A stretch of DNA of 64,000 nt from contig NZ_ARYJ01000001.1 of the NCBI RefSeq assembly GCF_000685215.1, forward strand, positions 310,001-374,000. Direction: 5' to 3'. This stretch comes from Hyphomonas jannaschiana VP2. GTDB lineage: Bacteria; Pseudomonadota; Alphaproteobacteria; Caulobacterales; Hyphomonadaceae. The notes below the pieces were generated by a model. It made no database searches, was not told where the DNA came from, and was given only the letters and a program-made list of their open reading frames with translations. Shown here one piece after another: positions 1 to 64,000 of the stretch (its first letter is position 1; every line of letters begins with the position of its first letter). Position numbers and translations under genes: made by a program.

Positions 1-1
1 C

Positions 2-169
2 ATCGCCCGGTTCCGGGACGATGTGGACGTTCTCATCCGGCCGACCGGTGCGGACGCATCTCAGGTGGCAATCTATTCCCGCTCGCGCATCGGCTTGTCA
101 GACCTCGGCAAGAACAAGTCACGCGTCGAAACGCTTGCAAAACAGCTCGAGGCCGAACTGGCCAGCTGA
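2..169 (+). CDS. DUF1499 family protein, C-terminal end (partial)
   Basis: The reading frame is open from the window edge to a TGA at 167-169, giving the last 55 residues of a protein. It contains VDVLIRPTGADAS followed by SRSRIGLSDLGKN and a helical end; this basic 'R-SRSR-G-SDLG-N' stretch is typical of the end of DUF1499 proteins, as I recall the family. DUF1499 proteins are small, often exported or membrane-anchored, and of unknown biochemical function. The N-terminus lies outside the window, so export cannot be judged. The gene runs towards the oppositely oriented GlsB-like gene with only 11 bases between the stops. Confidence 0.6.
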   Translation: MARFRDDVDVLIRPTGADASQVAIYSRSRIGLSDLGKNKSRVETLAKQLEAELAS

Positions 170-180
170 TCCCCGCCGGG

Positions 181-435
181 TCAGGCGCGCTTCAGCACAC
201 GCACAATCAGGAGCAGGACCACTGCGCCGATCGTCGCGTGCAGGATGGACGCCACGATGCCCACACCAAGGCTGATGCCGAATACCGGGAACAGGAACCC
301 GGCCACGAAGGCACCAATGATGCCAACGGCAATGTTGCCGATGATGCCAAAGCCGCCGCCACGCACGATCAGCCCAGCCAGCCAGCCGGCCACGCCGCCG
401 ACCAGCAGAAAAATGATAATCCCTTCAAGGGTCAT
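181..435 (-). CDS. GlsB/YeaQ/YmgE family membrane protein
   Basis: This is an 84-residue, almost wholly hydrophobic protein with three predicted membrane segments and glycine-rich helices (GGVAGWLAGLIVRGGGFGIIGN, then AVGIIGAFVAGFLFPVFG). That is the pattern of the transglycosylase-associated / GlsB-YeaQ-YmgE family, which is often stress-induced but has no proven activity. I chose the ATG at 435 over the one at 450 because an AGGAGA ribosome-binding site sits about 7 bases before it. It faces the DUF1499 gene end to end and appears monocistronic. Confidence 0.8.
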   Translation of the reverse strand: MTLEGIIIFLLVGGVAGWLAGLIVRGGGFGIIGNIAVGIIGAFVAGFLFPVFGISLGVGIVASILHATIGAVVLLLIVRVLKRA

Positions 436-569
436 CTGGTGTCTCCTCATGTGTCACCGGCACCGGGAACGGGCCGGACTGTTAAGCGTATAACCCGTGG
501 AAACGGCATTCGTTCCCACAGTCCGGCCATGACCCGGCAAGGACTTATGGTTGGCCTGCGCGACATTTT

Positions 570-584
570 TGAGAATGACTTGCA
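570..584. promoter_or_regulatory. Fur-like 7-1-7 inverted repeat (tentative)
   Basis: The 15-mer TGAGAATGACTTGCA (reverse TGCAAGTCATTCTCA) resembles the 7-1-7 inverted repeat bound by Fur-family iron regulators. It lies 64 bp before the small gene at 648. The match is by eye to a degenerate consensus and could be chance. The rest of the 436-647 interval is AT-richer but shows no clear promoter to me. Confidence 0.25.
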
Positions 585-647
585 AAAAGACTCCGGATAT
601 GAGAGCTTTAGATTTGCGAATGCATCTCAATTTTATGGAGACGTGTC

Positions 648-839
648 ATGTGTGTGCCTGTCGATGAAGCCGCCATGCTTTGCTGGCTGCAGACCCAGTT
701 ACGGGTGCTTAAGGCCTGGCAGGATGAACTGACCAGCCGGCCCGATGCCGACATCCGCCAGGTCGAGCGGCTGAGCCGCCACCGGGACTGGCTGACCGAG
801 GAGCTTGCCCGCCTGACACCGCACAGGCAGGCAGCCTGA
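648..839 (+). CDS. small hypothetical protein (63 aa)
   Basis: I do not recognise this protein. It is a short, soluble, probably all-helical polypeptide rich in Leu, Arg, Glu and Trp (TQLRVLKAWQDELTSRPDADI, then RLSRHRDWLTEELARLTPH), the sort of sequence that makes a helical hairpin. It has two Cys near the N-terminus and no signal peptide or membrane segment. A GGAG lies about 8 bases before the ATG. It stands alone between the GlsB-like gene and the polyamine operon, with a possible Fur-like site upstream. It could be a small regulatory protein, but the sequence does not show this. Confidence 0.5.
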   Translation: MCVPVDEAAMLCWLQTQLRVLKAWQDELTSRPDADIRQVERLSRHRDWLTEELARLTPHRQAA

Positions 840-1001
840 CCCTTCCCCCGGCGCAGCGTGGGCGGCCTGTCGTTTCCTCCCACCCTCGCGAACCCGCCCG
901 CGCTGCGCCACCCCTCATGTCTCCACTGGCGAAGGCCCCCGGTTTGCCCTATGTGACGGGTCAACTCAGGAACCCCGCAGAGTATTGGAGGCCCTCCCAT
1001 C

Positions 1002-2216
1002 ATGGACCGCGTTCTCATCATCGGTGCCGGCGCTGCCGGTTCGGTCGTCGCCCAAAAATGCGCGATGGACCGCGACACGTTCAAGCACATCACACTCGCC
1101 TCCCGCCGTATCGAAAGCTGCGAGAAAGTGGCGAAGCTCTGCAAGACGCCGATCGAGATCGCGCAGGTCGATGCCGACAATGTCGCTGAAGTCGTCGCCC
1201 TCATCGAGAAGGTGAAACCGGACCTGCTGATCAACATGGCCCTGCCCTATCAGGACCTGCCGATCATGGATGCCTGCCTCGAAACCGGCTGCAACTATAT
1301 GGACACGGCGAACTATGAGCCGCGCGATGTGGCGAAGTTCGAATATCACTGGCAGTGGGCCTATCATGACCGCTTCAAGGAGAAGGGCATCACCGCCATT
1401 CTCGGCTGCGGCTTCGACCCCGGCGTGACCAACGTCTACTGCGCCTATGCGCAGGAGCACCTGTTCGACGAGATCGAATATATCGACATTGTGGACTGCA
1501 ATGCCGGCGACCATGGCAAAACCTTCGCCACGAACTTTAACCCGGAGATCAACCTGCGCGAAGTCACGCAGGACGGCAAATACTGGAAGAATGGCGAGTG
1601 GATCGAGATCCCCGCCCTCTCCATCAATTGCGACATCGACTATCCGGAAGTCGGCCCGAAGGATTCCTACCTCATCTATCACGAGGAAGAGGAAAGCCTG
1701 GTCAAGCACATCAAGGGCCTGAAGCAGATCCGCTTCTGGATGACGTTCGGTGCCGAATACATCAAGCACCTTCAGGTGTTCAAAAGCATTGGCCTGATCG
1801 GCCTCGAACCGATCAAGCACAAGGGCATGGACATTATCCCCATGGAGTTCCTGAAAGACCTCCTGCCGCCGCCCTCCTCCCTCGCCGAGAACTATACCGG
1901 CAAGACCAGCATCGGCGTGATCGTCCGTGGCAAGAAGGATGGCAAGTCGTTGACGAAGATGATCTACAACGTCTCTGACCATGCCGAGACGAACAAGGAA
2001 GTCTCCGCGCAGGCTGTCTCCTACACGACAGGCGTGCCGCCGGTGTCCGGTGCGGCCATGTTCTTCCGCGGCGAATGGGCTGGCAAGGGCGTGTTCAATG
2101 TCGAACAATTCCCGGCAAAGCCCTTCCTTGAAGACGTCGCCAAGCGCGGCCTGCCCTGGCATGTGATCGATGTGAAGCCGGGCGACCAGGACGAACTCTT
2201 CGCGGTGGAAACCTGA
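1002..2216 (+). CDS. carboxynorspermidine synthase (saccharopine dehydrogenase-like)
   Basis: This enzyme most likely condenses L-aspartate-beta-semialdehyde with putrescine or diaminopropane using NADPH, giving carboxy(nor)spermidine in the cytosol. The 404-residue protein starts with a Rossmann nucleotide-binding motif (VLIIGAGAAGSVVA, residues 4-17) and has the saccharopine-dehydrogenase C-terminal domain. It lacks the lysine-degradation fusion partner. The assignment rests mainly on context: the carboxynorspermidine decarboxylase gene nspC follows two genes later in the same tight operon. An ordinary saccharopine dehydrogenase is the alternative, but the nspC linkage argues against it. 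A GGAGG lies about 10 bases before the ATG. Confidence 0.88.
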   Translation: MDRVLIIGAGAAGSVVAQKCAMDRDTFKHITLASRRIESCEKVAKLCKTPIEIAQVDADNVAEVVALIEKVKPDLLINMALPYQDLPIMDACLETGCNYMDTANYEPRDVAKFEYHWQWAYHDRFKEKGITAILGCGFDPGVTNVYCAYAQEHLFDEIEYIDIVDCNAGDHGKTFATNFNPEINLREVTQDGKYWKNGEWIEIPALSINCDIDYPEVGPKDSYLIYHEEEESLVKHIKGLKQIRFWMTFGAEYIKHLQVFKSIGLIGLEPIKHKGMDIIPMEFLKDLLPPPSSLAENYTGKTSIGVIVRGKKDGKSLTKMIYNVSDHAETNKEVSAQAVSYTTGVPPVSGAAMFFRGEWAGKGVFNVEQFPAKPFLEDVAKRGLPWHVIDVKPGDQDELFAVET

Positions 2217-2221
2217 GCGGC

Positions 2222-2881
2222 ATGCGCCGGGCTTTCGTCGCGCTTGCTGCTGCACTGGCTTTCGCGGCTTGTAGCCAGGAAGCTGCTGCGCCGCAAGGAC
2301 CGCTCGTCTTCGAAAAGGCGGTGGACTACACCGCCTTCCAGCCCATCGAGGGATGCACGGGCGAGCGGGCGAAGCCGACTTATTTCAAATGCCTCGATGC
2401 GCGCGAGCTCTACGATGCCGCTGTCATCCGGGCTGAGGAAGAAGGCCGCCCCCTGATGATCGTCTGGGGCTTTGACGAATGCCCGTCCTGCATGAAGCTG
2501 GAAAAGACCGAGCTCTCCGGCCGCAAAGCCTGGACAGTGGACCGCTTCCTGCGGGACGCACTGACGCCCGCCCAGCGTGACGCCGCCATTGCAAGCCAGG
2601 AAGACTACCGCATCCTGACCCTGAAGATCGACGTCCGCCGCCCGAGCGGCGCGGCGCTCGCCGAAGAGATCGGCGTGACCGACATCGCGCATTCGCGTGG
2701 GTATGATCGTATAAGGACGCCCTTCATCACCCTCACCAATGCGGACACCGGCGCTCTGGTCTCGCAGGCAGAACTGGGCGAGGGCTTCCGGCCATGCACC
2801 CGCTCGGATGAATTCGTTCGCAATCTCGTCGAGGCCGGCTTCCTGCCGGACGATCCCTCGCGCGACCGCAGAATGTGCTAA
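2222..2881 (+). CDS. thioredoxin-like lipoprotein in polyamine operon
   Basis: This 219-residue protein begins with a lipoprotein signal (LAAALAFAAC, Cys at about residue 17), so it should be anchored in the periplasm. The mature part has LMIVWGFDECPSCMKLEKTE near residues 78-97, a thioredoxin-fold strand followed by a CPSC redox motif, plus TPFITLTNADTGALVSQ, which resembles the cis-Pro/beta strand of that fold. Extra Cys residues occur at EGC, FKC, PC and the C-terminal MC. It sits 5 bp after the carboxynorspermidine synthase stop, and nspC starts on the base after its own stop, so it is surely co-transcribed. Its role with two cytosolic polyamine enzymes is unknown; disulfide reductase activity is inference. 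Confidence 0.75.
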   Translation: MRRAFVALAAALAFAACSQEAAAPQGPLVFEKAVDYTAFQPIEGCTGERAKPTYFKCLDARELYDAAVIRAEEEGRPLMIVWGFDECPSCMKLEKTELSGRKAWTVDRFLRDALTPAQRDAAIASQEDYRILTLKIDVRRPSGAALAEEIGVTDIAHSRGYDRIRTPFITLTNADTGALVSQAELGEGFRPCTRSDEFVRNLVEAGFLPDDPSRDRRMC

Positions 2882-4030
2882 ATGGAACAAGCCATGACTT
2901 TGCCCGCCGACATCCCTACTCCCGTTTTCGTCCTCGACGTCGCCCGCCTCCGGAAAAATCTGGAGACGGCGAAGCGCGTACGGGAAGAAGCAGGCTGCAA
3001 AGTTCTGCTCGCCACCAAGGCCTTCGCCATGCCGGCGGCCTTCCCGGTGATGACCGACTATCTGGACGGCACCACGGCCAGCGGCGAGCATGAGGCCATC
3101 ATGGGGCATGAGAGCTTCGGCAAGGAAGTGCATGTCTACTCCCCGGCCTACACGGAAGATGAAGTCCGCCGCCTGACGAAGATTGCCGAACACATCTATT
3201 TCAATTCCGCCGAACAACTTGCTCGCTTCGGCGACATCGCCCGCGATGCAGGCGCCCATGTCGGCCTGCGGGTGAACCCCGGCTATTCCAACGCCACCCT
3301 CGGCGGCGACCTTTACGACCCCTGCGCACCGGGCAGCCGGTTTGGTGAAGTCCCGGCGAAGCTGGACGAAGTGGACTGGTCCGGTGTCGACATCTTCCAC
3401 GTCCACGCCCTCTGCGAGAGCCTGGCAGACGGCTCGGCCGGCCTGATCCAGCATGTCGCCGACAAGTTCGGACAATATATCGAGCAGGTCTCCGCCGTGA
3501 ATTTCGGCGGCGGGCACTTCATCAACAAGCCGGGCTATGATGTCGATGTGCTGATCGAAGCGATCAAAGCCTTCAAGGCGCGCTTTGGTGTCGACGTCAT
3601 CCTTGAGCCGGGCGCGGGCCTCGTCGTGAATACCGGCGAACTCTATGCCACCGTACTCGCCCTGCACTGGAACGAGATGGACCTTGCCATTCTCGACGCC
3701 TCCGCCTCCACCCACATGCCGGACGTTCTGGAAGTCCCCTACCGGCCGGACATTGTCGGCGCGGGCCAGCCGGGTGAGAAGCCGAACACCTACCGCCTTG
3801 GCGGAAAGACCTGCATGACTGGCGACGTGATCGGGGATTACTCCTTCCACAAACCATTACAGCCGGGCGACCAGCTCGTCTTCACCGACCAGATGCACTA
3901 CAGCTTCGTGAAGACGAACACGTTCAACGGCACGCCGCTGGCAAATCTCGCTATTCGCTGGGAAGACGGCCGTGTCGAACAGGTCTCGCATTTCGGTTAC
4001 GAGGAATTCCGCAGGCGGCTTGGCCGCTGA
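2882..4030 (+). CDS. nspC: carboxynorspermidine decarboxylase
   Basis: This 382-residue PLP enzyme of the alanine-racemase-fold decarboxylase group removes the carboxyl group from carboxy(nor)spermidine to give (nor)spermidine. The PLP lysine lies in KVLLATKAFAMP (about residues 39-50); later HVHALCES, INFGGGH-like VNFGGGHF and ILEPGAG match the family's phosphate- and substrate-binding loops, and GKTCMTGDVIGDY holds the conserved Cys-Asp pair. The ATG directly follows the TAA of the lipoprotein gene; a second ATG at 2894 with GGAAC upstream is also possible. With the synthase upstream it completes the last two steps of the alternative spermidine pathway. Confidence 0.93.
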   Translation: MEQAMTLPADIPTPVFVLDVARLRKNLETAKRVREEAGCKVLLATKAFAMPAAFPVMTDYLDGTTASGEHEAIMGHESFGKEVHVYSPAYTEDEVRRLTKIAEHIYFNSAEQLARFGDIARDAGAHVGLRVNPGYSNATLGGDLYDPCAPGSRFGEVPAKLDEVDWSGVDIFHVHALCESLADGSAGLIQHVADKFGQYIEQVSAVNFGGGHFINKPGYDVDVLIEAIKAFKARFGVDVILEPGAGLVVNTGELYATVLALHWNEMDLAILDASASTHMPDVLEVPYRPDIVGAGQPGEKPNTYRLGGKTCMTGDVIGDYSFHKPLQPGDQLVFTDQMHYSFVKTNTFNGTPLANLAIRWEDGRVEQVSHFGYEEFRRRLGR

Positions 4031-4100
4031 CTTCTGCCACCCTTGACGCTCGCCATTCCGCCTAGCACATTTTGATGAGGGCGATGGGGAGACACAAGCG

Positions 4101-4538
4101 ATGTGGGAACAGTTGACAATCGAGACATGGATCCAGCTAGGCGGTCTGGTGACAACAGTCATCGGATTTCTGTTTGTGATCGTTCAGGTACGCCAGCTCG
4201 GCCAATCCGTGCGCGCCTCGGCTCACGCGGCAATCTATTCCCAGGCCTCAGACTTCCGGGGGTATATGGTCCGGTATCCGGACTTGCGGCGGTTCTTTTT
4301 CGACGGGATCGAAATCAAGCCCAACCACCCCGAATACTCTCGAGTGCTGACGCTTTCTGAACTTCTGCTCAACTATCTCGAGCACCTCACGATCGAAAAA
4401 TCGAACTTTGCGAGCCATGACGGGAATGCCTGGAGAAACTATATCCAGCAGGCACTCGAAGCCTGCCCCACCGCAAAGCAGCGCCTGAAGGAGAATCCGC
4501 TCGCCTACTCGCCACAATTGGTTGCAATGGTCTCTTAG
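4101..4538 (+). CDS. hypothetical single-pass membrane protein
   Basis: I do not recognise a named family with certainty. The 145-residue product has one N-terminal transmembrane helix (WIQLGGLVTTVIGFLFVIVQV, about residues 10-30) followed by a helical cytoplasmic region with YSQASDFRGYMVRYPDLRRFFFDG and a later LLNYLEHLTIEK. Such proteins are often annotated only as hypothetical or DUF4760-like. A GGGGAG lies about 10 bases upstream of the ATG. It is 70 bp after nspC in the same direction and may share its transcript. It overlaps the end of the opposing amidase gene by 4 bp. The protein at 45421 has a similar architecture. Confidence 0.7.
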   Translation: MWEQLTIETWIQLGGLVTTVIGFLFVIVQVRQLGQSVRASAHAAIYSQASDFRGYMVRYPDLRRFFFDGIEIKPNHPEYSRVLTLSELLLNYLEHLTIEKSNFASHDGNAWRNYIQQALEACPTAKQRLKENPLAYSPQLVAMVS

Positions 4539-5374
4539 CCGATGCCCTCGCGCGTGACTGGAATATTCCTGTCATTCCCGAGCGACGGGATACGCCCGCG
4601 CGCCCTGGCCACTTGATCGAGGTCCAGCTCTGCCAGCACAATGCCGGGCTCGGCGCCGTCCGCTTCCGCAATCACCTCCCCCCAGGGCGAGACGATGAGG
4701 GAGTGGCCGTAGGTTTCCCGTCCATCCTCATGCTTGCCGCCCTGCGCAGGGGCGATCACGAAACAGCCGGTCTCGATCGCCCGCGCGCGGACCAGCACAT
4801 GCCAGTGCGCCTCGCCGGTGACGCGGGTGAACGCTGCAGGGATAGTCAGGATGTCTGCCCCTGCCTGCGCCAGCTTGCGATAAAGATGCGGGAAGCGCAG
4901 GTCGTAGCAGATCGTCATGCCGATCTCGCCGAAGGGCGCCTGTGCCAGTACGGCCTGCTCCCCCGGCCGGTAAGCCCGGCTCTCGCGATAGTTCTGCCCG
5001 TCGCCGACCTCCACATCGAACATGTGGATCTTGTCGTATCGCGCGATCACGCCGCCGTCCGGCCCGATCAGGAAGGAGCGGTTGGCGAAGCGCTCATCCC
5101 CTTCCAGCGTTACCGCCAGTGAGCCAATCAGCAGCGTCACGCCGAGTTTCACCGCCAGCGCCTGGAAAGCATGGAGGGGTATGTCGTCCTGCTCCACAAT
5201 CTTCGGCCGCGCCATGCCGGGACGGATGTCCAGCAGGTTCGTCATTTCAGGTGTCGCGATAAACTTTGCGCCCTTCCCGGCTGCCTCCCGGATAAGGGCG
5301 GAGGCCGCCGCAATATTCGGGGCGACTTCCACGCCGGAACGCATCTGAACACAGGCAGCAATGATCTTCGTCAT
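4535..5374 (-). CDS. nitrilase-superfamily amidase (Nit1/omega-amidase-like)
   Basis: This 279-residue cytosolic hydrolase carries the Glu-Lys-Cys triad of the carbon-nitrogen hydrolase superfamily: E in FIATPEMTN (about residue 43), K in RYDKIHMFDV and C in GMTICYDLRFP (about residue 148). The DLRFPxLYRKLA context and QGGKHEDGRETYGHSLIVSPWGEV fit the Nit1 branch, which hydrolyses deaminated glutathione or alpha-ketoglutaramate. The exact substrate cannot be read from sequence. It is distinct from the N-carbamoylputrescine amidase at 56914. It sits downstream of the LuxR-type gene on the same strand with a palindrome between them. Confidence 0.85.
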   Translation of the reverse strand: MTKIIAACVQMRSGVEVAPNIAAASALIREAAGKGAKFIATPEMTNLLDIRPGMARPKIVEQDDIPLHAFQALAVKLGVTLLIGSLAVTLEGDERFANRSFLIGPDGGVIARYDKIHMFDVEVGDGQNYRESRAYRPGEQAVLAQAPFGEIGMTICYDLRFPHLYRKLAQAGADILTIPAAFTRVTGEAHWHVLVRARAIETGCFVIAPAQGGKHEDGRETYGHSLIVSPWGEVIAEADGAEPGIVLAELDLDQVARARGRIPSLGNDRNIPVTREGIG

Positions 5375-5387
5375 GCCCTGATCTTAA

Positions 5388-5405
5388 CGCCGCAAATTTG
5401 CGGCG
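5388..5405. terminator. perfect 18-bp palindrome between two minus-strand genes
   Basis: CGCCGCAAATTTGCGGCG is a perfect palindrome in the 44-bp gap between the end of the LuxR-type gene and the start of the amidase gene, both on the minus strand. It could act as a weak terminator for the former or a dimeric-protein binding site for the latter. There is no T-tract after it on the minus strand. Confidence 0.4.
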
Positions 5406-5418
5406 CCAGCGTATAACT

Positions 5419-5925
5419 TCAACCACCAGAGCCGGGCAGCAGGTCTTCCAGAAAATAGGCGGACAAGGCGTTGCGCCCGGCAAGACTGCTCTTGCGATAC
5501 ACAGCCCGCGCCTGTTCGCGCACCGTGCGTTCGCTCGTCTCGCGCAGGTCGGCGATCTCCTGCAGGGAGAGACCTTTCAACAGCAACAAGCCGACATCGG
5601 ATTCGGCATCCGTCAGGCCCCAAGCCGAAAACTGCCGCGCGATGGCAACGCCCAGGCCCTGCACAAGGTCGCGATTCTCGGCTTGCCAGCGCCCCGCATC
5701 CTGACGCGCATCGGCCAGGGCTCGGCGCAAACGGCCCAGACGCCACAGCATGGCGCCCAGCCCGAACGAGGCCGCCACAAGAACAAACAGTTCAGCCGCC
5801 AAATGCCCCGCCCCGGCACCTTCACCGCTGTCGGTGATCAGGTCTGCCCCGATGAACAGGGCAATCGTGCCAAACAGCACGGCAACGCCCAATAGGCCTC
5901 TGCGTCCGGATACGTCATCTGACAT
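5419..5925 (-). CDS. membrane-anchored LuxR-type HTH regulator
   Basis: The 168-residue product has two N-terminal membrane helices (GVAVLFGTIALFIGADLI and LFVLVAASFGLGAMLW), a short charged linker, then a LuxR/GerE DNA-binding domain: LTDAESDVGLLLLKGLSLQEIADLRE-like sequence and RTVREQARAVYRKSSLAGR with the recognition helix. There is no receiver domain. Such proteins place a DNA-binding domain at the inner membrane. I chose the ATG at 5925 because AGAAGGG precedes it by 4-5 bases; the longer frame reaching 6126 has no such site. It is divergent from the cytochrome b561 gene at 6041, which is its most likely target by position. Confidence 0.78.
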   Translation of the reverse strand: MSDDVSGRRGLLGVAVLFGTIALFIGADLITDSGEGAGAGHLAAELFVLVAASFGLGAMLWRLGRLRRALADARQDAGRWQAENRDLVQGLGVAIARQFSAWGLTDAESDVGLLLLKGLSLQEIADLRETSERTVREQARAVYRKSSLAGRNALSAYFLEDLLPGSGG

Positions 5926-6040
5926 AAGCCCTTCTCGCCCATCCCGCCGCCAAAGGGAATGCGTCATGTGACGGATGGACCGAACCGCCGGCGCGGCGCC
6001 ATGTTCCGGCCAAGCCAGCAGGTAAGCCGGAGGCAGACAC

Positions 6041-6697
6041 ATGAGCCAGAACAAGACCCCCACCCGCCCGGTATGGGACCCCCTAATCCGTATCGGGCAC
6101 TGGACTCTCGTGATCGCCTTCTTCACGGCCTACCTGTCTGGCGACGACCTTTTCAGCGTCCATAAATGGGCAGGTTATGTCGTGGCGGGCTATGTACTGG
6201 TCCGCATCGTCTGGGGCATCATCGGCACGCGGCATGCGCGCTTTACCGATTTCGTGCGTGGTCCGGGCGCTGTGTTCGGATACCTGCGCGGCCTCTTCTC
6301 AGGCAAGGTGAAGGACTATGCCGGCCACAATCCGGCTGGCGGCGCCATGGTCGTCGCACTCCTGTTCAGCCTTCTGGTCACAACCTCGGCCGGCATGGCG
6401 CTCTATGCAGTCGAAGACAATGCCGGTCCGCTCGCCGGGATCGTGACAGAGGAAACCTTTGCGCCGCTGGCCGCCGCTTTCGGAGAGGGCGAAGAGGAAC
6501 ATGAACGCGGCGGCGGGCAGGAAGAATCCGGCGCGGAGGAATTGCTCGAAGGCGTGCACAAGACGTTCGTCTATATCACGCTCGCCCTGATTGGCCTTCA
6601 CCTCGCCGGCGTGGTCGCCTCAAGCCTTGCCCACAAGGAAAACCTCGCCCGCGCCATGGTCACCGGCCGCAAGCAGGTGCATGACGACGAAACCTGA
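6041..6697 (+). CDS. cytochrome b561 / Ni,Fe-hydrogenase-type b subunit
   Basis: This 218-residue integral membrane protein is a di-haem cytochrome b that would pass electrons between the quinone pool and a partner. Visible haem-ligand candidates are His in LIRIGHWTLV (about residue 20) and HKWAGYVV (about 41), and later LEGVHKTFVYITLALIGLHLAGVV. Four membrane helices can be drawn. A charged insert (GEGEEEHERGGGQEESGAEE) separates helices 3 and 4. GGAGG precedes the ATG by about 7 bases. No cytochrome c or hydrogenase gene is adjacent, so its partner is unknown; the divergent membrane-anchored regulator may control it. Confidence 0.85.
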   Translation: MSQNKTPTRPVWDPLIRIGHWTLVIAFFTAYLSGDDLFSVHKWAGYVVAGYVLVRIVWGIIGTRHARFTDFVRGPGAVFGYLRGLFSGKVKDYAGHNPAGGAMVVALLFSLLVTTSAGMALYAVEDNAGPLAGIVTEETFAPLAAAFGEGEEEHERGGGQEESGAEELLEGVHKTFVYITLALIGLHLAGVVASSLAHKENLARAMVTGRKQVHDDET

Positions 6698-6724
6698 TCC
6701 GGTGTGTCAGAAGCCCTAGAGAAT

Positions 6725-6769
6725 ATGGCAGCCCCTTCCGCGGCAAGAACCCCCGGAAGGCGTTGCCAT
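6725..6769. terminator. bidirectional hairpin between convergent genes
   Basis: Nested arms ATGGCA...TGCCAT and CCTTCCG...CGGAAGG form a long imperfect hairpin between the convergent cytochrome b561 and S41-protease genes. It touches the protease stop codon. No long T-tract is present, so it may work with Rho or only as an mRNA 3' stabiliser. Confidence 0.5.
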
Positions 6770-8001
6770 CAATCTTCGTGGGAATTTATCCAGTCTGCTG
6801 CGGCCTGCAGTGCACGGTCGGGCCCCGCCCCATTGTCCGCCAGCACTTGATGCGTCGGACGCCAGGCTTCGCGCGGCGTGCCATCGATATGAGCCAGCGC
6901 ATAGGTCGGGATACGGATTGTCAGGCCCGATGCGTCCAGCGTGAATGACTCCACCCCGCCGGCCAGCCCCGCCATACGGCTGCCGAACACCTCACCCCGC
7001 CGCAAGCCGTCGAGACCGACGGCCATGCCTTCGCCCATACTGCCGGTCCAGTGTCCAACCAGAACGGCCAGCGGCCCCTGCGCCGTCCAGTCGCCGCGCG
7101 GTGAAACCGTCTTCTGCCACTCCGGCGCATCCATCGGACGGATCAGCTGATAGGCGCCCTCTTCGTCGATGAAGCGGCCCATCACGGGCTCGGCGACATC
7201 CGTATTCCCGCCACCGGGCGTATCGCGCAAGTCCACGATCCAGCCGCGTGCGCCGCGCAGCGCCTCCATCGCGACGTCGAAGGCGGCCACTGTATCGTCT
7301 TCGCCCAGCGAATTGTTGAACCGGACATAGCCGATCTGTCCGGGCAGCATTCGGGCCGTGACCGGCCCTTCCGGCAGTTGCGCCAGACCGGTATCCAGCG
7401 ACAGGGTCACCTCCCGTCCGTCCCGCAGGACGGTAACCGTATGCGGACGGTTGCGGTATCCTGCTGCGGCGGCCAGTTCGGCCCAGTGCCGCTGCGCGCT
7501 GTCCGGCTGCACGCCAGAGGGCTGCAGGCGCTCCGCAATAGCCGCGTCCAGCGGCTGTCCGTCGACGGCACTGACCCTGTCCCAGACCTGCAGGCCCGCC
7601 ATCGCGGCGGCACTGCCAGCCCGCACGCCGGTTACCTGCCCTTCTTCAAGCCAGTAATCATTCCCGGACGGCACAAGGCGTGGCGACTGGCCGGAATTGG
7701 CCCCGAAAGAGACATGCGCATCATAAAGCGTGTCGGTCAGGTCCTCCAGCACGCGCAGGCGCTCCGGCCCGGTTCTGGCGGTGGCCGCACGCGCGGGCAG
7801 CTCTGCACAGGCGGTATCCCAGGCGGCCGCTTTGCCGTCCAGATAGACATAATTCTCCCGCACGAGCGCGCAGAGCTGCGCCCCGTCGGCGATCAGGCCT
7901 TCCTGCGCCGGAGTAAGCGGCGCAGGCGGCGCGGGCTGGGTTGTGCAGGCCCCGAGGAGGATCAGCAGGACCCCAGCAATCGGCCGGGTCAGATGTCCCA
8001 T
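6769..8001 (-). CDS. S41-family peptidase lipoprotein
   Basis: The 410-residue product starts with a lipoprotein signal (VLLILLGAC, Cys about residue 19). A PDZ-like stretch follows (VTGVRAGSAAAMAGLQVWDRV, then DGQPLD), and the S41 catalytic domain carries the nucleophile region HWTGSMGEGMAVGL with Ser and Glu spaced as in tail-specific proteases; the usual general-base Lys is not obvious (GEVFGSRMAG). IGYVRFNN and GWIVDLRDTPGGGN are typical S41 core strands. It would cut peptides in the periplasm. Its start lies inside the 3' end of the argD-like gene (13-bp overlap), so it is translated from the same message. Confidence 0.85.
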   Translation of the reverse strand: MGHLTRPIAGVLLILLGACTTQPAPPAPLTPAQEGLIADGAQLCALVRENYVYLDGKAAAWDTACAELPARAATARTGPERLRVLEDLTDTLYDAHVSFGANSGQSPRLVPSGNDYWLEEGQVTGVRAGSAAAMAGLQVWDRVSAVDGQPLDAAIAERLQPSGVQPDSAQRHWAELAAAAGYRNRPHTVTVLRDGREVTLSLDTGLAQLPEGPVTARMLPGQIGYVRFNNSLGEDDTVAAFDVAMEALRGARGWIVDLRDTPGGGNTDVAEPVMGRFIDEEGAYQLIRPMDAPEWQKTVSPRGDWTAQGPLAVLVGHWTGSMGEGMAVGLDGLRRGEVFGSRMAGLAGGVESFTLDASGLTIRIPTYALAHIDGTPREAWRPTHQVLADNGAGPDRALQAAADWINSHED

Positions 8002-9176
8002 TCGCCGATCGCTTCGTCCATGACGCGCGTCGCTTCGCGGACGTTTTCATCCGTGATCACCAGCGGCGGGGCGAGGCGCAGAACATTCGCCCCGGCAACA
8101 CCGACCAGAAGGTTCTTGTCGCGGCAGACGCCCTGCAGGCTTTTCGGATCCGCCTTCATCTTCAGGCCCGTCAGCAGACCCTTGCCGGTGACGGCTTCGA
8201 CCTTGTCCGGATGGCTGTCGGCAATGCTTTTGAGGCTCTGCGCCAATGTGCCGGAGACACGGCGGACTTCGGCCAGGAAGTCTTCATTGGAAATGATGTC
8301 CCAGACGACATTGCCGACGGCCATGGCCAGCGGGTTGCCGCCATAGGTCGAGCCGTGGCTACCCGGCTGCATATGCTCGCCGCAGGCTTCGGTCGTCAGA
8401 CAGGCGCCGAAGGGGAAGCCGCCGCCAATACCCTTGGCCGAGCACAGAATATCCGGCGCCGCGCCTTCGGCCCATTCATGCGCGAACAGCTTGCCGGTCC
8501 GGCCCATGCCGCACTGGACTTCGTCATAGATCACCAGCACGCCGTGTTCGTCGCAAAGCTCGCGGAGGCCTTTCAGGCACTCTTCCGGCATGGCGCGGAC
8601 GCCGCCTTCCCCCTGCACGGGCTCGACCAGGACCGCCGCAGCAGTCGGGCGGGCCACGGCTTCCTTCAGCGCTTCGTGGTCACCCCATTCGAGGTGCACG
8701 AAGCCGGGCAGCGCCGGGCCGAAGCCTTCGAGGTATTTCGGATTGCCGCCGGCATTGATCGCCCCGATGGAGCGGCCGTGGAAGGCCCCCGTGAAGGTGA
8801 TGATGTCGATGCGGTCTTCATGGCCATTGGCCCACTGATACTTGCGCGCCGACTTGATGGCGCACTCGATCGCCTCGGTGCCGGAGTTCGTGAAGAACAC
8901 GCGATCCGCAAACGTGTCGCGGCAGATCTTGTCGGCCAGTTCCTCGGCGCCGCGCACACGGAACATGTTCGACGTGTGCCACAGCTTGCCCGCCTGCTCG
9001 CGCAGGGCGTCCACCATGGCCGGGTGCGAATGGCCAAGCGCGTTGACCGCGATGCCGGCGATGAAGTCCAGATATCGCGTGCCGTCTTCCGTGAAGAGGT
9101 AGACGCCCTCTCCTTTCTCGAAGACCTGTTCCGGCGGCCGGTAGACCGGCATGATATGCTGGCGGGGATCGCTCAT
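7989..9176 (-). CDS. argD: acetylornithine / class-III aminotransferase
   Basis: This 395-residue PLP enzyme matches the acetylornithine aminotransferase group in length and motifs: VFFTNSGTEAIECAIK (PLP phosphate loop), GAFHGRSIGAI, VLVIYDEVQCGMGRTGKLFA (Asp for the pyridine N) and ILCSAKGIGGGFPFGAC with the Schiff-base Lys. It would move the delta-amino group of N-acetylornithine in arginine synthesis and may also handle succinyl-diaminopimelate. Related class-III aminotransferases cannot be excluded. I took the ATG at 9176 with GGAAGGG upstream and not the long frame to 9437. The usual argF neighbour is absent; an S41 protease follows instead. Confidence 0.85.
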   Translation of the reverse strand: MSDPRQHIMPVYRPPEQVFEKGEGVYLFTEDGTRYLDFIAGIAVNALGHSHPAMVDALREQAGKLWHTSNMFRVRGAEELADKICRDTFADRVFFTNSGTEAIECAIKSARKYQWANGHEDRIDIITFTGAFHGRSIGAINAGGNPKYLEGFGPALPGFVHLEWGDHEALKEAVARPTAAAVLVEPVQGEGGVRAMPEECLKGLRELCDEHGVLVIYDEVQCGMGRTGKLFAHEWAEGAAPDILCSAKGIGGGFPFGACLTTEACGEHMQPGSHGSTYGGNPLAMAVGNVVWDIISNEDFLAEVRRVSGTLAQSLKSIADSHPDKVEAVTGKGLLTGLKMKADPKSLQGVCRDKNLLVGVAGANVLRLAPPLVITDENVREATRVMDEAIGEWDI

Positions 9177-9324
9177 CTTTTGCCCTTCCGATGTCGCGAG
9201 GATTTCTCTCAGGGCGCCACGCATGACGGGGGGCTGACCGGAAGTCAACACACCGCAGGCGGGGACATGTGACAGCAGGCACGATTCGCGCTTAAGTGCG
9301 GGCGAAGTGAATGGGAGTGAGAGG

Positions 9325-9738
9325 ATGAAACCGCTTGCCAGCCTGGCCGCCGGGCTTGGTCTGGTCGTGCTGCCTGCAGCCGCCCAGGACAGCCCCCAGC
9401 GCCTGTCTCCTCCGCTCAATGTCGTCCAGTCCCGCACCGCCCCGCCTGCCGCGGGCGGCTCTGAAGTGCCCCAGCGTCAATCCATGGTGATCGAGGAAGA
9501 CGGCACGGTCCGTTTCCTGACGCCGGAAGAAGCGGCAGAGGTTTTCGTGTCTCCGGACCAGGCCAGTGAGTTCAATGTCGAGCTGGATCAGCCGGCCGAT
9601 GCGCCGGATTCGCTGAAGATCGAAGTCTCAGGCGCTGAGATCAGCGAAACGCGCACGCCCGATGGCCAGACCCGTATCCTGCGGGTCGTCCCGGAGGATG
9701 GCAGCCCCAGCTGGCTGATCACGATTACAAAAGATTAA
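9325..9738 (+). CDS. hypothetical exported protein
   Basis: I do not recognise this 137-residue protein. It has a clear signal peptide (MKPLASLAAGLGLVVLPAAA, cleavage likely before QDS), a Pro/Ser-rich linker, then an acidic region with IEEDGTVRFLTPEEAAEVF and a C-terminal strand-rich part ending in WLITITKD. It should be periplasmic. The ATG at 9325 is preferred over the GTG at 9307 because GGGAG sits about 7 bases before it. It is divergent from argD with a 148-bp gap. It is followed by the repeat-bearing non-coding interval at 9739-10012. Confidence 0.65.
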   Translation: MKPLASLAAGLGLVVLPAAAQDSPQRLSPPLNVVQSRTAPPAAGGSEVPQRQSMVIEEDGTVRFLTPEEAAEVFVSPDQASEFNVELDQPADAPDSLKIEVSGAEISETRTPDGQTRILRVVPEDGSPSWLITITKD

Positions 9739-9743
9739 TCGAA

Positions 9744-9794
9744 AAACGATAATAGTACTTGACGATAAACGATAAGTGCTTATTGTTATTCATG
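9744..9794 (+). promoter_or_regulatory. candidate promoter with CGATAA repeats and operator-like inverted repeat
   Basis: An AT-rich block unlike its surroundings carries three close copies of CGATAA and an inverted repeat AACGATAA-GTGC-TTATTGTT. TTGACG at 9758 and TATTGT at about 9780 make a plausible -35/-10 pair with 16 bp between them, so the inverted repeat would cover the -10. No recognised gene follows; the only downstream frame is a 29-codon ORF starting at 9792, and the hairpin at 9908 lies beyond. This may be the promoter of a small RNA or of a lost gene. Confidence 0.35.
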
Positions 9795-9907
9795 AAGCCG
9801 GGCGGGACGGATGTGATGTCCAAACGCCCCCTACCTCACCTGAGCCGTTGCTTCGGACTGCCCGGTTTCCCATACCCCTGATTTCCTGATTACCCCCTGA
9901 ACGGAAA

Positions 9908-9934
9908 GAGGCGCAGACCCTTGGTCCGCGCCTC
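9908..9934. terminator. GC-rich hairpin downstream of hisG
   Basis: GAGGCGC-A-GACC-CTT-GGTC-C-GCGCCTC forms an 11-pair hairpin with one mismatch. On the minus strand it is about 80 bases after the hisG stop and is followed by TTTCCG; on the plus strand it could end a transcript from the promoter near 9760. The T-tract is weak in both directions. Confidence 0.5.
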
Positions 9935-10012
9935 CCACCGTTTGCAGCGTTTCCTCCCAGAAACTTGCTGGGACATAAGGCCGCGCTTTTGCAGATGTGT
10001 CAAGAATGTGTC

Positions 10013-10735
10013 CTAGATTTTTTCTATTAATTCCTTGGGTTTAATTGCTGCACCTGCGAACAAAACCCCAAGACTCGCCTTCGCTTCAGCTGACCATGCG
10101 GCACCCGGCGAAATGGCGAAGACGGCCTCACTTTTCAGGATCAGCCCGTCCGTCAGGATTTTCAGCCCGTTGGCCTTCAGCGTCGCCCCGGTGGAGGTAA
10201 TGTCGACGATCACATCGGCCGATCCCGTGGTCGGCGCGGCCTCTGTCGCCCCGGCGCTTTCGACCAGCCGGTATTCCCCGACAGACCGGGCCGCGAAGAA
10301 GCGGCGGGTCAGGCGCATATATTTGGTCGCGACCCGCAGGCGCCGGTGATGCGCCTTGCGGAACGCCGCGCCTGCCGCTTCCAGGTCCGACATGGTATCG
10401 ACATCGACCCAGGCCTGCGGCACGGCGACGATCACATCCGCCCCGCCAAAGCCCAGCCGTTTCACGACCTCGAAATCGCTCTCCCCGACCGGGGCGAGGT
10501 CGTGCAGCAGGTCTTCACCGGTCACCCCGGCATGCAGGCTGCCATCGACGAGGCCCTGCGCAATCTCCCGCGCGGAGAGAAGCCGCATCTCGACATCGCC
10601 AAGGCCTGCGATCTCTGCCTGATAACCGCGTTCTCCACCGATCTGCGTAACCGGGAAGCCGGCCGAGGCCAGCCATTCTTCAGATTTTTCCTTCAGCCGT
10701 CCCTTGGACGGGATCGCCAGTGACAGACGGGTCAT
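10013..10735 (-). CDS. hisG: ATP phosphoribosyltransferase, short-form catalytic subunit
   Basis: HisG joins ATP and PRPP in the first step of histidine synthesis. At 240 residues it is the short form, which lacks the C-terminal regulatory domain and needs HisZ. Visible motifs are LAIPSKGRL at the N-terminus, HAGVTGEDLLHDL in the middle, and the PRPP-binding loop region VIVDITSTGATLKANGL near residue 175-190. Its ATG overlaps the hisZ stop by 4 bp, so the two subunits are translationally coupled. It is the last gene of the hisS-hisZ-hisG operon controlled by the leader at 13510-13548. Confidence 0.96.
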   Translation of the reverse strand: MTRLSLAIPSKGRLKEKSEEWLASAGFPVTQIGGERGYQAEIAGLGDVEMRLLSAREIAQGLVDGSLHAGVTGEDLLHDLAPVGESDFEVVKRLGFGGADVIVAVPQAWVDVDTMSDLEAAGAAFRKAHHRRLRVATKYMRLTRRFFAARSVGEYRLVESAGATEAAPTTGSADVIVDITSTGATLKANGLKILTDGLILKSEAVFAISPGAAWSAEAKASLGVLFAGAAIKPKELIEKI

Positions 10736-11862
10736 GCGCCCCTCCCTTTCGCACGCAGCACACGGTCGGGCCTGACCACGCCGCCGATCGCGGTCGCGTT
10801 CGCCTTGCCGTTCGAGAGGCCGGAGACGAGGCCATCATAACGCCCGCCGGAGGCAATCGGCCGGCTTTCCGCCAGATTGGCGCCCAGCGTCTCGAACAGG
10901 AAGCCGTCATAATAGGTGAACCGCCGTCCGAAGCCGGACCGGAAGCGGCAGATGGCCTTCACTTCCGGCAGAAGCTCGCGGATCAGTTCCATTCGCCGCG
11001 CCACACGGTCAATCGCACTGGAGGTACGTGGCAGGCTGTATTTCACAGCGATTGCGTCCAGCTGGTCTGCGGCTTCGGCTGCGGTGCAGTTGACCGCTGC
11101 CAGCGCCCCGATCACTTCGCGCACCTTGTCCGGCACACCGCCCGCGGCCAGCGCCGCCGCCCGTGCGCGAAGGCCCGCAATGATTTCCGGAACGCTCCGT
11201 GTTCCAATCAGCGGAATGCCGCGCTCGGCCAGCGCCGCGCGGAAGGCCGTTTCCGCCTCTTCCGGCGTCGCCGCCTCCAGCGTTGGCACAAGGTCTGCCT
11301 CAATCGGTGCGGGGGACGCTTCGACCAGGGCCCGCACGCCGCCTTCCTGACGGAAGGCCCGCTTCAGCAGGTCTGCCGTCACGCGCGGCAGGCCGAGTGC
11401 ATCGATGAAGGCCGGAAAAATGGCAAGATCACCCGTGGCAATCGCGACTGGAACAACACCGCAATCGCGGACAGCCTCATGCACCAGCGCGAAGGCCTCG
11501 GCATCTTCGGTGGGATCGGATTCCCGGCCAAACCGCTCAAAGCCGACCTGGGTGAACTCCATCGGGTCCCCATCGGCCGCCGGCAGACGGAAGGCTTCTG
11601 CGGCATAACAATATGCTTTCGGGCCATTGGTGCCGCTGGCGAGGCGTTCGGCTTCCAGCCCCGCCACGGGCAGGGTCAGGTCCGGCCGCATGACCATTTC
11701 ATTGCCGCGATGATCCGTGAACACGCAAAGCCGTGCGCGCACCGCCTCGCCCGACAGTTCCAGCGGAATATCGGATGGCAGGATATAGGCCGGGTTCACC
11801 GGCTCGGCGCCGGAGGCTTCGAACCGGGACCGGGCCGCTTTCACGACAGCCGCATAGGTCAT
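10732..11862 (-). CDS. hisZ: ATP phosphoribosyltransferase regulatory subunit
   Basis: HisZ is a paralogue of the histidyl-tRNA synthetase catalytic core that has lost aminoacylation and serves as the regulatory subunit for short HisG. The 376-residue protein shows the class-II-like segments MRPDLTLPVAGLEA and YYDGFLFETLG, and the end ASGGRYDGLVSGLSNG-type motif 3. It overlaps both hisS (upstream) and hisG (downstream) by 4 bp. Together the three genes put HisRS, its degenerate paralogue and HisG on one message. Confidence 0.95.
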   Translation of the reverse strand: MTYAAVVKAARSRFEASGAEPVNPAYILPSDIPLELSGEAVRARLCVFTDHRGNEMVMRPDLTLPVAGLEAERLASGTNGPKAYCYAAEAFRLPAADGDPMEFTQVGFERFGRESDPTEDAEAFALVHEAVRDCGVVPVAIATGDLAIFPAFIDALGLPRVTADLLKRAFRQEGGVRALVEASPAPIEADLVPTLEAATPEEAETAFRAALAERGIPLIGTRSVPEIIAGLRARAAALAAGGVPDKVREVIGALAAVNCTAAEAADQLDAIAVKYSLPRTSSAIDRVARRMELIRELLPEVKAICRFRSGFGRRFTYYDGFLFETLGANLAESRPIASGGRYDGLVSGLSNGKANATAIGGVVRPDRVLRAKGRGA

Positions 11863-13340
11863 GCCTGGGCCTCGACGATGCGGCGGATCGCTTCAACCAT
11901 TTCGGCGCGCGGCACTTCTATCTGGCCCGGGCGGGCCTCGCGGTATTCTTCATTGGACTTGATGGCTTTGGCTTTGAGGGCCCCCATTTCAAGGTCCTTG
12001 ATGGTGACCGTGCCCTTGGCCATTTCGTCCTCGCCGACGATCACGACGGCCGGCGCGTTACGGCGGTCAGCATATTTCATCTGCGGCCGCATGCCGGAAC
12101 CGCCCATATAGGCTTCAGCACGGATGCCTGCCCGGCGCAGGTCGGTTGCGATGGAAAGTGCCGTGGACGGATTTTCCTTGTCGAGGTTCAGCACCACGAC
12201 CGGCCCGTCCAGCTTGCCGGTCTCACCCATGATCTGAAGGGCAGACGCGAGGCGTGAGATGCCGATGGAGAAGCCTGTCGCCGGCACCGTCTCGCCGGTG
12301 AAGCGCGCAACGAGGTCGTCATAACGCCCGCCGCCGCCGATGGAGCCGATGCGATAGGTCTTGCCGTCTTCGCCCGTCACCTCGCGCAGCAGCTCGGCCT
12401 CATAGACGGGGCCAGTATAGTATTCGAGACCGCGCACGACGGATGGGTCTATCACGACATCGCCCTCCGGCGCGCCCAGCGCATCAAGGGCCAGCGCGAT
12501 GGCTTCCAGTTCGGCAAGCCCGGCCTTGCCCTCTTCCGTGCCGCCTGTGGCTTTGGAGAGGTTCGCCAGTGTTTCGGCCCGCGTCTCTGCACCAGCTTCC
12601 GCGAAGGCCAGAACCGTCTTCACCTTGTCCGCATCCAGCCCGGCGCCCTTGGTGAAGTCGCCGCTCTCGTCCATGCGGCCCTTGCCCAGCAGATCGGCCA
12701 CACCGGACGATCCAAGACGGTCGAGCTTGTCGAGCGCGCGCAGGATGGCGAGGCGGGTCTCGGCGCTCGTCGCCCCTACCCCGTCCAGCACGCCATTCAG
12801 CAGGCGGCGCGTGTTCACCCGGATCACGAACTCGCCGGTCTCCATGCCCACGGCGCGGAGCGCTTCGGCGCCCATGGCGATCATCTCGGCATCGGCGTGG
12901 AAGCCCGGCGCGCCGACCGAGTCGGCATCGCACTGCCAGAATTCGCGGAAACGGCCCGGCCCCGGCTTCTCATTGCGCCAGACAGGCCCGGCGGCGTAGC
13001 GGCGGAACGGCTTGCCGAGCGACTGGCCAGCCTCCGCCACGAAGCGGGCCAGCGGCGCGGTCAGGTCGTAACGCAGCGAGATCCACTGCTCGTCATCATC
13101 CTGAAGCGAGAAGACCCCGGCATTCGGCCGGTCGTCGTCGGGAAGGAATTTGCCCAGCGCATCGGCATATTCGAAGGCGCCGGTGTCGAGCGCCTCGAAG
13201 CCCCATTGGCGGTAAATCGCGGTGACCTTGCCGACCAGCTCCGCCTGGGCATGGATCAGGCCCTCACGCTTATCGGGAAAGCCGCGCGGCTTGCGGGCAA
13301 GATCTTTACCGGAGAGAGGCTGGCTGTCTTTGTCGCTCAT
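11859..13340 (-). CDS. hisS: histidyl-tRNA synthetase
   Basis: This class-II synthetase charges tRNA-His in the cytosol. The 493-residue protein is longer than the approximately 425-residue enterobacterial form. Motif 2 reads GPVWRNEKPGPGRFREFWQ, a form resembling the eukaryotic type and that of an alphaproteobacterial clade known for altered tRNA-His recognition; the histidine-binding GLEYYTGPVYEAEL and motif 3 GGGRYDDLVARFTGE are intact. A C-terminal anticodon-binding domain (IATDLRRAGIRAEAYMGG) follows. The ATG at 13340 was chosen because the N-terminus and length fit best; the long upstream frame crosses the leader region. It is the first full gene after the His leader peptide. Confidence 0.96.
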   Translation of the reverse strand: MSDKDSQPLSGKDLARKPRGFPDKREGLIHAQAELVGKVTAIYRQWGFEALDTGAFEYADALGKFLPDDDRPNAGVFSLQDDDEQWISLRYDLTAPLARFVAEAGQSLGKPFRRYAAGPVWRNEKPGPGRFREFWQCDADSVGAPGFHADAEMIAMGAEALRAVGMETGEFVIRVNTRRLLNGVLDGVGATSAETRLAILRALDKLDRLGSSGVADLLGKGRMDESGDFTKGAGLDADKVKTVLAFAEAGAETRAETLANLSKATGGTEEGKAGLAELEAIALALDALGAPEGDVVIDPSVVRGLEYYTGPVYEAELLREVTGEDGKTYRIGSIGGGGRYDDLVARFTGETVPATGFSIGISRLASALQIMGETGKLDGPVVVLNLDKENPSTALSIATDLRRAGIRAEAYMGGSGMRPQMKYADRRNAPAVVIVGEDEMAKGTVTIKDLEMGALKAKAIKSNEEYREARPGQIEVPRAEMVEAIRRIVEAQA

Positions 13341-13472
13341 GATCGCTCTTAGTCCTGTTTGCGCACCGCATAGTCGGTGCTGGTCCGGATTGGAAGGCGA
13401 CACGTCAACATCCGGCACGCCCCGGTGGTGGCCTGCCTCGTCTGGTCTGGTTCTTGGGAGAACACTTTAGCA

Positions 13473-13500
13473 GAGGCGCAGCCGGACCGGTTCGCGCCTC
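13473..13500 (-). terminator. his leader hairpin B (candidate attenuator)
   Basis: On the minus strand GAGGCGC pairs with GCGCCTC across a 14-base loop, shortly after the leader-peptide stop. The following sequence TGCTAAAGTGTTCTC is only mildly T-rich, so a classic intrinsic terminator is not proven. Its 5' arm overlaps the 3' arm of hairpin A (13493-13509), so both cannot form at once. Confidence 0.5.
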
Positions 13501-13509
13501 GTCGGCGCG
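13493..13509 (-). promoter_or_regulatory. his leader hairpin A (competes with hairpin B)
   Basis: On the minus strand CGCGCC-GACGA-GGCGCG forms a perfect 6-bp stem immediately after the TGA of the His leader. It shares bases 13493-13500 with hairpin B, giving the mutually exclusive structures expected of ribosome-sensing attenuation. Confidence 0.55.
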
Positions 13510-13548
13510 TCACGAATGATGGTGATGGTGGTGCAGTGCAGTGTTCAT
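13510..13548 (-). CDS. hisL: histidine operon leader peptide (12 aa, six His codons)
   Basis: On the minus strand an ATG at 13548 opens a 12-codon frame reading MNTALHHHHHHS and then TGA. Six consecutive His codons (CAC, CAC, CAT, CAC, CAT, CAT) directly upstream of the hisS-hisZ-hisG operon are the hallmark of a his attenuator leader. No ribosome-binding site precedes the ATG; the predicted -10 (13559-13564) puts the transcript start only a few bases before it, so translation is probably leaderless, as described for the rhizobial trp leader. Two competing hairpins follow at once. The frame is too short for ordinary gene finding. Confidence 0.85.
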   Translation of the reverse strand: MNTALHHHHHHS

Positions 13549-13558
13549 TACGAAAAGG

Positions 13559-13587
13559 CCGATACGGGGGCGGCCCGGCAAAGTCAA
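13559..13587 (-). promoter_or_regulatory. candidate promoter of the his operon
   Basis: On the minus strand TTGACT (13582-13587) and TATCGG (13559-13564) are separated by 17 bp. Transcription would start near 13552, about 4 bases before the leader ATG. The site falls just past the stop of the thioesterase gene (13596), in a position that fits an independent his promoter. Confidence 0.55.
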
Positions 13588-13595
13588 CCGAAAGC

Positions 13596-14069
13596 TCAGG
13601 CGCCCTGGGTCTGCCGGGTGAACGGCTTCTGCTGCCCGTCCCGGCGCTCGATCACCTTGAAAATGCCCGTACCCCGCATCAGCAGCTTGTCACCAGCCCA
13701 GATCTTGCCCTCGACGGTGAACACATCGTCCTGCCGGCCGATGACCTGGCCCTTGCCCTCCACGAAGCTGCCCATGCTGGCGCCGGAGAGGAAGTCGCAC
13801 ATCAGGCGGACGGTCACCCACCAGGTGTCGTCATCCTTCTCCACCGCTGCGCCCCAGGCCATGTCGGCAAAGGTCATGAGCATGCCGCCATGGGCATTCA
13901 TCATGCCATTGGTGTGATGCTCCTCGACGCGGAAGGCGCGGGTGATGCCCGTCTCGTCCCGCTTCTCGAACAGCGGGCCAACCTGGCGGCCAAAGCCCCG
14001 GTGCCAGGGCAGCATCTGGTAGCCTTCCGGCAGGTCGAATGTCTGGTTGCGTGAAAGATCGTCAGTCAT
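13596..14069 (-). CDS. PaaI-family hotdog thioesterase
   Basis: The 157-residue protein has the PaaI-type hotdog motif TNGMMNAHGGMLMTFADMAWG (about residues 53-73), in which the HGG segment starts the central helix. Such enzymes hydrolyse acyl-CoA thioesters in the cytosol. WWVTVRLMCDFLSGASMG continues the hotdog core strand. The substrate cannot be told from sequence. It lies upstream of the his leader on the same strand, but a separate promoter sits between them. Confidence 0.85.
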   Translation of the reverse strand: MTDDLSRNQTFDLPEGYQMLPWHRGFGRQVGPLFEKRDETGITRAFRVEEHHTNGMMNAHGGMLMTFADMAWGAAVEKDDDTWWVTVRLMCDFLSGASMGSFVEGKGQVIGRQDDVFTVEGKIWAGDKLLMRGTGIFKVIERRDGQQKPFTRQTQGA

Positions 14070-14127
14070 GGCGCCCGCTTAGCGCTGTCCGCCGCGATTT
14101 GCCAGCCCTCACCCGACGCAGGGCCGG

Positions 14128-14850
14128 TTAGACCGCCAGCGAGATGAGGTTGATGAACATGTGCGCCATGATCGGCAGGAACAGCCCGCCGCTGGCCACC
14201 CGCAACAGGCCCAGCACGACGCCATAGACCAGCACCATCAGGATGCCGATCCAGCCATACTGGAAATGCTGGAGGGCGAAGATGACCGCCGCCAGGCCCG
14301 AGGCATTCAGCGGCGTCCAGCCCCGCTCCAGCAACACGCCCATGAACAGGCCGCGATAAATGAACTCTTCGGCAAAGGGCGCGACCAGCACGATGGTGAA
14401 CAGGAGTTCGGCGCGAGACCCAGCCTGCAACTGGCTTACAAAGCTGTCGCTGACACTCAGACCCTGAGGCCCGAAAACCGCCGCCAGCACACCGGACAGG
14501 AAAGTCGTCAGGGCCACGGTCACGATGGCCGCCCCCGCCGCAAGGCCCACCACAAGAAGGTTCATGTCACCTGGTTCTGCCACCTCCCAGGCGACGCCGC
14601 GCATGTTCAGATAGCCATAGATCGCCATGACGGTCAGCACATTGGCGATGCCTGCGAGCGTGATCAGCGAGATGCCCGGCATCAGGCCATTGACCAGAAT
14701 GGCCGGCACGATGACCAGGAACTGATAGGCGACGGCCACAAACACCGCCGTCCAGATCATCGAGCGAAGCCTGGTCAATTGTGTCGCCCGTCCCTGCTGA
14801 AGGCCAAATGTCCCGAACCCGTAGAACTCCCGGACAGGTGGATCAAGCAT
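14128..14850 (-). CDS. CPBP-family intramembrane metalloprotease
   Basis: The 240-residue polytopic membrane protein carries all three CPBP (CAAX protease and bacteriocin-processing) motifs: EEFIYRG (EExxxR), FALQHF (FxxxH) and HMFIN (HxxxN) in the last 85 residues, where the two Glu and two His are the expected catalytic and metal-binding residues. About six to seven membrane helices can be drawn. It acts inside the cytoplasmic membrane; the substrate is unknown. It stands alone between the thioesterase and a lipoprotein gene on the same strand. Confidence 0.88.
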   Translation of the reverse strand: MLDPPVREFYGFGTFGLQQGRATQLTRLRSMIWTAVFVAVAYQFLVIVPAILVNGLMPGISLITLAGIANVLTVMAIYGYLNMRGVAWEVAEPGDMNLLVVGLAAGAAIVTVALTTFLSGVLAAVFGPQGLSVSDSFVSQLQAGSRAELLFTIVLVAPFAEEFIYRGLFMGVLLERGWTPLNASGLAAVIFALQHFQYGWIGILMVLVYGVVLGLLRVASGGLFLPIMAHMFINLISLAV

Positions 14851-14882
14851 TCCCGCAGCACAATTGCGCCAGACAAGCGGAA

Positions 14883-14902
14883 ACCGCCGGCATGAACCGG
14901 CG
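14883..14902 (-). terminator. terminator of the lipoprotein gene at 14927
   Basis: On the minus strand CCGCCGG-TTCATG-CCGGCGG is a perfect 7-bp stem followed by TTTCC, 24 bases after the lipoprotein stop. The T-run is short, but the position is right. Confidence 0.6.
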
Positions 14903-14926
14903 GCTTCTGAAGAGAATAAGGTGCCC

Positions 14927-15415
14927 CTATTCGCGGAAGTTCAGTTCCTGCAGCAGGCTGGTGCCGGTGATTTCCCGGAATTCCGCCCTGTCGGCATTTT
15001 CCGAGGCGAGCTGAGCGGTTGAAGCGTCGGCCCATTCCCGGAACGCATCATACTGGGCTTCGGATTCCGGGCCGCTCGGGATCCTTTCCATGATGGTCAC
15101 CAGATAAAGGTCCGGCTCACCCGGCCGATTATAGTAATTGCCGAAGACCATATAGTCCTTGATCCAGCCCTGCGACTTGGCGAACTCCTGCGAGGTGCGC
15201 CAGCGGTCTGCGAGGTGGTTGGCATAGTAAAGGCCGCCACCGGGCTTGATGTCGACACCGGTGATTTCCCAGAAGTCGCCGCTGACCAGCGGGTATCCGT
15301 CATCGGCCGGCGCGGCCTCGGCAGCCGGCTCCTGCGCGGTCGCGCTGGTGATGCAGCCAGCCAGCGCGACGGTGACCGCCACGCCGGTGATTTTCAGTGA
15401 TTGGATCAAACGCAT
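14927..15415 (-). CDS. hypothetical lipoprotein
   Basis: I do not recognise a named family. The 162-residue product has a lipoprotein signal with lipobox LAGC (Cys at about residue 20), an Ala/Glu/Pro linker, and a compact domain with SGDFWEITGVDIKPGGGLYYANHLADRW and DLYLVTIMERIPSG that could be a dimeric ferredoxin-like alpha/beta barrel. It should be anchored in the periplasm. The ATG at 15415 is preferred because GGGAGG lies 7 bases upstream. The 22-bp palindrome at 15444-15465 sits just before it and is a likely operator. Confidence 0.7.
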   Translation of the reverse strand: MRLIQSLKITGVAVTVALAGCITSATAQEPAAEAAPADDGYPLVSGDFWEITGVDIKPGGGLYYANHLADRWRTSQEFAKSQGWIKDYMVFGNYYNRPGEPDLYLVTIMERIPSGPESEAQYDAFREWADASTAQLASENADRAEFREITGTSLLQELNFRE

Positions 15416-15443
15416 TATTTCCTCCCTTAATTTTTTATTCGAT

Positions 15444-15465
15444 ATAGTTAACACAAATTAACTAT
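15444..15465. promoter_or_regulatory. palindromic operator-like site upstream of lipoprotein gene
   Basis: ATAGTTAA-CACAAA-TTAACTAT has perfect 8-bp arms about a 6-bp spacer, in an AT-rich interval (15416-15560) about 30 bp before the lipoprotein start. The arrangement fits a dimeric repressor. TTAA-N6-TTAA is one base short of the CtrA spacing, so I do not call it a CtrA box. Confidence 0.5.
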
Positions 15466-15560
15466 TTCGCCTATCTCTTGTTTTTTGGGATTATTTTTGC
15501 GTCTTTCCTTTCAACCCGAAAAATAATTCGAACCTCAGAGCCAAGTCCGCTCAAGGCGGC

Positions 15561-15740
15561 CTAAAGCTCGATCATGTCGAAGTCGGATTTCGGTGTGCCG
15601 CAAAGCGGGCAGACCCAGTCGTCCGGAATGTCAGCCCAACGCGTTCCGGCCGCCAGCCCCTCGCCCGGATCCCCGTGCTCTTCTTCATAGATGTAGCCGC
15701 AGGTACGGCACTGCCAGACCTTATAGGGCGCGTCGCTCAT
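15561..15740 (-). CDS. rubredoxin
   Basis: This 59-residue protein carries the two CxxCG iron-binding loops of rubredoxin (WQCRTCGYIYEE near residue 10 and WVCPLCGTPKSDF near 43), with the conserved DPGEGLAAGTRWADIPDDW between them. It would transfer single electrons in the cytosol, classically to alkane hydroxylase. GAGGAGG lies before the ATG. It is 13 bp downstream of the TetR gene on the same strand, and a P450 gene is divergent from that regulator, so the three may form an oxygenase unit. P450s normally use ferredoxin, so electron donation to this P450 is only a guess. Confidence 0.95.
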   Translation of the reverse strand: MSDAPYKVWQCRTCGYIYEEEHGDPGEGLAAGTRWADIPDDWVCPLCGTPKSDFDMIEL

Positions 15741-15753
15741 TGCTTCTTCCTCC

Positions 15754-16410
15754 TCAGACCGGTGCCAGGCGCGCACGCAGCGACTGGACCAGTGCATCCC
15801 GGATAGGCGCGATCTCCGTGCCCGGATCAATCATGTTCTGCATGCGAATACCGATCAGCGCACAGCCGGCCATCAGCGCGGTGGCATCTGCATCGGCATC
15901 CTTGCGGATGCTGCCTTCGGCCTGACCGCGCTCGATGATCTTCCGGATCAGCACGCGCTCCAGTTCGTGCGACTCGGCAAAGGCGGCGCGGGTCTCCAGC
16001 CGGTCGGCCACCGCCGCTGCAAGCAGCATGTAATAGGCCTTGTCCTCTTCCCGCCCGTCCAGCGACCGGCAATGCAGTTCGACAAAGGCGCAGAGCGCCG
16101 AGAGGCCGTCCATCCGTTCCACATGGGCCGCTTCCAGCGCCTCGCGCTGCCAGCCATGGAGCGCGGAGATAAGACTGCGGATCAGCCCGTCCTTGGACCC
16201 GAAACGCTGGGTGACGAGACCGCGGGAATAGCCAGCCTCCTTCCCGATGGCATCGAAGGTGGCAGCGGCCACACCACTGGCCGAGACAACGCGCATCGTG
16301 GCTTCAAGCAATTCCTGCTCGGACCGCTCACGCCGCTCGGCTTGGGTCATCCGCCCCGCATTGGCGAATTCGGCTGAATCTGTGGTGGAGGCTGTCTTCG
16401 TATCCGACAT
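15754..16410 (-). CDS. TetR/AcrR-family repressor
   Basis: The 218-residue protein has the N-terminal TetR helix-turn-helix: ELLEATMRVVSASGVAAATFDAIGKEAGYSR with the recognition helix GLVTQRFGSKDGLIRSL (about residues 25-70), then a helical ligand-binding domain. It likely represses the divergent P450 gene and its own rubredoxin operon through the palindrome at 16440-16455. I prefer the ATG at 16410 because AGG lies about 8 bases upstream, over the in-frame ATG at 16425. Confidence 0.9.
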   Translation of the reverse strand: MSDTKTASTTDSAEFANAGRMTQAERRERSEQELLEATMRVVSASGVAAATFDAIGKEAGYSRGLVTQRFGSKDGLIRSLISALHGWQREALEAAHVERMDGLSALCAFVELHCRSLDGREEDKAYYMLLAAAVADRLETRAAFAESHELERVLIRKIIERGQAEGSIRKDADADATALMAGCALIGIRMQNMIDPGTEIAPIRDALVQSLRARLAPV

Positions 16411-16439
16411 GAGTCTGCCTAACATATTTGTTGGCCGTA

Positions 16440-16455
16440 TAGCAAGTATATGCTA
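16440..16455. promoter_or_regulatory. operator-like palindrome between TetR and P450 genes
   Basis: TAGCA-AGTATA-TGCTA is an inverted repeat centred in the 95-bp divergent gap between the TetR gene and the P450 gene. It is the most likely binding site for that repressor by position and symmetry. Confidence 0.55.
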
Positions 16456-16505
16456 AACAGCCTCTTGACTGGGGGCCGCCAATCGCTCCCGCACCGGAGG
16501 AACGC

Positions 16506-17780
16506 ATGACCATACCCGCCCATATCGCCGAAGCCGTTGTCGACCCGAAGGCCTATGCCGACTGGGACCGTTCGCACGAGGCCTTTGCCTGGCTGCGCAA
16601 GAACGCGCCGCTGGACGTCGCCGAGATCGAAGGCTTCGACCCGTTCTGGGTGGTCAGCAAACATGCCGATATCCAGAACATCGAGAAGCAGAACGACCTC
16701 TTCCACAATGAAGACCGCTCCGCGACGCTGACCAATATCGAGACGGACAAGAAAGTCCGCGAGATGATGGGCGGTTCGCCGAACCTGCTGCGCTCCCTCG
16801 TCCAGATGGATAATCCGGACCACATGCAGTACCGCCGCCTGACGCAGGCCTGGTTCATGCCGCAGAACCTCCGCAAGCTGGAGGACCGCATCCGCGAGAT
16901 CGCCCGCGGCTTCATCGACAAGATGGCCGACAAGGGCACCGAATGCGACTTCGCCCGCGATGTGGCCTTCCTCTATCCGCTGCACGTCATCATGGAAGTG
17001 CTGGGCGTGCCGGAGATCGACGAGCCGCGCATGCTGAAGCTGACACAGGAACTGTTCGGCGCGCAGGATCCCGAAGTGAACCGCTCCGGCAAGGAAGTCT
17101 CCGACTCCGACACCGGCCTCGCCAACATTCAGGCCACGGTCGCGGACTTCTTCACCTATTTCGTCGAGATGACCGAGGACCGCCGCAAGAATCCGCGCGA
17201 AGACCTCGCCAGCGTGATCGCGAATGGCGAAGTCTACGGCAAGCCGCTCGGCCACCTCGAAGCGATGTCCTATTACATCATCGCCGCCACGGCCGGGCAT
17301 GACACGACGTCCAACACGACCGGCGGTGCGCTCTGGGCGCTGGCGGAAAACCAGGATCAGTTCCGCAAGCTGAAGGACGACCTCTCGCTGATCCCGTCCA
17401 TGGTCGAGGAGTCCATCCGCTGGGAAACGCCGGTGAAACACTTCATGCGCACGGCGACCGCCGACACGGAAATCGCCGGCAAGCAGATCAAGAAGAATGA
17501 CTGGCTGTTCCTGGCCTACCCGTCCGGCAATCGCGACGAGGACGTGTTCGACGATCCCTATTCCTTCAAGATCGACCGGTCTCCGAACAAGCATGTCGCC
17601 TTCGGCTATGGCGCCCATGTCTGCCTCGGCCAGCATCTCGGCCGGATGGAAATGCGCGTCCTGTGGGAAGAGCTGCTGCCGCGCCTTCAGTCTGTTGAAC
17701 TGAACGGCAAGCCGACCCGCGTGCAGGCGAACTTCGTCAGTGGCCCGAAATCGATCCCGATCAAGTTCAAGATGAACTAG
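16506..17780 (+). CDS. cytochrome P450 monooxygenase
   Basis: This 424-residue soluble bacterial P450 has the I-helix oxygen-activation motif AGHDTTSN (about residues 262-269), the K-helix ExxR in EESIRWETP, and the haem-binding loop FGYGAHVCLGQHLGRME with the thiolate Cys near residue 375. The substrate is not readable; the sequence resembles CYP125/CYP142-like or terpene/fatty-acid hydroxylases. GGAGG precedes the ATG. It is divergent from a TetR-rubredoxin pair, and an enoyl-CoA hydratase gene lies 1.7 kb further on, which fits hydrophobic-substrate oxidation but proves nothing. Confidence 0.93.
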   Translation: MTIPAHIAEAVVDPKAYADWDRSHEAFAWLRKNAPLDVAEIEGFDPFWVVSKHADIQNIEKQNDLFHNEDRSATLTNIETDKKVREMMGGSPNLLRSLVQMDNPDHMQYRRLTQAWFMPQNLRKLEDRIREIARGFIDKMADKGTECDFARDVAFLYPLHVIMEVLGVPEIDEPRMLKLTQELFGAQDPEVNRSGKEVSDSDTGLANIQATVADFFTYFVEMTEDRRKNPREDLASVIANGEVYGKPLGHLEAMSYYIIAATAGHDTTSNTTGGALWALAENQDQFRKLKDDLSLIPSMVEESIRWETPVKHFMRTATADTEIAGKQIKKNDWLFLAYPSGNRDEDVFDDPYSFKIDRSPNKHVAFGYGAHVCLGQHLGRMEMRVLWEELLPRLQSVELNGKPTRVQANFVSGPKSIPIKFKMN

Positions 17781-17799
17781 GGTCCCTCGCCCGCAAGCT

Positions 17800-19164
17800 T
17801 CAGTTCAGGCCGACCGCTACCAGCGCGTCGGCCTGTCTTTTTGAAACCGCCTCCACCGAGAAGCCCTCAAGGCTTTCCTCGAAGAGGCGGCAATAGTTCA
17901 GTTCCGCCCCGAGGCGCAGGTATGCCGCGCCGAGGCCGATGGCGGCGCGGTCCATGAAGACGAACTCGCGCGGGATCTTCACCGGCCCTTTCTCCTTTAG
18001 CAGCTTGCGAACGGTGAAAGCTTCCTTGCGGCCATATTCCCCGGCGGTGACGCCATCGGCGACGCTACGCACACGGTCGTCGAGAAGCGGGCCATAGATG
18101 AAGCGCGCCCAGATGTTCAGCACCTCGACCAGTTCCTTCGACAGGCCGACAAAGCCCCACTTTTCATAGGCGGCATAGGTCGCGTCGAAATCCTCCTTCT
18201 GGAGGGCGCGGTAGAGATCGACCACGCCTTCCACGAAGGCGGGCGGGAAAATGCGGATACAGCCGAAGTCGAGCAGGTTCAGCCCCGTCCCCTCCCCGGT
18301 CACCTGATAATTGCCGAGATGCGGGTCGCCATGGATCACGGCATAGGTGTTCATCGGGCCCCACCAGGTCCAGAACAGCATTTCGGCGATATGGTTGCGC
18401 ACCTCCTGCGGGGCGTCCTCGAAGGCGGTGAGGCGTTGGCCGCTGAGCCAGGTCATGGTCAGGAGGCGCGGCGTGGAAAGGTCTTCCACCGGTTCGGGCA
18501 CCTGCACGAAGTCCTTGTCCGCCAGCATGCGCGCATAGAGCGCCATGTGCTTTGCCTCGCGGGCGTAATCGAGTTCCTCGCGCAGACGGTCGGTGATCTC
18601 CTCGACCATGGCGGTCGGGTCGATCGAGCCGTCCATGCGCTTGAAGAGGCCCAGCACCGTCTTCAGCTGGCCGACATCGCTCTCCACAGCGCTCGCCATG
18701 TCCGGATATTGCAGCTTGCAGGCAACCTTGCGCCCGTCATGCAGCGTCGCAGCATGGACCTGCCCCAGGGAGGCGGCGTGGGAGGCCTCATGGCCGAAGT
18801 CTGCAAACCGGCCCTGCCAGTCTCCGCCGAGCTCCGCCCGCATGCGCCGGCGCACGAAGGGCCAGCCCATGGCCGGGGCCTCGGCCTGCAGCTGGGCGAA
18901 CTCGGCGGCATATTTCTCGGGCAGCAGGTCCGGCACGGTGGACAGCATCTGCGCCACCTTCATCAGCGGGCCTTTCGACTTGCCGAGGGCGGCGGCCAGC
19001 GCCCGGGCGATCTTTTCGTCGCCCTGATCGCCGCCGAACAGGCTCTGCGCGGCGAAGGTCAGCCCGGCGCCGGAGAGGTTCGCGCCGACTTTCGCGGTCC
19101 GGCTGAGGCGCCCGGCAAGGCGGTTGCGTTCGGGATCCCGGGTCGGGTCGGATGTGTCGCTCAT
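17800..19164 (-). CDS. ABC1/UbiB (AarF) atypical kinase family protein
   Basis: The 454-residue protein carries the UbiB-family features: the N-terminal KxGQ-like segment GPLMKVAQMLSTVPDLLPEKY, the Ala-rich nucleotide loop HAASLGQVHAA, Lys in VACKLQYP, EELDYAREA, the catalytic VIHGDPHLGNY and the metal-binding LLDFG. Here the canonical Gly of KxGQ is Ala. Family members are ATPases/kinase-like proteins needed for ubiquinone synthesis or lipid homeostasis. Start uncertain: ATGs at 19164 and 19173 both lack a strong ribosome site. No ubi gene is adjacent, so I do not use the ubiB symbol. Confidence 0.85.
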   Translation of the reverse strand: MSDTSDPTRDPERNRLAGRLSRTAKVGANLSGAGLTFAAQSLFGGDQGDEKIARALAAALGKSKGPLMKVAQMLSTVPDLLPEKYAAEFAQLQAEAPAMGWPFVRRRMRAELGGDWQGRFADFGHEASHAASLGQVHAATLHDGRKVACKLQYPDMASAVESDVGQLKTVLGLFKRMDGSIDPTAMVEEITDRLREELDYAREAKHMALYARMLADKDFVQVPEPVEDLSTPRLLTMTWLSGQRLTAFEDAPQEVRNHIAEMLFWTWWGPMNTYAVIHGDPHLGNYQVTGEGTGLNLLDFGCIRIFPPAFVEGVVDLYRALQKEDFDATYAAYEKWGFVGLSKELVEVLNIWARFIYGPLLDDRVRSVADGVTAGEYGRKEAFTVRKLLKEKGPVKIPREFVFMDRAAIGLGAAYLRLGAELNYCRLFEESLEGFSVEAVSKRQADALVAVGLN

Positions 19165-19449
19165 GTCTTTCATATAGAGTGTACGCACGAGGCTGGCACA
19201 GGGTTTGCGGCGCCGCAGGGCAGAATACAGGCAGAAAGCAGATTCTGACTCCATGGGGTGACAAGCCCATCCGGCGGCGTTATAGCGCGCGCCTCGAATT
19301 CATGACCGTCCCGTAATGCACGGTTAACCACAAGAGGTACCCGCCGGCGCGTCCGGCCCTGCCAATCCCTTCTTAACCAAGACAGACTCATACTGGGCCC
19401 TTGTGCTGCCTTCACGGCAGTTCGCGGCCACCGAAAGGACACCCTTTCC

Positions 19450-20232
19450 ATGCCCTACGAAACACTTCTGACAGAGTTTGACGAGGATACCGGCGTTGCC
19501 GTGATCCAGATGAACCGTCCGGAGGCGCTGAATGCGCTGTCCGAAGCCATGATGAACGACCTGACCAGCGCGCTCGACCGCTGCGACAAGGAAGACAAGG
19601 TCGGCTGTGTCATCCTGACCGGCACCAAAAAGGCCTTCTCCGGCGGCGCCGACATCAAGGAAATCAAGGACAAGACCTTCCCGGAGTCCTATTATGAGGA
19701 CTTCATCTCCCGGAACTGGGAGCGGACGGCCCGCCTGCGCAAGCCGATTATCGCCGCCGTGGCGGGCTATGCCGTCGGCGGGGGCTGTGAGCTCGCCCTG
19801 ATGTGCGACATCATCCTGGCCGCCGACAATGCGAAGTTCGGACAGCCTGAAGTGCGCCTCGGCGTGATGCCCGGCGCCGGCGGCACGCAGCGCCTCGCCC
19901 GCGCGATCGGCAAGTCGAAGACGATGGAACTCTGCCTCACCGGCCGCCTGATGGACGCCGCCGAAGCCGAGCGTTTCGGCCTGGTCAGCCGCGTGGTGAA
20001 GGCCGAAGACCTGATGGACGAGGCCCGCAGCCTCGCCCGCACCATCGCCTCCATGCCCATGGCCGGCGCGATGATGACCAAGGAAGCCGTCAACTATGCC
20101 TATGAGACCCCGCTCTCGCAGGGCATCCAGTTCGAACGGCGCCTGTTCCAGTCCCTCTTCTCGACCGCCGACCAGAAAGAGGGCATGGACGCCTATGTCG
20201 AGAAACGCTCGGCACACTTCCGCGATAAATAG
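19450..20232 (+). CDS. enoyl-CoA hydratase
   Basis: This 260-residue crotonase-fold enzyme would hydrate trans-2-enoyl-CoA in fatty-acid beta-oxidation. The oxyanion-hole segments AFSGGADIKEI and AVGGGCELALMCD and the second catalytic Glu in FGQPEVRLGVMPGAGGTQRL are all present, so both catalytic glutamates are kept. Length matches short-chain enoyl-CoA hydratases (about 258 residues). It is monocistronic between the UbiB-like gene and rpsT. Other crotonase activities cannot be excluded, but the intact Glu pair favours a hydratase. Confidence 0.93.
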   Translation: MPYETLLTEFDEDTGVAVIQMNRPEALNALSEAMMNDLTSALDRCDKEDKVGCVILTGTKKAFSGGADIKEIKDKTFPESYYEDFISRNWERTARLRKPIIAAVAGYAVGGGCELALMCDIILAADNAKFGQPEVRLGVMPGAGGTQRLARAIGKSKTMELCLTGRLMDAAEAERFGLVSRVVKAEDLMDEARSLARTIASMPMAGAMMTKEAVNYAYETPLSQGIQFERRLFQSLFSTADQKEGMDAYVEKRSAHFRDK

Positions 20233-20358
20233 GACAAGCAGGCTGGCAGGTGCATTTTTCCCGCATCAGACGGGACTCTCCGGTTGACGCCCAATCGGCC
20301 TTTATGTATCTCCGCGCCTTCAGCCTGAGGGTCGCCCCTCGGGCAACAGGAGTTTGAT

Positions 20359-20622
20359 ATGGCTAATACCCGTTCCGCCAAGAAGATGGTCCGCAAGATC
20401 GCGCGCCGCACCGAGGTCAACAAGGCCCGCCGTTCGCGCGTTCGCACATTCGTCCGCCAGGTCGAAGAAGCCATTGCTTCGGGCGACAAGGCTGCTGCCG
20501 CAGATGCGCTCAAGGCTGCCCAGCCGGAGCTGATGCGTGCCGTCACCAAAGGCGTCATGCACAAGAACACTTCTGCGCGCAAAGTCTCGCGCCTTGCTGC
20601 CCGCGTGAAGTCGATGGCCTGA
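20359..20622 (+). CDS. rpsT: 30S ribosomal protein S20
   Basis: The 87-residue, strongly basic, helical protein begins [17 protein letters not shown], the standard S20 N-terminus after the ANxxSA motif, and ends in [14 protein letters not shown]20 binds 16S rRNA early in 30S assembly. A CAGGAG ribosome-binding site precedes the ATG. It is followed by a good terminator at 20670-20699. The rpsT-dnaA adjacency is known from Caulobacter and relatives. Confidence 0.98.
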
Positions 20623-20669
20623 GGCCAGACGCTTTACAAATTCGGGCCGGACCACCGGCAAGAAACACA

Positions 20670-20699
20670 CCCGCCCGGCGTCTCGCCCGGCGGGTTTTT
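20670..20699 (+). terminator. rho-independent terminator of rpsT
   Basis: CCCGCC...GGCGGG with an inner GGCG-TCT-CGCC stem is followed by TTTTT, 48 bases after the rpsT stop. This is the cleanest terminator in the window. Confidence 0.9.
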
Positions 20700-21244
20700 C
20701 TTGCCTGAAATCCGGATTTCGCCTTTTCTGTCCGGACGCCCAATTCATGGTCAGCAGATGCCTGATCGGGTGTCACACGAATGTGCGAAGAACCTACAGA
20801 ATTGCGATTATGCAGATCTCTTCACTCCCTCCCTGCACGAATGCGCAATCTGCACGCGCGTTCAAAACCGTTCCAAAATTTTTCCGGATTTTCGCACGAA
20901 TTTCACAGCCAATATTGATGAGGCCGTGTTGACAGAACAAACGTGAACTTTTGTGCGCAAAAGCTCACTTCAAAAAAAATGCAGGCTCTGCACAGGATAA
21001 AAAACCATTGAGCCATATAGGTTTTTTTCGCCTCACAAGGGTACTGTGGAAAGAGTCAACACGCCAAAGACGGCTGTCCGAAAAAAGTTGCACTTGTCTT
21101 TAACCTACCCCGTCGGTACCTTGAGTTTACCAACGATAAACATCCCTGTACGGAGTATTTTCGGGGCCAGTTTCGGGTGACTGGACAGGGGTGTTGCGTG
21201 CCGGTTTGGTGGCTGTAACAAATAACAAAAAAATGGGGCTCGGC
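20700..21244 (+). promoter_or_regulatory. dnaA upstream region with repeats; candidate replication-control region
   Basis: This 545-bp interval before dnaA has no convincing gene. It holds three copies of CACGAAT at 20776, 20836 and 20895 (about 60 bp apart), a near DnaA box TTATGCAGA at 20808, a 26-bp imperfect palindrome at 20943-20968, an A/T-rich stretch from about 20970 to 21030, a weak DnaA-box match (TGTGGAAAG) at 21045, and one GANTC methylation site (GAGTC) at 21053. These fit a regulated dnaA promoter or a replication origin. In Caulobacter the origin lies by hemE and not by dnaA, so I do not call oriC outright. Confidence 0.45.
20943..20968. repeat. 26-bp imperfect palindrome upstream of dnaA
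   Basis: GTGA-A-CTTTTG-TGCG-CAAAAG-C-TCAC pairs along its whole length except one A/C mismatch. It sits 277 bp before the dnaA start and just upstream of an A/T-rich stretch. It could bind a dimeric regulator of dnaA or of replication. Confidence 0.55.
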
Positions 21245-22735
21245 ATGGACCGAAACAGACTCTTTGACACTCCAGCCAGCGTAGATTCCAAAACCAACAA
21301 GAAGATCTCCAGTCTTCCCGGCCAGGCTATCTGGCAGGCCGTCCGGGAACACCTGAAGGAGGTCCTCTCCACCGCCGATTACGAGCGATGGATCGCTGAT
21401 CTGAAGCTGATCGCAGAAGTTGACGGCAAGATCGTGATCACCGCGCGTGACCGCCTTTCCTTCGACCGCGTTTCCGCCGATCACCGCCATATCCTCCAGC
21501 GTATCTGGAAGGAGCATGACGATGCCCGGCGCGACATCCGGCTGGTGTGCTGGAAGGACGCCGGAGCGGACCTGCGCGCCATCACCGAGGATCCGTGGGC
21601 CGAAGCGGAGCCGGAAGCGGCTGCGGGCGGCGCCGGCAACGGAACCGGTGGAAATGACGGCGGCGCGACCAGCGCGGCGCGCCCCTCCTCCGGCGCACCG
21701 GAAATGACGTTCGGCACGCTGGTGACGGGGAAATCCAACGCGATTTCCGTGGAACTGGCCAAGCGCGTGGCCGACGGCCAGCCGGTCGGGACACAGGTTC
21801 ACCTGATCTCCGGCCCGCAGGGCACCGGCAAGACGCACACGCTTCTGGCCCTGCGCACACGGGCGATGGAAACCAATGCCGATGCGACGGTGGTTTACCT
21901 GACCGCGGAAGAATTCCTTTCGGCCTATACCGACGGGGTGAAGGCCAAGGACACCAGCGCCCTGAAAAAGCGCCTGCGCTCTGCGACCATCCTGCTGATC
22001 GACGACCTGCACCGCATCTCGGGCAAGCCGGGTACGGAGACGGAGCTGTTCCAGAACATCCGCGAAGTCACCGGTCAGGGCGGCAATGTCGTTCTGGCAG
22101 GCGACAAGACGCCAGGTGAACTGGCTGGCTTCTCCCCGCGCATGATGAGCGAGCTGAAGGGCGCCACCGTGGTCGAGGTGGCGCTGCCGGACGAGGACAT
22201 GCGGCGCGACATCATCCGCCGTCTCGCCCGTCACATCGAACAGGCGCATCCGGAATTCGTTCTGGACGAGGCCCTGATCGAGCGCATCCATACCGGCATT
22301 CGCGGCCCCGGCCGGGAACTGACCGGCGCAGTGTGGAACCTCTTCACCGAGGCCGGTTTCGGCACCATGGCGCCGACGTCCGACATGCTGGAGCGGGTCA
22401 TCCGCCGCATGGAAGGCGAAGTGCGCGCGCCGACGATCGAACTGGTGAAGAAAGCCGCAATGAAGGTCTTCAACGTGTCGAAGGCAGACCTTGAAAGCCC
22501 GTCCAAGGCGCGCTCGGTCGTCTATCCGCGCCAGATCGCCATGTATCTGTGCCGGGAGCAGACCCATAAGTCCTTCCCGCAGATCGGCCGGGCCTTCGGA
22601 CGCCGCGATCACACGACCGTCCTCTACGCCCACCGGAAGCTATCCAAGGAGCTGGCGACGGATCAGGAACTGGCCGCGGACATCGCCCGTGTGGCTGCAG
22701 CGATCCTCGAAATGCAGGCGGCCGGCAACCATTAA
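21245..22735 (+). CDS. dnaA: chromosomal replication initiator DnaA
   Basis: DnaA binds the origin and melts it, with ATP control. Domain I starts at IWQAVREHLKEVLSTADYERW; a Gly/Ala-rich linker follows; the AAA+ core has an unusual Walker A GPQGTGKTHT (family norm GGVGLGKTHL) and Walker B ILLIDDLHRI (norm LLIDDIQF); the C-terminal DNA-binding domain has RQIAMYLCREQTHKSF and the signature FGRRDHTTVLYAHRKL. About 496 residues from ATG 21245, which has GGGG 7 bases upstream; a GTG at 21191 would add 18 residues. dnaN follows after 189 bp, recF after that. Confidence 0.96.
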   Translation: MDRNRLFDTPASVDSKTNKKISSLPGQAIWQAVREHLKEVLSTADYERWIADLKLIAEVDGKIVITARDRLSFDRVSADHRHILQRIWKEHDDARRDIRLVCWKDAGADLRAITEDPWAEAEPEAAAGGAGNGTGGNDGGATSAARPSSGAPEMTFGTLVTGKSNAISVELAKRVADGQPVGTQVHLISGPQGTGKTHTLLALRTRAMETNADATVVYLTAEEFLSAYTDGVKAKDTSALKKRLRSATILLIDDLHRISGKPGTETELFQNIREVTGQGGNVVLAGDKTPGELAGFSPRMMSELKGATVVEVALPDEDMRRDIIRRLARHIEQAHPEFVLDEALIERIHTGIRGPGRELTGAVWNLFTEAGFGTMAPTSDMLERVIRRMEGEVRAPTIELVKKAAMKVFNVSKADLESPSKARSVVYPRQIAMYLCREQTHKSFPQIGRAFGRRDHTTVLYAHRKLSKELATDQELAADIARVAAAILEMQAAGNH

Positions 22736-22799
22736 CGAACTGATTAGGCCACGACCGCGATCAACGCTTGGCTTTTTCGTATGGATGTTTAAGTGTTCT

Positions 22800-22828
22800 C
22801 AGCCCGTTCCCTACCTGGGGACGGGCTG
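22800..22828. terminator. hairpin in the dnaA-dnaN gap
   Basis: CAGCCCGTTCCC-TACCT-GGGGACGGGCTG forms a 12-pair hairpin with one wobble between dnaA and dnaN. No T-tract follows, so it may cause partial termination or act as a 5' structure of the dnaN message. The remaining gap (22736-22924) shows nothing else I can support. Confidence 0.5.
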
Positions 22829-22924
22829 ATTCCGTCGGCACGTACCGGCGGGACAGACCAGCAGGCAGACGCAACAGGGTTTAACGGACGGCAGCAGTGC
22901 TGGCCCGGGATGGACGGAAACACG

Positions 22925-24046
22925 ATGAAACTGACGATCGAACGCGGCGACCTCCTCAACGCACTCTCCCACGTGCAGAACGTGGTCGAGCGGCGCAACA
23001 CGATCCCGATCCTGTCCAACGTGCTGCTGCAGGCCTCTGGCAGCGAACTGCGCCTGACGGCGACCGATCTCGACATCGAGGCCGTCGACAGCGCCCCGGC
23101 CAAAGTGGCAGCTGAAGGCGCGGTGACGGCCCCGGCCGGCACATTGTTCGACGTGGTGCGCAAACTGCCCGCCGGCGCCGAGGTGGAGCTGGAACTGCAG
23201 CCGGAAAACCAGCGCCTGTCGATCAAGGCCGGCCGCTCGCACTTCGAACTGCCGACCCTGCCGGCTTCCGATTTCCAGACCATGACGACCGATGACAGCG
23301 CGATCAAGTTCGCGCTCGACGCCAAGGATCTTGTCCGCCTGATCGACAAGACCCGGTTCGCGATCTCGACCGAGGAAACGCGCTACTATCTGAACGGCGT
23401 CTTCCTGCACACGACTGACGATGCCGATGGCAAGCCGGTGCTGCGCGCCGTGGCCACCGACGGCCACCGCCTGGCGCTGGCCGAAGCGAAAGCGCCGGAA
23501 GGCTCTGCCGGCCTCGAAGGCGTGATCGTGCCGCGCAAGGCTGTGGGCGAGGCCCGCCGCCTGATCGACGGGCTGGACGGCCCGGTCGACGTGGAAGTCT
23601 CCGACACCAAGATCATCGTCCGCGCCGGCCGCGCGACGCTGACCTCCAAACTCATCGATGGGGCGTTCCCGGACTATGCCCGCGTGATCCCGAAGGGCAA
23701 CTCGCGCAAACTGTCGATCGACAACAAGGCCTTCGAAGCCGCCGTCGACCGCGTGTCCACCGTCTCGGCAGAGCGCTCGCGCTCGGTGAAGCTGTCGCTG
23801 TCGGAAGGCAAGCTTGTGCTGGCCGTGAACCACGCCGAAACGGGCGTCGGCAATGAGGAACTCGAAGCCGAGTATGGCGACGAGCCGATGGAGATCGGCT
23901 TCAACGCGAAATACCTGCTCGACATTGCCGGGCAGATCGAGGCGCCGGAAGCCGAATTCATGTTCAATGACCCGGCCTCCCCTGCCCTCGTTCTGGACCC
24001 GTCCGACGACTCCGCGCGCTACGTGCTGATGCCGCTGCGCGTGTAA
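22925..24046 (+). CDS. dnaN: DNA polymerase III beta sliding clamp
   Basis: The 373-residue beta clamp tethers DNA polymerase III. It begins MKLTIERGDLLNALSHVQNVVERRNTIPILSN, the standard N-terminus, and ends YVLMPLRV, the usual C-terminal LMP-R signature. Three repeated clamp domains are apparent from the spacing of TRFAISTEETRYYLNGV and the FPDYARVIP segment. The ATG at 22925 is chosen by homology to the clamp N-terminus; the frame is open upstream to 22793 but has no clamp sequence there. Confidence 0.98.
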   Translation: MKLTIERGDLLNALSHVQNVVERRNTIPILSNVLLQASGSELRLTATDLDIEAVDSAPAKVAAEGAVTAPAGTLFDVVRKLPAGAEVELELQPENQRLSIKAGRSHFELPTLPASDFQTMTTDDSAIKFALDAKDLVRLIDKTRFAISTEETRYYLNGVFLHTTDDADGKPVLRAVATDGHRLALAEAKAPEGSAGLEGVIVPRKAVGEARRLIDGLDGPVDVEVSDTKIIVRAGRATLTSKLIDGAFPDYARVIPKGNSRKLSIDNKAFEAAVDRVSTVSAERSRSVKLSLSEGKLVLAVNHAETGVGNEELEAEYGDEPMEIGFNAKYLLDIAGQIEAPEAEFMFNDPASPALVLDPSDDSARYVLMPLRV

Positions 24047-24095
24047 TTCCTGACACGGAGCGGCCGGAACGCCGGAAGGCAGGCCGCGTGACGAC

Positions 24096-25211
24096 ATGAC
24101 CGCCTTAACGAGACTGTCGCTCACGGACTTTCGCAATTACGCGTCGCTGACCCTGCCGCTGGATGGCCGGCATGTTTGCCTCTATGGCGCCAATGGCGCG
24201 GGCAAGACGAACCTTCTGGAAGCCGTCAGCCAGCTGGGCCCGGGCCGCGGCCTGCGCTCCTCCACATTGCCGGACATGGCCCGCACAGGATCGCCCGGCA
24301 GCTGGACCGTGGCTGCCTCCCTCGCCGATGGCCACAAGGTGGGCGTGACGCTGGATAATTCCGGAGGCAGTTCCAAACGCGTCGTCCGCCTCGATGGGGC
24401 GCCCTCCACCGCGACCGAGCTGGCCGAGATCGTCCGCATCGTCTGGCTGACCCCGAACATGGACGGCGTCTTCCGCGGCAGTGCCAGCGACCGGCGGCGC
24501 TTCTATGACCGGCTGGTCCTCGCCCACACGCCCTCGCATGCCAGCGCCTCCAGCCGGTATGAGCGTGCGATGCGCGAGCGTAATGCCCTGCTGGAACGCG
24601 GTCATGTCGACCCGGCCTGGGCCGATGCCATCGAGACGCGCCTCGCCGAAAGCGGCGCGGAGATCGCCATCAACCGCGCGCATGTGCTGGAGTCGCTGCA
24701 AGCCGCCATCGAGGCCCGGCCGGAGGGGCATTTTCCGAAGGCGGACATTTCGCTGGAAGGCAAGGCCGAACAGGCCGCGATGCGGGGCGACGATTTCAAA
24801 TCCATTTTCGAGATGCTGGCCGAGACCTGGCGCACCTCCCGCCGCCGCGACATGGCCGCCGGGCGCACGCTGGAAGGCCCGCACCGGGCAGACCTTGCCG
24901 TCATTCACCGGCCGACGGGGGCACCCGCCAAGGATGCCTCGACCGGGCAGCAGAAGGCCTTACTGATCGGCCTGATCCTCGCCTCGGCCACGGCGCTGAA
25001 GGCGGAGCGCGACGGGCCGCCGCCCCTGCTGCTGCTGGACGAGGCCGCTGCGCATCTCGACCCGGACCGGCGGGCCGCGCTCTTCGACGAGATCTGCGCC
25101 CTTGGCGGCCAGGCCTGGCTGACCGGGACGGAGAAATTCCTGTTCGACAGTTTCGGCGACCGCGCCCAGGCCCTGCACGTGCAGGACGGCAATGTGGTGG
25201 CGGAGGGTTAG
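24096..25211 (+). CDS. recF: DNA replication and repair protein RecF
   Basis: RecF is an SMC-like ATPase that helps load RecA at gaps. The 371-residue protein has the N-terminal LTDFRNYASLTLPL, Walker A LYGANGAGKTNLLEAVS (about residues 28-44), the signature STGQQKALLIGLILA and Walker B PPLLLLDEAAAHLDPDRR. It follows dnaN by 49 bp on the same strand, and is followed by the long hairpin at 25227-25285. Confidence 0.97.
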   Translation: MTALTRLSLTDFRNYASLTLPLDGRHVCLYGANGAGKTNLLEAVSQLGPGRGLRSSTLPDMARTGSPGSWTVAASLADGHKVGVTLDNSGGSSKRVVRLDGAPSTATELAEIVRIVWLTPNMDGVFRGSASDRRRFYDRLVLAHTPSHASASSRYERAMRERNALLERGHVDPAWADAIETRLAESGAEIAINRAHVLESLQAAIEARPEGHFPKADISLEGKAEQAAMRGDDFKSIFEMLAETWRTSRRRDMAAGRTLEGPHRADLAVIHRPTGAPAKDASTGQQKALLIGLILASATALKAERDGPPPLLLLDEAAAHLDPDRRAALFDEICALGGQAWLTGTEKFLFDSFGDRAQALHVQDGNVVAEG

Positions 25212-25226
25212 AGCCCGCGCCCGTGC

Positions 25227-25285
25227 TTCGACTTCGCTCAGCATGAGCGCTTCTAAAGTACGGTCTCATCCTGAGCGAAGTCGAA
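25227..25285. repeat. long inverted repeat; bidirectional terminator after recF
   Basis: Arms 25227-25247 and 25265-25285 are complementary over 21 bp with one mismatch (TTCGACTTCGCTCAG... and ...CTGAGCGAAGTCGAA), with a 17-base loop. It lies between convergent recF and the vWA gene. The CTTCGACTTCGCTCAG / CTGAGCGAAGTCGAAG unit is a dispersed palindromic element commonly seen in alphaproteobacterial intergenic DNA, from general recollection. No other copy was noticed in this window. Confidence 0.75.
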
Positions 25286-25309
25286 GGATGGCGGCAGCGC
25301 GCAGAAGCC

Positions 25310-26848
25310 TTACTGCTTGATCCGCAGGTCGGCGATCGACTGGGCGATTTCCTTGTAGACTTGTAGCAGCTCGTCCCCGTCGGCAGCCGAATAGGCGAAG
25401 GCCGGACTGGTGGCGCAGTATTCGAGGATCGTGCGCCCGTCGCCGGTCTTCTGAACCGAGTCCGGCACCTGGAAGCCGACCGTATAAATCGTCACATTGG
25501 ACGGGGCCGCCTTCATCTGGTCGCAGAGATCCATGGATTGCTGGAACGAGTTCTTGGACGCGGAGAAGTGCTGCGAGTTGAAGTCACCATCAGTCATCAG
25601 GATGAGGGCCTTGGTGGCGTTCACCTCGTCATAGGCCCAGGGCTCGGAATCCGCCGGCCAGATAGACTTCCAGTTTGGCGAAATCAGGTACCAGCCCCAG
25701 GCGATGCCGAGATGGCCTGCCGTGCCGCCACCCGCCGTCAGGCTGTTCACATGCGCCTTCAGGGCGGCCTTGTTGTCCGTGAGCGGAACCGGGCCGGAGT
25801 CGCGGCAGGTCGCATAGTCGTTACGGAACGCACCTGTATTGCTATTGGCGCCGCCATAGGCGACTTCCTGCCAGCCGCGATATTTGTTGCGGTCGTTGTA
25901 ACTGAAGTACCATTCCGGATTGGCTGCACCGATCCAGGCAAGCGAGCCGGGGGCGGCATCGGTATCCGCCTGGCTGCCGGTGCGCTCATAGACGCAGCTG
26001 TCCTTCACAGAGACGTCTGAATAGAAGCGCCGGGCCGGATCCCAGTCCCAGTTCGACCACTGATCGCAGGTGCCATAATCGAGGCAGGTGCCGGTCTGGT
26101 AGTAGAAGAAGCGCTTGCCGGTCGCGGAGTCGTACATCCGCTTGCCATTATACGAATTGAAATTCGCCGAGGCAGCAAGGTTGGAGGCATCCGACGCCAG
26201 CGACACGCCGTCGGTCACATCGTTGATATAGGACCCGGCATTGACGGAATTGTTGTAGGTCGTCACCGCGATGCGGATTGTCTTGTCGTCCGGCTTGTCA
26301 TCCGGCAGCAGCGTGTCGAAGGCGGCATTGGCGGCCGTCTTCAGCAGTGACAGACGGTTATAGCTGTTCATGGAGCCAGAGACGTCGAAGACAAAGGCCA
26401 CATCCACCTTGCCGACCGAATAGGTCGACGTCGTGGAGACCGTGAAATCGAGATGATCGCGGCCGAGGATCTGCGAAATGAAGGTGGGCTGGGTACACCG
26501 GATATTGGCATTGATGTCCTCGCTGACATCGTCCAGCACGACGCCGATCGTCTCGCAGGTCATGCCGCCCCCCTGCATGCCGATCAGGGCGCCTGCGTAT
26601 TCGCGGACTTCGGCCTTCACTTCTTCGTCGGTCTTGCCCTTCTGGCGCTCCAGCGCGCCCGCAAGCACGGCCGAATCCAGCGCATACTGGACCTTTTCCT
26701 TCTGGGAGATCGTAAAGCGCAGATCGATCGCAAGGCCAGCCAGCCCCATGATCGCCACGACCACAAGCGCCATCAGTACCATGATATTGCCGCGCGTATC
26801 GCGGCGATACAGGCTTAAGACTTCCTGAATCTTCTTCATCTGAGACAT
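25310..26848 (-). CDS. TadG-like protein with von Willebrand factor A domain
   Basis: The 512-residue product starts with a Tad-type anchor (DTRGNIMVLMALVVVAIMGLAGLAIDL, within residues 17-45), followed by TISQKEKVQYALDSAVLAGA, as in TadE/TadG pilus-assembly proteins. The extracytoplasmic part is a vWA domain with MIDAS residues in AFVFDVSGSMNSYNRL and LILMTDGDFNSQ. An insert rich in Tyr, Trp, Asn and paired Cys lies between them. No tad/flp genes are nearby, so it is an orphan. Start: ATG at 26848 or 26839; neither has a strong ribosome site. Confidence 0.85.
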   Translation of the reverse strand: MSQMKKIQEVLSLYRRDTRGNIMVLMALVVVAIMGLAGLAIDLRFTISQKEKVQYALDSAVLAGALERQKGKTDEEVKAEVREYAGALIGMQGGGMTCETIGVVLDDVSEDINANIRCTQPTFISQILGRDHLDFTVSTTSTYSVGKVDVAFVFDVSGSMNSYNRLSLLKTAANAAFDTLLPDDKPDDKTIRIAVTTYNNSVNAGSYINDVTDGVSLASDASNLAASANFNSYNGKRMYDSATGKRFFYYQTGTCLDYGTCDQWSNWDWDPARRFYSDVSVKDSCVYERTGSQADTDAAPGSLAWIGAANPEWYFSYNDRNKYRGWQEVAYGGANSNTGAFRNDYATCRDSGPVPLTDNKAALKAHVNSLTAGGGTAGHLGIAWGWYLISPNWKSIWPADSEPWAYDEVNATKALILMTDGDFNSQHFSASKNSFQQSMDLCDQMKAAPSNVTIYTVGFQVPDSVQKTGDGRTILEYCATSPAFAYSAADGDELLQVYKEIAQSIADLRIKQ

Positions 26849-27058
26849 TGTTCCACAGCTCCACCACCCGGAATCGGACGGATAATGCCCCGGATGGGTT
26901 GCGTCGCTGTTCTGTTTCGGCTTCCAATTTCCGGCGCCCCGGCAAAGTCCGTTTAACCATGCCAACCGAACCTCACGGGCAAGGAAGACGGCGCCAGGGG
27001 AATCGCGCTAGAAACTGTGCGTTTGAGGTCGGCCAGAACAGCTGAGGAGCCCGGATCC

Positions 27059-27849
<791 letters not shown>

Positions 27850-27853
<4 letters not shown>

Positions 27854-28203
27854 TCTTTCAGCGCCTGCCAGGCGTTCCAGGCGTCAGCGGCGTACATGAG
27901 GCTCGGGCCGCCGCCCATATAGACGGTCACGCCGAGCGCCTCGGACACTTCCTCGTCCGTTGCGCCGAGACGTTTCAGCGCCTTGGTGTGAAAGCCGATA
28001 CAGCCGTCGCAATGGGTTGCCACACCGATGGAGAGTGCGATCAGCTCCTTCATCTTCTTGTCGAGCGCGCCATCGGTCATGGCGGCTTTCGACATGGCGG
28101 TGAACTGGTTCAGCGTCTCGACGGCGCCCGTATCGCGCAGGCCCTTGATGCCTTCATTGATCGAGCCGGTGATGGCGGCGTAGTCCTTGGTACCCATGCT
28201 CAT
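27850..28203 (-). CDS. AhpD-like / carboxymuconolactone decarboxylase family protein
   Basis: The 117-residue helical protein has the AhpD-type redox motif [23 protein letters not shown] (about residues 68-90), with a CxxC and the downstream His of the catalytic relay. Such proteins are small peroxidases or disulfide relays in the cytosol. The [12 protein letters not shown] segment before the motif is typical. No peroxiredoxin gene is adjacent. Confidence 0.9.
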
Positions 28204-28337
28204 GATCGCTCCTGTTGTCTGTGCTCTGGTCTAGCTGGCGGTTTAAAGTCTCCCCTTCAATAAGGGTTTAACCGGATAGGTCCGGCGGGGGTATGTTGGC
28301 GATTGGCAGCGACGCCGGCGGCCTCTAGGCTGGCTTC

Positions 28338-29027
28338 ATGTGCGGACGGTTCTACAGGCATGAGATCAGTTGGGCGGAGTATGACGCCGTTCTGTCGATG
28401 ATCCCGCCAGCGGGCGTCGCGCCGCCGGAAGCCGCCTACAATATCGCGCCCACCCAATACGCCCCGATCATCCGCCTGACGCCGGAGGGCGAAGCGCAGA
28501 CCGCGGGCACGATCCAGATGGCGCCGGCCATGTGGGGCCTCGTCCCCAGCTGGTGGCACCAGCCGCTGAAGGAAAAGAAATTCTCCACCTTCAATGCCCG
28601 CGCCGAAGGCCTGCAGGAGTCGAACACGTTCCGCGGCTCGTTCCGTCACCGGCGCTGTCTCATTCCCGCCAGCGGCTTCTATGAATGGACCGGGCCGAAG
28701 GGCAACAGGACGCCCTATGCCATCGGCCTGCGCAACCGGCGCTGGTTCTGTTTCGGCGGCCTCTGGGACAGGGCCATGATCGACGGCTCGGAAATCGACA
28801 GTTTCACCATCATCACGACGAAGCCGAACGACCTGATGGCCGGGCTGCACACCCGTATGCCGGTGATCCTGGACCCGCAGGACTATACGCGCTGGCTGAC
28901 GGCCTCCACGAAGGAGGTCGAAGACCTGTTCGAGCCCTTCCCCACCGATGCGATGCATGCCTGGCCGGTCGGCGCCGCGGTCGGCAATGTCCGCAATCAG
29001 GGCCCCGGCCTGATCGAAGAGGCCTGA
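28338..29027 (+). CDS. SOS-response-associated abasic-site protein (HMCES/YedK-like)
   Basis: This 229-residue SRAP-family protein forms a stable thiazolidine crosslink with abasic sites in single-stranded DNA through Cys2. The invariant MCGRF start, NIAPTQ, FNARAEGL, the Glu in PASGFYEW and the His in LHTRMPVIL are all present. The catalytic Cys requires Met removal, and the ATG at 28338 gives Cys at position 2. It is monocistronic; no LexA box was seen in the upstream 134 bp. Confidence 0.95.
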   Translation: MCGRFYRHEISWAEYDAVLSMIPPAGVAPPEAAYNIAPTQYAPIIRLTPEGEAQTAGTIQMAPAMWGLVPSWWHQPLKEKKFSTFNARAEGLQESNTFRGSFRHRRCLIPASGFYEWTGPKGNRTPYAIGLRNRRWFCFGGLWDRAMIDGSEIDSFTIITTKPNDLMAGLHTRMPVILDPQDYTRWLTASTKEVEDLFEPFPTDAMHAWPVGAAVGNVRNQGPGLIEEA

Positions 29028-29134
29028 CAGGCTTTTCGCCCCAAGCGCGTAACCGATTGCCGCAAAAGGCGAATTCGATCACTCTCAGCCGATCCGCCGG
29101 GGAAAATGCCCCGGGTTTACTGGGAGGGTACCCA

Positions 29135-29818
29135 ATGAAAATCTTTGTCGCCGAACTCATCGGCACCTTCACACTGGTCCTGTTCGGGTGCGGCGCGGCC
29201 GTGCTTGCAGGCGAGTTTGTCGGCCAGCTGGGCATTGCGCTCGCCTTCGGCCTGTCCATCGTGGCCATGGCCTATGGCATCGGGCCGATTTCGGGCTGTC
29301 ATATCAATCCGGCCGTCAGTTTCGGCGCCTTTGTGGCCGGACGCCTCGGCATGAAGGACATGTTCCTCTATTGGGCGGCCCAGTTCGCCGGTGCGCTGGC
29401 CGCGGCAGGCGCGCTTTACCTCATCGCCAGCGGCAAGCCGGGCTATGACATCGCCATCAACGGCCTTGGCCAGAACGGCTATGACGCGGGGTCTCCCGGC
29501 GGCTACAGCCTTGCGGCGGGCTTCCTCTTCGAAGTCGTGGCCACCTTCCTGTTCCTGGTGGTCATCCTCGGCTCTACAGCGAAGAATGCGCCAGCAGGCT
29601 TTGCCGGTCTCTCCATCGGCCTGACGCTCGCCATGATCCACATTGCCGGCATCCAGGTGACCGGCGTGTCGGTAAACCCGGCGCGCAGCTTCGGCCCGGC
29701 CGTGTTCGTAGGCGGCGAAGCCCTGACCCAGCTCTGGCTGTTCATCGTCGCGCCCCTGATCGGCGCAGGCCTCGCCGGCTTCCTCGCCACGCTCAACCTT
29801 ACCGTCAGCGAGGACTAG
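29135..29818 (+). CDS. aqpZ: aquaporin Z-type water channel
   Basis: The 227-residue inner-membrane protein has six helices and both half-helix NPA motifs, CHINPAVSFGAF (about residue 62) and SVNPARSFGPAV (about residue 182). The Arg after the second NPA and His in the fifth helix (MIHIAG) fit the narrow water-selective filter of AqpZ and not GlpF. GGGAGGG precedes the ATG by about 7 bases. The reading frame is open further upstream through the SRAP gene, but only this start gives an aquaporin. Confidence 0.95.
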   Translation: MKIFVAELIGTFTLVLFGCGAAVLAGEFVGQLGIALAFGLSIVAMAYGIGPISGCHINPAVSFGAFVAGRLGMKDMFLYWAAQFAGALAAAGALYLIASGKPGYDIAINGLGQNGYDAGSPGGYSLAAGFLFEVVATFLFLVVILGSTAKNAPAGFAGLSIGLTLAMIHIAGIQVTGVSVNPARSFGPAVFVGGEALTQLWLFIVAPLIGAGLAGFLATLNLTVSED

Positions 29819-29824
29819 ACCGCT

Positions 29825-30484
29825 TCAGAGTTCGGCAGGATCGGTCAGGCCAAGGTCTTCGCGCCGCCGGATGACGGCGGAAACGATGACCGCCCCGACC
29901 ATCTTGCCGATCACGAAGACGATCCAGTTCCACATGTGCAGCGAATTGCCCGGCTCGGCGCCGAGCTCGATCTGTTTGGCAAGGTCCGCCCCGTAGAGGA
30001 AGACGGTCGTGTCGACCGGTGCCGCGAACAGGCTGGAGAGCAGGATCCGCGTCGACAGCCGGTATTTCGTGAAGGTGAACATCAGCCAGTCCACGCCCTC
30101 GGAAATGGCGAAGGCCACGCCGCTGGCCAGCGCGATCACGGGCCAGGCATAGTAGAACGACCAGGCCACCGCCATCGCCATGACGATCAGCACGCGGTGA
30201 TGCATCTCGCGCTGAACGAAGTCGCGCACCACGAACACCATGCCTGTCACCATCGTCATCGGGTGGAGCGACACGCCATGCGGGAAGAGCGCGCTCTGGT
30301 GCGGCTCGACGACCTGGAACTCCGGAATGACGCCGAACGACCAGTTCAGGAAGGGAATCAGGGCGACATAGATGATCGCCCAGAAGCGGCCCTTCAGCAG
30401 CCAGATCGCGCCAAAGGTGAGCGCCAGCGCCAGAAGCGCAGGCAGCAGCTGTTCTGCGTGCCCATTGGTAAGCACTGAAATCAA
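29825..30484 (-). CDS. VUT-family (YhhQ-like) membrane transporter
   Basis: The 219-residue protein has about six membrane helices and the VUT/DUF165 segment VFVVRDFVQREMHHRVL followed by SEGVDWLMFTFTKYRLSTRILLSS, where the RD-F and E-D-FT residues are typical of queuosine-precursor (preQ0/preQ1) transporters. The imported compound is inferred from the family. I looked for a preQ1 riboswitch in the 160 bp upstream and saw none. It is divergent from folA. Confidence 0.75.
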   Translation of the reverse strand: MISVLTNGHAEQLLPALLALALTFGAIWLLKGRFWAIIYVALIPFLNWSFGVIPEFQVVEPHQSALFPHGVSLHPMTMVTGMVFVVRDFVQREMHHRVLIVMAMAVAWSFYYAWPVIALASGVAFAISEGVDWLMFTFTKYRLSTRILLSSLFAAPVDTTVFLYGADLAKQIELGAEPGNSLHMWNWIVFVIGKMVGAVIVSAVIRRREDLGLTDPAEL

Positions 30485-30552
30485 AGTATTAATCGCGAGG
30501 CTCCCCGGTTGGCTGGCATTATTGGCAGACGCGACTGAGTTGCAAGCCTTGT

Positions 30553-30570
30553 CATTACCCCGGTGTAATG
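30553..30570. promoter_or_regulatory. palindrome between VUT transporter and folA
   Basis: CATTAC-CCCGGT-GTAATG has perfect 6-bp arms (CATTAC/GTAATG) in the divergent gap between the VUT gene and folA. It may be an operator for either. The ATTAC/GTAAT half sites also appear in the exbD upstream palindrome, in the opposite order. Confidence 0.4.
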
Positions 30571-30643
30571 GCCACTACATGACCTGCACGGGGTCTGCCT
30601 CCCCGTCACCCCGACAGGAAATCAGCAACAAAGGTGTTGCCCC

Positions 30644-31183
30644 ATGCCGGACACTCTGAACGTCTGCCTGATTGCCGCCCGCGGCAAGAACAATGTGATC
30701 GGAAAGGAAGGCGACCTGCCATGGCGCCTGAAAGACGATCTGTCCTTCTTCAAGAAGGTCACGATGGGCTGCCCCATCCTGATGGGCCGCAAGACATGGG
30801 AAAGCCTGCCGGTACGCCCGCTGAAGGGCCGCGAAAATATCGTGATGACCCGGGACTGGACCTATAACGCCCCGGGCGCGCGGGTCTATTCCAGCTTCCC
30901 GGCGGCCATAAATGCCGCCCGCGCCGTTGCCACCCGGCAGGGGGCCGGCTGTGTCTTCGTCATCGGCGGCGCCACGATCTATGATCTCGCCCTGCCATAT
31001 GTCGACCGGATCTTCATGACCGAAGTCGATGCGAGCCCGGAAGGCGATGCCCATTTCCCGGAACTGCAGGCAGGCGACTGGTCCCGCGAGACGCTGGCCA
31101 CCTATCCGGCCGGGAACGGGAACGATCACGCCTTCTCCATCGTCCGGATGGACCGCCAGGTAGCCATCGCACCGCGCACCTGA
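30644..31183 (+). CDS. folA: dihydrofolate reductase
   Basis: The 179-residue enzyme regenerates tetrahydrofolate with NADPH. NVIGKEGDLPWRLKDDLSFFKKVT (folate-binding with the catalytic Asp in the LKDDL segment), ILMGRKTWESLP (NADPH loop) and VFVIGGATIYDLALPYVDRIFMTEVDA are intact. It is somewhat longer than the E. coli form (159), with a C-terminal extension. The ATG follows an unremarkable leader without a strong ribosome site. Confidence 0.97.
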   Translation: MPDTLNVCLIAARGKNNVIGKEGDLPWRLKDDLSFFKKVTMGCPILMGRKTWESLPVRPLKGRENIVMTRDWTYNAPGARVYSSFPAAINAARAVATRQGAGCVFVIGGATIYDLALPYVDRIFMTEVDASPEGDAHFPELQAGDWSRETLATYPAGNGNDHAFSIVRMDRQVAIAPRT

Positions 31184-31278
31184 CAGCGCCCACGCGAAAA
31201 GAATTGACACCCTGACTGCCAGATTGCAGTTTGGCGAACACGCGCTTAGGGTGGCCTCCGTCTATGGGAGGAAAAAAC

Positions 31279-32187
31279 ATGGAATATGAAACAGTCGCCA
31301 GCGGTCTCCGCTTCCCGGAAGGCCCGGTCGTCATGGCCGACGGCTCCATCATTGTCGTGGAAATCGAGAAGAAGTGCATCACGCGCTGCTGGGATGGCGG
31401 CAAGACCGAAGTGATCTGCACGCCGGGCGGCGGCCCCAACGGCCTCGCCATCGGTCCGGATGGCGCGCTCTGGGTCTGCAACAATGGCGGCTTCGAATAT
31501 CACGAGATGGACGGCATGCTGATCCCCGGCAACTGCCCGGAGGATTATGATGGCGGCCGGATCGAACGGGTGGACCTCGCCACCGGCAAGGTCGAGCGTG
31601 TCATCGAAGCGGTCGACGGCAACCCTCTGAGAGGGCCGAACGACCTCGTCTTCGACAAGGCCGGCAATCTCTATTTCACCGACCATGGCAAGGTGTTCCC
31701 GCGCCACCGCGAATTCGGCGGGCTCTATTATCTCGCCAATGGCGCCAGCGCGGCGAAAGAGCTGGACTATCACTATTCCAGCCCCAATGGCGTCGGCCTC
31801 TCGCCGGACGAGCAGACCGTCTACATGGCCGACACGATGACCGGCCGCATGTGGGCGTTCGACCTGGAAAGCCCCGGCGTCATCAAACCGGCTTCGCCGC
31901 TGAATGGCGGACGCGTCGTCGCCACCATGCCCGGCCTGCAATATTTCGACAGCCTCGGCATGACGGCTGCGGGGAATGTCTGTGTGGCAACCATCCTGAA
32001 TGGCGGCATCACCACGATCACGCCGGACGGCCAGCACAGCCATATTGCCTTCCCGGACCTGCTGGTCACCAATATCGCCTTTGGCGGGGACGACATGCGC
32101 GATGCCTACATCACGCTGTCGGGCACAGGAAACCTGATCAAGTGCCGATGGCCGGAACCGGGCCTGAAGCTCAACTTCAACGCCTGA
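31279..32187 (+). CDS. SMP-30/gluconolactonase family protein
   Basis: The 302-residue six-bladed beta-propeller belongs to the SMP-30/gluconolactonase/LRE group of metal-dependent lactonases. Metal and substrate positions lie in RFPEGPV, GGGPNGLAIGPDGALWVCNNGGF, RGPNDLVFDKAGNLYFTDHG and SSPNGVGLSPD. The natural lactone is not evident. GGGAGG precedes the ATG at 31279 by 7 bases. It is followed after 25 bp by a metallo-hydrolase gene in the same direction, so the two may be co-transcribed. Confidence 0.9.
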   Translation: MEYETVASGLRFPEGPVVMADGSIIVVEIEKKCITRCWDGGKTEVICTPGGGPNGLAIGPDGALWVCNNGGFEYHEMDGMLIPGNCPEDYDGGRIERVDLATGKVERVIEAVDGNPLRGPNDLVFDKAGNLYFTDHGKVFPRHREFGGLYYLANGASAAKELDYHYSSPNGVGLSPDEQTVYMADTMTGRMWAFDLESPGVIKPASPLNGGRVVATMPGLQYFDSLGMTAAGNVCVATILNGGITTITPDGQHSHIAFPDLLVTNIAFGGDDMRDAYITLSGTGNLIKCRWPEPGLKLNFNA

Positions 32188-32212
32188 TCCAGCAGGCCGG
32201 GGGGACACGACA

Positions 32213-33289
32213 ATGCGCATTCTGAAAACGGCGCTCATTATTCTGGCGGCACTGCTCCTCGCCGGAGCAGTTGCCCGCACGGTCTTCAGTGTGCAGATCG
32301 GAGAGGCCGTGTTCCGGTCTGCCGTGAAGAAGAATGTCGGCGCCAGCGCCCTGGCCGATGCGCCAGACGGGCTGACCGTGGTCCTCGTCGGCACCGGCTC
32401 CCCCCTGCCGGATCCGAAACGCGCCGGACCGATGACGGTCGTCGCCGCCGGCAACCGCGTCTTCATCGTCGATGCGGGCGCGGGCTCCGGCCGGAAATTC
32501 GGGGAGTTCGCCCTGCCCTGGGGCCGGGTGGAAGCGGCGTTCCTGACGCACTTCCATTCCGACCATATCGACGGGCTTGGCGAAGTGATGCTGCAGCACT
32601 GGGCTGCCGGCGGGGCGGATACGCCGCTCGCGCTCTACGGGCCGGAAGGCGTGGAACGGATCGCGGCCGGTTTCAACGAGGCCTATGCGCAGGATGCGGT
32701 CTACCGGATCGCGCATCACGGGGCGGATGTCGTGCCGCCCTCCGGCGCGGGCGCCGAAGCCTTCCCCTTCGCGACCGATGGCGGCGCCGTGCGCGTCTAT
32801 GAGCGGGACGGCCTGACCATCACCGCCGTGCCGGTAGACCACAGCCCGGTGCATCCGGCCGTCGCCTACCGGTTCGATTACAAGGGCCGCTCCGTCACCA
32901 TCTCCGGCGACACGAAAAAGGACCAGGCTCTGATCGATCTTGCCCGGGACACCGATGTGCTGGTGCACGAAGCGCTGAATGACGAAATGGTCGGTGAGAT
33001 TGCCGACCAGCTGGACACGCTCGGCGCGAAACGTCTGGAAAAGATCATGCACGATATTCCCGACTATCACACCAGCCCCATCCAGGCGGCGGAAGTGGCA
33101 AGCGAGGCTGGCGCGGGCCTGCTCGTCTTCACCCATATCGTCCCGGCCCAGCCGAGCCGCATCCTCTATCCCGCCTTCCTGAAAGGCACGAAGAAAGCCT
33201 TCGACGGCCCGATCCTCATGGGGGAAGACGGCATGGCGTTCGTCCTGCCGGCCGGATCAAGCAAAATTGAGCGCAAGCGGCTGGACTAG
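32213..33289 (+). CDS. MBL-fold metallo-hydrolase with N-terminal anchor
   Basis: The 358-residue protein has an N-terminal membrane anchor or signal (ALIILAALLLAGAVARTVF) and a metallo-beta-lactamase fold with the zinc motif FLTHFHSDHIDGLGE (HxHxDH, about residues 115-129), SGDTKKDQALI (metal-bridging Asp) and a late FTHIVPAQ His. It resembles the arylsulfatase/RNase Z-like branch, here exported. Substrate unknown. It lies 25 bp after the SMP-30 gene and 29 bp before a serine-hydrolase lipoprotein. Confidence 0.88.
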   Translation: MRILKTALIILAALLLAGAVARTVFSVQIGEAVFRSAVKKNVGASALADAPDGLTVVLVGTGSPLPDPKRAGPMTVVAAGNRVFIVDAGAGSGRKFGEFALPWGRVEAAFLTHFHSDHIDGLGEVMLQHWAAGGADTPLALYGPEGVERIAAGFNEAYAQDAVYRIAHHGADVVPPSGAGAEAFPFATDGGAVRVYERDGLTITAVPVDHSPVHPAVAYRFDYKGRSVTISGDTKKDQALIDLARDTDVLVHEALNDEMVGEIADQLDTLGAKRLEKIMHDIPDYHTSPIQAAEVASEAGAGLLVFTHIVPAQPSRILYPAFLKGTKKAFDGPILMGEDGMAFVLPAGSSKIERKRLD

Positions 33290-33318
33290 GCTGTCAACGT
33301 TCCTTACCTGCCGCCCTC

Positions 33319-34416
33319 ATGAAACACACTTTGATCGCGGCCATCGCCGCAACCCTTATTGCGTCCGGCTGCAGCGCCGGGCACGCCGGTCCGGACACGA
33401 CCGCCGAAACGCAAGGCCGCACGCAGGTCCTCGCCGAGGGCACCGCCGCCCTGCTGGAGGAGCTGGACTTTTCCGGAACGCTCCTCGTCAGCCGGGATGG
33501 TGACATCCTGCTGCGCGAGGCGGTCACCCCGCCTTCGCTGGACACGTCAGACCGCGTAACCCCCGCAACCCGTTTCCCCATCGCCTCCATGACCAAGAGT
33601 TTCACTGCCGCCCTGGTGCTGAAACTTGTCGATGAGGGAAAGCTGAGCCTCGACCAGACCCTGGCTGACCTGCTGCCGGACTTCGACGCCCCCTATGCCG
33701 GGGACGTCACACTCCGCCACCTGCTGCAGAACCGGTCCGGCATTCCGCACTATATCGATATTCCCGGCTGGTTCGATAATGACGTGAAACGCGCCTTCAC
33801 CGAGGACAGTTTCCTGTCCACCCTGGCGCAGCTGGAACTGAAATTCCCGCCCGGCAGCGATTATCTGTACTCGAACGTAAACTATTACCTGCTCGCCAAA
33901 GTGATCGACAGCTATTCGGGCATGGATTACGAGACCTGGCTGCAGACGCAGATCCTGGACCCGCTCGGCATGGATGCGACGAGCCAGCTCTATGACGGCG
34001 CAGATGACCTCGCTGTGAACTATCTGAAGAATGATGACGGCTCCTACGACGTCATCCCCGTCGTGAACCCGGTCCTGTTTCGCGGCACGGCCTCGATGGT
34101 CTCCACGGTCGACGACCTGCAAGCCTGGGGCGAAGCCATCATCAATGGCGAGATATATTCCGAGACGGCCGCGGCAGAGGCTTTCAATGCCGACACGCCG
34201 ATGGCCTGGAACGTGGCGGAACTCCCGGCTGACGACGGCCAGACCACTGGCGTCATTTTCTATAATGGCCGCCTGATCGGGTATCTCAGCCTGATCCTGT
34301 TATTGCCGGAAGAAGACGGTGTGATCGTCGTCCTCAACAACAACACGGCCGGCTATGAGAACATGCTGGGCCTGGCGACCGAACTGGCCGCAGACTATTT
34401 CGGAGACGCGGACTAG
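33319..34416 (+). CDS. beta-lactamase-related serine hydrolase (lipoprotein)
   Basis: The 365-residue protein has a lipoprotein signal (IAATLIASGC, Cys about 15) and the class-C beta-lactamase/DD-peptidase fold: nucleophile SxxK in PIASMTKSFTAAL (about residues 91-103) and YxN in DYLYSNVNYYLL. The third motif (KTG or HxG) is not clear. Members include esterases and D-aminopeptidases as well as beta-lactamases, so no antibiotic role should be assumed. It is the last of three consecutive exported hydrolase genes and overlaps apbC tail to tail by 4 bp. Confidence 0.87.
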   Translation: MKHTLIAAIAATLIASGCSAGHAGPDTTAETQGRTQVLAEGTAALLEELDFSGTLLVSRDGDILLREAVTPPSLDTSDRVTPATRFPIASMTKSFTAALVLKLVDEGKLSLDQTLADLLPDFDAPYAGDVTLRHLLQNRSGIPHYIDIPGWFDNDVKRAFTEDSFLSTLAQLELKFPPGSDYLYSNVNYYLLAKVIDSYSGMDYETWLQTQILDPLGMDATSQLYDGADDLAVNYLKNDDGSYDVIPVVNPVLFRGTASMVSTVDDLQAWGEAIINGEIYSETAAAEAFNADTPMAWNVAELPADDGQTTGVIFYNGRLIGYLSLILLLPEEDGVIVVLNNNTAGYENMLGLATELAADYFGDAD

Positions 34417-35627
34417 TCCTCGAACACGATTTCCGGCGGCGCCTTGGTTTCCAGCGTGTCGAGGCCGATGGCGACCTTGCGGGCCAGTTCGTGGAACGCC
34501 TTCGCGGTTTCCTCATCGCCGATGGCCGCGGGCACGCCGGTGTCACCGCCTTCGCGGATGGCCTGCAGCATCGGCACTTCGGCGAGCAGCGGCAGGCCGA
34601 GCGCGTCGGCCATGCGTTTGCCGCCGCCATGGCCCATCAGGTAATGCTTGTTGCCGGCCGGGTCCTGGAAATAGCTCATCGTTTCGACAAGGCCGATCAC
34701 CGGTACGGCGGTCTTGGTGAACATGGCCGCGCCCCGGCGTACATCCGCCAGGGCCACTTCCTGCGGCGTCGTCACGATCAGCGCGGCGGTCACCGGCACT
34801 TTCTGGGCGATGGTCAGCTGCGCATCGCCCGTGCCCGGCGGCGTGTCGATGACCAGCACGTCCAGCGGGTCTTCCGGCGTGCCCCATTCGGCATCGTTCA
34901 GCATCTGCGTGATCGCCGACATGACGATCGGCCCCCGCCAGATCATCGGCGCGTCCGGATCAGAGAGGTAACCGATGGAGAGCGTCTTCATCCCGTGCGC
35001 CTCGACCGGCACCAGTTTCTTGTTGGCTGAGCCCTTCGGCTCCGCTCCCTGCGTGCCCAGCATGGTGGGAATCGAAGGCCCGTAGATGTCCGCGTCCAGC
35101 AGGCCGACCTTCATGCCCGTCTTGGCGAGGGCGGCAGCGAGGTTCACCGAAACGGTGGACTTGCCGACCCCGCCCTTGGCGCTGGCGACGACCAGAATGC
35201 GGGAGATGCCGGGAATTTTCGCGACGCTCCCCTGCTGGCGCTGTGGGGCGCCCTGCTGCATCGCCTCATCCGACAGACGGGCGCCTTTCTGCACGCGGCG
35301 CGGCGACGGGGTGAGATTCAGCAGCTCTGTCCGGCCTTTTGACCCTGCAGGGGCGTGGTTGTGCGTATGGGCCGGTGCGGCGCCCTGTTTGCGTTCCGCC
35401 GTCAGCACGGTGGAGACGGTTTTGATCCCCGGTACGAGGCCCGCCTTGCCTTCGGCGTCCATCCGCAGGGCCTCCGCCACTGCAGTATCAGCAGGATCCG
35501 CCTCGATCACCAGCACGGCCCGGCCGGTCTCGTCGACGCTGACAGACTCCAGCCAGGGCGGGCTGCCGAGTGCCTTCACGATGGCATCCGCCTGTTTTTG
35601 CCGGGTTTTCCCTTTGGAACCGAACAT
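34413..35627 (-). CDS. apbC: Mrp/NBP35-family iron-sulfur carrier ATPase
   Basis: ApbC/Mrp carries Fe-S clusters for transfer to apo-proteins. The 404-residue protein has an N-terminal MIP18-like domain, a charged linker, then the P-loop domain with the deviant Walker A VASAKGGVGKSTVSVNLA (about residues 147-164) and LDVLVIDTPPGTGDAQL. The CxxC that usually binds the bridging cluster (after 'ENMSYF') is absent: here the segment reads ETMSYFQDPAGNKHYLMGHGGG. Cys-less forms occur in other alphaproteobacteria. It is divergent from hflK. Confidence 0.92.
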   Translation of the reverse strand: MFGSKGKTRQKQADAIVKALGSPPWLESVSVDETGRAVLVIEADPADTAVAEALRMDAEGKAGLVPGIKTVSTVLTAERKQGAAPAHTHNHAPAGSKGRTELLNLTPSPRRVQKGARLSDEAMQQGAPQRQQGSVAKIPGISRILVVASAKGGVGKSTVSVNLAAALAKTGMKVGLLDADIYGPSIPTMLGTQGAEPKGSANKKLVPVEAHGMKTLSIGYLSDPDAPMIWRGPIVMSAITQMLNDAEWGTPEDPLDVLVIDTPPGTGDAQLTIAQKVPVTAALIVTTPQEVALADVRRGAAMFTKTAVPVIGLVETMSYFQDPAGNKHYLMGHGGGKRMADALGLPLLAEVPMLQAIREGGDTGVPAAIGDEETAKAFHELARKVAIGLDTLETKAPPEIVFED

Positions 35628-35722
35628 GACCGCGACCCTCTATCCCTTGATGCCCCTCAAAAGGGCATGCATCTATTAGCAAAGCACCTATATGGAAGCG
35701 AACACGCGCAACAGGAGGGGCC

Positions 35723-36826
35723 ATGCCCTGGGATGATAAAACAAAAGGTAGCGGCCCTTGGGGCGGCGGAGGCGGCGACAACGGAGGCGGTGACGGAAAC
35801 TCCCCGTGGAAGCGCCCGTCCGGCGGCAGTGGTGGCGGGGGTGACCTCGAAGACCAGATGCGCCGCATGCAGGAACGTTTCCGCCAGCGCGGCAATGGCG
35901 GCGGCGGCGGCCGGCGTCGCGGCGGCGGCTCGGGCCCGAATTTCGGCCCGCTCGGCATCCTTGTCATCGCCGGTATTGCGCTGCTGGCCTGGCTGTTCAC
36001 CGGCGTTGTCGTCGTGGACGAAGGCTCGCGCGCCGCTGTGTTCCGTTTCGGCCAGTGGCAGACGAACTTCACGCCCGGCCTGCACTTCCACCTGCCCGCC
36101 CCGATCGAGACGCATGTCATCATGCCATCCGAGAAACAGCAGGAAACCCAGATCGGCAACAATTCCAATGAAGCCCTGATGCTGACCGGCGACGAGAACA
36201 TCGTCGATGTCCGTTTCCGCGTCTTCTGGTTCTACGATCCGGCCAATCCGGAAAACTTCATCCTCAACGTGGATGGCGGCAGCGAGCTGCTGAAAGCCTC
36301 CGCCGAGAGCGTGATGCGCGAAGTGGTCGGCAAGTCGAAGCTCGACGATGTCATCACCACGGGCCGGACCACGATCTCCGAACAGGTGAAGACCCAGCTG
36401 CAGGCCCTGATGAACGACTATCGCGCCGGTATCCAGGTGCAGAACGTCGAGATCCAGGAAGCGGCCGCCCCTGCGCAGGTGCGCCAGGCCTTTATCGACG
36501 TGGTCAATGCCGGCCAGGATGCCGAGAAAACCATCCAGGAAGCCAACAAGTACGCCAACGACATCATCCCGCGTGCAGAAGGCCAGGCCCTTCAGGTGAT
36601 CCAGAACGCCGAGGCCTATCGCGAGCAGGTGATCGCCAACTCGACCGGTGAAGCGGCCCGCTTCAATTCCATTCTCGACGAATACCGCAAGGCACCGCAG
36701 GTGACCCGCGAGCGGATGTATCTCGAGACGATGGAACGCGTGCTGGGTAACACCGACAAGGTGATCCTCGATTCCGACTCCGGCGCGGTGCCATACCTGC
36801 CGGTCAACCCCAACCGCAATCAATAG
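35723..36826 (+). CDS. hflK: HflK, SPFH-domain membrane protease regulator
   Basis: HflK pairs with HflC in the membrane complex that modulates FtsH. The 367-residue protein has a long Gly-rich N-terminus (GSGPWGGGGGDNGGG...), one membrane helix (LGILVIAGIALLAWLFTGVVV, about 74-94), the SPFH/band-7 domain starting VDEGSRAAVFRFGQW, and a long helical region AGQDAEKTIQEANKYAND. AGGAGG precedes the ATG. hflC follows after 11 bp, then DUF2065 and degP, a classic alphaproteobacterial quality-control operon. Confidence 0.97.
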   Translation: MPWDDKTKGSGPWGGGGGDNGGGDGNSPWKRPSGGSGGGGDLEDQMRRMQERFRQRGNGGGGGRRRGGGSGPNFGPLGILVIAGIALLAWLFTGVVVVDEGSRAAVFRFGQWQTNFTPGLHFHLPAPIETHVIMPSEKQQETQIGNNSNEALMLTGDENIVDVRFRVFWFYDPANPENFILNVDGGSELLKASAESVMREVVGKSKLDDVITTGRTTISEQVKTQLQALMNDYRAGIQVQNVEIQEAAAPAQVRQAFIDVVNAGQDAEKTIQEANKYANDIIPRAEGQALQVIQNAEAYREQVIANSTGEAARFNSILDEYRKAPQVTRERMYLETMERVLGNTDKVILDSDSGAVPYLPVNPNRNQ

Positions 36827-36837
36827 GAGCGAACATC

Positions 36838-37731
36838 ATGCGTGGACTTGGTATTGTCGCCCTTATCATCGCCGCCGGGGTTCTGATCGTCGGCATGAAC
36901 AGCTTTTTCATCGTCAACCAGACCGAACAGGCGCTCGTCCTGCAGGTGGGTAAGGCGCAGGCTGCCTATAACGCCCCCGGGCAGAACCAGGCCGGCCTGA
37001 AAGTCAAAATGCCGTTCATCCAGAACGTCATCAAATATGACCGCCGGAACATCGGTCTCGACATTCCGAACATCGAAGTCCTGGCCTCCAACCAGGAACA
37101 GCTGATCGTGGACGCCTTCGTGCGTTACCAGATCTCCGATCCGCTGGCCTTCTACCAGCGCCTGCAGACGCAGCGCGTGGCCGAGAACCAGCTGTCGCAG
37201 TTCACCAACACGGCCATCCGGAACGCGCTGGCCAACAAGCTGCCCGAAGAGATCATCTCCGGCCAGCGGGCCACGCTGATGGATGAGATCCGCGAGAACC
37301 TGTCGGACTCCATCGCCGGGCGCGGCATCGACATCATCGATGTACGCATCCGCCGGGCCGACCTGCCGCAGGACGTGTCCGAACGCGTGTTCCGCCGCAT
37401 GGAAGCGGCCCGGAACCAGGAAGCCGAGCTGATCCGCGCCAATGGTGACAAGCAGGCCCAGGCCATCAAGGCCAAGGCCGACCGCGACCGCACCGTGATC
37501 CTCGCCGAAGCGAACCAGAAATCGGAAGAGATCCGCGGTGAAGGCGATGCCAAGCGGAACGAGATCTATGCCAGCGCCTATGGCCGCGATCCGGAATTCT
37601 TCCGCTTCCAGCGCGCCCTGATCGCCTGCGAACAGTCGCTGAAGAAGGGCAATACGCAGATCGTGATCGGCCCGGAAAACCTTGGCCTGTGCGACGAGTT
37701 CATCGCCGCCGCGCGCAAGAACGCCAACTGA
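36838..37731 (+). CDS. hflC: HflC, SPFH-domain membrane protease regulator
   Basis: The 297-residue partner of HflK has an N-terminal anchor (IVALIIAAGVLIVGMNSFFIV), the SPFH domain with VNQTEQALVLQVGKAQ, and a helical tail containing RRMEAARNQEAELIRANGDKQ. Such proteins face the periplasm and form a large cage around FtsH. It lies between hflK and the DUF2065 gene with short gaps, so the operon is continuous. Confidence 0.97.
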   Translation: MRGLGIVALIIAAGVLIVGMNSFFIVNQTEQALVLQVGKAQAAYNAPGQNQAGLKVKMPFIQNVIKYDRRNIGLDIPNIEVLASNQEQLIVDAFVRYQISDPLAFYQRLQTQRVAENQLSQFTNTAIRNALANKLPEEIISGQRATLMDEIRENLSDSIAGRGIDIIDVRIRRADLPQDVSERVFRRMEAARNQEAELIRANGDKQAQAIKAKADRDRTVILAEANQKSEEIRGEGDAKRNEIYASAYGRDPEFFRFQRALIACEQSLKKGNTQIVIGPENLGLCDEFIAAARKNAN

Positions 37732-37751
37732 GCTGAAGGAGTCTTTCAGCC

Positions 37752-37952
37752 ATGACGCTGCCACTGATCCTGCTGGCGGGTGTCGGCATGTGGTTCTTAC
37801 TGGAAGGGGCGGCCTATGCGGTCGCCCCCGACTTCATGCGCCGGCTCGCCGTCCTCGTCACCCAGCTGAGCACGCGGGAGCTGACCATGGCCGGCCTTGG
37901 CGGCGGCGCGGTGGGCATTGTGCTGATCTGGCTTGCAGTTCACTTGGGCTGA
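37752..37952 (+). CDS. DUF2065 small membrane protein
   Basis: This 66-residue protein has two membrane helices (LPLILLAGVGMWFLLEGAAYAV and LTMAGLGGGAVGIVLIWLAVHL) joined by APDFMRRLAVLVTQLSTRE. DUF2065 proteins usually sit just after hflC. Function is unknown; its fixed place suggests a role near the HflKC-FtsH complex. GGAG precedes the ATG by about 8 bases. Confidence 0.9.
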   Translation: MTLPLILLAGVGMWFLLEGAAYAVAPDFMRRLAVLVTQLSTRELTMAGLGGGAVGIVLIWLAVHLG

Positions 37953-38035
37953 ACCTGTTGCACCTTGCCCGCAAAGCGCCATAGTCTGCGGTGAAAATAG
38001 TTTCATATTCCGCCCGCAGAGGAAGCCGAAGTCCC

Positions 38036-39487
<1,452 letters not shown>

Positions 39488-39559
39488 GCCTTTTCTTCCG
39501 CTTTTCAGTCGCATGATCCCGGTCTAGGCTCTTCCCGAGGCGGACAGGGAGGTGGAAAG

Positions 39560-40918
39560 ATGCTGCGCGCACTGATTGTTTTGTGGGGTCTGGCCAGCCT
39601 TGCCTTCGCCGCATCTGCAGAAACCCGCTATGCCCTTCTGATCGGGAACGAAGACTATCCGCCCACCGTCGGCCAGCTCACCCTGCCGCATGAAGACGTG
39701 GAGAACATGCGCGCCGGCCTGATGCAGGCGGGCTTTCCGGCAGAACATATCAAGGTGCTGAGAGATGCCACGCAGACGGACATCAATCTTGCCGTCGCGC
39801 AGCTCTCGTCCGACCTGCGCGCAGCAGGAGAGGACTCCATCGGCTTCTTCTACTATTCCGGCCATGGCGGCTCTGCCGAGTCTGCCGGACAGCGGGCGAA
39901 TTACCTGATCCCGGCCAAATCGCCGATCACGGGCGCCGAACAGCTGCCGATCCTGGGTGTGCCGGTGAACAGTATCGTGGATGCGCTGGCCGCCAGCGAT
40001 GCCAAGGCCATCTTCATCGTCTCCGATGCCTGCCGCAACACGCTGCCTTTCACCTCGTCCAAGGGCGGCGCGGCAGACAAGGGCATGGTCCGTGTCCCGC
40101 GCAAGAAAGGCCTCTATATCGCCTTTGCCACGGCTGACGGAGCAACGACGCCCGATGACGGCCTGTTCTCCCGCGCCCTGTCGAAACGCCTGCCGCAGAA
40201 AGGCCTGTCGGCTGACCGCGCCTTCACCCTCGCCCTGCGCGAAGTCGCTGCTGCCCGGCCCGGCAATGCCATGCCGTTCACGGCAGACGGCCTGACCGAA
40301 GACATCTGTTTTGCGGGGTGCGAACCTGCGCCGACGCCCGCCACCGCAGGCAGCGAAGACCTCGCCTTCCTCACTGCCAAGCGCACGAACACGATCGCCG
40401 GCTGGCTGGAATTCATCGAGGCCTGGCCGCACAGCAGCTTCATCCCCTCCGCGCAGGACGGGATCGTCGACCAGCTCTTCAAAGACACCGAGGAGGCGAA
40501 GTCCTATAACGGCCCATACGACACGCTGAGCGGCCCGCCCGCCCTGCTGGAGGCCGTGCTTCATGGCGGCGAGGTCTCCGCTCAGCGGGATCAGCTGGAG
40601 ATGGCCGCGGTTTTCTTCCGGGTTGCCTGCTTTTCCGGACTCGGCCGGGCCTGCCCGGTTCTGGCAAACGCCATCCAGCAAGGCTACGCCAATGACGAAT
40701 TCCGCAAATCCGATGGCAGTCTGGACTTCGATGCCCGGCGGGAAGCCGAGGTCAGCAGCTATCAAATCGGCTGCGCGCTCGGCGACCGGACGTCCTGCGA
40801 CTGGCTGCGCGGGAACGGTCTGCGCATTCCAGAACCCTGCATGGCCTATGAGGGCGACGAGGCCTACAATTTCTGCGAAGAGAACGAAATCACGCCCGTC
40901 GCTGTCAGCCCGCAGTGA
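39560..40918 (+). CDS. secreted caspase-like (C14) peptidase
   Basis: The 452-residue protein has a signal peptide (LIVLWGLASLAFAASA) and a caspase/metacaspase fold: RYALLIGNEDY, the catalytic His in GFFYYSGHGGSAES (about residue 103) and the catalytic Cys in FIVSDACRNTLP (about residue 160). The C-terminal 200 residues contain paired-Cys, Sel1-like helices (RVACFSGLGRACPVLANA, GCALGDRTSCDWL). Export points to a periplasmic or surface role. GGAGG precedes the ATG. Its stop abuts the exbD stop with no gap. Substrates are unknown. Confidence 0.9.
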   Translation: MLRALIVLWGLASLAFAASAETRYALLIGNEDYPPTVGQLTLPHEDVENMRAGLMQAGFPAEHIKVLRDATQTDINLAVAQLSSDLRAAGEDSIGFFYYSGHGGSAESAGQRANYLIPAKSPITGAEQLPILGVPVNSIVDALAASDAKAIFIVSDACRNTLPFTSSKGGAADKGMVRVPRKKGLYIAFATADGATTPDDGLFSRALSKRLPQKGLSADRAFTLALREVAAARPGNAMPFTADGLTEDICFAGCEPAPTPATAGSEDLAFLTAKRTNTIAGWLEFIEAWPHSSFIPSAQDGIVDQLFKDTEEAKSYNGPYDTLSGPPALLEAVLHGGEVSAQRDQLEMAAVFFRVACFSGLGRACPVLANAIQQGYANDEFRKSDGSLDFDARREAEVSSYQIGCALGDRTSCDWLRGNGLRIPEPCMAYEGDEAYNFCEENEITPVAVSPQ

Positions 40919-41326
40919 TCAGAGCGCCTCACGCGCCAGCGCGAGACTCACCCCTTCAGTGTACCCGGCTTCATAGGCGGCATCGCGCACCAGCGTGACC
41001 ACGCCGGTCTTCGCTTTCGGGGCCGCTTCGATGGCGACCTGGATGTCCGGCGTTTCGGCTTTGACCCGTTCGATGGCAGCGCGCACGGCGCCGATGTCGG
41101 TCATGCGGCCATTGACGCGGATGGTGCTGTCATCGCCGATCCGGATCAGCATCGCCTTGCCGGAGGACGGCCCCGTGCCGGTTGCCGGCGGCTCCAGCCG
41201 GATCGCCTTTTCCCGGGTGAAGGTTGATGTGACCATGAAGAAAATGAGCAGGATGAAAACCACGTCCAGCATCGGCGTCATCGACACCTCCGCAGTCCCT
41301 GCCCCGGTCCGGTGTCTGCCTCGCAT
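40919..41326 (-). CDS. exbD: ExbD/TolR biopolymer transport protein
   Basis: The 135-residue protein has the ExbD signature: one membrane helix with the proton-path Asp in MTPMLDVVFILLIFFMVTSTF (about residues 16-36) and a periplasmic domain with IRIGDDSTIRVNG. It should energise a TonB-type or related system with an ExbB, but neither exbB nor tonB is next to it, so it is an orphan. GGGAGG precedes the ATG. The 183-bp upstream interval carries a perfect palindrome and a triple repeat, so it is probably regulated on its own. Confidence 0.92.
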   Translation of the reverse strand: MRGRHRTGAGTAEVSMTPMLDVVFILLIFFMVTSTFTREKAIRLEPPATGTGPSSGKAMLIRIGDDSTIRVNGRMTDIGAVRAAIERVKAETPDIQVAIEAAPKAKTGVVTLVRDAAYEAGYTEGVSLALAREAL

Positions 41327-41371
41327 TCTGGCCTCCCTCTTTTTCTGATTTGCGGAAGAATATACACGTGA

Positions 41372-41386
41372 TGTAATGACATTACA
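41372..41386. promoter_or_regulatory. perfect 15-bp palindrome upstream of exbD
   Basis: TGTAATG-A-CATTACA is a perfect inverted repeat 46 bp upstream of the exbD start in AT-rich DNA, a good operator position. I cannot assign the regulator. Confidence 0.6.
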
Positions 41387-41443
41387 ATTTTGAAATGACC
41401 GACCGTTGTTTCAGTGTGCCCCCAGGCGGCGGCGCAGCGTCTG

Positions 41444-41485
41444 TTCACGGTGTTTATATGGTGTATTCACGGTGTTGTTCACGGT
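41444..41485. repeat. three TTCACGGT repeats upstream of exbD
   Basis: TTCACGGT occurs at 41444, 41466 and 41478 (ACCGTGAA on the minus strand), with 22 and 12 bp between starts; the first two copies extend to TTCACGGTGTT. They lie between serB and exbD, upstream of the palindrome with respect to exbD. They could be activator half-sites or a decayed tandem repeat. Confidence 0.45.
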
Positions 41486-41509
41486 CTGAAGCGCCGCTTA
41501 TCCAACACC

Positions 41510-42394
41510 TCAGCCGACGAAGTCCTTCGCCTCATAGCCCTGGAAGAAGAGCGCGGCGCGCAGGTCCGTGTGCTCGATCGCAGCATGCGCTTCGGCGGCC
41601 ACAACGGGCTTCGCATGATAGGCAATGCCGAGACCCGAGGCCTTGATCATGGCGAGATCGTTCGCCCCGTCGCCCATCGCAATCACGTCGTCCCGGCCGA
41701 TCCCTTTGCCGGCGGCAAATTCGTCCAGCGCCGAGAGTTTGGCTTCGCGGCCAAGGATCGGCCGGCCGACCTCCCCGGTCAGCACCTTGCCGTCATCGAT
41801 CAGCGTATTGCCCCGGTGCGTGTGGAAGCCTGCCGCCGCCGCCACGCGGGAGGTGAAATAGGTGAAACCGCCTGAAACCAGTACAGTTTCTGCCCCGTCC
41901 GCTTTCATCGTTTCGACCAGCGTCTTCGCGCCGGGGTTCAGCGTGATGCGCTCCGAATAGGCCTGCTCCAGCGCGTCGAGGCCGAGCCCTTTCAGCATGG
42001 CGACGCGGGTTGTGAGGGCGCCTTCAAAGTCCAGCTCGCCGCGCATGGCACGCTCGGTAATGGCGGAGACTTCGGCTTTGAGCCCCGCAAAATCGGCGAG
42101 CTCATCCAGGCATTCCTGGCCGATGATGGTGGAATCCATGTCCGAGATCAGGAGGCGTTTGCGGCCGCTGTCTGCAGGCAGCACAGCCGTATCGACAGGG
42201 TGCCCCTTGTCGGTCAGCCGGGCCCGCAGACGGGCGGCCTCATCCTGGTCGCCCGGCACCCGCCACTCAAGCGCGACAAGCCCGTCCACGCTGCCAAGCG
42301 AACGCGACGGCGCCACACGCCCAAGCTCAGGCGAGACCTCCGCTTCCAGCTTTGCCGCATCCATTGCAGCGACGGCAACAATCCTCAGGCTCAT
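41510..42394 (-). CDS. serB: phosphoserine phosphatase
   Basis: SerB removes phosphate from phosphoserine in serine synthesis. The 294-residue HAD enzyme has the nucleophile motif LLISDMDSTIIGQECLDELA (about residues 81-100), motif II VLVSGGFTYFTSRVA and motif IV AMGDGANDLAMIKASGLGIAYHAKP. The N-terminal 75 residues are an ACT-like regulatory region. It is divergent from miaA with a 71-bp gap. Confidence 0.96.
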   Translation of the reverse strand: MSLRIVAVAAMDAAKLEAEVSPELGRVAPSRSLGSVDGLVALEWRVPGDQDEAARLRARLTDKGHPVDTAVLPADSGRKRLLISDMDSTIIGQECLDELADFAGLKAEVSAITERAMRGELDFEGALTTRVAMLKGLGLDALEQAYSERITLNPGAKTLVETMKADGAETVLVSGGFTYFTSRVAAAAGFHTHRGNTLIDDGKVLTGEVGRPILGREAKLSALDEFAAGKGIGRDDVIAMGDGANDLAMIKASGLGIAYHAKPVVAAEAHAAIEHTDLRAALFFQGYEAKDFVG

Positions 42395-42465
42395 GGCACA
42401 TTTCCCGGGTTTTCCCGCGTCATCATGGGTTTCCTCTTCGATGACAACCCCTTACCTCTATTGGC

Positions 42466-43416
42466 ATGCATCCGGCCATCCTGATCCACGGCCCCACGGC
42501 CAGCGGCAAGACCGCGCTCGCCATCGAAGTCGCCCGGCGGCTCGACGGAGAAGTGATCAATGCCGATTCCATGCAGGTTTACCGGGACCTGAAAGTCATT
42601 TCCGCCCGTCCGGACGAGGAAGAGATGGCCGGTGTTCCGCATCATCTGTTCGGGCATGTGAACGCCGCCGAACGCTATTCCACCGGCCAGTGGCTGGAAG
42701 AGGCCCGCGCCAAGATCCGCGTGCTCCAGAAGAAGAACAAGCGCGCCGTCATCGTTGGCGGTACCGGGCTGTACCTGCTGGCGCTGACGCAGGGCCTCTC
42801 GGCCATTCCGCCTGTGCCGGAAGACATCCGCGCCGAAGTCCGCGACATTGCCGAAGCCGAAGGTGCCGAAGGCCTGCGCGCCCGGCTTGCCCCGCACGAT
42901 GCGGAAACGGCGGAGCGCCTCGGCACCGGCGACAGGCAACGCCTCGCGCGCGCCTATGAGGTCTGGCTGGCGACGGGCCGGCCCATCACGGACTTCCATA
43001 ATGAGCGCCAGCCCCCTGTCCTGCTGGACCGGGAATGGATGGGCTTTGCCCTGACCCCGCCGCGCGCCAAGCTCTACGCAAAGATCGACCGGCGCTTCGA
43101 AGGCATGCTGATGCAGGGCGCGATGGCCGAGGCCCGGGCGCTGATCGAACGGGGGCTGGACCCCGAACTGCCTGCCATGAAAGCCCATGGCATGCCCTGG
43201 CTGGCTGCGTTTGCCCGCGGCGAGATCAGCGCCGAGTTTGCCGCCGAGAACGCAAAACGCGACACACGGCGCTATGCAAAGAGGCAATTCACGTGGATTG
43301 GCAGGCAATTCCCGTTCTGGCCGAGAATTCCGGGCACCGAAATGAGCGACCGCATGAGGGTTATTCTTGCCCTCTATAGGGAGATTGACAGGGAGATGGA
43401 GGCAGATTATTCCTAG
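42466..43416 (+). CDS. miaA: tRNA dimethylallyltransferase
   Basis: MiaA prenylates A37 of UNN-reading tRNAs. The 316-residue protein has the P-loop ILIHGPTASGKTALAIEVA at the start, then DGEVINADSMQVYRDLKVISARP, GVPHHLFGHV and VGGTGLYLLALTQGL, and the C-terminal RRYAKRQFTW tRNA-binding segment. It ends 24 bp before the ilv leader peptide, and the ilv promoter overlaps its last codons. Confidence 0.97.
   Translation: MHPAILIHGPTASGKTALAIEVARRLDGEVINADSMQVYRDLKVISARPDEEEMAGVPHHLFGHVNAAERYSTGQWLEEARAKIRVLQKKNKRAVIVGGTGLYLLALTQGLSAIPPVPEDIRAEVRDIAEAEGAEGLRARLAPHDAETAERLGTGDRQRLARAYEVWLATGRPITDFHNERQPPVLLDREWMGFALTPPRAKLYAKIDRRFEGMLMQGAMAEARALIERGLDPELPAMKAHGMPWLAAFARGEISAEFAAENAKRDTRRYAKRQFTWIGRQFPFWPRIPGTEMSDRMRVILALYREIDREMEADYS
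43385..43413 (+). promoter_or_regulatory. candidate promoter of the ilv operon
   Basis: TTGACA at 43385-43390 (perfect -35) and TATTCC at 43408-43413 are separated by 17 bp and lie inside the last codons of miaA. Transcription would start near 43420, just before the GGAGG and the leader peptide. Confidence 0.65.
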
Positions 43417-43440
43417 CCCCCGTCGTTGGAGGAAACGCAC

Positions 43441-43479
43441 GTGCGCATGTCAGAGGTACTCGTAATTAGGCACCCGTAG
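43441..43479 (+). CDS. ilvL: ilv operon leader peptide (12 aa)
   Basis: A GTG at 43441, with GGAGG 8 bases upstream, opens MRMSEVLVIRHP followed by TAG. The run Val-Leu-Val-Ile covers all three branched-chain amino acids and lies before a hairpin and a true terminator, ahead of ilvB. This is the usual plan of branched-chain amino-acid attenuation. An in-frame ATG at 43447 would give a 10-residue peptide, but it is too far from the ribosome site. Confidence 0.85.
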   Translation: MRMSEVLVIRHP

Positions 43480-43508
43480 CCGGAGTTCATCAGAACCGGT
43501 TGCGGGTG
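43471..43508 (+). promoter_or_regulatory. ilv leader 1:2 hairpin
   Basis: CACCCG (43471-43476) pairs with CGGGTG (43503-43508), and inside it CCGG (43480-43483) pairs with CCGG (43496-43499), with TTC/GAA continuing the inner stem. It starts within the last leader codons, the place of the pause hairpin in classic attenuators. Confidence 0.6.
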
Positions 43509-43516
43509 TGCGCACA

Positions 43517-43548
43517 AAAGGGTCTCCGAAGGGGGCCCTTTTTCTTTT
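43517..43548 (+). terminator. ilv attenuator terminator
   Basis: AAAGGGTCTCC pairs with GGGGGCCCTTT around a 3-base loop (about 11 pairs, two of them wobble), followed by TTTTTCTTTT. It lies 65 bases before the ilvB start, so it can only serve to stop transcription before ilvB. CTCCG within it can also pair with CGGAG at 43481-43485, a possible antiterminator. Confidence 0.85.
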
Positions 43549-43605
43549 CAGAAAACAATCCGGACAAACACCCTCCTTTCTAACCCCAGACGCCAGAGCA
43601 AAGTC

Positions 43606-45378
43606 ATGACCGTCAAAACCAAGCAGAAGACCGAAACACGCCTGATGACCGGCGCCGAGATCGTAATCACGGCCCTCCGGGAACAGGGTGTAGAAGTCAT
43701 GTTTGGCTATCCAGGCGGCGCGGTCCTGCCGATTTATGACGCGCTATTCTCGGCAGACGACATACGTCACGTTCTGGTGCGTCATGAGCAGGGCGCAGGC
43801 CATGCGGCCGAAGGCTATGCGCGCTCCACCGGCAAGTGCGGCGTGGCGCTGGTCACCTCTGGCCCCGGCGCGACCAATATGGTCACGCCGATCACCGACG
43901 CGATGATGGATTCGATCCCCATGGTCGTCATCTCCGGCCAGGTGCCGACGCACCTGATCGGCACGGATGCCTTCCAGGAAGCCGACACGACCGGCATCAC
44001 GCGCAGCTGCGCCAAGCACAATTACCTGGTCACCGATGTCGACCAGCTGGCCCGGACGATCCATGAGGCCTTCCACATCGCGACGTCCGGCCGCCCTGGC
44101 CCGGTCGTCATCGACATTCCCAAAGACATCCAGTTCGCGACCGGCACCTATTCCGGCAAGGACGGCGTGCACAAACCGACCTATTCGCCGAAGACCCAGC
44201 CGCAACCGGAAGCCATTGAGGCGGTCGCGGAGCTGATCGCCATGGCCCGCCGGCCTGTCTTCTACACAGGCGGCGGCGTCATCAATTCCGGGCCGAAAGC
44301 CTGCGAAGCGCTGCGCAAGCTGCAGGCCGAGACGGGCATCCCCGTCACCTCCACCCTGATGGGTCTCGGCGCCTTCCCCGCCTCCCACAAGGACTGGCTG
44401 GGCATGGTGGGCATGCATGGCAGCTACGAAGCCAACAATGCGATGCATGATTGCGACCTGATGATCTGCGTCGGCGCCCGCTTCGACGACCGTGTGACCG
44501 GCCGGATCGATGCCTTCTCACCGAACTCCAAGAAGGTCCACATCGACATCGACCCCTCCTCGATCAACAAGATCGTCCGGGTGGACGTGCCGATCGTTGC
44601 CGACTGCGGCGCAGCCCTCGAAGCGCTGATCGCTGCCGTGAAGCACCGCAAAGGCAAGCGCCCGGACCTGAAGCCCTGGAAGGCCGAGATCGACGCCTGG
44701 CGCGCCCGCGACTGTTTCGCCTATGCGCCATCGGACGAGGTCATCAAGCCGCAATACGCCATCGAACGTCTCTACGAACTGACCAAGGACCGCGATCCCT
44801 ACATCACGACCGAGGTTGGCCAGCACCAGATGTGGGCGGCGCAGTTCTTCCATTTCGACGAACCGAACCACTGGATGACCTCCGGCGGCCTCGGCACGAT
44901 GGGCTATGGCCTGCCTGCAGCAGTCGGCGTCCAGTGCGCTCATCCGGATGCGCTGGTCATCGACATTGCCGGCGAAGCCTCGATCCAGATGATGATGCAG
45001 GAGCTTTCGACCGCTGTGCAGTTCTGCCTGCCGGTGAAGGTCTTCATCCTCAACAATGAATGGATGGGCATGGTGCGCCAGTGGCAGGAATTGCTGCATG
45101 GCGAGCGCTATTCGCACTCCTATTCGGAAAGCCTGCCGGACTTCGTCAAACTGGCCGAAGCCATGGGCGCCCACGGCATCCGCTGCGAGGATCCGGCCCT
45201 GCTGGATGACAAGATCATGGAAATGATCGAGCATCCGGGCCCGGTCCTGTTCGACTGCCGGATTGAGAAGGACGGCAACTGCCTGCCCATGATCCCGTCG
45301 GGCTCTGCACATAACGAGATGATCCTCGGGCAGATAACTGGTAACGAGATTGGTGAGACCGGGCGCAAGCTCGTCTGA
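43606..45378 (+). CDS. ilvB: acetolactate synthase large subunit
   Basis: This ThDP enzyme makes acetolactate or acetohydroxybutyrate in branched-chain amino-acid synthesis. The 590-residue protein has GYPGGAVLPIYDAL, the catalytic Glu in VLVRHEQGAGHAAEGYAR, the FAD-binding middle domain, and the ThDP/Mg motif DIAGEASIQMMMQEL...ILNNEWMGMVRQWQ. The motif starts GEA and not the more common GDG, a form I recall from other alphaproteobacteria. It is controlled by the leader and terminator directly upstream. Its regulatory subunit gene ilvN follows after one inserted gene. Confidence 0.97.
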   Translation: MTVKTKQKTETRLMTGAEIVITALREQGVEVMFGYPGGAVLPIYDALFSADDIRHVLVRHEQGAGHAAEGYARSTGKCGVALVTSGPGATNMVTPITDAMMDSIPMVVISGQVPTHLIGTDAFQEADTTGITRSCAKHNYLVTDVDQLARTIHEAFHIATSGRPGPVVIDIPKDIQFATGTYSGKDGVHKPTYSPKTQPQPEAIEAVAELIAMARRPVFYTGGGVINSGPKACEALRKLQAETGIPVTSTLMGLGAFPASHKDWLGMVGMHGSYEANNAMHDCDLMICVGARFDDRVTGRIDAFSPNSKKVHIDIDPSSINKIVRVDVPIVADCGAALEALIAAVKHRKGKRPDLKPWKAEIDAWRARDCFAYAPSDEVIKPQYAIERLYELTKDRDPYITTEVGQHQMWAAQFFHFDEPNHWMTSGGLGTMGYGLPAAVGVQCAHPDALVIDIAGEASIQMMMQELSTAVQFCLPVKVFILNNEWMGMVRQWQELLHGERYSHSYSESLPDFVKLAEAMGAHGIRCEDPALLDDKIMEMIEHPGPVLFDCRIEKDGNCLPMIPSGSAHNEMILGQITGNEIGETGRKLV

Positions 45379-45420
45379 CTTCTGACAGACCGGGAACCGG
45401 CGCCGCTTCAGGGGATGGTA

Positions 45421-46119
45421 ATGGCCTTTGACAACATCTGGCAGCTACTGGCCGACAATGTCGGCACAGTCGTCACGGTGGTGTCGGCGATCGCGGCCGT
45501 GATCGGCGCGCTCGCCAGCCGGGCAGAAACCCGCAAGCAGCGCCAGCTGCGCACCGAGCAATTGCGCCAGGCCATCGACAGTTCCAGCCTCGACTGGGGC
45601 AATGCGGCCATCGATACGCTGGCCCGGGCGGCCATGCTGGCGCGCACCCGGCACCTGCATGGCAATGAAGGCGCCTTCCAGACCGCCCGCGCCGCCACGC
45701 TGATCAATCTGACTTCCCTGATCGACCGGGGCCGCATGTTTTTCCCCAATCTCGACGAACACGGGAAAGGCGCAGAGAAAGACGGCGCCTATCGCGGCTC
45801 GCGTCCGCCAATCCTCGACGCGATGGTCTGGGTTCATTGTGAAATCAAGGCGCTGACCCGTGAAGGCGGCCCGACCGGCGACAACAGCGCGGACTTCATC
45901 GATGAATGCCGGCGCCTCGTTGTGTCCGAACTGCAGGCCCATCTCGATCCGCGCCGCCTGAACCAGGTGATCGGGCGCTATGACGGGCAGACCCGTACCC
46001 ATCAGAAGCAGGCCATCGGACGCGCTGAGTCCCTCAGGCAGCAACTCTTGACTCGGCGTCCCGGGGTCTCCATCGACAACCCAACCCGCCATCCAGAACA
46101 GCCGGAGACTGTACAATGA
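45421..46119 (+). CDS. hypothetical membrane protein inside the ilv operon
   Basis: I do not recognise a named family. The 232-residue protein has one N-terminal membrane helix (VGTVVTVVSAIAAVIGALA), then a basic coiled segment (RAETRKQRQLRTEQLRQAID) and a helical cytoplasmic domain with WGNAAIDTLARAAMLARTRHL and NLDEHGKGAEKDGAYRGSRPPILDAMVWV. I prefer the ATG at 45421, with AGGGG 6 bases before it, over 45415. It starts 42 bp after ilvB and overlaps ilvN by 4 bp, so it is translated with the acetolactate synthase subunits. Its layout is like that of the protein at 4101. Confidence 0.75.
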   Translation: MAFDNIWQLLADNVGTVVTVVSAIAAVIGALASRAETRKQRQLRTEQLRQAIDSSSLDWGNAAIDTLARAAMLARTRHLHGNEGAFQTARAATLINLTSLIDRGRMFFPNLDEHGKGAEKDGAYRGSRPPILDAMVWVHCEIKALTREGGPTGDNSADFIDECRRLVVSELQAHLDPRRLNQVIGRYDGQTRTHQKQAIGRAESLRQQLLTRRPGVSIDNPTRHPEQPETVQ

Positions 46120-46697
46120 GCGACGGATCCGGAACGCCCGCTCCGAACGGACCGCAGAACGGGCCGAAGTCCGCCTACTTCCTCAACCATGAGGATGAAG
46201 CCGTCGAGCGCCGCACGCTGGCCGTGCTGGTCGACAACGAGCCGGGCGTGCTTGCCCGTGTCGTCGGCCTGTTCTCCGGGCGCGGCTATAACATCGACAG
46301 CCTGACCGTGGCCGAGGTGGATGCCTCCAGCCACCAGTCGCGCATCACCATTGTCACCCAGGGCACACCGCACATCCTGGAGCAGATTGAAGCGCACCTG
46401 ATGCGCCTCGTGCCGGTTGGCGAAGTCGTGGACATCACAAAATCGAAGCGCGGCATCGAGCGTGAACTTGCCCTCGTAAAAGTGGCCGGCAGTGGCGAGA
46501 AGCGCGTGGAAGCGCTTCGCATTGCCCAGATTTTCCGCGCCAATGTGATCGATACGACGAATGAGAGCTTCATCTTCGAGATCACCGGCGCTTCCGACAA
46601 GATCAGCCAGTTCGTGGATCTGATGACGCCGCTTGGCCTGGTCGAGGTCAGCCGCACCGGCGTACTCTCAATCAAGCGCGGGAAGGAAAAGGGATGA
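46116..46697 (+). CDS. ilvN: acetolactate synthase small (regulatory) subunit
   Basis: The 193-residue subunit gives valine feedback control to IlvB. After a 30-residue flexible start comes an ACT domain, RRTLAVLVDNEPGVLARVVGLFSGRGYNIDSLTVAEVD, and the C-terminal domain with ALVKVAGSGEKRVEALRIAQIFRANVID. It overlaps the membrane-protein gene before it (4 bp) and the exported-protein gene after it (4 bp), which shows tight coupling. Confidence 0.96.
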   Translation: MSDGSGTPAPNGPQNGPKSAYFLNHEDEAVERRTLAVLVDNEPGVLARVVGLFSGRGYNIDSLTVAEVDASSHQSRITIVTQGTPHILEQIEAHLMRLVPVGEVVDITKSKRGIERELALVKVAGSGEKRVEALRIAQIFRANVIDTTNESFIFEITGASDKISQFVDLMTPLGLVEVSRTGVLSIKRGKEKG

Positions 46698-47353
46698 TGC
46701 ACCGCCTTTTCGCCCTCCCCCTGCTGGCTGCCTGTTTCGCTGCGCCTGCGCTGGCCGAACCGCCGATGCCGGAAAGCTGCAAGCCGCGCGTGGCCGGAGT
46801 GGCGCTGGCCGTGGCCGACGAGGCCGGCAAGGCACAGCTGGCCTGCGATGTTGACCGGGCAGCGATCTACGAAAACCGTGCCGACGCGATTTTCGGGCAG
46901 GTCGCCGATCCGCTCGTCAGCGTGATCGATACCGCGATCTCCCCCAGCGGAGCGGTTTATGTCTACGCCGTCAGCGACGTTCAGGGCACGATGATCCTCA
47001 ATGCCCGCTCGGTGCCGGCCGATATGGAACAGCCCGGCAATGTACCGGTCTGCCAGCTGAAGACACTGATGCCGGACGACGCGGCCGCGCAGGTTTCCAT
47101 CGGCCTCCTGAAAGCTGCCTCACCCGACCTGCCCGGCTATGCCGAGCGGATGGAAGTCGTGGTCAATCCGGACGGATCGCACCGGTCTGTCCTGCTGCTC
47201 GATTCCCACGACGTGGTCAGCCGTGTGCAGACCGCGAACGGGACACGCAATTTCTCCCGCCACATCCGCCAGAGCGACGATGTGGCGAAACTCAACGAAT
47301 TGATCATTGGCGTCGCCAATGTCAGCGACGGCTGGGACTGCAACGCCCCCTGA
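46694..47353 (+). CDS. hypothetical exported protein inside the ilv operon
   Basis: I do not recognise this 219-residue protein. It has a signal peptide ([17 protein letters not shown], probably cleaved before EPP; the Cys is not in a good lipobox), and a mature domain with four Cys (ESCKPR, ACDVDR, VCQLK, DCNAP), suggesting two disulfides in the periplasm. [23 protein letters not shown]-like strands suggest a beta-rich fold. Its ATG overlaps the ilvN stop, and ilvC starts 50 bp after it. A periplasmic protein inside an amino-acid biosynthesis operon is odd; it may be only a transcriptional passenger. Confidence 0.7.
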
Positions 47354-47403
47354 CCGCCTCATCCCTATCCAGAACAACCCCCGACGGAGCCGAACGGAAG
47401 CCC

Positions 47404-48423
47404 ATGAAAGTTTATTACGAGCAGGACGCAGATCTCGCCCTCATCCAGAGCAAGAAAGTGGCCGTGATCGGCTATGGCAGCCAGGGTCACGCCCATGTGC
47501 TGAACATGCGCGACAGCGGTGTGAAACAGGTCAAAGTCGGCCTTCAGGAAGGCTCGGCCAGCCGCAAGAAAGCTGAAGCCGAAGGCCTCGAAGTCGTCAC
47601 CCCCGCTGAAGCCACCCAGTGGGCCGACGTGGTCATGATCCTGATCCCGGACGAAAAGCAGGCTGTGCTGTACGCCAACGAGATCGAGCCGCACCTGCGC
47701 GCCGGCCAGCACATCATGTTCGGCCACGGTTTCAACGTGCACTACAACCTGATCCGCCCGCGCGCCGATGTCGACGTGTCCCTGTCGGCCCCGAAAGGCC
47801 CGGGTCACACGCTGCGTGCGCAATACCAGATGGGCTTCGGCCTGCCGGGCCTCGTCGCCATCCACCAGGACGCGACCGGCACCGCCAGGGACGTCGCCCT
47901 CTCCTACTCGAAAGCCATCGGCAACACCCGCGCCGGCGTGATCGAAACCTCCTTCCGTGAAGAGACCGAAACCGACCTCTTCGGCGAACAGGCCGTTCTC
48001 TGCGGCGGTATCGTTGAGCTGATCAAGGCTGGCTACGAAACCCTGGTCGAAGCCGGCTATGCGCCGGAAATGGCCTATTTCGAATGCCTTCACGAGACCA
48101 AGCTGATCGTCGACCTGATCTATGAAGGCGGCATCGCCAACATGAACTACTCGATCTCCAACACGGCCGAGTATGGCGAATACGTTTCCGGCCCGCGCGT
48201 CGTGAACTCGGACGCCAAGGCGAACATGAAGAAGGTTCTGGAAGACATCCAGAACGGCACCTTCGCCCGCAACTGGGTGCTGGAAAACCAGGCCGGCGCA
48301 CCGGGCTTCAACGCCATGCGCCAGCGCATGAACAGCCACCCGATCGAGGAAGTCGGCGAGAAGCTGCGCGGCATGATGCACTGGGCCCAGAACGACCGCC
48401 TGGTCGACAAATCCCGGAACTAA
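47404..48423 (+). CDS. ilvC: ketol-acid reductoisomerase, class I
   Basis: IlvC rearranges and reduces acetolactate and acetohydroxybutyrate. The 339-residue length is that of the short class I enzyme. [22 protein letters not shown] is the nucleotide-binding loop, and the KARI domain carries the Mg ligands in [17 protein letters not shown] and [17 protein letters not shown]. The NADP-binding loop has Gln-Glu-Gly-Ser-Ala-Ser-Arg-Lys. It is the last enzyme of the ilv cluster and is followed by the hairpin at 48433-48465. Confidence 0.98.
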
Positions 48424-48432
48424 CCCCCCTCG

Positions 48433-48465
48433 CGCCCCCGTTCAAACGCTGTTAGAGCGGGGGCG
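48433..48465. terminator. GC hairpin after ilvC, reaching the next start codon
   Basis: CGCCCCCG pairs with CGGGGGCG across a 17-base loop. The 3' arm contains the only purine-rich ribosome-site candidate of the next gene and its last base is the first of that gene's GTG start. No T-tract follows. It could stabilise the ilv message and lower translation of the downstream gene. Confidence 0.5.
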
Positions 48466-49343
48466 TGACCTCCACCGATCCGATTCTTGTTGCAGGCGTG
48501 AACCGCCCATTGGGGGCATGTATCGCGCTGGACCTTGCCGGACGCGGCCTGAAAGTCGTCGGCACACGGCGCCATCCCGATGTGGATCTCGACGCCCGTA
48601 TGCAGGCCGCCGGTATTGAGCTTGCGCCCCTTGACCTGACAGACCTGACCGCGATCAGCGCCCTGGCGCCTCAGTTGTCCAGTGTCATTCTGACACCGAT
48701 CCTGTCGATCTCCGGCCCGGCCGCACGCGCTTTCCATGCAGGGGGCGTGAGGCGCGGGGTCGTCTTTTCCTCGAACAATGTCGCGATCGTCGGCGAAGAC
48801 CCCGTCTATGACCGGCTCCGCGCGGCTGAAGCGGACGTTCTGGAGAATGCATCCGGCTGGGCGGTCCTGCGGCCGACCATGATCTATGGATACCCGGGGG
48901 ACGGAAACCTGTCGCGCCTGTTGCGGATGCTGGCGCGCTTGCCGGTGTTTCCACGCCTCGGTTCCGGTGAGGCGAGCCAGCAGCCGATCCATTTTGAAGA
49001 CCTTGCCCGCCTGGCGGCCGCGCTGGTCACGGGCGAATGGAACGCGGCCGGCCTCCTCGCTGTCGGCGGGCCGCAGATCCTGTCTCACCGGGAGCTGATC
49101 GCGACAGCGCGCCGGGCGACCGGGCGCGGCGGCATCGACCTGCCGGTGCCGCTGGGGCCGGTTCGGGCAGTCGTGTCCCTGCTGACCGGGCTTGGGGTAA
49201 AACTGCCACTCAGCCCGGCACAGCTGGCGCGGATTGACCTCGACAAGGCCGCGGTGAACCCGGCGGACATTCCGGCAGCGCTGCGCCCGCAGGTCATGCC
49301 GGAGGAAGGCCTGACACGTCTCGCGCTCGACCTCGATATTTAA
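48465..49343 (+). CDS. NAD(P)-binding extended-SDR-like protein (NDUFA9/NmrA type)
   Basis: The 292-residue protein has a Rossmann N-terminus (ILVAGVNRPLGACIALDLAGRG), a strand ending RRGVVFSSNN, and LRPTMIYGYPGDGNLSRLL, as in atypical extended SDRs related to the complex I 39-kDa subunit or NAD-dependent epimerases. The nucleotide loop is GVNRPLG, a variation on GxxGxxG, and the classic YxxxK is missing, so catalysis is doubtful. The start is a GTG at 48465 overlapped by a hairpin; a GTG at 48498 is an alternative. It overlaps the GH25 gene by 4 bp at its end. Confidence 0.82.
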   Translation: MTSTDPILVAGVNRPLGACIALDLAGRGLKVVGTRRHPDVDLDARMQAAGIELAPLDLTDLTAISALAPQLSSVILTPILSISGPAARAFHAGGVRRGVVFSSNNVAIVGEDPVYDRLRAAEADVLENASGWAVLRPTMIYGYPGDGNLSRLLRMLARLPVFPRLGSGEASQQPIHFEDLARLAAALVTGEWNAAGLLAVGGPQILSHRELIATARRATGRGGIDLPVPLGPVRAVVSLLTGLGVKLPLSPAQLARIDLDKAAVNPADIPAALRPQVMPEEGLTRLALDLDI

Positions 49344-50011
49344 GGCGTGCCGGGCACGCGGTTGAGATCCACAAACCCGTCGACCCCGGGCACCTGACCT
49401 TTCATCGAATACTGCCAGATCAGCACCTCCCCGTCCGGCGGGCCGGACAGGCTGCGCATCCAGACCGGATGACCGGGAAAGTGTCCGGCCAGCCAGTCGC
49501 GATGGAAATCCGGTGTCGTGTAGAGCACGGGCGGCGCGCCATATTCGGCTTCCAGCGCATCCAGAAACGTCCTGATTTCTGCCCGGACGGCCTCTTTGGA
49601 TCCGTCCGGCGGGCAATTATGGGCGTATTCCAGGTCGACTGCCGGGGGCAGCGTGCCTTCGCGCACTTCGACTGACTGGATGAAATTCTCCGCCTGTGCT
49701 GCGCCATTCCGGCAGAGCAGGTAGAAATGATAGGCCCCGACATGCCAGCCACGCTCGCTCGCCGCCAGCCAGTTTTCCTGAAACCGTGTGTCCTTCCAGT
49801 CGCGCCCTTCGGTGGCTTTCAGATAGACGAAATCGAGCGGCGCGCTGCTGAGCGCGTCCCAGTTCACCCGGCCATTGTGGTGGGAAAGGTCGATGCCCTC
49901 ATTGCCGGGGGTGAACGGTCCGTTCTGCGCTATCTCCGCAACAGGCGCGGCGCGCTCCGAGCAGGCAGTCACGGTCAGGAGAAAGGCGGCGGTCAGGCAG
50001 ATGAAGCGCAT
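49340..50011 (-). CDS. GH25 lysozyme lipoprotein
   Basis: The 223-residue protein has a lipoprotein signal (ICLTAAFLLTVTAC, Cys about residue 17) and a GH25 muramidase domain: GIDLSHHNGRVNW with the catalytic Asp, FVYLKATEGRDW, GAYHFYLLC, and the catalytic pair PPAVDLEY (Asp-x-Glu). It would cut the N-acetylmuramic acid linkage of peptidoglycan in the periplasm. The ATG at 50011 was chosen for the signal peptide; the frame continues open upstream without protein-like sequence. It is divergent from a bactofilin gene 177 bp away. Confidence 0.92.
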   Translation of the reverse strand: MRFICLTAAFLLTVTACSERAAPVAEIAQNGPFTPGNEGIDLSHHNGRVNWDALSSAPLDFVYLKATEGRDWKDTRFQENWLAASERGWHVGAYHFYLLCRNGAAQAENFIQSVEVREGTLPPAVDLEYAHNCPPDGSKEAVRAEIRTFLDALEAEYGAPPVLYTTPDFHRDWLAGHFPGHPVWMRSLSGPPDGEVLIWQYSMKGQVPGVDGFVDLNRVPGTP

Positions 50012-50188
50012 AGGCTGATCCAATCCCCTCTCTCCGGCGCCCCCGCGGCATGCCGGTGGCCAGATCGGGGCAATTCCCCGACTGAAGGCCCACGCACACC
50101 AATTTTCCCCTGAAATCAACAGGTTCTGCGGTCTGGGCACAATCCCTGCATAGACGCGCTTGTGAACAAGAAAAGGGCTTAGACCTCC

Positions 50189-50698
50189 ATGGCACCTGCA
50201 GACAAAATGCGCGGCGGAGAACCGGCAAACCTGATCCTGAAGGGCACCACACTTGAGGGCGACCTGCGGTTCGGGGCCCAACTGGTCGTTGCAGGCGTGA
50301 TCAAAGGCAACATCCACTGCGAAAGCATGCTGATCGTCGAACGCGGCGGCCGTGTCGAAGGCCGTATCGAAGCCCCGCTCATCGTCGTGCATGGTGAGCT
50401 GGTAGGCACGGTTCTGGCGACCCAGTCGATCGAAATCTGGTCGGGCGCAACGGTCGGCGGAGACGTCGCCGCGCGGTCCATCCGTGTCGATGAAGGCGCC
50501 ATGCTGACAGCCAATCTGCTGATCGCTGCGGATCTGCCGGACCGTCTCGGGCCGCCGGATCCTGTTCAGGCCCCAAAAGCCGACCCGGTCCCAGCAGGGC
50601 GCCCTGTGGAGCCGCCTGTCACGCGGTCACAGCCAGCATCGCCCATAACACCGCCAGCCTCTTTCCTGTCTCCCGGCCCGGTGACGGATCGCCGCTAA
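50189..50698 (+). CDS. bactofilin
   Basis: The 169-residue protein is a polymer-forming cytoskeletal element with the right-handed beta-helix repeat: LILKGTTLEGDLRFGAQLVVAGVIKGNI, VERGGRVEGRIEAPLIVVHGELVG and QSIEIWSGATVGGDVAARSIRV (about residues 14-110). The C-terminus is Pro-rich and disordered. Bactofilins localise cell-wall enzymes and control stalk shape in Caulobacter and Hyphomonas. The neighbouring GH25 lysozyme gene makes a bactofilin-hydrolase pair plausible. Confidence 0.93.
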   Translation: MAPADKMRGGEPANLILKGTTLEGDLRFGAQLVVAGVIKGNIHCESMLIVERGGRVEGRIEAPLIVVHGELVGTVLATQSIEIWSGATVGGDVAARSIRVDEGAMLTANLLIAADLPDRLGPPDPVQAPKADPVPAGRPVEPPVTRSQPASPITPPASFLSPGPVTDRR

Positions 50699-50717
50699 GG
50701 CAAAGCGCGGCTGCGGA

Positions 50718-51314
50718 TCAGCCGCCGCGCATGTCTTTCAGGCGTTCGAACGCAACGGAATCCGGATCATAAGCGCCCAGCTCGTCCAGCCGGGTGCAGG
50801 CCCATTCATAATCGCGATTGCAGGCGTCCTGCAGGACGCGCGTGCCTTCCGGCACATTCTTGGCGCCCCCCGTTCCGGTGAACAGCATGTTGCCATAACC
50901 GGCACAGCCGCTGACTTCACCAAGATCGCAGGATTCTTTGTAGAGGCCGCGCGCCTTCACCGGATCGGCGTCCATCCCGCGGCCCAGCATGGTCATATAG
51001 GCCAGTGAGGCACAGCCCTTGCCATTATCGCCCTTGCAGGCCCGGTCATACGCCTTGATGGCAAGTCCATAATCCTGCGTGCCGCCAGTGCCCTTGCGAT
51101 AGGAATCGCCCGCAGTCACGCAGGCATCATAGTCGCGGGCGGCGCAGGCGGTGTTCGCTTCCTGACGGGCGGCACGTTGTTCGGCGAAAGTCTCTTTGGC
51201 GTTTTCCAGCGCGATCTCGGCCTGGGAGCGTTCAACCCGGCCATACTGGGCGGCGGCTGGCAGGGCGATGGCGCAACAGGTCAGTGCGGCGGCAATCAGA
51301 GGGGAGCGTAGCAT
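50718..51314 (-). CDS. exported Sel1-like repeat protein
   Basis: The 198-residue protein has a signal peptide (LIAAALTCCAIALPAAA) and two to three Sel1-like helical repeats with paired Cys (AIKAYDRACKGDNGKGCASLAYM, LYKESCDLGEVSGCAGYGNML). Such repeats mediate protein contacts, and the Cys pairs suggest disulfides in the periplasm. GGAAGGG precedes the ATG at 51314. It is convergent with the bactofilin gene. The C-terminal part of the caspase-like protein at 39560 has similar Cys-paired helices. Confidence 0.8.
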   Translation of the reverse strand: MLRSPLIAAALTCCAIALPAAAQYGRVERSQAEIALENAKETFAEQRAARQEANTACAARDYDACVTAGDSYRKGTGGTQDYGLAIKAYDRACKGDNGKGCASLAYMTMLGRGMDADPVKARGLYKESCDLGEVSGCAGYGNMLFTGTGGAKNVPEGTRVLQDACNRDYEWACTRLDELGAYDPDSVAFERLKDMRGG

Positions 51315-51492
51315 GGGGTCTGCCCTTCCTAAGTCATTGTTCCGGCTCTGATATAGGGACCGGGCCATGGGGTCACCAAGACTTTACCGGCTTAAGCTTT
51401 CTTAACCTGCGATTGCCCTTGCTGCCCCTCCTGCCGCAGGGCAGTATTCCCCGACAAAAAAAAGCGCGATCGGAGAAAAGGGAGATTTCCGT

Positions 51493-52464
51493 ATGGCCGC
51501 ACAGGACCAGGCCCCGATCGGATCGGGATTTCACGACAAATCGACAGCTGCCGAAGTGATCGAAGGGATCGACCTTTCCGGAAAGAACGCCGTGGTCACC
51601 GGGGGCTATTCCGGCATCGGACTGGAAACCGTCCGGGCATTGGCCTCGGCTGGCGCCCGCGTGACGGTCCCGGCCCGGCGGCTCGACACGGCCGAAGCTG
51701 CGCTGGCCGATGTCCCCGGCGATATTGAGATCGCGGCGATGGACCTGGCAGACCTTGCCAGTGTCGAGAAATTCACCCGCGAATATGACGAAACCGGGCG
51801 CGGCCTCGACATCCTGATCAACAATGCCGGCATCATGGCCTGCCCGCTCGCCCGGGTCGGCCCCGGCTGGGAAAGCCAGTTCGGCATCAACCATCTCGGC
51901 CACATGGCGATGAGCCTCGCCCTCGCCCCCGCCATGCAGCGCACGGAGAATGCGCGCCTCGTCGCCCTCTCCTCCATCGGCCATGCCCGCTCGGACATTA
52001 TCTGGGACGACCCGAACTACAATGAACGCGCCTATGACAAATGGGAGGCATACGGACAGGCCAAGACCGCCGATGCGCTGTTTGCCCTTGGCGTCGACCG
52101 GCGCGGGCGCGACATCGGCATCCGCGCTTTCTCGGTCCATCCCGGCGGCATCTTCACCCCGCTGCAACGCCACCTGCCGGAAGAAGAAATGGTCGCGCTT
52201 GGCTGGAAAGCACCGGACGGGTCCATCCCGCCCATGGTGCTGGAACGGTTCAAGACACCGGAACAGGGCGCCTCGACCACAGTCTGGGCGGCCACCTCGC
52301 CTCAGCTTGAAGGCCGCGGCGGCGTCTATTGCGAAGATTGCGACATTGCACAACTGGCCACCGAGACCAGTGAGCGCTGGGAACATGTCCGCCCCTGGGC
52401 CTGCGACGATGAACGCGCAGAACGCCTGTGGGAAATGAGTGAGAAAATGCTGGCAAACGCCTGA
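51493..52464 (+). CDS. short-chain dehydrogenase/reductase
   Basis: The 323-residue protein is a classical SDR of the retinol-dehydrogenase/WWOX-like group: AVVTGGYSGIGLETVRALA (TGxxxGIG), ILINNAGIMACP (NNAG), a catalytic Ser in LVALSSIGHA and the YxxxK in WEAYGQAKTADALF. Substrate unknown. GGGAG precedes the ATG. The C-terminus extends about 60 residues past the usual SDR end. It is followed after 34 bp by the methyltransferase-like lipoprotein gene in the same direction. Confidence 0.93.
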   Translation: MAAQDQAPIGSGFHDKSTAAEVIEGIDLSGKNAVVTGGYSGIGLETVRALASAGARVTVPARRLDTAEAALADVPGDIEIAAMDLADLASVEKFTREYDETGRGLDILINNAGIMACPLARVGPGWESQFGINHLGHMAMSLALAPAMQRTENARLVALSSIGHARSDIIWDDPNYNERAYDKWEAYGQAKTADALFALGVDRRGRDIGIRAFSVHPGGIFTPLQRHLPEEEMVALGWKAPDGSIPPMVLERFKTPEQGASTTVWAATSPQLEGRGGVYCEDCDIAQLATETSERWEHVRPWACDDERAERLWEMSEKMLANA

Positions 52465-52498
52465 TCCGGGGACGGATCACCCTGAGGAGAACAGGAAG

Positions 52499-53314
52499 AT
52501 GAAACAGATCGCACTACTCAGCCTGGCAGGGGCCCTGCTCGCCGCCTGCGCCACACCGGCCGAAAGCCCTGCACCGGAAGCGCCTGCCGCCATGCCGGAA
52601 GCCCCTGCTCCCAAAGTGGCACCGGGCGGCTTCGATTATGAGAGCGTATTCCGCCAGGATGACCGGCCGGAACAGGACTATGAACTCTACCCGGTGCGCA
52701 AGTCCGCCGAAGTCCTGTCCTTTGCCGGTGTCATGCCAGGCATGACGATTGTCGAAATGGAAGCCGGTGACGGTTTCTATACCGAGCTCCTGTCACGCGT
52801 CGCCGGGCCGGATGGCAAGGTCTACATGCAGAACCCGCCATCGTTCAAAAACTTCCTCGGCGATTCCGTCTCGAAACGGGTCGACGGGCGGCTGCTGAAT
52901 GTCCAGATCGTGGAAAGCGCCTTCGACAATCTCAGCAATGTGCCGGATGCGGATGCAGACATCGTGACCTGGTTCCTCGGCCCGCACGAGCTCTGGTATA
53001 CGCCGCAGGGAGAGCCGGAAGGCGTGCTCGGCGACCCGGACATGACCTTTGACGAGATTGCCCGTGTACTGAAGCCGGGCGGCCATCTGGTGGTGCTGGA
53101 CCACATGGCCCCGGCTGGATCGCCCCCCACAACGGGCGGAGACACGCACCGTATCGACAAGGCCATCATCGTCGCGCTGGCCGAAGATCATGGCCTGACG
53201 CTTGTCGATGAGAGCGGCATCCTCGCCAATCCGGACGATGACGGCACCGTGCAGGTGTTCGACCCGTCCGTCCGGCGCAAGACGGATCGCTTCCTCCTGA
53301 AATTCGCCAAATAG
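52499..53314 (+). CDS. methyltransferase-fold lipoprotein
   Basis: The 271-residue protein has a lipoprotein signal (LLSLAGALLAAC, Cys about residue 17), a Pro/Ala linker, then a class-I methyltransferase-like fold: GMTIVEMEAGDGFYTELLS (SAM motif I, E-x-E-x-G-D-G), DADIVTWFLGPHEL (motif II region) and RVLKPGGHLVVLDHM (motif III). SAM is not expected in the periplasm, so it is either a cytosolic enzyme with a misleading N-terminus or an exported fold relative with another ligand. The lipobox LLAAC is convincing. Confidence 0.8.
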   Translation: MKQIALLSLAGALLAACATPAESPAPEAPAAMPEAPAPKVAPGGFDYESVFRQDDRPEQDYELYPVRKSAEVLSFAGVMPGMTIVEMEAGDGFYTELLSRVAGPDGKVYMQNPPSFKNFLGDSVSKRVDGRLLNVQIVESAFDNLSNVPDADADIVTWFLGPHELWYTPQGEPEGVLGDPDMTFDEIARVLKPGGHLVVLDHMAPAGSPPTTGGDTHRIDKAIIVALAEDHGLTLVDESGILANPDDDGTVQVFDPSVRRKTDRFLLKFAK

Positions 53315-53376
53315 GCGTATCTGGCACAGAACATGCATATTTCCGGGCGAGTTTGGTCTTGCCCGGGAGTTGTGCC

Positions 53377-53676
53377 ATGTCCGCCATCCGCTTTATCGCC
53401 ATCAGCCTCGCCGCCGCGAGCGTTGCCCTACCCGTTCTTGCTGCAGAAGACAGCGGCCTGCGCGGCCGTCTGGAAGCTGATTTCCTGCCGAAAACCGAAA
53501 CTGCCGAGGACGCCCCGGCTGTCATGGAAACGGTTGTGGTGACGGACAAGGACGGTTCGGACCTTCTGGTCTCCAAGCCGGCCATCCTGCGCTATGACGT
53601 GGCGCCTGAGGTTCCGGCCCGTGTCGTGGCGGAGACCCGCGGCCAGGATCCCGAGCGTATCGTCGAGGCGCACTAG
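53377..53676 (+). CDS. hypothetical exported protein (99 aa)
   Basis: I do not recognise this short protein. It has a signal peptide (FIAISLAAASVALPVLAAE) and an acidic, probably unstructured mature part (FLPKTETAEDAPAVMETVV, then LRYDVAPEVPARVVAE). The ATG at 53377 has GGGAG about 8 bases upstream. It ends 20 bp before the end of divL, tail to tail. Confidence 0.6.
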   Translation: MSAIRFIAISLAAASVALPVLAAEDSGLRGRLEADFLPKTETAEDAPAVMETVVVTDKDGSDLLVSKPAILRYDVAPEVPARVVAETRGQDPERIVEAH

Positions 53677-53696
53677 ACGGCGCCTTGCGGTCCGTC

Positions 53697-56153
53697 TCAG
53701 GACGGAACGACATTCTCCGAAAGAAGCAATTCGCGCTGTGCGCTTACGGCACGCATCGCTTGTGCCGGCAGCCAGCAGGTGACTTCCAGCCCGCCGCCAT
53801 CGACCGGTTTCATGCCGACCGTGCCGCCGTGCAGGTCGACAAAGTGCTTCACGAGGGCAAGGCCGAGGCCAGCGCCGCGCTGATCGCCTGAGACGAAACT
53901 GTCGAAGCTGGTCGCGCGCTTGTCGGCCTCAAGGCCGCGGCCATTGTCGCGTACGGAAAACGTCACCATGTCGCCCATGCGCTGAGCCGAAATGACGATC
54001 TCGCCGCCGGAATCGGTAAAGCGAAGCGAGTTTGACACCAGATTGAACAGGATCTGACGGATGCGGCGTTCGTCCGCGCGGATCAGGCCCAGCTTGCCCG
54101 AAATATCCGACCGCACCGTGATCTGCGTATCCTCGGCCTTCGAGACGACCATCTCGATGCTTTCCTCGATCACGCTGGCAAGGTCGACATCTTCGAGGTC
54201 GAGATCCATACGCCCGGCCTCGATCATGGCGAGGTCGAGAATGTTCTCGATCAGCTTGGACAAGTGATCCGAGGCAGACAGGATCGCGCTGACATAGTCT
54301 TTCTGGCGTTCCGTCAGGTCGCCATTGCGCTGGGTTTCCAGAAGTTCGGCATAGCCGAAGATCACCGTCAGCGGCGAACGCAGCTGGTAGGACACGTTAC
54401 GCACGAATTCCGTCTTCAGGCGGTCTGCCGCTTCGAAGGCTTCGGCGCGTTCGCGCAGGGCCGACTCGACCCGCCGCGTCGCCGTCACATCAGCAAAGGC
54501 GATCAGTGTGTTTCCGTCCGGCAACGGATGGGTGAGATAGGTCAGGATCGACCCATCGGAACGGCGCATTTCGCCCGTCGTCGACTGGCGCGCCTTGGCG
54601 GACGGGTCCGTGATGTGGCTCTTCATCGCCGCCCAGATTTCCGTGTCATGGAACAGCGGGATGCACTCCTCCACCACGTCATCATAGTCAGGCTGGTCCT
54701 TCAGCATCTCTCCGCTGAGGCTCCACAGGCGTTCGAAAGCGTAATTGTGCAGCTTCATGCGTCCGTCGCCGCCAAACACGGCAACCGCCTCGTGGAGATT
54801 ATCGAGCGTGGAACTCTGCGTTTTTACAATGGCATTGAACTGGGTCTGCAGTTCCAGTTCGCCCGTAATGTCCTTGAACAAAAGCAGAAGGCCGCCCATC
54901 GGGTGGCGCTGGCGGGTCACAGACAGGGTCCGCTCATCCGGCAGCGACCAAGTGTCTTCCTTCACCCCGTCAATGTCGAGATAGTAGGAAAGCTCTTCCG
55001 CGCGCCATTCGGCATAGTTCGCCCGCGCCGGCAGCTTGCGGCGCTCGCGCAGCCGGTCCAGCAGCTGGCCATGGCCGGGACGGTCCAGCAGGAAGCTCTC
55101 ATCGAGATCCCACATGTCGCGGAACGCCTTGTTGTAGAAGGTCAGCTTGCGATCGGCACCGAAAATGGCAACGGCATCGGCCACATGGTTCAGCGTCTCG
55201 TCATGCGCGCGGACGTGGCGGTTCAGTTCCTCACGCGCATCTTCCTGCGCGGTGACGTCCAGCGCCATCGCCCCTGCCCCACCCGACAGCGGGAAGGTCA
55301 GGATACGCATCGCCCTGCGCGCCCCATTGATGGTGATGTGGCGGGTCTCGTCGATGTCGATGCCTTCGCTGATCGTCTTGCGGGCCTGATCGGCGGTGGC
55401 CTGATCCAGCATCAGCTGGCGGTCCAGCACACGATCCAGGTTCGTGCCGTCGACGGCCTCGATATAGGCCGGGTTCACCCATTGCAGCTTGCCCATGCCC
55501 GACATACGCCAGGCCGGGAACGGCGCCTTGCCCAGCATGTCGAGGAAAGCGGTGGGGTCACGCGCGATGACCTGACGGGCCTCCTCCAGCTTGCCGCGTG
55601 CGGAGCTTTCTTCCAGCCCCTTGATGGTTGCGTCGCTGACCCAGACCACGGCGCGGGCGCCGGCCGTGCGCCCATCCGCTTCGAGGAAGCGCCCGGACGG
55701 GCCGATAATCGTCAACGAGAAGGCCTGCCCGCTCTCGCGCAGTTCGCGCAGGCGGATGCGAAGCGTTGTGTCATGTCCGGCACTGTCCCGGGCTTCAAGG
55801 TCTGCGAGGCCTTCGATAATGCGCACGGCCGGGTCGGGCGAAATGGCATCGTCGGTAAAGCTCAGCAGGCCAGCCAGCGCGACCGGGGACCCATACATTT
55901 CCGGCGGGATGATGTCGTCACCCTCGGCTTCCAGCGCCTCGCCCTGCCAGACCAAAATCACCCCCGGATGGGCACCGAGAATGGACCGGTGCGCCGCAAG
56001 CGTGGTTTCCAGCTCAGCAGACCGGTCACGATATTTACGGGCAGCCCCCCGCGCACCGTCCGACACGCGTAACGCCCAGAGCAGCGCCGCGAGGCCAAGA
56101 GCGGCCGCACCTGCGGCCATAATGATCGGAACCTGCTCCGCTGAAAGTGCCAT
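53697..56153 (-). CDS. divL: DivL-type PAS histidine-kinase homologue with Tyr in the H-box
   Basis: The 818-residue protein has an N-terminal membrane helix (IIMAAGAAALGLAALLWAL, about 10-28), several PAS-like domains, a DHp domain and a HATPase domain (NLVSNSLRFT, DNGRGLEAD, GAGLGLALVKHF). In the H-box the phospho-accepting His is replaced by Tyr: FVRNVSYQLRSPL, Tyr at residue 589 (codon 54387-54389). This Tyr is the hallmark of Caulobacter DivL, which controls the CckA-ChpT-CtrA pathway at the new pole. A full CtrA box lies upstream at 56227-56241. Length (818) is near that of Caulobacter DivL (769). Confidence 0.92.
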   Translation of the reverse strand: MALSAEQVPIIMAAGAAALGLAALLWALRVSDGARGAARKYRDRSAELETTLAAHRSILGAHPGVILVWQGEALEAEGDDIIPPEMYGSPVALAGLLSFTDDAISPDPAVRIIEGLADLEARDSAGHDTTLRIRLRELRESGQAFSLTIIGPSGRFLEADGRTAGARAVVWVSDATIKGLEESSARGKLEEARQVIARDPTAFLDMLGKAPFPAWRMSGMGKLQWVNPAYIEAVDGTNLDRVLDRQLMLDQATADQARKTISEGIDIDETRHITINGARRAMRILTFPLSGGAGAMALDVTAQEDAREELNRHVRAHDETLNHVADAVAIFGADRKLTFYNKAFRDMWDLDESFLLDRPGHGQLLDRLRERRKLPARANYAEWRAEELSYYLDIDGVKEDTWSLPDERTLSVTRQRHPMGGLLLLFKDITGELELQTQFNAIVKTQSSTLDNLHEAVAVFGGDGRMKLHNYAFERLWSLSGEMLKDQPDYDDVVEECIPLFHDTEIWAAMKSHITDPSAKARQSTTGEMRRSDGSILTYLTHPLPDGNTLIAFADVTATRRVESALRERAEAFEAADRLKTEFVRNVSYQLRSPLTVIFGYAELLETQRNGDLTERQKDYVSAILSASDHLSKLIENILDLAMIEAGRMDLDLEDVDLASVIEESIEMVVSKAEDTQITVRSDISGKLGLIRADERRIRQILFNLVSNSLRFTDSGGEIVISAQRMGDMVTFSVRDNGRGLEADKRATSFDSFVSGDQRGAGLGLALVKHFVDLHGGTVGMKPVDGGGLEVTCWLPAQAMRAVSAQRELLLSENVVPS

Positions 56154-56226
56154 GCCGCGTCATCCAAAAGCCCGAATCAGCCGCGAGAACGACCGATGAA
56201 ACGGTTAACGAATTGCCCCTCTAGCG

Positions 56227-56241
56227 TTAAGGGCGCGTTAA
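56227..56241. promoter_or_regulatory. CtrA box upstream of divL
   Basis: TTAA-GGGCGCG-TTAA followed by C matches the full CtrA consensus TTAA-N7-TTAA(C). It lies 74 bp upstream of the divL start and 106 bp upstream of the EF-hand gene, so it could act on either. Confidence 0.7.
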
Positions 56242-56346
56242 CGGAGTGCTAATGCCCGGCCGATACCGGCGCAAGATTACTGAAACCACATGTTGCAAAA
56301 ACACAACACTCGCTTAGTCTGCTCGCCTGTTCGCGGAGTGATCCCC

Positions 56347-56904
56347 ATGATTTTACGTCCAATCGCGCTGGCTGGCGCCTTGTTGATCGCTGCAGCAGTT
56401 CCGGCTGCGGCACAGGAAGCACAGGACGAAATCGTGCGTCTGCCTGGTCAGGGATTTACCAAACCCGAAGCGCGCCGCCCCAAGGGGACGCCTGAAAGGC
56501 TGGTCGCTGGCGGCGGCCTGTTCCTCAGTTTCGACACCAATGGGGACGGGGAAATCACGCGCGCAGAGCTGGAGGCCGGCACCAAAGCCGCTTTCCGGAA
56601 CGCCGATACGAATGGCGACGGCTATCTGACAGCATTCGAGCAGATCAACTGGGCTGAGAGCCTGCCGACACGGGACGATTCCCTCGCCAATCCGGTCCGC
56701 TTTGACCCGAACCTCGACCGCCGGGTCAGCCCGGAAGAATTCGAAGCCGTGATCGCAGAGCTTGCGGATCACTATGCCGAGGAAACCAGCGACGTGATCG
56801 TGATCGCCTCTCTGAAGGCGCCGAAACCCAGGCCGGAGCGGGATGAGCGTTCGCCTTTCGACACCGGACAGCGGGCCCCCCGCGGCACGCCGGGCGGAAG
56901 CTGA
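56347..56904 (+). CDS. exported EF-hand calcium-binding protein
   Basis: The 185-residue protein has a signal peptide (IALAGALLIAAAVPAAAQ) and two canonical EF-hand loops in tandem, DTNGDGEITRAELE and DTNGDGYLTAFEQ (about residues 64-105), plus a partial third (DPNLDRRVSPEEF). It should bind calcium in the periplasm. The C-terminal tail is Pro/Arg-rich. GGAG precedes the ATG at 56347. It is divergent from divL across the CtrA box and faces aguB with a 9-bp gap. Confidence 0.88.
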   Translation: MILRPIALAGALLIAAAVPAAAQEAQDEIVRLPGQGFTKPEARRPKGTPERLVAGGGLFLSFDTNGDGEITRAELEAGTKAAFRNADTNGDGYLTAFEQINWAESLPTRDDSLANPVRFDPNLDRRVSPEEFEAVIAELADHYAEETSDVIVIASLKAPKPRPERDERSPFDTGQRAPRGTPGGS

Positions 56905-56913
56905 GGCCTCCGA

Positions 56914-57756
56914 TCAGACGAGTATGTCGTAGAGGTCTGTCCGCCGGTCGCGGAAGAAACCCCATGCGGCCCGATCGCGGTCGATGACATCAAGATCGAA
57001 GCTGGCGACCAGCACGCCTTCTTCACTGCGTCCGAAATCGGTAACGACTTCGCCGACATGGTCGGTAATGAAGCTGGTGCCATAGAAGACCTGACCTTCC
57101 TCATCGCCCACACGATTGGCAGCGACCACCGGCATGACATTCGCCACCGCATGGCCCTGCATCACGCGGCGCCAGCGGGCGGCCGTGTCGAGGCTGGCAT
57201 CATGCGGCTCTGCCCCGATCGCGGTAGGATAGAGCAGCACATCGGCGCCCATCAGGGCCATGGCCCGCGCCGCTTCGGGGAACCACTGGTCCCAGCAAAC
57301 GCCGACACCGATATTGCCCTTCATGGTCTGCCAGGTGCGGAAACCCGTATCGCCCGGCCGAAAATAGTATTTTTCCTGATAGCCGGGACCGTCCGGAATA
57401 TGGCTCTTGCGGTAGACGCCCAGCGGGGTGCCATCGGCATCGATCATGACCAGCGAATTGTAATAGTGCGGGCCGTCCTTCTCATAGATCGAGACCGGGA
57501 TCACGACACCAAGTTCGGCGGCGAGTTCTCCGAGCTGCATCACCGCCGGATGATCGTGCCAAGGCAGCGCGCGGGCGAAGTGATGCTCTTCCTGCGTCTT
57601 GCAGAAATAATAGCCGCAGAAAAGTTCTGGCGGCAGCACGACGTCAGCCCCCTGCCCGGCGGCTTCGCGGATGAAACCTGCCACGCGGTCGATGTTTGCC
57701 TGCATGTCATCGCTCGGCGTGAACTGGATGCTGGCGACGGTGAGAGTTCGGCTCAT
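56914..57756 (-). CDS. aguB: N-carbamoylputrescine amidase
   Basis: AguB hydrolyses N-carbamoylputrescine to putrescine, CO2 and ammonia. The 280-residue nitrilase-superfamily protein has Glu in VVLPPELFCGYYF, Lys in VYRKSHIPDGPGYQEKYYF and Cys in GVGVCWDQWFPEAARAMALMG. FTPSDDMQAN and DQWFPE are typical of plant and bacterial carbamoylputrescine amidases. It follows aguA by 16 bp on the same strand. Confidence 0.95.
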   Translation of the reverse strand: MSRTLTVASIQFTPSDDMQANIDRVAGFIREAAGQGADVVLPPELFCGYYFCKTQEEHHFARALPWHDHPAVMQLGELAAELGVVIPVSIYEKDGPHYYNSLVMIDADGTPLGVYRKSHIPDGPGYQEKYYFRPGDTGFRTWQTMKGNIGVGVCWDQWFPEAARAMALMGADVLLYPTAIGAEPHDASLDTAARWRRVMQGHAVANVMPVVAANRVGDEEGQVFYGTSFITDHVGEVVTDFGRSEEGVLVASFDLDVIDRDRAAWGFFRDRRTDLYDILV

Positions 57757-57772
57757 CTTGGGATCCTCCGGA

Positions 57773-58768
57773 TCAGGCGGGAATTTCGCGGGTCATGCAG
57801 TGGAAGCTTCCGCCCCCACCCAGGATATGTCCGGCTGGCAGGCCGATGATCTTCCGGCCCGGGAACAGGACACGCATCTCCGCAAGCGCCACGAGACTGT
57901 AATGGTCTTCATAGACAGGCACCAGAACGGCGCCATTGGTGATGGTGAAGTTCATGTGGCTCGCCGGGATTGGCTCGCCCTCTTCCCCTGGTATCAGGCC
58001 AGGCGACGGGATGGTCGTCACATCGAGCCCGGCCTCACGCAGTGTGGCTTCGATTTCCAGCAGCACATCCTTGTTCGGGTCGTCCGCGCCGGACGGCATC
58101 TGGCACAGCGCATGGCCGGGCCCGATAAAGCGGGCAATATTGTCGACATGGCCGTCGGTGTGGTCGTTCAGGAGACCATCGCCCAGCCAGATCATTTCGT
58201 CGATACCCAGCGCCGCGCAGATGCGGGCCTCGATCTCGTCCGCCGTCAGGTCCGGATTGCGGTTCGGGTTAAGCAGGCACTGGCGCGTGGTCAGCAGCCG
58301 GCCCTTGCCATCGGCATCGATAGCACCGCCTTCAAGCACGATGGGATGGAAACTGGCCGGCAGCGTTTCGTGCGCCGCGATGGCGCCGGCGGTCTCTGTG
58401 TCGCCCGGCATGAGGTATTTGCCGCCCCAGCCATTGAAGCGGAAAGCCTGGGCCTCGCGCGCGTCGCCCTGCCCCGTCACGATCGGGCCGGTGTCACGCA
58501 GCCAGATGTCCCCGGCGGGGATGTCCACGATTTTCGCCACATCGCCGACAGCCGCCGTGGCAGAGGCCAGCGCCTCGGCAGACCCGGCAGCCACCCGGAC
58601 CGGAACATGCGCCGAAGCGGCCCGGATGAATCCGGCAATCTGCACACGCGGCCCTTCGAGACGGCCGCCCCATTCATCGGCAAGATGCGGCCAGCCGCAC
58701 CAGAGGGCAGCCTGCGGAGCCCATTCGGGCGGAAGGAAGGGTTTGTTGTCGCTCATCGCGCGCGCCAT
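57773..58768 (-). CDS. aguA: agmatine deiminase
   Basis: AguA converts agmatine to N-carbamoylputrescine and ammonia. The 331-residue protein belongs to the Porphyromonas-type peptidyl-arginine deiminase superfamily, with WPHLADEW, IWLRDTGPI, VLEGGAIDADGKGRLLTTRQCLLN, LGDGLLNDHTDGHVDNIARF and the nucleophile Cys in GGGGSFHCMTREIP near the end. ATGs at 58768 and 58756 are both possible. With aguB it supplies putrescine, which the carboxynorspermidine genes at 1002-4030 can use. Confidence 0.95.
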   Translation of the reverse strand: MARAMSDNKPFLPPEWAPQAALWCGWPHLADEWGGRLEGPRVQIAGFIRAASAHVPVRVAAGSAEALASATAAVGDVAKIVDIPAGDIWLRDTGPIVTGQGDAREAQAFRFNGWGGKYLMPGDTETAGAIAAHETLPASFHPIVLEGGAIDADGKGRLLTTRQCLLNPNRNPDLTADEIEARICAALGIDEMIWLGDGLLNDHTDGHVDNIARFIGPGHALCQMPSGADDPNKDVLLEIEATLREAGLDVTTIPSPGLIPGEEGEPIPASHMNFTITNGAVLVPVYEDHYSLVALAEMRVLFPGRKIIGLPAGHILGGGGSFHCMTREIPA

Positions 58769-58849
58769 GCCACAGGTCTCACCAAAGGAAAAGGGCGGCC
58801 CCGCATGGAGCCGCCCTTCCCGATTTCAATTCAGTTCAGGCCGTAAGGC

Positions 58850-61800
58850 TTAGAACTTGTACTTGATACCGAAGTGGACCTGCCACAGCGACGGGCTGAC
58901 CACGATGGAGTCCTGGTCGGCATCGCCGTTGAAGCTGGTGATCTCGTACTGGCCGTTCACAATGTTCGCATTGTACAGCTCAGCGTCACCCGGGAAGCCA
59001 TGCTCACGCAGGATGCCCCAGTCGGAGTTCAGCAGGTTGCCGACGTTCTCGATGGTGACCCAGGCTTCCGTGCGGTCCTGAGCGCGCAGACCCGGCAGTT
59101 CCTGGGTCAGCTTCAGGTCGAACTTCGTCCACCAGTCATCCGCTGCATCGTTGCGGGTGAAGATGCTGCCGCGAGCGTTACGCAGGTCGTCATTGTTCTC
59201 GATGAAGTTCACGAGAGCAGCGACGGCATCCGGATCGGAGCTTGCCGCGATGAGCGGGTCAGCAATACCAGTCGGGATGTAGGCCAGCTGACGGCTGTTG
59301 CGGAACGGACCTTCGATCGTGCTGCCGTAGCCCAGGGTGTAGCTGTACGGAGCACCTTCGTTGGCCGTGCCGAACAGGGAGACGCGGGTCTCCAGGTCCT
59401 TGATGTACTCTTTCGCGTAGTTGAACTGCAGCGTGAAGCGGTGAGCCACTTCATAGTCCGACGTACCGAGGCTCGGGCTCACCGGATCGTAGGTCGCATA
59501 GTTCGCGAAGTTCGAGAAGGCGACCGACGACGTCATCGGGTTGGCGTCTTTGGCGTCCGTGTAAGCGTAGCCGAGAGCCCAGTCGATGCCGTTGTCATAT
59601 GCCTGAGACAAGCCGAGCGAGAGCACCAGGGCGCTGCCCTTCTCGTCTGCATTGGTCAGCAGGAAGTCGCTGGTGGAGCCGCCGTAAAGCGGACGACCAT
59701 CCGGCGCCGTGCCGGACTGAACATAGCTGAGCGGAACCACAGCAGCAGCTTCGTTCGTTTTCGAGTACAGGATGTCAGCCATGACGCGCAGGTCATTGCC
59801 GAGGATCGGCATATTGGTGTCAACATCAGCCACGGCACCGAACGCGAACTTCCATTCCGACGGGATTTCGAAGTTCGGGTCGAGGGCGTTCACACCACCA
59901 CGGCCCGTCGCGTTAGCGATGTAGTCGATGGCCTCGTCCGGCACATCGAAGAACGGCCGTCCGGTGTCGGAGTAGGTGTAGTCGGCAAGGTTGGTGCCCG
60001 ACGGAGCGTAGTAATCGTTCAGCGTCACGCCATTGTTCGAATAGTTGTTCGAAATCCAGACGTTCGGATTACCACCGGAGAACAGACCGAAGCCACCATG
60101 GAAGCTGAGATTGTCAGCATACTCATAGTTGAAACCAAACCGCGGCTGCAGCAGGTCGCGACCATCCATGTTCTCGTCGTTACGGATACCGTAGGTCGCT
60201 TCGAAGTCGGCGTTGTAACGCGGCTTGTCGCTGGACGTGTAGAAGTCATAGCGAAGACCCGCCGTCACATCGAGCTTGTCGGTGACCTGCCACTTGTCCT
60301 GAATGTAGAACGTATTGATTTCGTATCCGAAATCAGCCGCCGCATCGTTCACGTCGTTGGTGCCGGCAGCGTTCGTGTACTGGAAGTAGTTGATGTCGCC
60401 GTTGGCGAAATCAGCCGGGCTGTTGAAGCGCCACTCACCGATGGCCTGCTGAACGAACAGGTTGAACACGGAGAACTCTTCGCGCTCAACGCCGGCCGTA
60501 AAGAGATGGTCGCCCATCGAGTAGTTTGCAGCCGCCTTGTAGTTCCAAAGCTCGTAGTTCAGCTTGTTAGCTTGACGGCTGTCGTCGGCGCCGAGGTAGA
60601 TCGTCGTTGTACCCGAACCAAGATCCTGCGGAACGCGGATCTGGACTTCACCCCAGTTGTCGGTTCCCCAGACAGGGATCTGACGGTTGTCGAGCTTAAC
60701 GTAAGACGCACGCACCTCGGTGCTGAGGTTCGGCGTCCAGTCCGAATAAAGCGTGCCAGTGTAGTTCTCAAGCTTGGCACCGCGCTCATAGTAGTGGTTA
60801 CCGTCGGGAAGACGGGTCGAGCCGGAGTCGGACGGCGAGTAGTTGGCACCATCATTGTAGGTGTAGGTAAATTCAGCACGGTGGTCGTCGTTGATGTTCC
60901 AGTCGAGCTTACCGAAGAACTTCTCGTCTTCGACAGCCAGAGAGGTCGGCAGACCGCCGGCGGTGTAGCCATACTGGTTCACAGCCGTGTCGATGATGCT
61001 CTGGTACAGGGCATCCGACAGGCCGACATCGTTCGGCGTGTAACCGAAGATGTTTGCGCCTTCGAATTTTTCGTAAGCAGCGAAGAAGAACAGTTTGTCC
61101 TTGATGATCGGGCCGCCGACATTGATGCCGTAACGCTTCTCTTCGAAGGAGCCGAGGTCACGTTTGATGCCATCGGTTTCGTCGCCGGTCAGCGAGTCGT
61201 CGGTGTAGTCGAAGAACAGGCCGCCGTGGAATTCGTTCGAACCGGTTTTCGTAACAGCGTTGATGTTACAGGCGGTGAACGAGCCGTAGTTCACGTCGAA
61301 CGGTGCCAGCTCAACCGACACCTGCTCGATGGCGTCGTAGGAGAACGGGATACGCTCGGTCGGGTAACCGTTGGAGTTCAGGCCGAAATTGTCGTTCAGG
61401 CGGACGCCGTCGACGGTCAGCGAGTTGTAGCGCGGGTTGGCACCGGCACAGTTGATCGAGTCGTTGAAGGCTTCGTCGACATAGACGCGCGGGTCGAGAC
61501 GGACGATGTCCTTGATGTCGCGGTTCATGGCCGGAGCATTTTCCAGCGTCGCGATATTGAAGGTCGAGGACGGGCCGGTCGCAACCTGGGCAACCTGCAG
61601 AGCGGAACCGGTGATGACAACCGTTTCCATGCGGGCCGTGTCGTCGCTGGACGTCGTAACGGCCAGGTTCAGGCTCGTGGCTTCACCGAGGTTGGCGTAG
61701 ACGTTGTCGGCGCGGGCCGGCACGAAGCCTTCACCAGTGATGGTAACGCTGTAAGGGCCGCCGACGCGCAGGTTCTGAGCTGAGAACTGGCCGGTGGCGC

Positions 61801-61996
61801 TGGTGGTTGCCACGGCGACCGAGCCGGTCGGTTCGTGGAGGATGGTGACGGTGGCGCCGGAAACGGCAGCACCGGTTTCATCGACGATGGTACCGCGGAT
61901 CGACGAGGTCGTAACCTGTGCCGATGCAACGCCAGCCGCCGTGATCGCGATAGCCGAAACGGCGGCACCGCGTGCGAATGTATTCCAGTTGATCAT
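58850..61996 (-). CDS. TonB-dependent receptor, Oar-like, with carboxypeptidase-regulatory domain
   Basis: The 1048-residue outer-membrane protein has a signal peptide (AAVSAIAITAAGVASA), a carboxypeptidase-regulatory-like domain (GTIVDETGAAVSGATVTIL), a plug domain (RYNSLTVDGVRLNDNFG), and a beta-barrel ending in the aromatic C-terminal strand WQVHFGIKYKF with terminal Phe. This is the Oar-like type of TonB-dependent transporter, of unknown substrate. AGGGGA precedes the ATG at 61996. A Pho-box-like repeat lies 79 bp upstream, pointing to phosphate-limited expression. Confidence 0.93.
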   Translation of the reverse strand: MINWNTFARGAAVSAIAITAAGVASAQVTTSSIRGTIVDETGAAVSGATVTILHEPTGSVAVATTSATGQFSAQNLRVGGPYSVTITGEGFVPARADNVYANLGEATSLNLAVTTSSDDTARMETVVITGSALQVAQVATGPSSTFNIATLENAPAMNRDIKDIVRLDPRVYVDEAFNDSINCAGANPRYNSLTVDGVRLNDNFGLNSNGYPTERIPFSYDAIEQVSVELAPFDVNYGSFTACNINAVTKTGSNEFHGGLFFDYTDDSLTGDETDGIKRDLGSFEEKRYGINVGGPIIKDKLFFFAAYEKFEGANIFGYTPNDVGLSDALYQSIIDTAVNQYGYTAGGLPTSLAVEDEKFFGKLDWNINDDHRAEFTYTYNDGANYSPSDSGSTRLPDGNHYYERGAKLENYTGTLYSDWTPNLSTEVRASYVKLDNRQIPVWGTDNWGEVQIRVPQDLGSGTTTIYLGADDSRQANKLNYELWNYKAAANYSMGDHLFTAGVEREEFSVFNLFVQQAIGEWRFNSPADFANGDINYFQYTNAAGTNDVNDAAADFGYEINTFYIQDKWQVTDKLDVTAGLRYDFYTSSDKPRYNADFEATYGIRNDENMDGRDLLQPRFGFNYEYADNLSFHGGFGLFSGGNPNVWISNNYSNNGVTLNDYYAPSGTNLADYTYSDTGRPFFDVPDEAIDYIANATGRGGVNALDPNFEIPSEWKFAFGAVADVDTNMPILGNDLRVMADILYSKTNEAAAVVPLSYVQSGTAPDGRPLYGGSTSDFLLTNADEKGSALVLSLGLSQAYDNGIDWALGYAYTDAKDANPMTSSVAFSNFANYATYDPVSPSLGTSDYEVAHRFTLQFNYAKEYIKDLETRVSLFGTANEGAPYSYTLGYGSTIEGPFRNSRQLAYIPTGIADPLIAASSDPDAVAALVNFIENNDDLRNARGSIFTRNDAADDWWTKFDLKLTQELPGLRAQDRTEAWVTIENVGNLLNSDWGILREHGFPGDAELYNANIVNGQYEITSFNGDADQDSIVVSPSLWQVHFGIKYKF

Positions 61997-62074
61997 GATT
62001 TTCCCCTGTCCGAGAGAGCACCCGGTCAGCGCCCTTGCACGCCTTCCGGTTTTGAGAGCGCTTAACGCCCCCAC

Positions 62075-62092
62075 ATGACAGATTAGTGACAA
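62075..62092 (-). promoter_or_regulatory. candidate Pho box upstream of the TonB-dependent receptor
   Basis: On the minus strand TTGTCAC-TAAT-CTGTCAT matches the PhoB repeat (CTGTCAT-N4-CTGTCAT/C) in 12 or 13 of 14 repeat positions, with the correct 4-bp spacer. It lies 79 bp before the receptor start, oriented towards it. A clear -10 downstream is not visible. Confidence 0.55.
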
Positions 62093-62103
62093 GATCTTGA
62101 AGG

Positions 62104-62134
62104 TTCGACACATGATGTTCGGATTTGTGTCGAA
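62104..62134. repeat. inverted repeat upstream of the receptor gene
   Basis: TTCGACACA and TGTGTCGAA form perfect 9-bp arms around a 13-bp spacer, just upstream of the Pho-box-like site. It may be a second operator. Confidence 0.5.
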
Positions 62135-62183
62135 GCCCGTGCTGCGATGCAAAAATGACACGGTGGTTAGAAAGAACTCGCCG

Positions 62184-62199
62184 TGAAACGTGCGTTTCA
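62184..62199. promoter_or_regulatory. palindrome and -10-like element upstream of the GT39 gene
   Basis: TGAAACG-TG-CGTTTCA is an inverted repeat followed directly by TATATT (62203-62208), which could be the -10 of the GT39 gene. No matching -35 is seen; the palindrome occupies that place, as an operator or activator site might. Confidence 0.4.
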
Positions 62200-62261
62200 G
62201 GGTATATTATGTCGGCATCCCATCGCATAAACCGGACCAGTACCGAAAAGGCCCGAGGCAA

Positions 62262-63992
62262 ATGATGGAATCCCCCGGCGAATCGACGACGGACTGGCGC
62301 CGCATCACCTATCTGGCCCTTTTGATTCTGCTGGCCCTGCGTGTCCTGCTCCTGGCCGTGTCCCCGCTGAACCTTTATGCCGACGAAGCCCAGTACTGGC
62401 GCTGGGGCGAGACGCTCGACTGGGGCTATTATTCAAAGCCGCCGATGATCGCCTGGCTGATCCATGCGGTCACATCCGTGTTCGGTAACGCGGAATGGGC
62501 TGTGCGCCTGCCTGCCCCCTTCCTGCATACGGCCGGGGCCATTTTCCTGTTCCATCTCGGCCGCGACATGTATGGTGGCCGAACCGGCATGCTGGCTGCG
62601 CTCGGCTATGCGCTGATGCCGGCGGTGGTGCTGTCCTCTGCCGTCATCTCGACCGATGGCGTGCTGATGCCCTTCTGGTGCGCGGCCCTGTTCTGCTTCT
62701 GGCGCCTGCGCGCCGGGAAAGGCAGCTGGGTGAGCGCCGCCGGCCTCGGCCTCGCCATCGGGGCGGGCCTCCTGTCGAAATATGCGATGATCTATTTCCT
62801 GATCGGCATTGTGCTGACACTGCTGATCGACCGGGACAGCCGCCGCGCGCTGATCTCAGGGCATGGCCTGCTTATGCTGGGCCTGGCCGCACTGGTCTTC
62901 GCACCGCACATGGCCTGGAACGCAGCGCATGATTTCGAGACCGTCAGCCATACGGTGGACAATGCCAATCTCGGAGGCGACCTGATCAATCCGGAAAACG
63001 CGCTGACCTTTCTGGTCGACCAGCTTGGCGTGTTCGGACCGGTCAGTTTCCTGGCCCTGGTCTTCGGCCTGTTCGCCGTCCGCTCGCAGGACGAAGGCAT
63101 CATGGGCCGGGACCGCTGGCTGCTCTGCTTCATCCTGCCGGTGCTCGTCATCATTCTCGGCCAGGCCGTGCTGTCGCGTGCCAATGCGAACTGGGCCGCA
63201 ACCGCCTACCCGGCTGCAAGCGTGCTGGTTGCTGCGTGGCTGATCCGCGCGCGGGCCAATCGGAAGCTCTGGTTCATCGTGGCCGGGCTGACCTTTGTGG
63301 CGCTGCAGTTCGTGCCGGACCTCGGCGTCTGGGTCCGGCTCATTCTCGGCCTTATTGTCGGTGGAGGCCTCCTGCTTTTCGCCGGCCTGGTAAGGTACCG
63401 CCCGTCGGGCCTGCTCTGGTTCAGCATTGGCCTGCACGGCGTGCTGGCACTCAGCTTTGCGGCGATCTCGCTGCTGCCGCTGCAGTCCTCCACCTCGCTC
63501 GGCCTCGACAATGCGCTGAAGCGCACACGCGGCTGGGACCAGGCCGCGAAAGACGTGTTCGGCATTGCCAGGTCGGTCGGCGCAACGGCTGTGCTGGTGG
63601 ATGAGCGCGAGGCCTGGCACGGGCTCGACTATTATGGCCGCGACCGCTCCATCCCCCTGCTCTCCTGGCGCCGCTATGGCGTACCGAAGAGCTTCTCGGA
63701 AACCCAGCCGCTCGCCCCGCCGCTGGACCAGCGTGTCCTGATCGCTTCAATCCATCCCGGCATGCGGCCGATGCTTCGCAGTGAGTTCGAGACATTTGAA
63801 CCGGCCGGCGAGATCTCCGTGCCGCTCGGCAAGCGCAGCAATGGCTGCCCGCTGTCGCGGACGTTCGTTCTGTATGTGGCGTCCGGCTTCAAGCCTCAGG
63901 TCCATGATGCGGACTGGGAGGCGCAGTTCGAAGGCCAGACGGAATTCCCGCCGGCACCCTGCCCTGCAAAACCGGAAACGGACGGTCAGTGA
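62262..63992 (+). CDS. GT39-family (ArnT/PMT-like) membrane glycosyltransferase
   Basis: The 576-residue protein has about 11 to 12 membrane helices. The first external loop carries the acidic catalytic motif of the ArnT/PMT superfamily, YADEAQYWRWGETLDWGYYSKPP (about residues 39-60), in which the Asp-Glu pair contacts the polyprenyl-phosphate sugar donor. The C-terminal 130 residues form a periplasmic domain. It would move a sugar from a lipid carrier to a lipid or protein outside the membrane. Acceptor unknown. The ATG at 62262 or 62265; GAGG lies 5-8 bases upstream. Its stop is 8 bases before the window end. Confidence 0.88.
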   Translation: MMESPGESTTDWRRITYLALLILLALRVLLLAVSPLNLYADEAQYWRWGETLDWGYYSKPPMIAWLIHAVTSVFGNAEWAVRLPAPFLHTAGAIFLFHLGRDMYGGRTGMLAALGYALMPAVVLSSAVISTDGVLMPFWCAALFCFWRLRAGKGSWVSAAGLGLAIGAGLLSKYAMIYFLIGIVLTLLIDRDSRRALISGHGLLMLGLAALVFAPHMAWNAAHDFETVSHTVDNANLGGDLINPENALTFLVDQLGVFGPVSFLALVFGLFAVRSQDEGIMGRDRWLLCFILPVLVIILGQAVLSRANANWAATAYPAASVLVAAWLIRARANRKLWFIVAGLTFVALQFVPDLGVWVRLILGLIVGGGLLLFAGLVRYRPSGLLWFSIGLHGVLALSFAAISLLPLQSSTSLGLDNALKRTRGWDQAAKDVFGIARSVGATAVLVDEREAWHGLDYYGRDRSIPLLSWRRYGVPKSFSETQPLAPPLDQRVLIASIHPGMRPMLRSEFETFEPAGEISVPLGKRSNGCPLSRTFVLYVASGFKPQVHDADWEAQFEGQTEFPPAPCPAKPETDGQ

Positions 63993-64000
63993 CCGGCTGA

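Follow-up and report, generated by a model that had tools for sequence, protein, structure and literature searches.

In attenuators of the E. coli his type, a run of His codons within a short leader is followed by mutually exclusive hairpins, with the histidine genes downstream. This his operon attenuator, known from Escherichia coli and further gammaproteobacteria, is described in general terms, alongside His leaders in Firmicutes, in a published account (PMC9413887). For Bacillus, a second source places His leaders ahead of hisS*, a hisS paralogue, and of hisZ (PMC2965389). Three further papers report a leader ahead of trpS, together with an ilv attenuator, in Caulobacter (PMC4117421) and the leaderless trpL (rnTrpL) of Sinorhizobium meliloti (PMC7298713; PMC10117765). 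Searches of the open literature yielded no description of a hisS leader for the Alphaproteobacteria or Caulobacterales, a scope that leaves absence from print uncertain.

The window analyzed here, a stretch of DNA of 64,000 nucleotides, carries a His-codon leader on its minus strand, ahead of hisS, hisZ, and hisG. In the direction of transcription, a −35 element TTGACT (13582..13587) is followed after 17 bases by a −10-like element TATCGG (13559..13564) and, 10 bases further on, by the leader frame ATGAACACTGCACTGCACCACCATCACCATCATTCGTGA (13548–13510), which starts with an ATG at 13548 and encodes MNTALHHHHHHS and a stop, 12 codons including six consecutive His codons; the RNA start is predicted near 13552, i.e. 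4 bases 5′ of the ATG. Directly after the stop codon, CGCGCCGACGAGGCGCG (13509–13493) forms the P2 hairpin, CGCGCC/GGCGCG, the presumed antiterminator (−12.6 kcal/mol). The presumed terminator stem P3, GAGGCGC/GCGCCTC (13473..13500; −13.2 kcal/mol over 28 bases), overlaps P2 at 13500–13493, making the two mutually exclusive. All of the parts that the earlier note had described, i.e. the promoter, the frame, and the two hairpins, were found in place when re-read in the window. The interval that it had called complete (13473–13587), however, leaves out one arm of a third putative stem, P1, in which GAACAC, bases 3–8 of the leader (13541..13546), is complementary to GTGTTC (13460..13465), located behind P3 at the place where a U-tract would be expected. 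The hisS gene (histidine–tRNA ligase; 11859..13340, minus strand; TIGR00442, 371 bits, cut-off 286.75) has its ATG 169 bases from the leader stop codon and is the sole match above the HisRS family cut-off in a search of the genome. It overlaps by 4 bases with hisZ (ATP phosphoribosyltransferase regulatory subunit; 10732..11862, minus strand), for which the best matches are HisZ models, all below their curated cut-offs, and hisZ in turn overlaps by 4 bases with hisG (ATP phosphoribosyltransferase; 10013..10735, minus strand; TIGR00070, 163 bits, cut-off 75.75).

The locus is similar to the E. coli his attenuator with respect to the His run, the exclusive hairpins, and the histidine genes behind them. 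In contrast to that system, the window's leader has no Rfam match, is predicted to be near-leaderless, has a stem that includes the leader start, heads hisS-hisZ-hisG, and lacks a strong U-tract. The Bacillus leaders, compared by description, also place His codons before a HisRS-family gene and hisZ, but they belong to Firmicutes and to a hisS paralogue, whereas here the only full HisRS gene, followed by hisZ-hisG, is preceded by a leader in an alphaproteobacterium. According to the S. meliloti papers, trpL is likewise an alphaproteobacterial attenuator with a leader frame that begins at the RNA 5′ end, but with Trp codons and trpE. The proposal that control of HisRS is in itself a novelty was not supported, as the Bacillus His leaders (PMC2965389) and the Caulobacter trpS leader (PMC4117421) are already described. 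The principle of His-codon attenuation is known; its near-leaderless form with switchable hairpins seems to be undescribed.

Runs of five His codons occur at three distinct places (four overlapping matches) in the 3.64-Mb genome, with none for a reversed-pattern control, and the leader His run exceeds chance expectation. A strict sigma-70 scan did not report the leader promoter, a terminator scan gave no terminator at the leader, the fold energy of the leader is ordinary (z = −1.4; 20 of 200 shuffles equally or more stable), and the Rfam covariance models yielded three matches, all weak, at E values of up to 10, none of which is a leader or T-box family or overlaps the leader. The case for the leader therefore depends on comparison. 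A T-box identity was dropped because the Rfam search returned no T-box match. A second His leader, on contig C3, was also dropped, the five-His run there being the tail of an 88-residue frame; a weak match (E 4e-4) to R1, the covariance model of the leader, coincides with this place. The third five-CAY run (L003; G000:C1:495590–495604, minus strand, outside the window), which was partly read, lies opposite the start of an other-strand frame reading MVVMVAGLMALNALAIDIMLPALNQ.

Of 105 family genomes searched for HisRS, 99 had a match, and up to ∼0.9 kb of upstream sequence was taken from each of these (only 283 bases for L038). Scoring as a leader any frame upstream of hisS that begins with ATG, is no longer than 30 codons, and has at least three His within 7 codons, we found a short His-rich leader ahead of hisS in 64 of the 99 loci: 35 of 40 in g1, the genus to which the window belongs and which includes Hyphomonas sp. 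CY54-11-8 (99% HisRS identity to the window), 27 of 28 in g3, which includes Henriciella aquimarina, both loci of g9, and none of 29 in six other genera. At the 28th g3 locus, L071, the stems are kept and the frame has decayed to MSYGPHPHCA, as judged by eye. Loss of the leader in close relatives, which the earlier note had said would count against it, is seen at five of the 40 g1 loci, one of these on a stretch of 283 bases, against the 35 that keep it. R1, which was trained on a set that includes the window, recovers it at E ∼1e-27; at E ≤ 0.01 the model finds 66 of the 105 family genomes, a few of these through weak matches. Outside the family, only weak matches (best 8e-4) were found among 398 genomes of the order, and a search of 385 genomes of the class gave no match at E ≤ 1e-4 outside the genus. 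Judged by sequence comparison, the six-His leader ahead of the hisS operon is real and conserved.

TTGAC is located 35–39 nt upstream of the leader ATG in 64/64 leader loci (37 nt in 38 loci, 36 in 12, 39 in seven, 38 in four, and 35 in three), and inspection by eye shows a TAT-like hexamer at the corresponding −10 place in most relatives. This fixed spacing implies that the near-leaderless start is conserved: with a −10 element 17 bases on and an RNA start 7 bases later, 0–4 bases would precede the ATG. The conserved promoter spacing is strong evidence for a near-leaderless leader RNA with a predicted 5′ end and thereby favors the start proposed earlier; if true, the locus would illustrate attenuation on an RNA without room for a Shine-Dalgarno sequence and without a strong U-tract. 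Counted ungapped back from the stop, codons 3–8 encode His in 50, 54, 63, 60, 59, and 56 of the 64 leaders, respectively, and CAC and CAT (181 and 164 codons over the 64 leaders) exchange under the retained His. Since His is kept while its codons swap, which is the mark of a translated frame, we infer that the leader is translated.

The leader was also compared with gene order. Among the best 80 named HisRS loci, a set that overlaps with the 99 family loci, 18 have leaders of the window's type and 18 have leaders of a Caulobacter type. A leader is present in 36 of the 58 loci in which hisZ lies no more than 300 bases from hisS versus none of the 22 others (kinship not corrected), which seems to tie it to the biosynthetic genes, not to hisS alone. 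Fisher values for this contrast are overstated, since they count related loci as independent. The 36 leader loci were compiled by hand; L128, under which the decayed L071 appears among the named records, was scored as having no leader. His-containing frames in L148, L150, L158, and L164 were put down to chance on inspection by eye, as was a second frame in each of L109 and L134.

The three stems were compared in an alignment (A1) of 53 of the 64 leaders, from which nine near-duplicates were removed and L073 and L074 were omitted because the P1 arm could not be anchored. Paired cells make up 99.7% for P2, 98.1% for P3, and 98.0% for P1. The covariation scores of the stems were reached by 0 of 500 shuffles, a control that kinship can beat, and, in the run with P1 and P3, pairs changed on both sides numbered two against a shuffle mean of 2.2, i.e. 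no excess. The 3′ arm of P1 lies 3–9 bases behind P3 and, in the 62 loci where it is anchored, six pairs are kept in 59 (GAACAC/GTGTTC in 38, GAAAAC/GTTTTC in 10, and wobble variants in 11). The exceptions are L072 and L075, with four pairs, and L020, where P1 is broken; L073 has no anchored arm, and L074 has an alternative match, GAGCA/TGCTC. In many relatives the match includes the whole ATG (ATGAACAC/GTGTTCAT). GAAAAC/GTTTTC represents an in-step change of both arms in one clade, and the nine P1 cells with co-changes all belong to a single clade, implying that P1 covariation reflects few events. P1 is likely, though not proven, to be a genuine stem. GAAC occurs within 30 bases after GTGTTC in 49/49 loci of the GTGTTC type versus 0/13 others, and may form a fourth, competing stem.

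These comparisons (the leader at 64/99 family loci, with conserved exclusive stems) favor His-codon attenuation ahead of hisS-hisZ-hisG, as had been suggested from the single sequence, and we consider it very probable that the leader is a ribosome-mediated attenuator reading the supply of charged tRNA-His. A His-codon leader frame, exclusive hairpins behind the run, and hisS, hisZ, and hisG directly downstream are all present; an intrinsic terminator with a U-tract was found neither by the terminator scan nor in the 8 bases behind P3, and we therefore describe the function as attenuator-like and the leader as a variant, not a standard member. In the proposed mechanism, transcription would start 0–4 nt ahead of the ATG, and a ribosome would load onto the nearly bare 5′ end. 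With His-tRNA scarce, the ribosome would stall at the His run and, taking general values for ribosome footprint sizes, cover approximately the first 30 nt, blocking P1; P2, just after the stop codon, would fold first and prevent P3, and RNA polymerase would continue into hisS-hisZ-hisG. With His-tRNA plentiful, a ribosome at the stop codon would cover the 5′ arm of P2 such that P3 would form, and the freed RNA 5′ end would form P1 with GTGTTC, downstream of P3, so that the structure would be closed and the start region masked; with P3 and P1 both formed, transcription would stop early. A second promoter past the attenuator would keep the only HisRS supplied at a basal level. The start site, translation, termination, the role of P1, and the activity of the second promoter are predictions from sequence. 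The leader likely serves to raise histidine-tRNA synthetase and the histidine-making genes in a marine bacterium when charged tRNA-His is short.

Folding calculations place a constraint on this mechanism. When bases 1–30 are barred to mimic a ribosome on the first His codon, P3 exceeds 0.5 at equilibrium in 84% of 62 loci and P2 in 1.6%; as P3 wins despite the stalled ribosome, the switch must depend on the order of folding. When transcripts are truncated short of a complete P3, the P2 hairpin forms in 63/64 loci without a ribosome and in 62/64 with a stalled one. When 25 extra bases were allowed for six loci with a stalled ribosome, P2 appeared in L005, L047, and L074 and was absent in the other three. 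P1 forms in 62/62 loci at equilibrium with no ribosome or with one at the stop codon. The runs were set up such that P2 is unavailable under a ribosome at the stop codon, and P1 under a ribosome on the first His codon. The switch works if folding order decides, as attenuation assumes. The possibility that P3 hides the hisS start was dropped, the two being 132 bases apart.

The termination model is weakest in its lack of a strong U-tract. In the leader loci, the 8 bases behind P3 contain 1–5 T with a mode of 2, in agreement with the lack of a strong T-tract pointed out earlier. Behind P1, the next 8 bases are rich in pyrimidines (0.68 versus 0.49 background) and possibly constitute a weak tract, from which we infer a terminator that is closed by P1 and ends in a pyrimidine-rich tail. 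Alternatively, the same His sensor could act through termination assisted by Rho or NusG, or through RNA decay, in place of an intrinsic terminator, with the untranslated stretch past the leader becoming exposed when the ribosome leaves at the stop codon. The missing U-tract behind P3 and the 169 bases between the leader stop codon and hisS would suit such an output, which is a fair rival; however, Rho alone would not need P2 and P3 to be retained as exclusive stems, and the possible weak tract behind P1 also speaks against it, so that we judge this output unlikely. That the His run and hairpins arose by chance and have no regulatory role would agree with the ordinary fold energy and the empty strict scans, but is extremely improbable given the conservation in 64/99 family loci, the fixed promoter spacing, and the codon turnover.

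The contribution of P1 is open to two further readings. P1 could act mainly on translation, hiding the start codon region and thereby turning the leader off once the RNA is complete, and having no role in termination. Its inclusion of the leader start, in many relatives of the whole ATG, and its formation in every anchored locus when uncovered by a ribosome are consistent with such a lock, for which a 3′ arm at the expected U-tract place would nevertheless be superfluous; we regard a purely translational role as possible but doubtful. On the other hand, P1 might not be a working stem at all: codons 2–3 (AAC AC/AAA AC) could be kept for the start and GTGTTC/GTTTTC for termination, with their complementarity an inherited coincidence. 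A-rich starts favor leaderless translation, which would account for the first of these, and the lack of any excess of both-side changes over shuffles, together with a main co-change confined to one clade, points the same way. Conversely, six pairs are kept in 59/62 loci, in 11 of them via wobble changes, and L074 has a different match, leaving coincidence a conceivable explanation, but one we would not favor.

An extension of the attenuator reading, which we put forward tentatively and do not hold to be probable, is that the terminator is closed by the transcript's own first bases, such that an initiating or stalled ribosome on the 5′ end would gate termination directly, and that in some Henriciella relatives, where the leader has Gln codons and the operon includes a tRNA-Gln gene, sensing has widened to Gln. 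ARAGORN places a tRNA-Gln(TTG) gene between the leader and hisS in 7/99 loci (L047, L051, L053, L058, L065, L072, and L075). Gln codons are located beside the His run in all seven leaders with this gene and in two of the 57 without it, L070, where the tRNA has decayed, and L076, with one CAG; tRNA remnants were seen by eye at L069 and L070. Sister rows of the four QQ leaders have PK or HH at that place and those of the g9 pair have HH at the Gln place, several of the tree forks being weakly supported. Some close relatives without the tRNA-Gln gene have lost the Gln codons, but L070, which is next to L047, retains QQ. One genome (G012) carries another tRNA-Gln(TTG) elsewhere, implying that the hisS-linked copy may be a spare. 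The association of Gln codons with the tRNA-Gln gene is suggestive, as seen in two or three lineages only.

A different His leader lies ahead of hisS in Caulobacter, Phenylobacterium, and related bacteria (18 named loci, L131–L163). These leaders, e.g. MTRTPHHHGHHHHPTSPRGIGRVRTL, mostly have a −10-like CTATA ∼10 bases upstream of the ATG; they resemble the window's in preceding hisS-hisZ-hisG and in the −10-like element near the ATG, but have a longer frame and other hairpins, in which GGAT/ATCC is changed to GGAC/GTCC in five of 17. A covariance model (R2) was built from an alignment (A2) of 17 of the 18, L137 being left out. At E ≤ 0.001, R2 does not match the window's hisS leader, and it finds 52 of the 398 order genomes, some through weak matches; 46 of the 52 belong to a single other family (f2). 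R1 gives no strong match in the order beyond the window's family. Seven R2 matches were read, of which one is a hisS leader (L271), one lies ahead of another gene, and five lie ahead of asd-like genes. One of these five is, outside the window, a Thr/Ile-rich leader, MLKTQIIITTKTTRLCGTLRVRAI, ahead of asd in the window's genome (L265; G000:C1:519794–519939, minus strand), where the asd assignment was confirmed (TIGR01296, 421 bits, cut-off 324). Similar leaders precede asd-like genes in three f2 genomes (L267, L268, and L270), as if one attenuator core had exchanged its sensor codons. The R2 match L269 (G352:C1:3539391–3539540, minus strand), ahead of an unnamed gene, comprises a short frame, MTAFATLMHMTCRTAQAGSVRDVVR, a GC-rich hairpin, and a six-T run.

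The control over hisS that the earlier note had called complete is qualified by a conserved promoter-like site, TTCCAA-N17-TATGCG (13367..13395, minus strand), located between the attenuator and hisS. The pattern is kept in 49/64 leader loci and 23/35 hisS loci without a leader (shuffle means 1.4 and 1.0, respectively), and a stretch far upstream contains it in one and none of these loci, respectively. As the pattern was defined after looking and the loci are related, this evidence is good but not independent. The site is probably a basal promoter, as predicted from its conservation, and its position past the attenuator, with its presence also in relatives without a leader, implies that attenuator control is probably partial and points to a basal level of hisS expression outside the attenuator's reach. 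If such a promoter guards the basal level, an essential synthetase can sit under a switch. Around the second −10-like site is a hairpin, GCACCG-ACTATG-CGGTGC (window 13380–13363, minus strand), the arms of which vary in relatives and, as judged by eye, are often complementary, e.g. GCTTCG/CGAAGC and GCATCG/CGGTGC.
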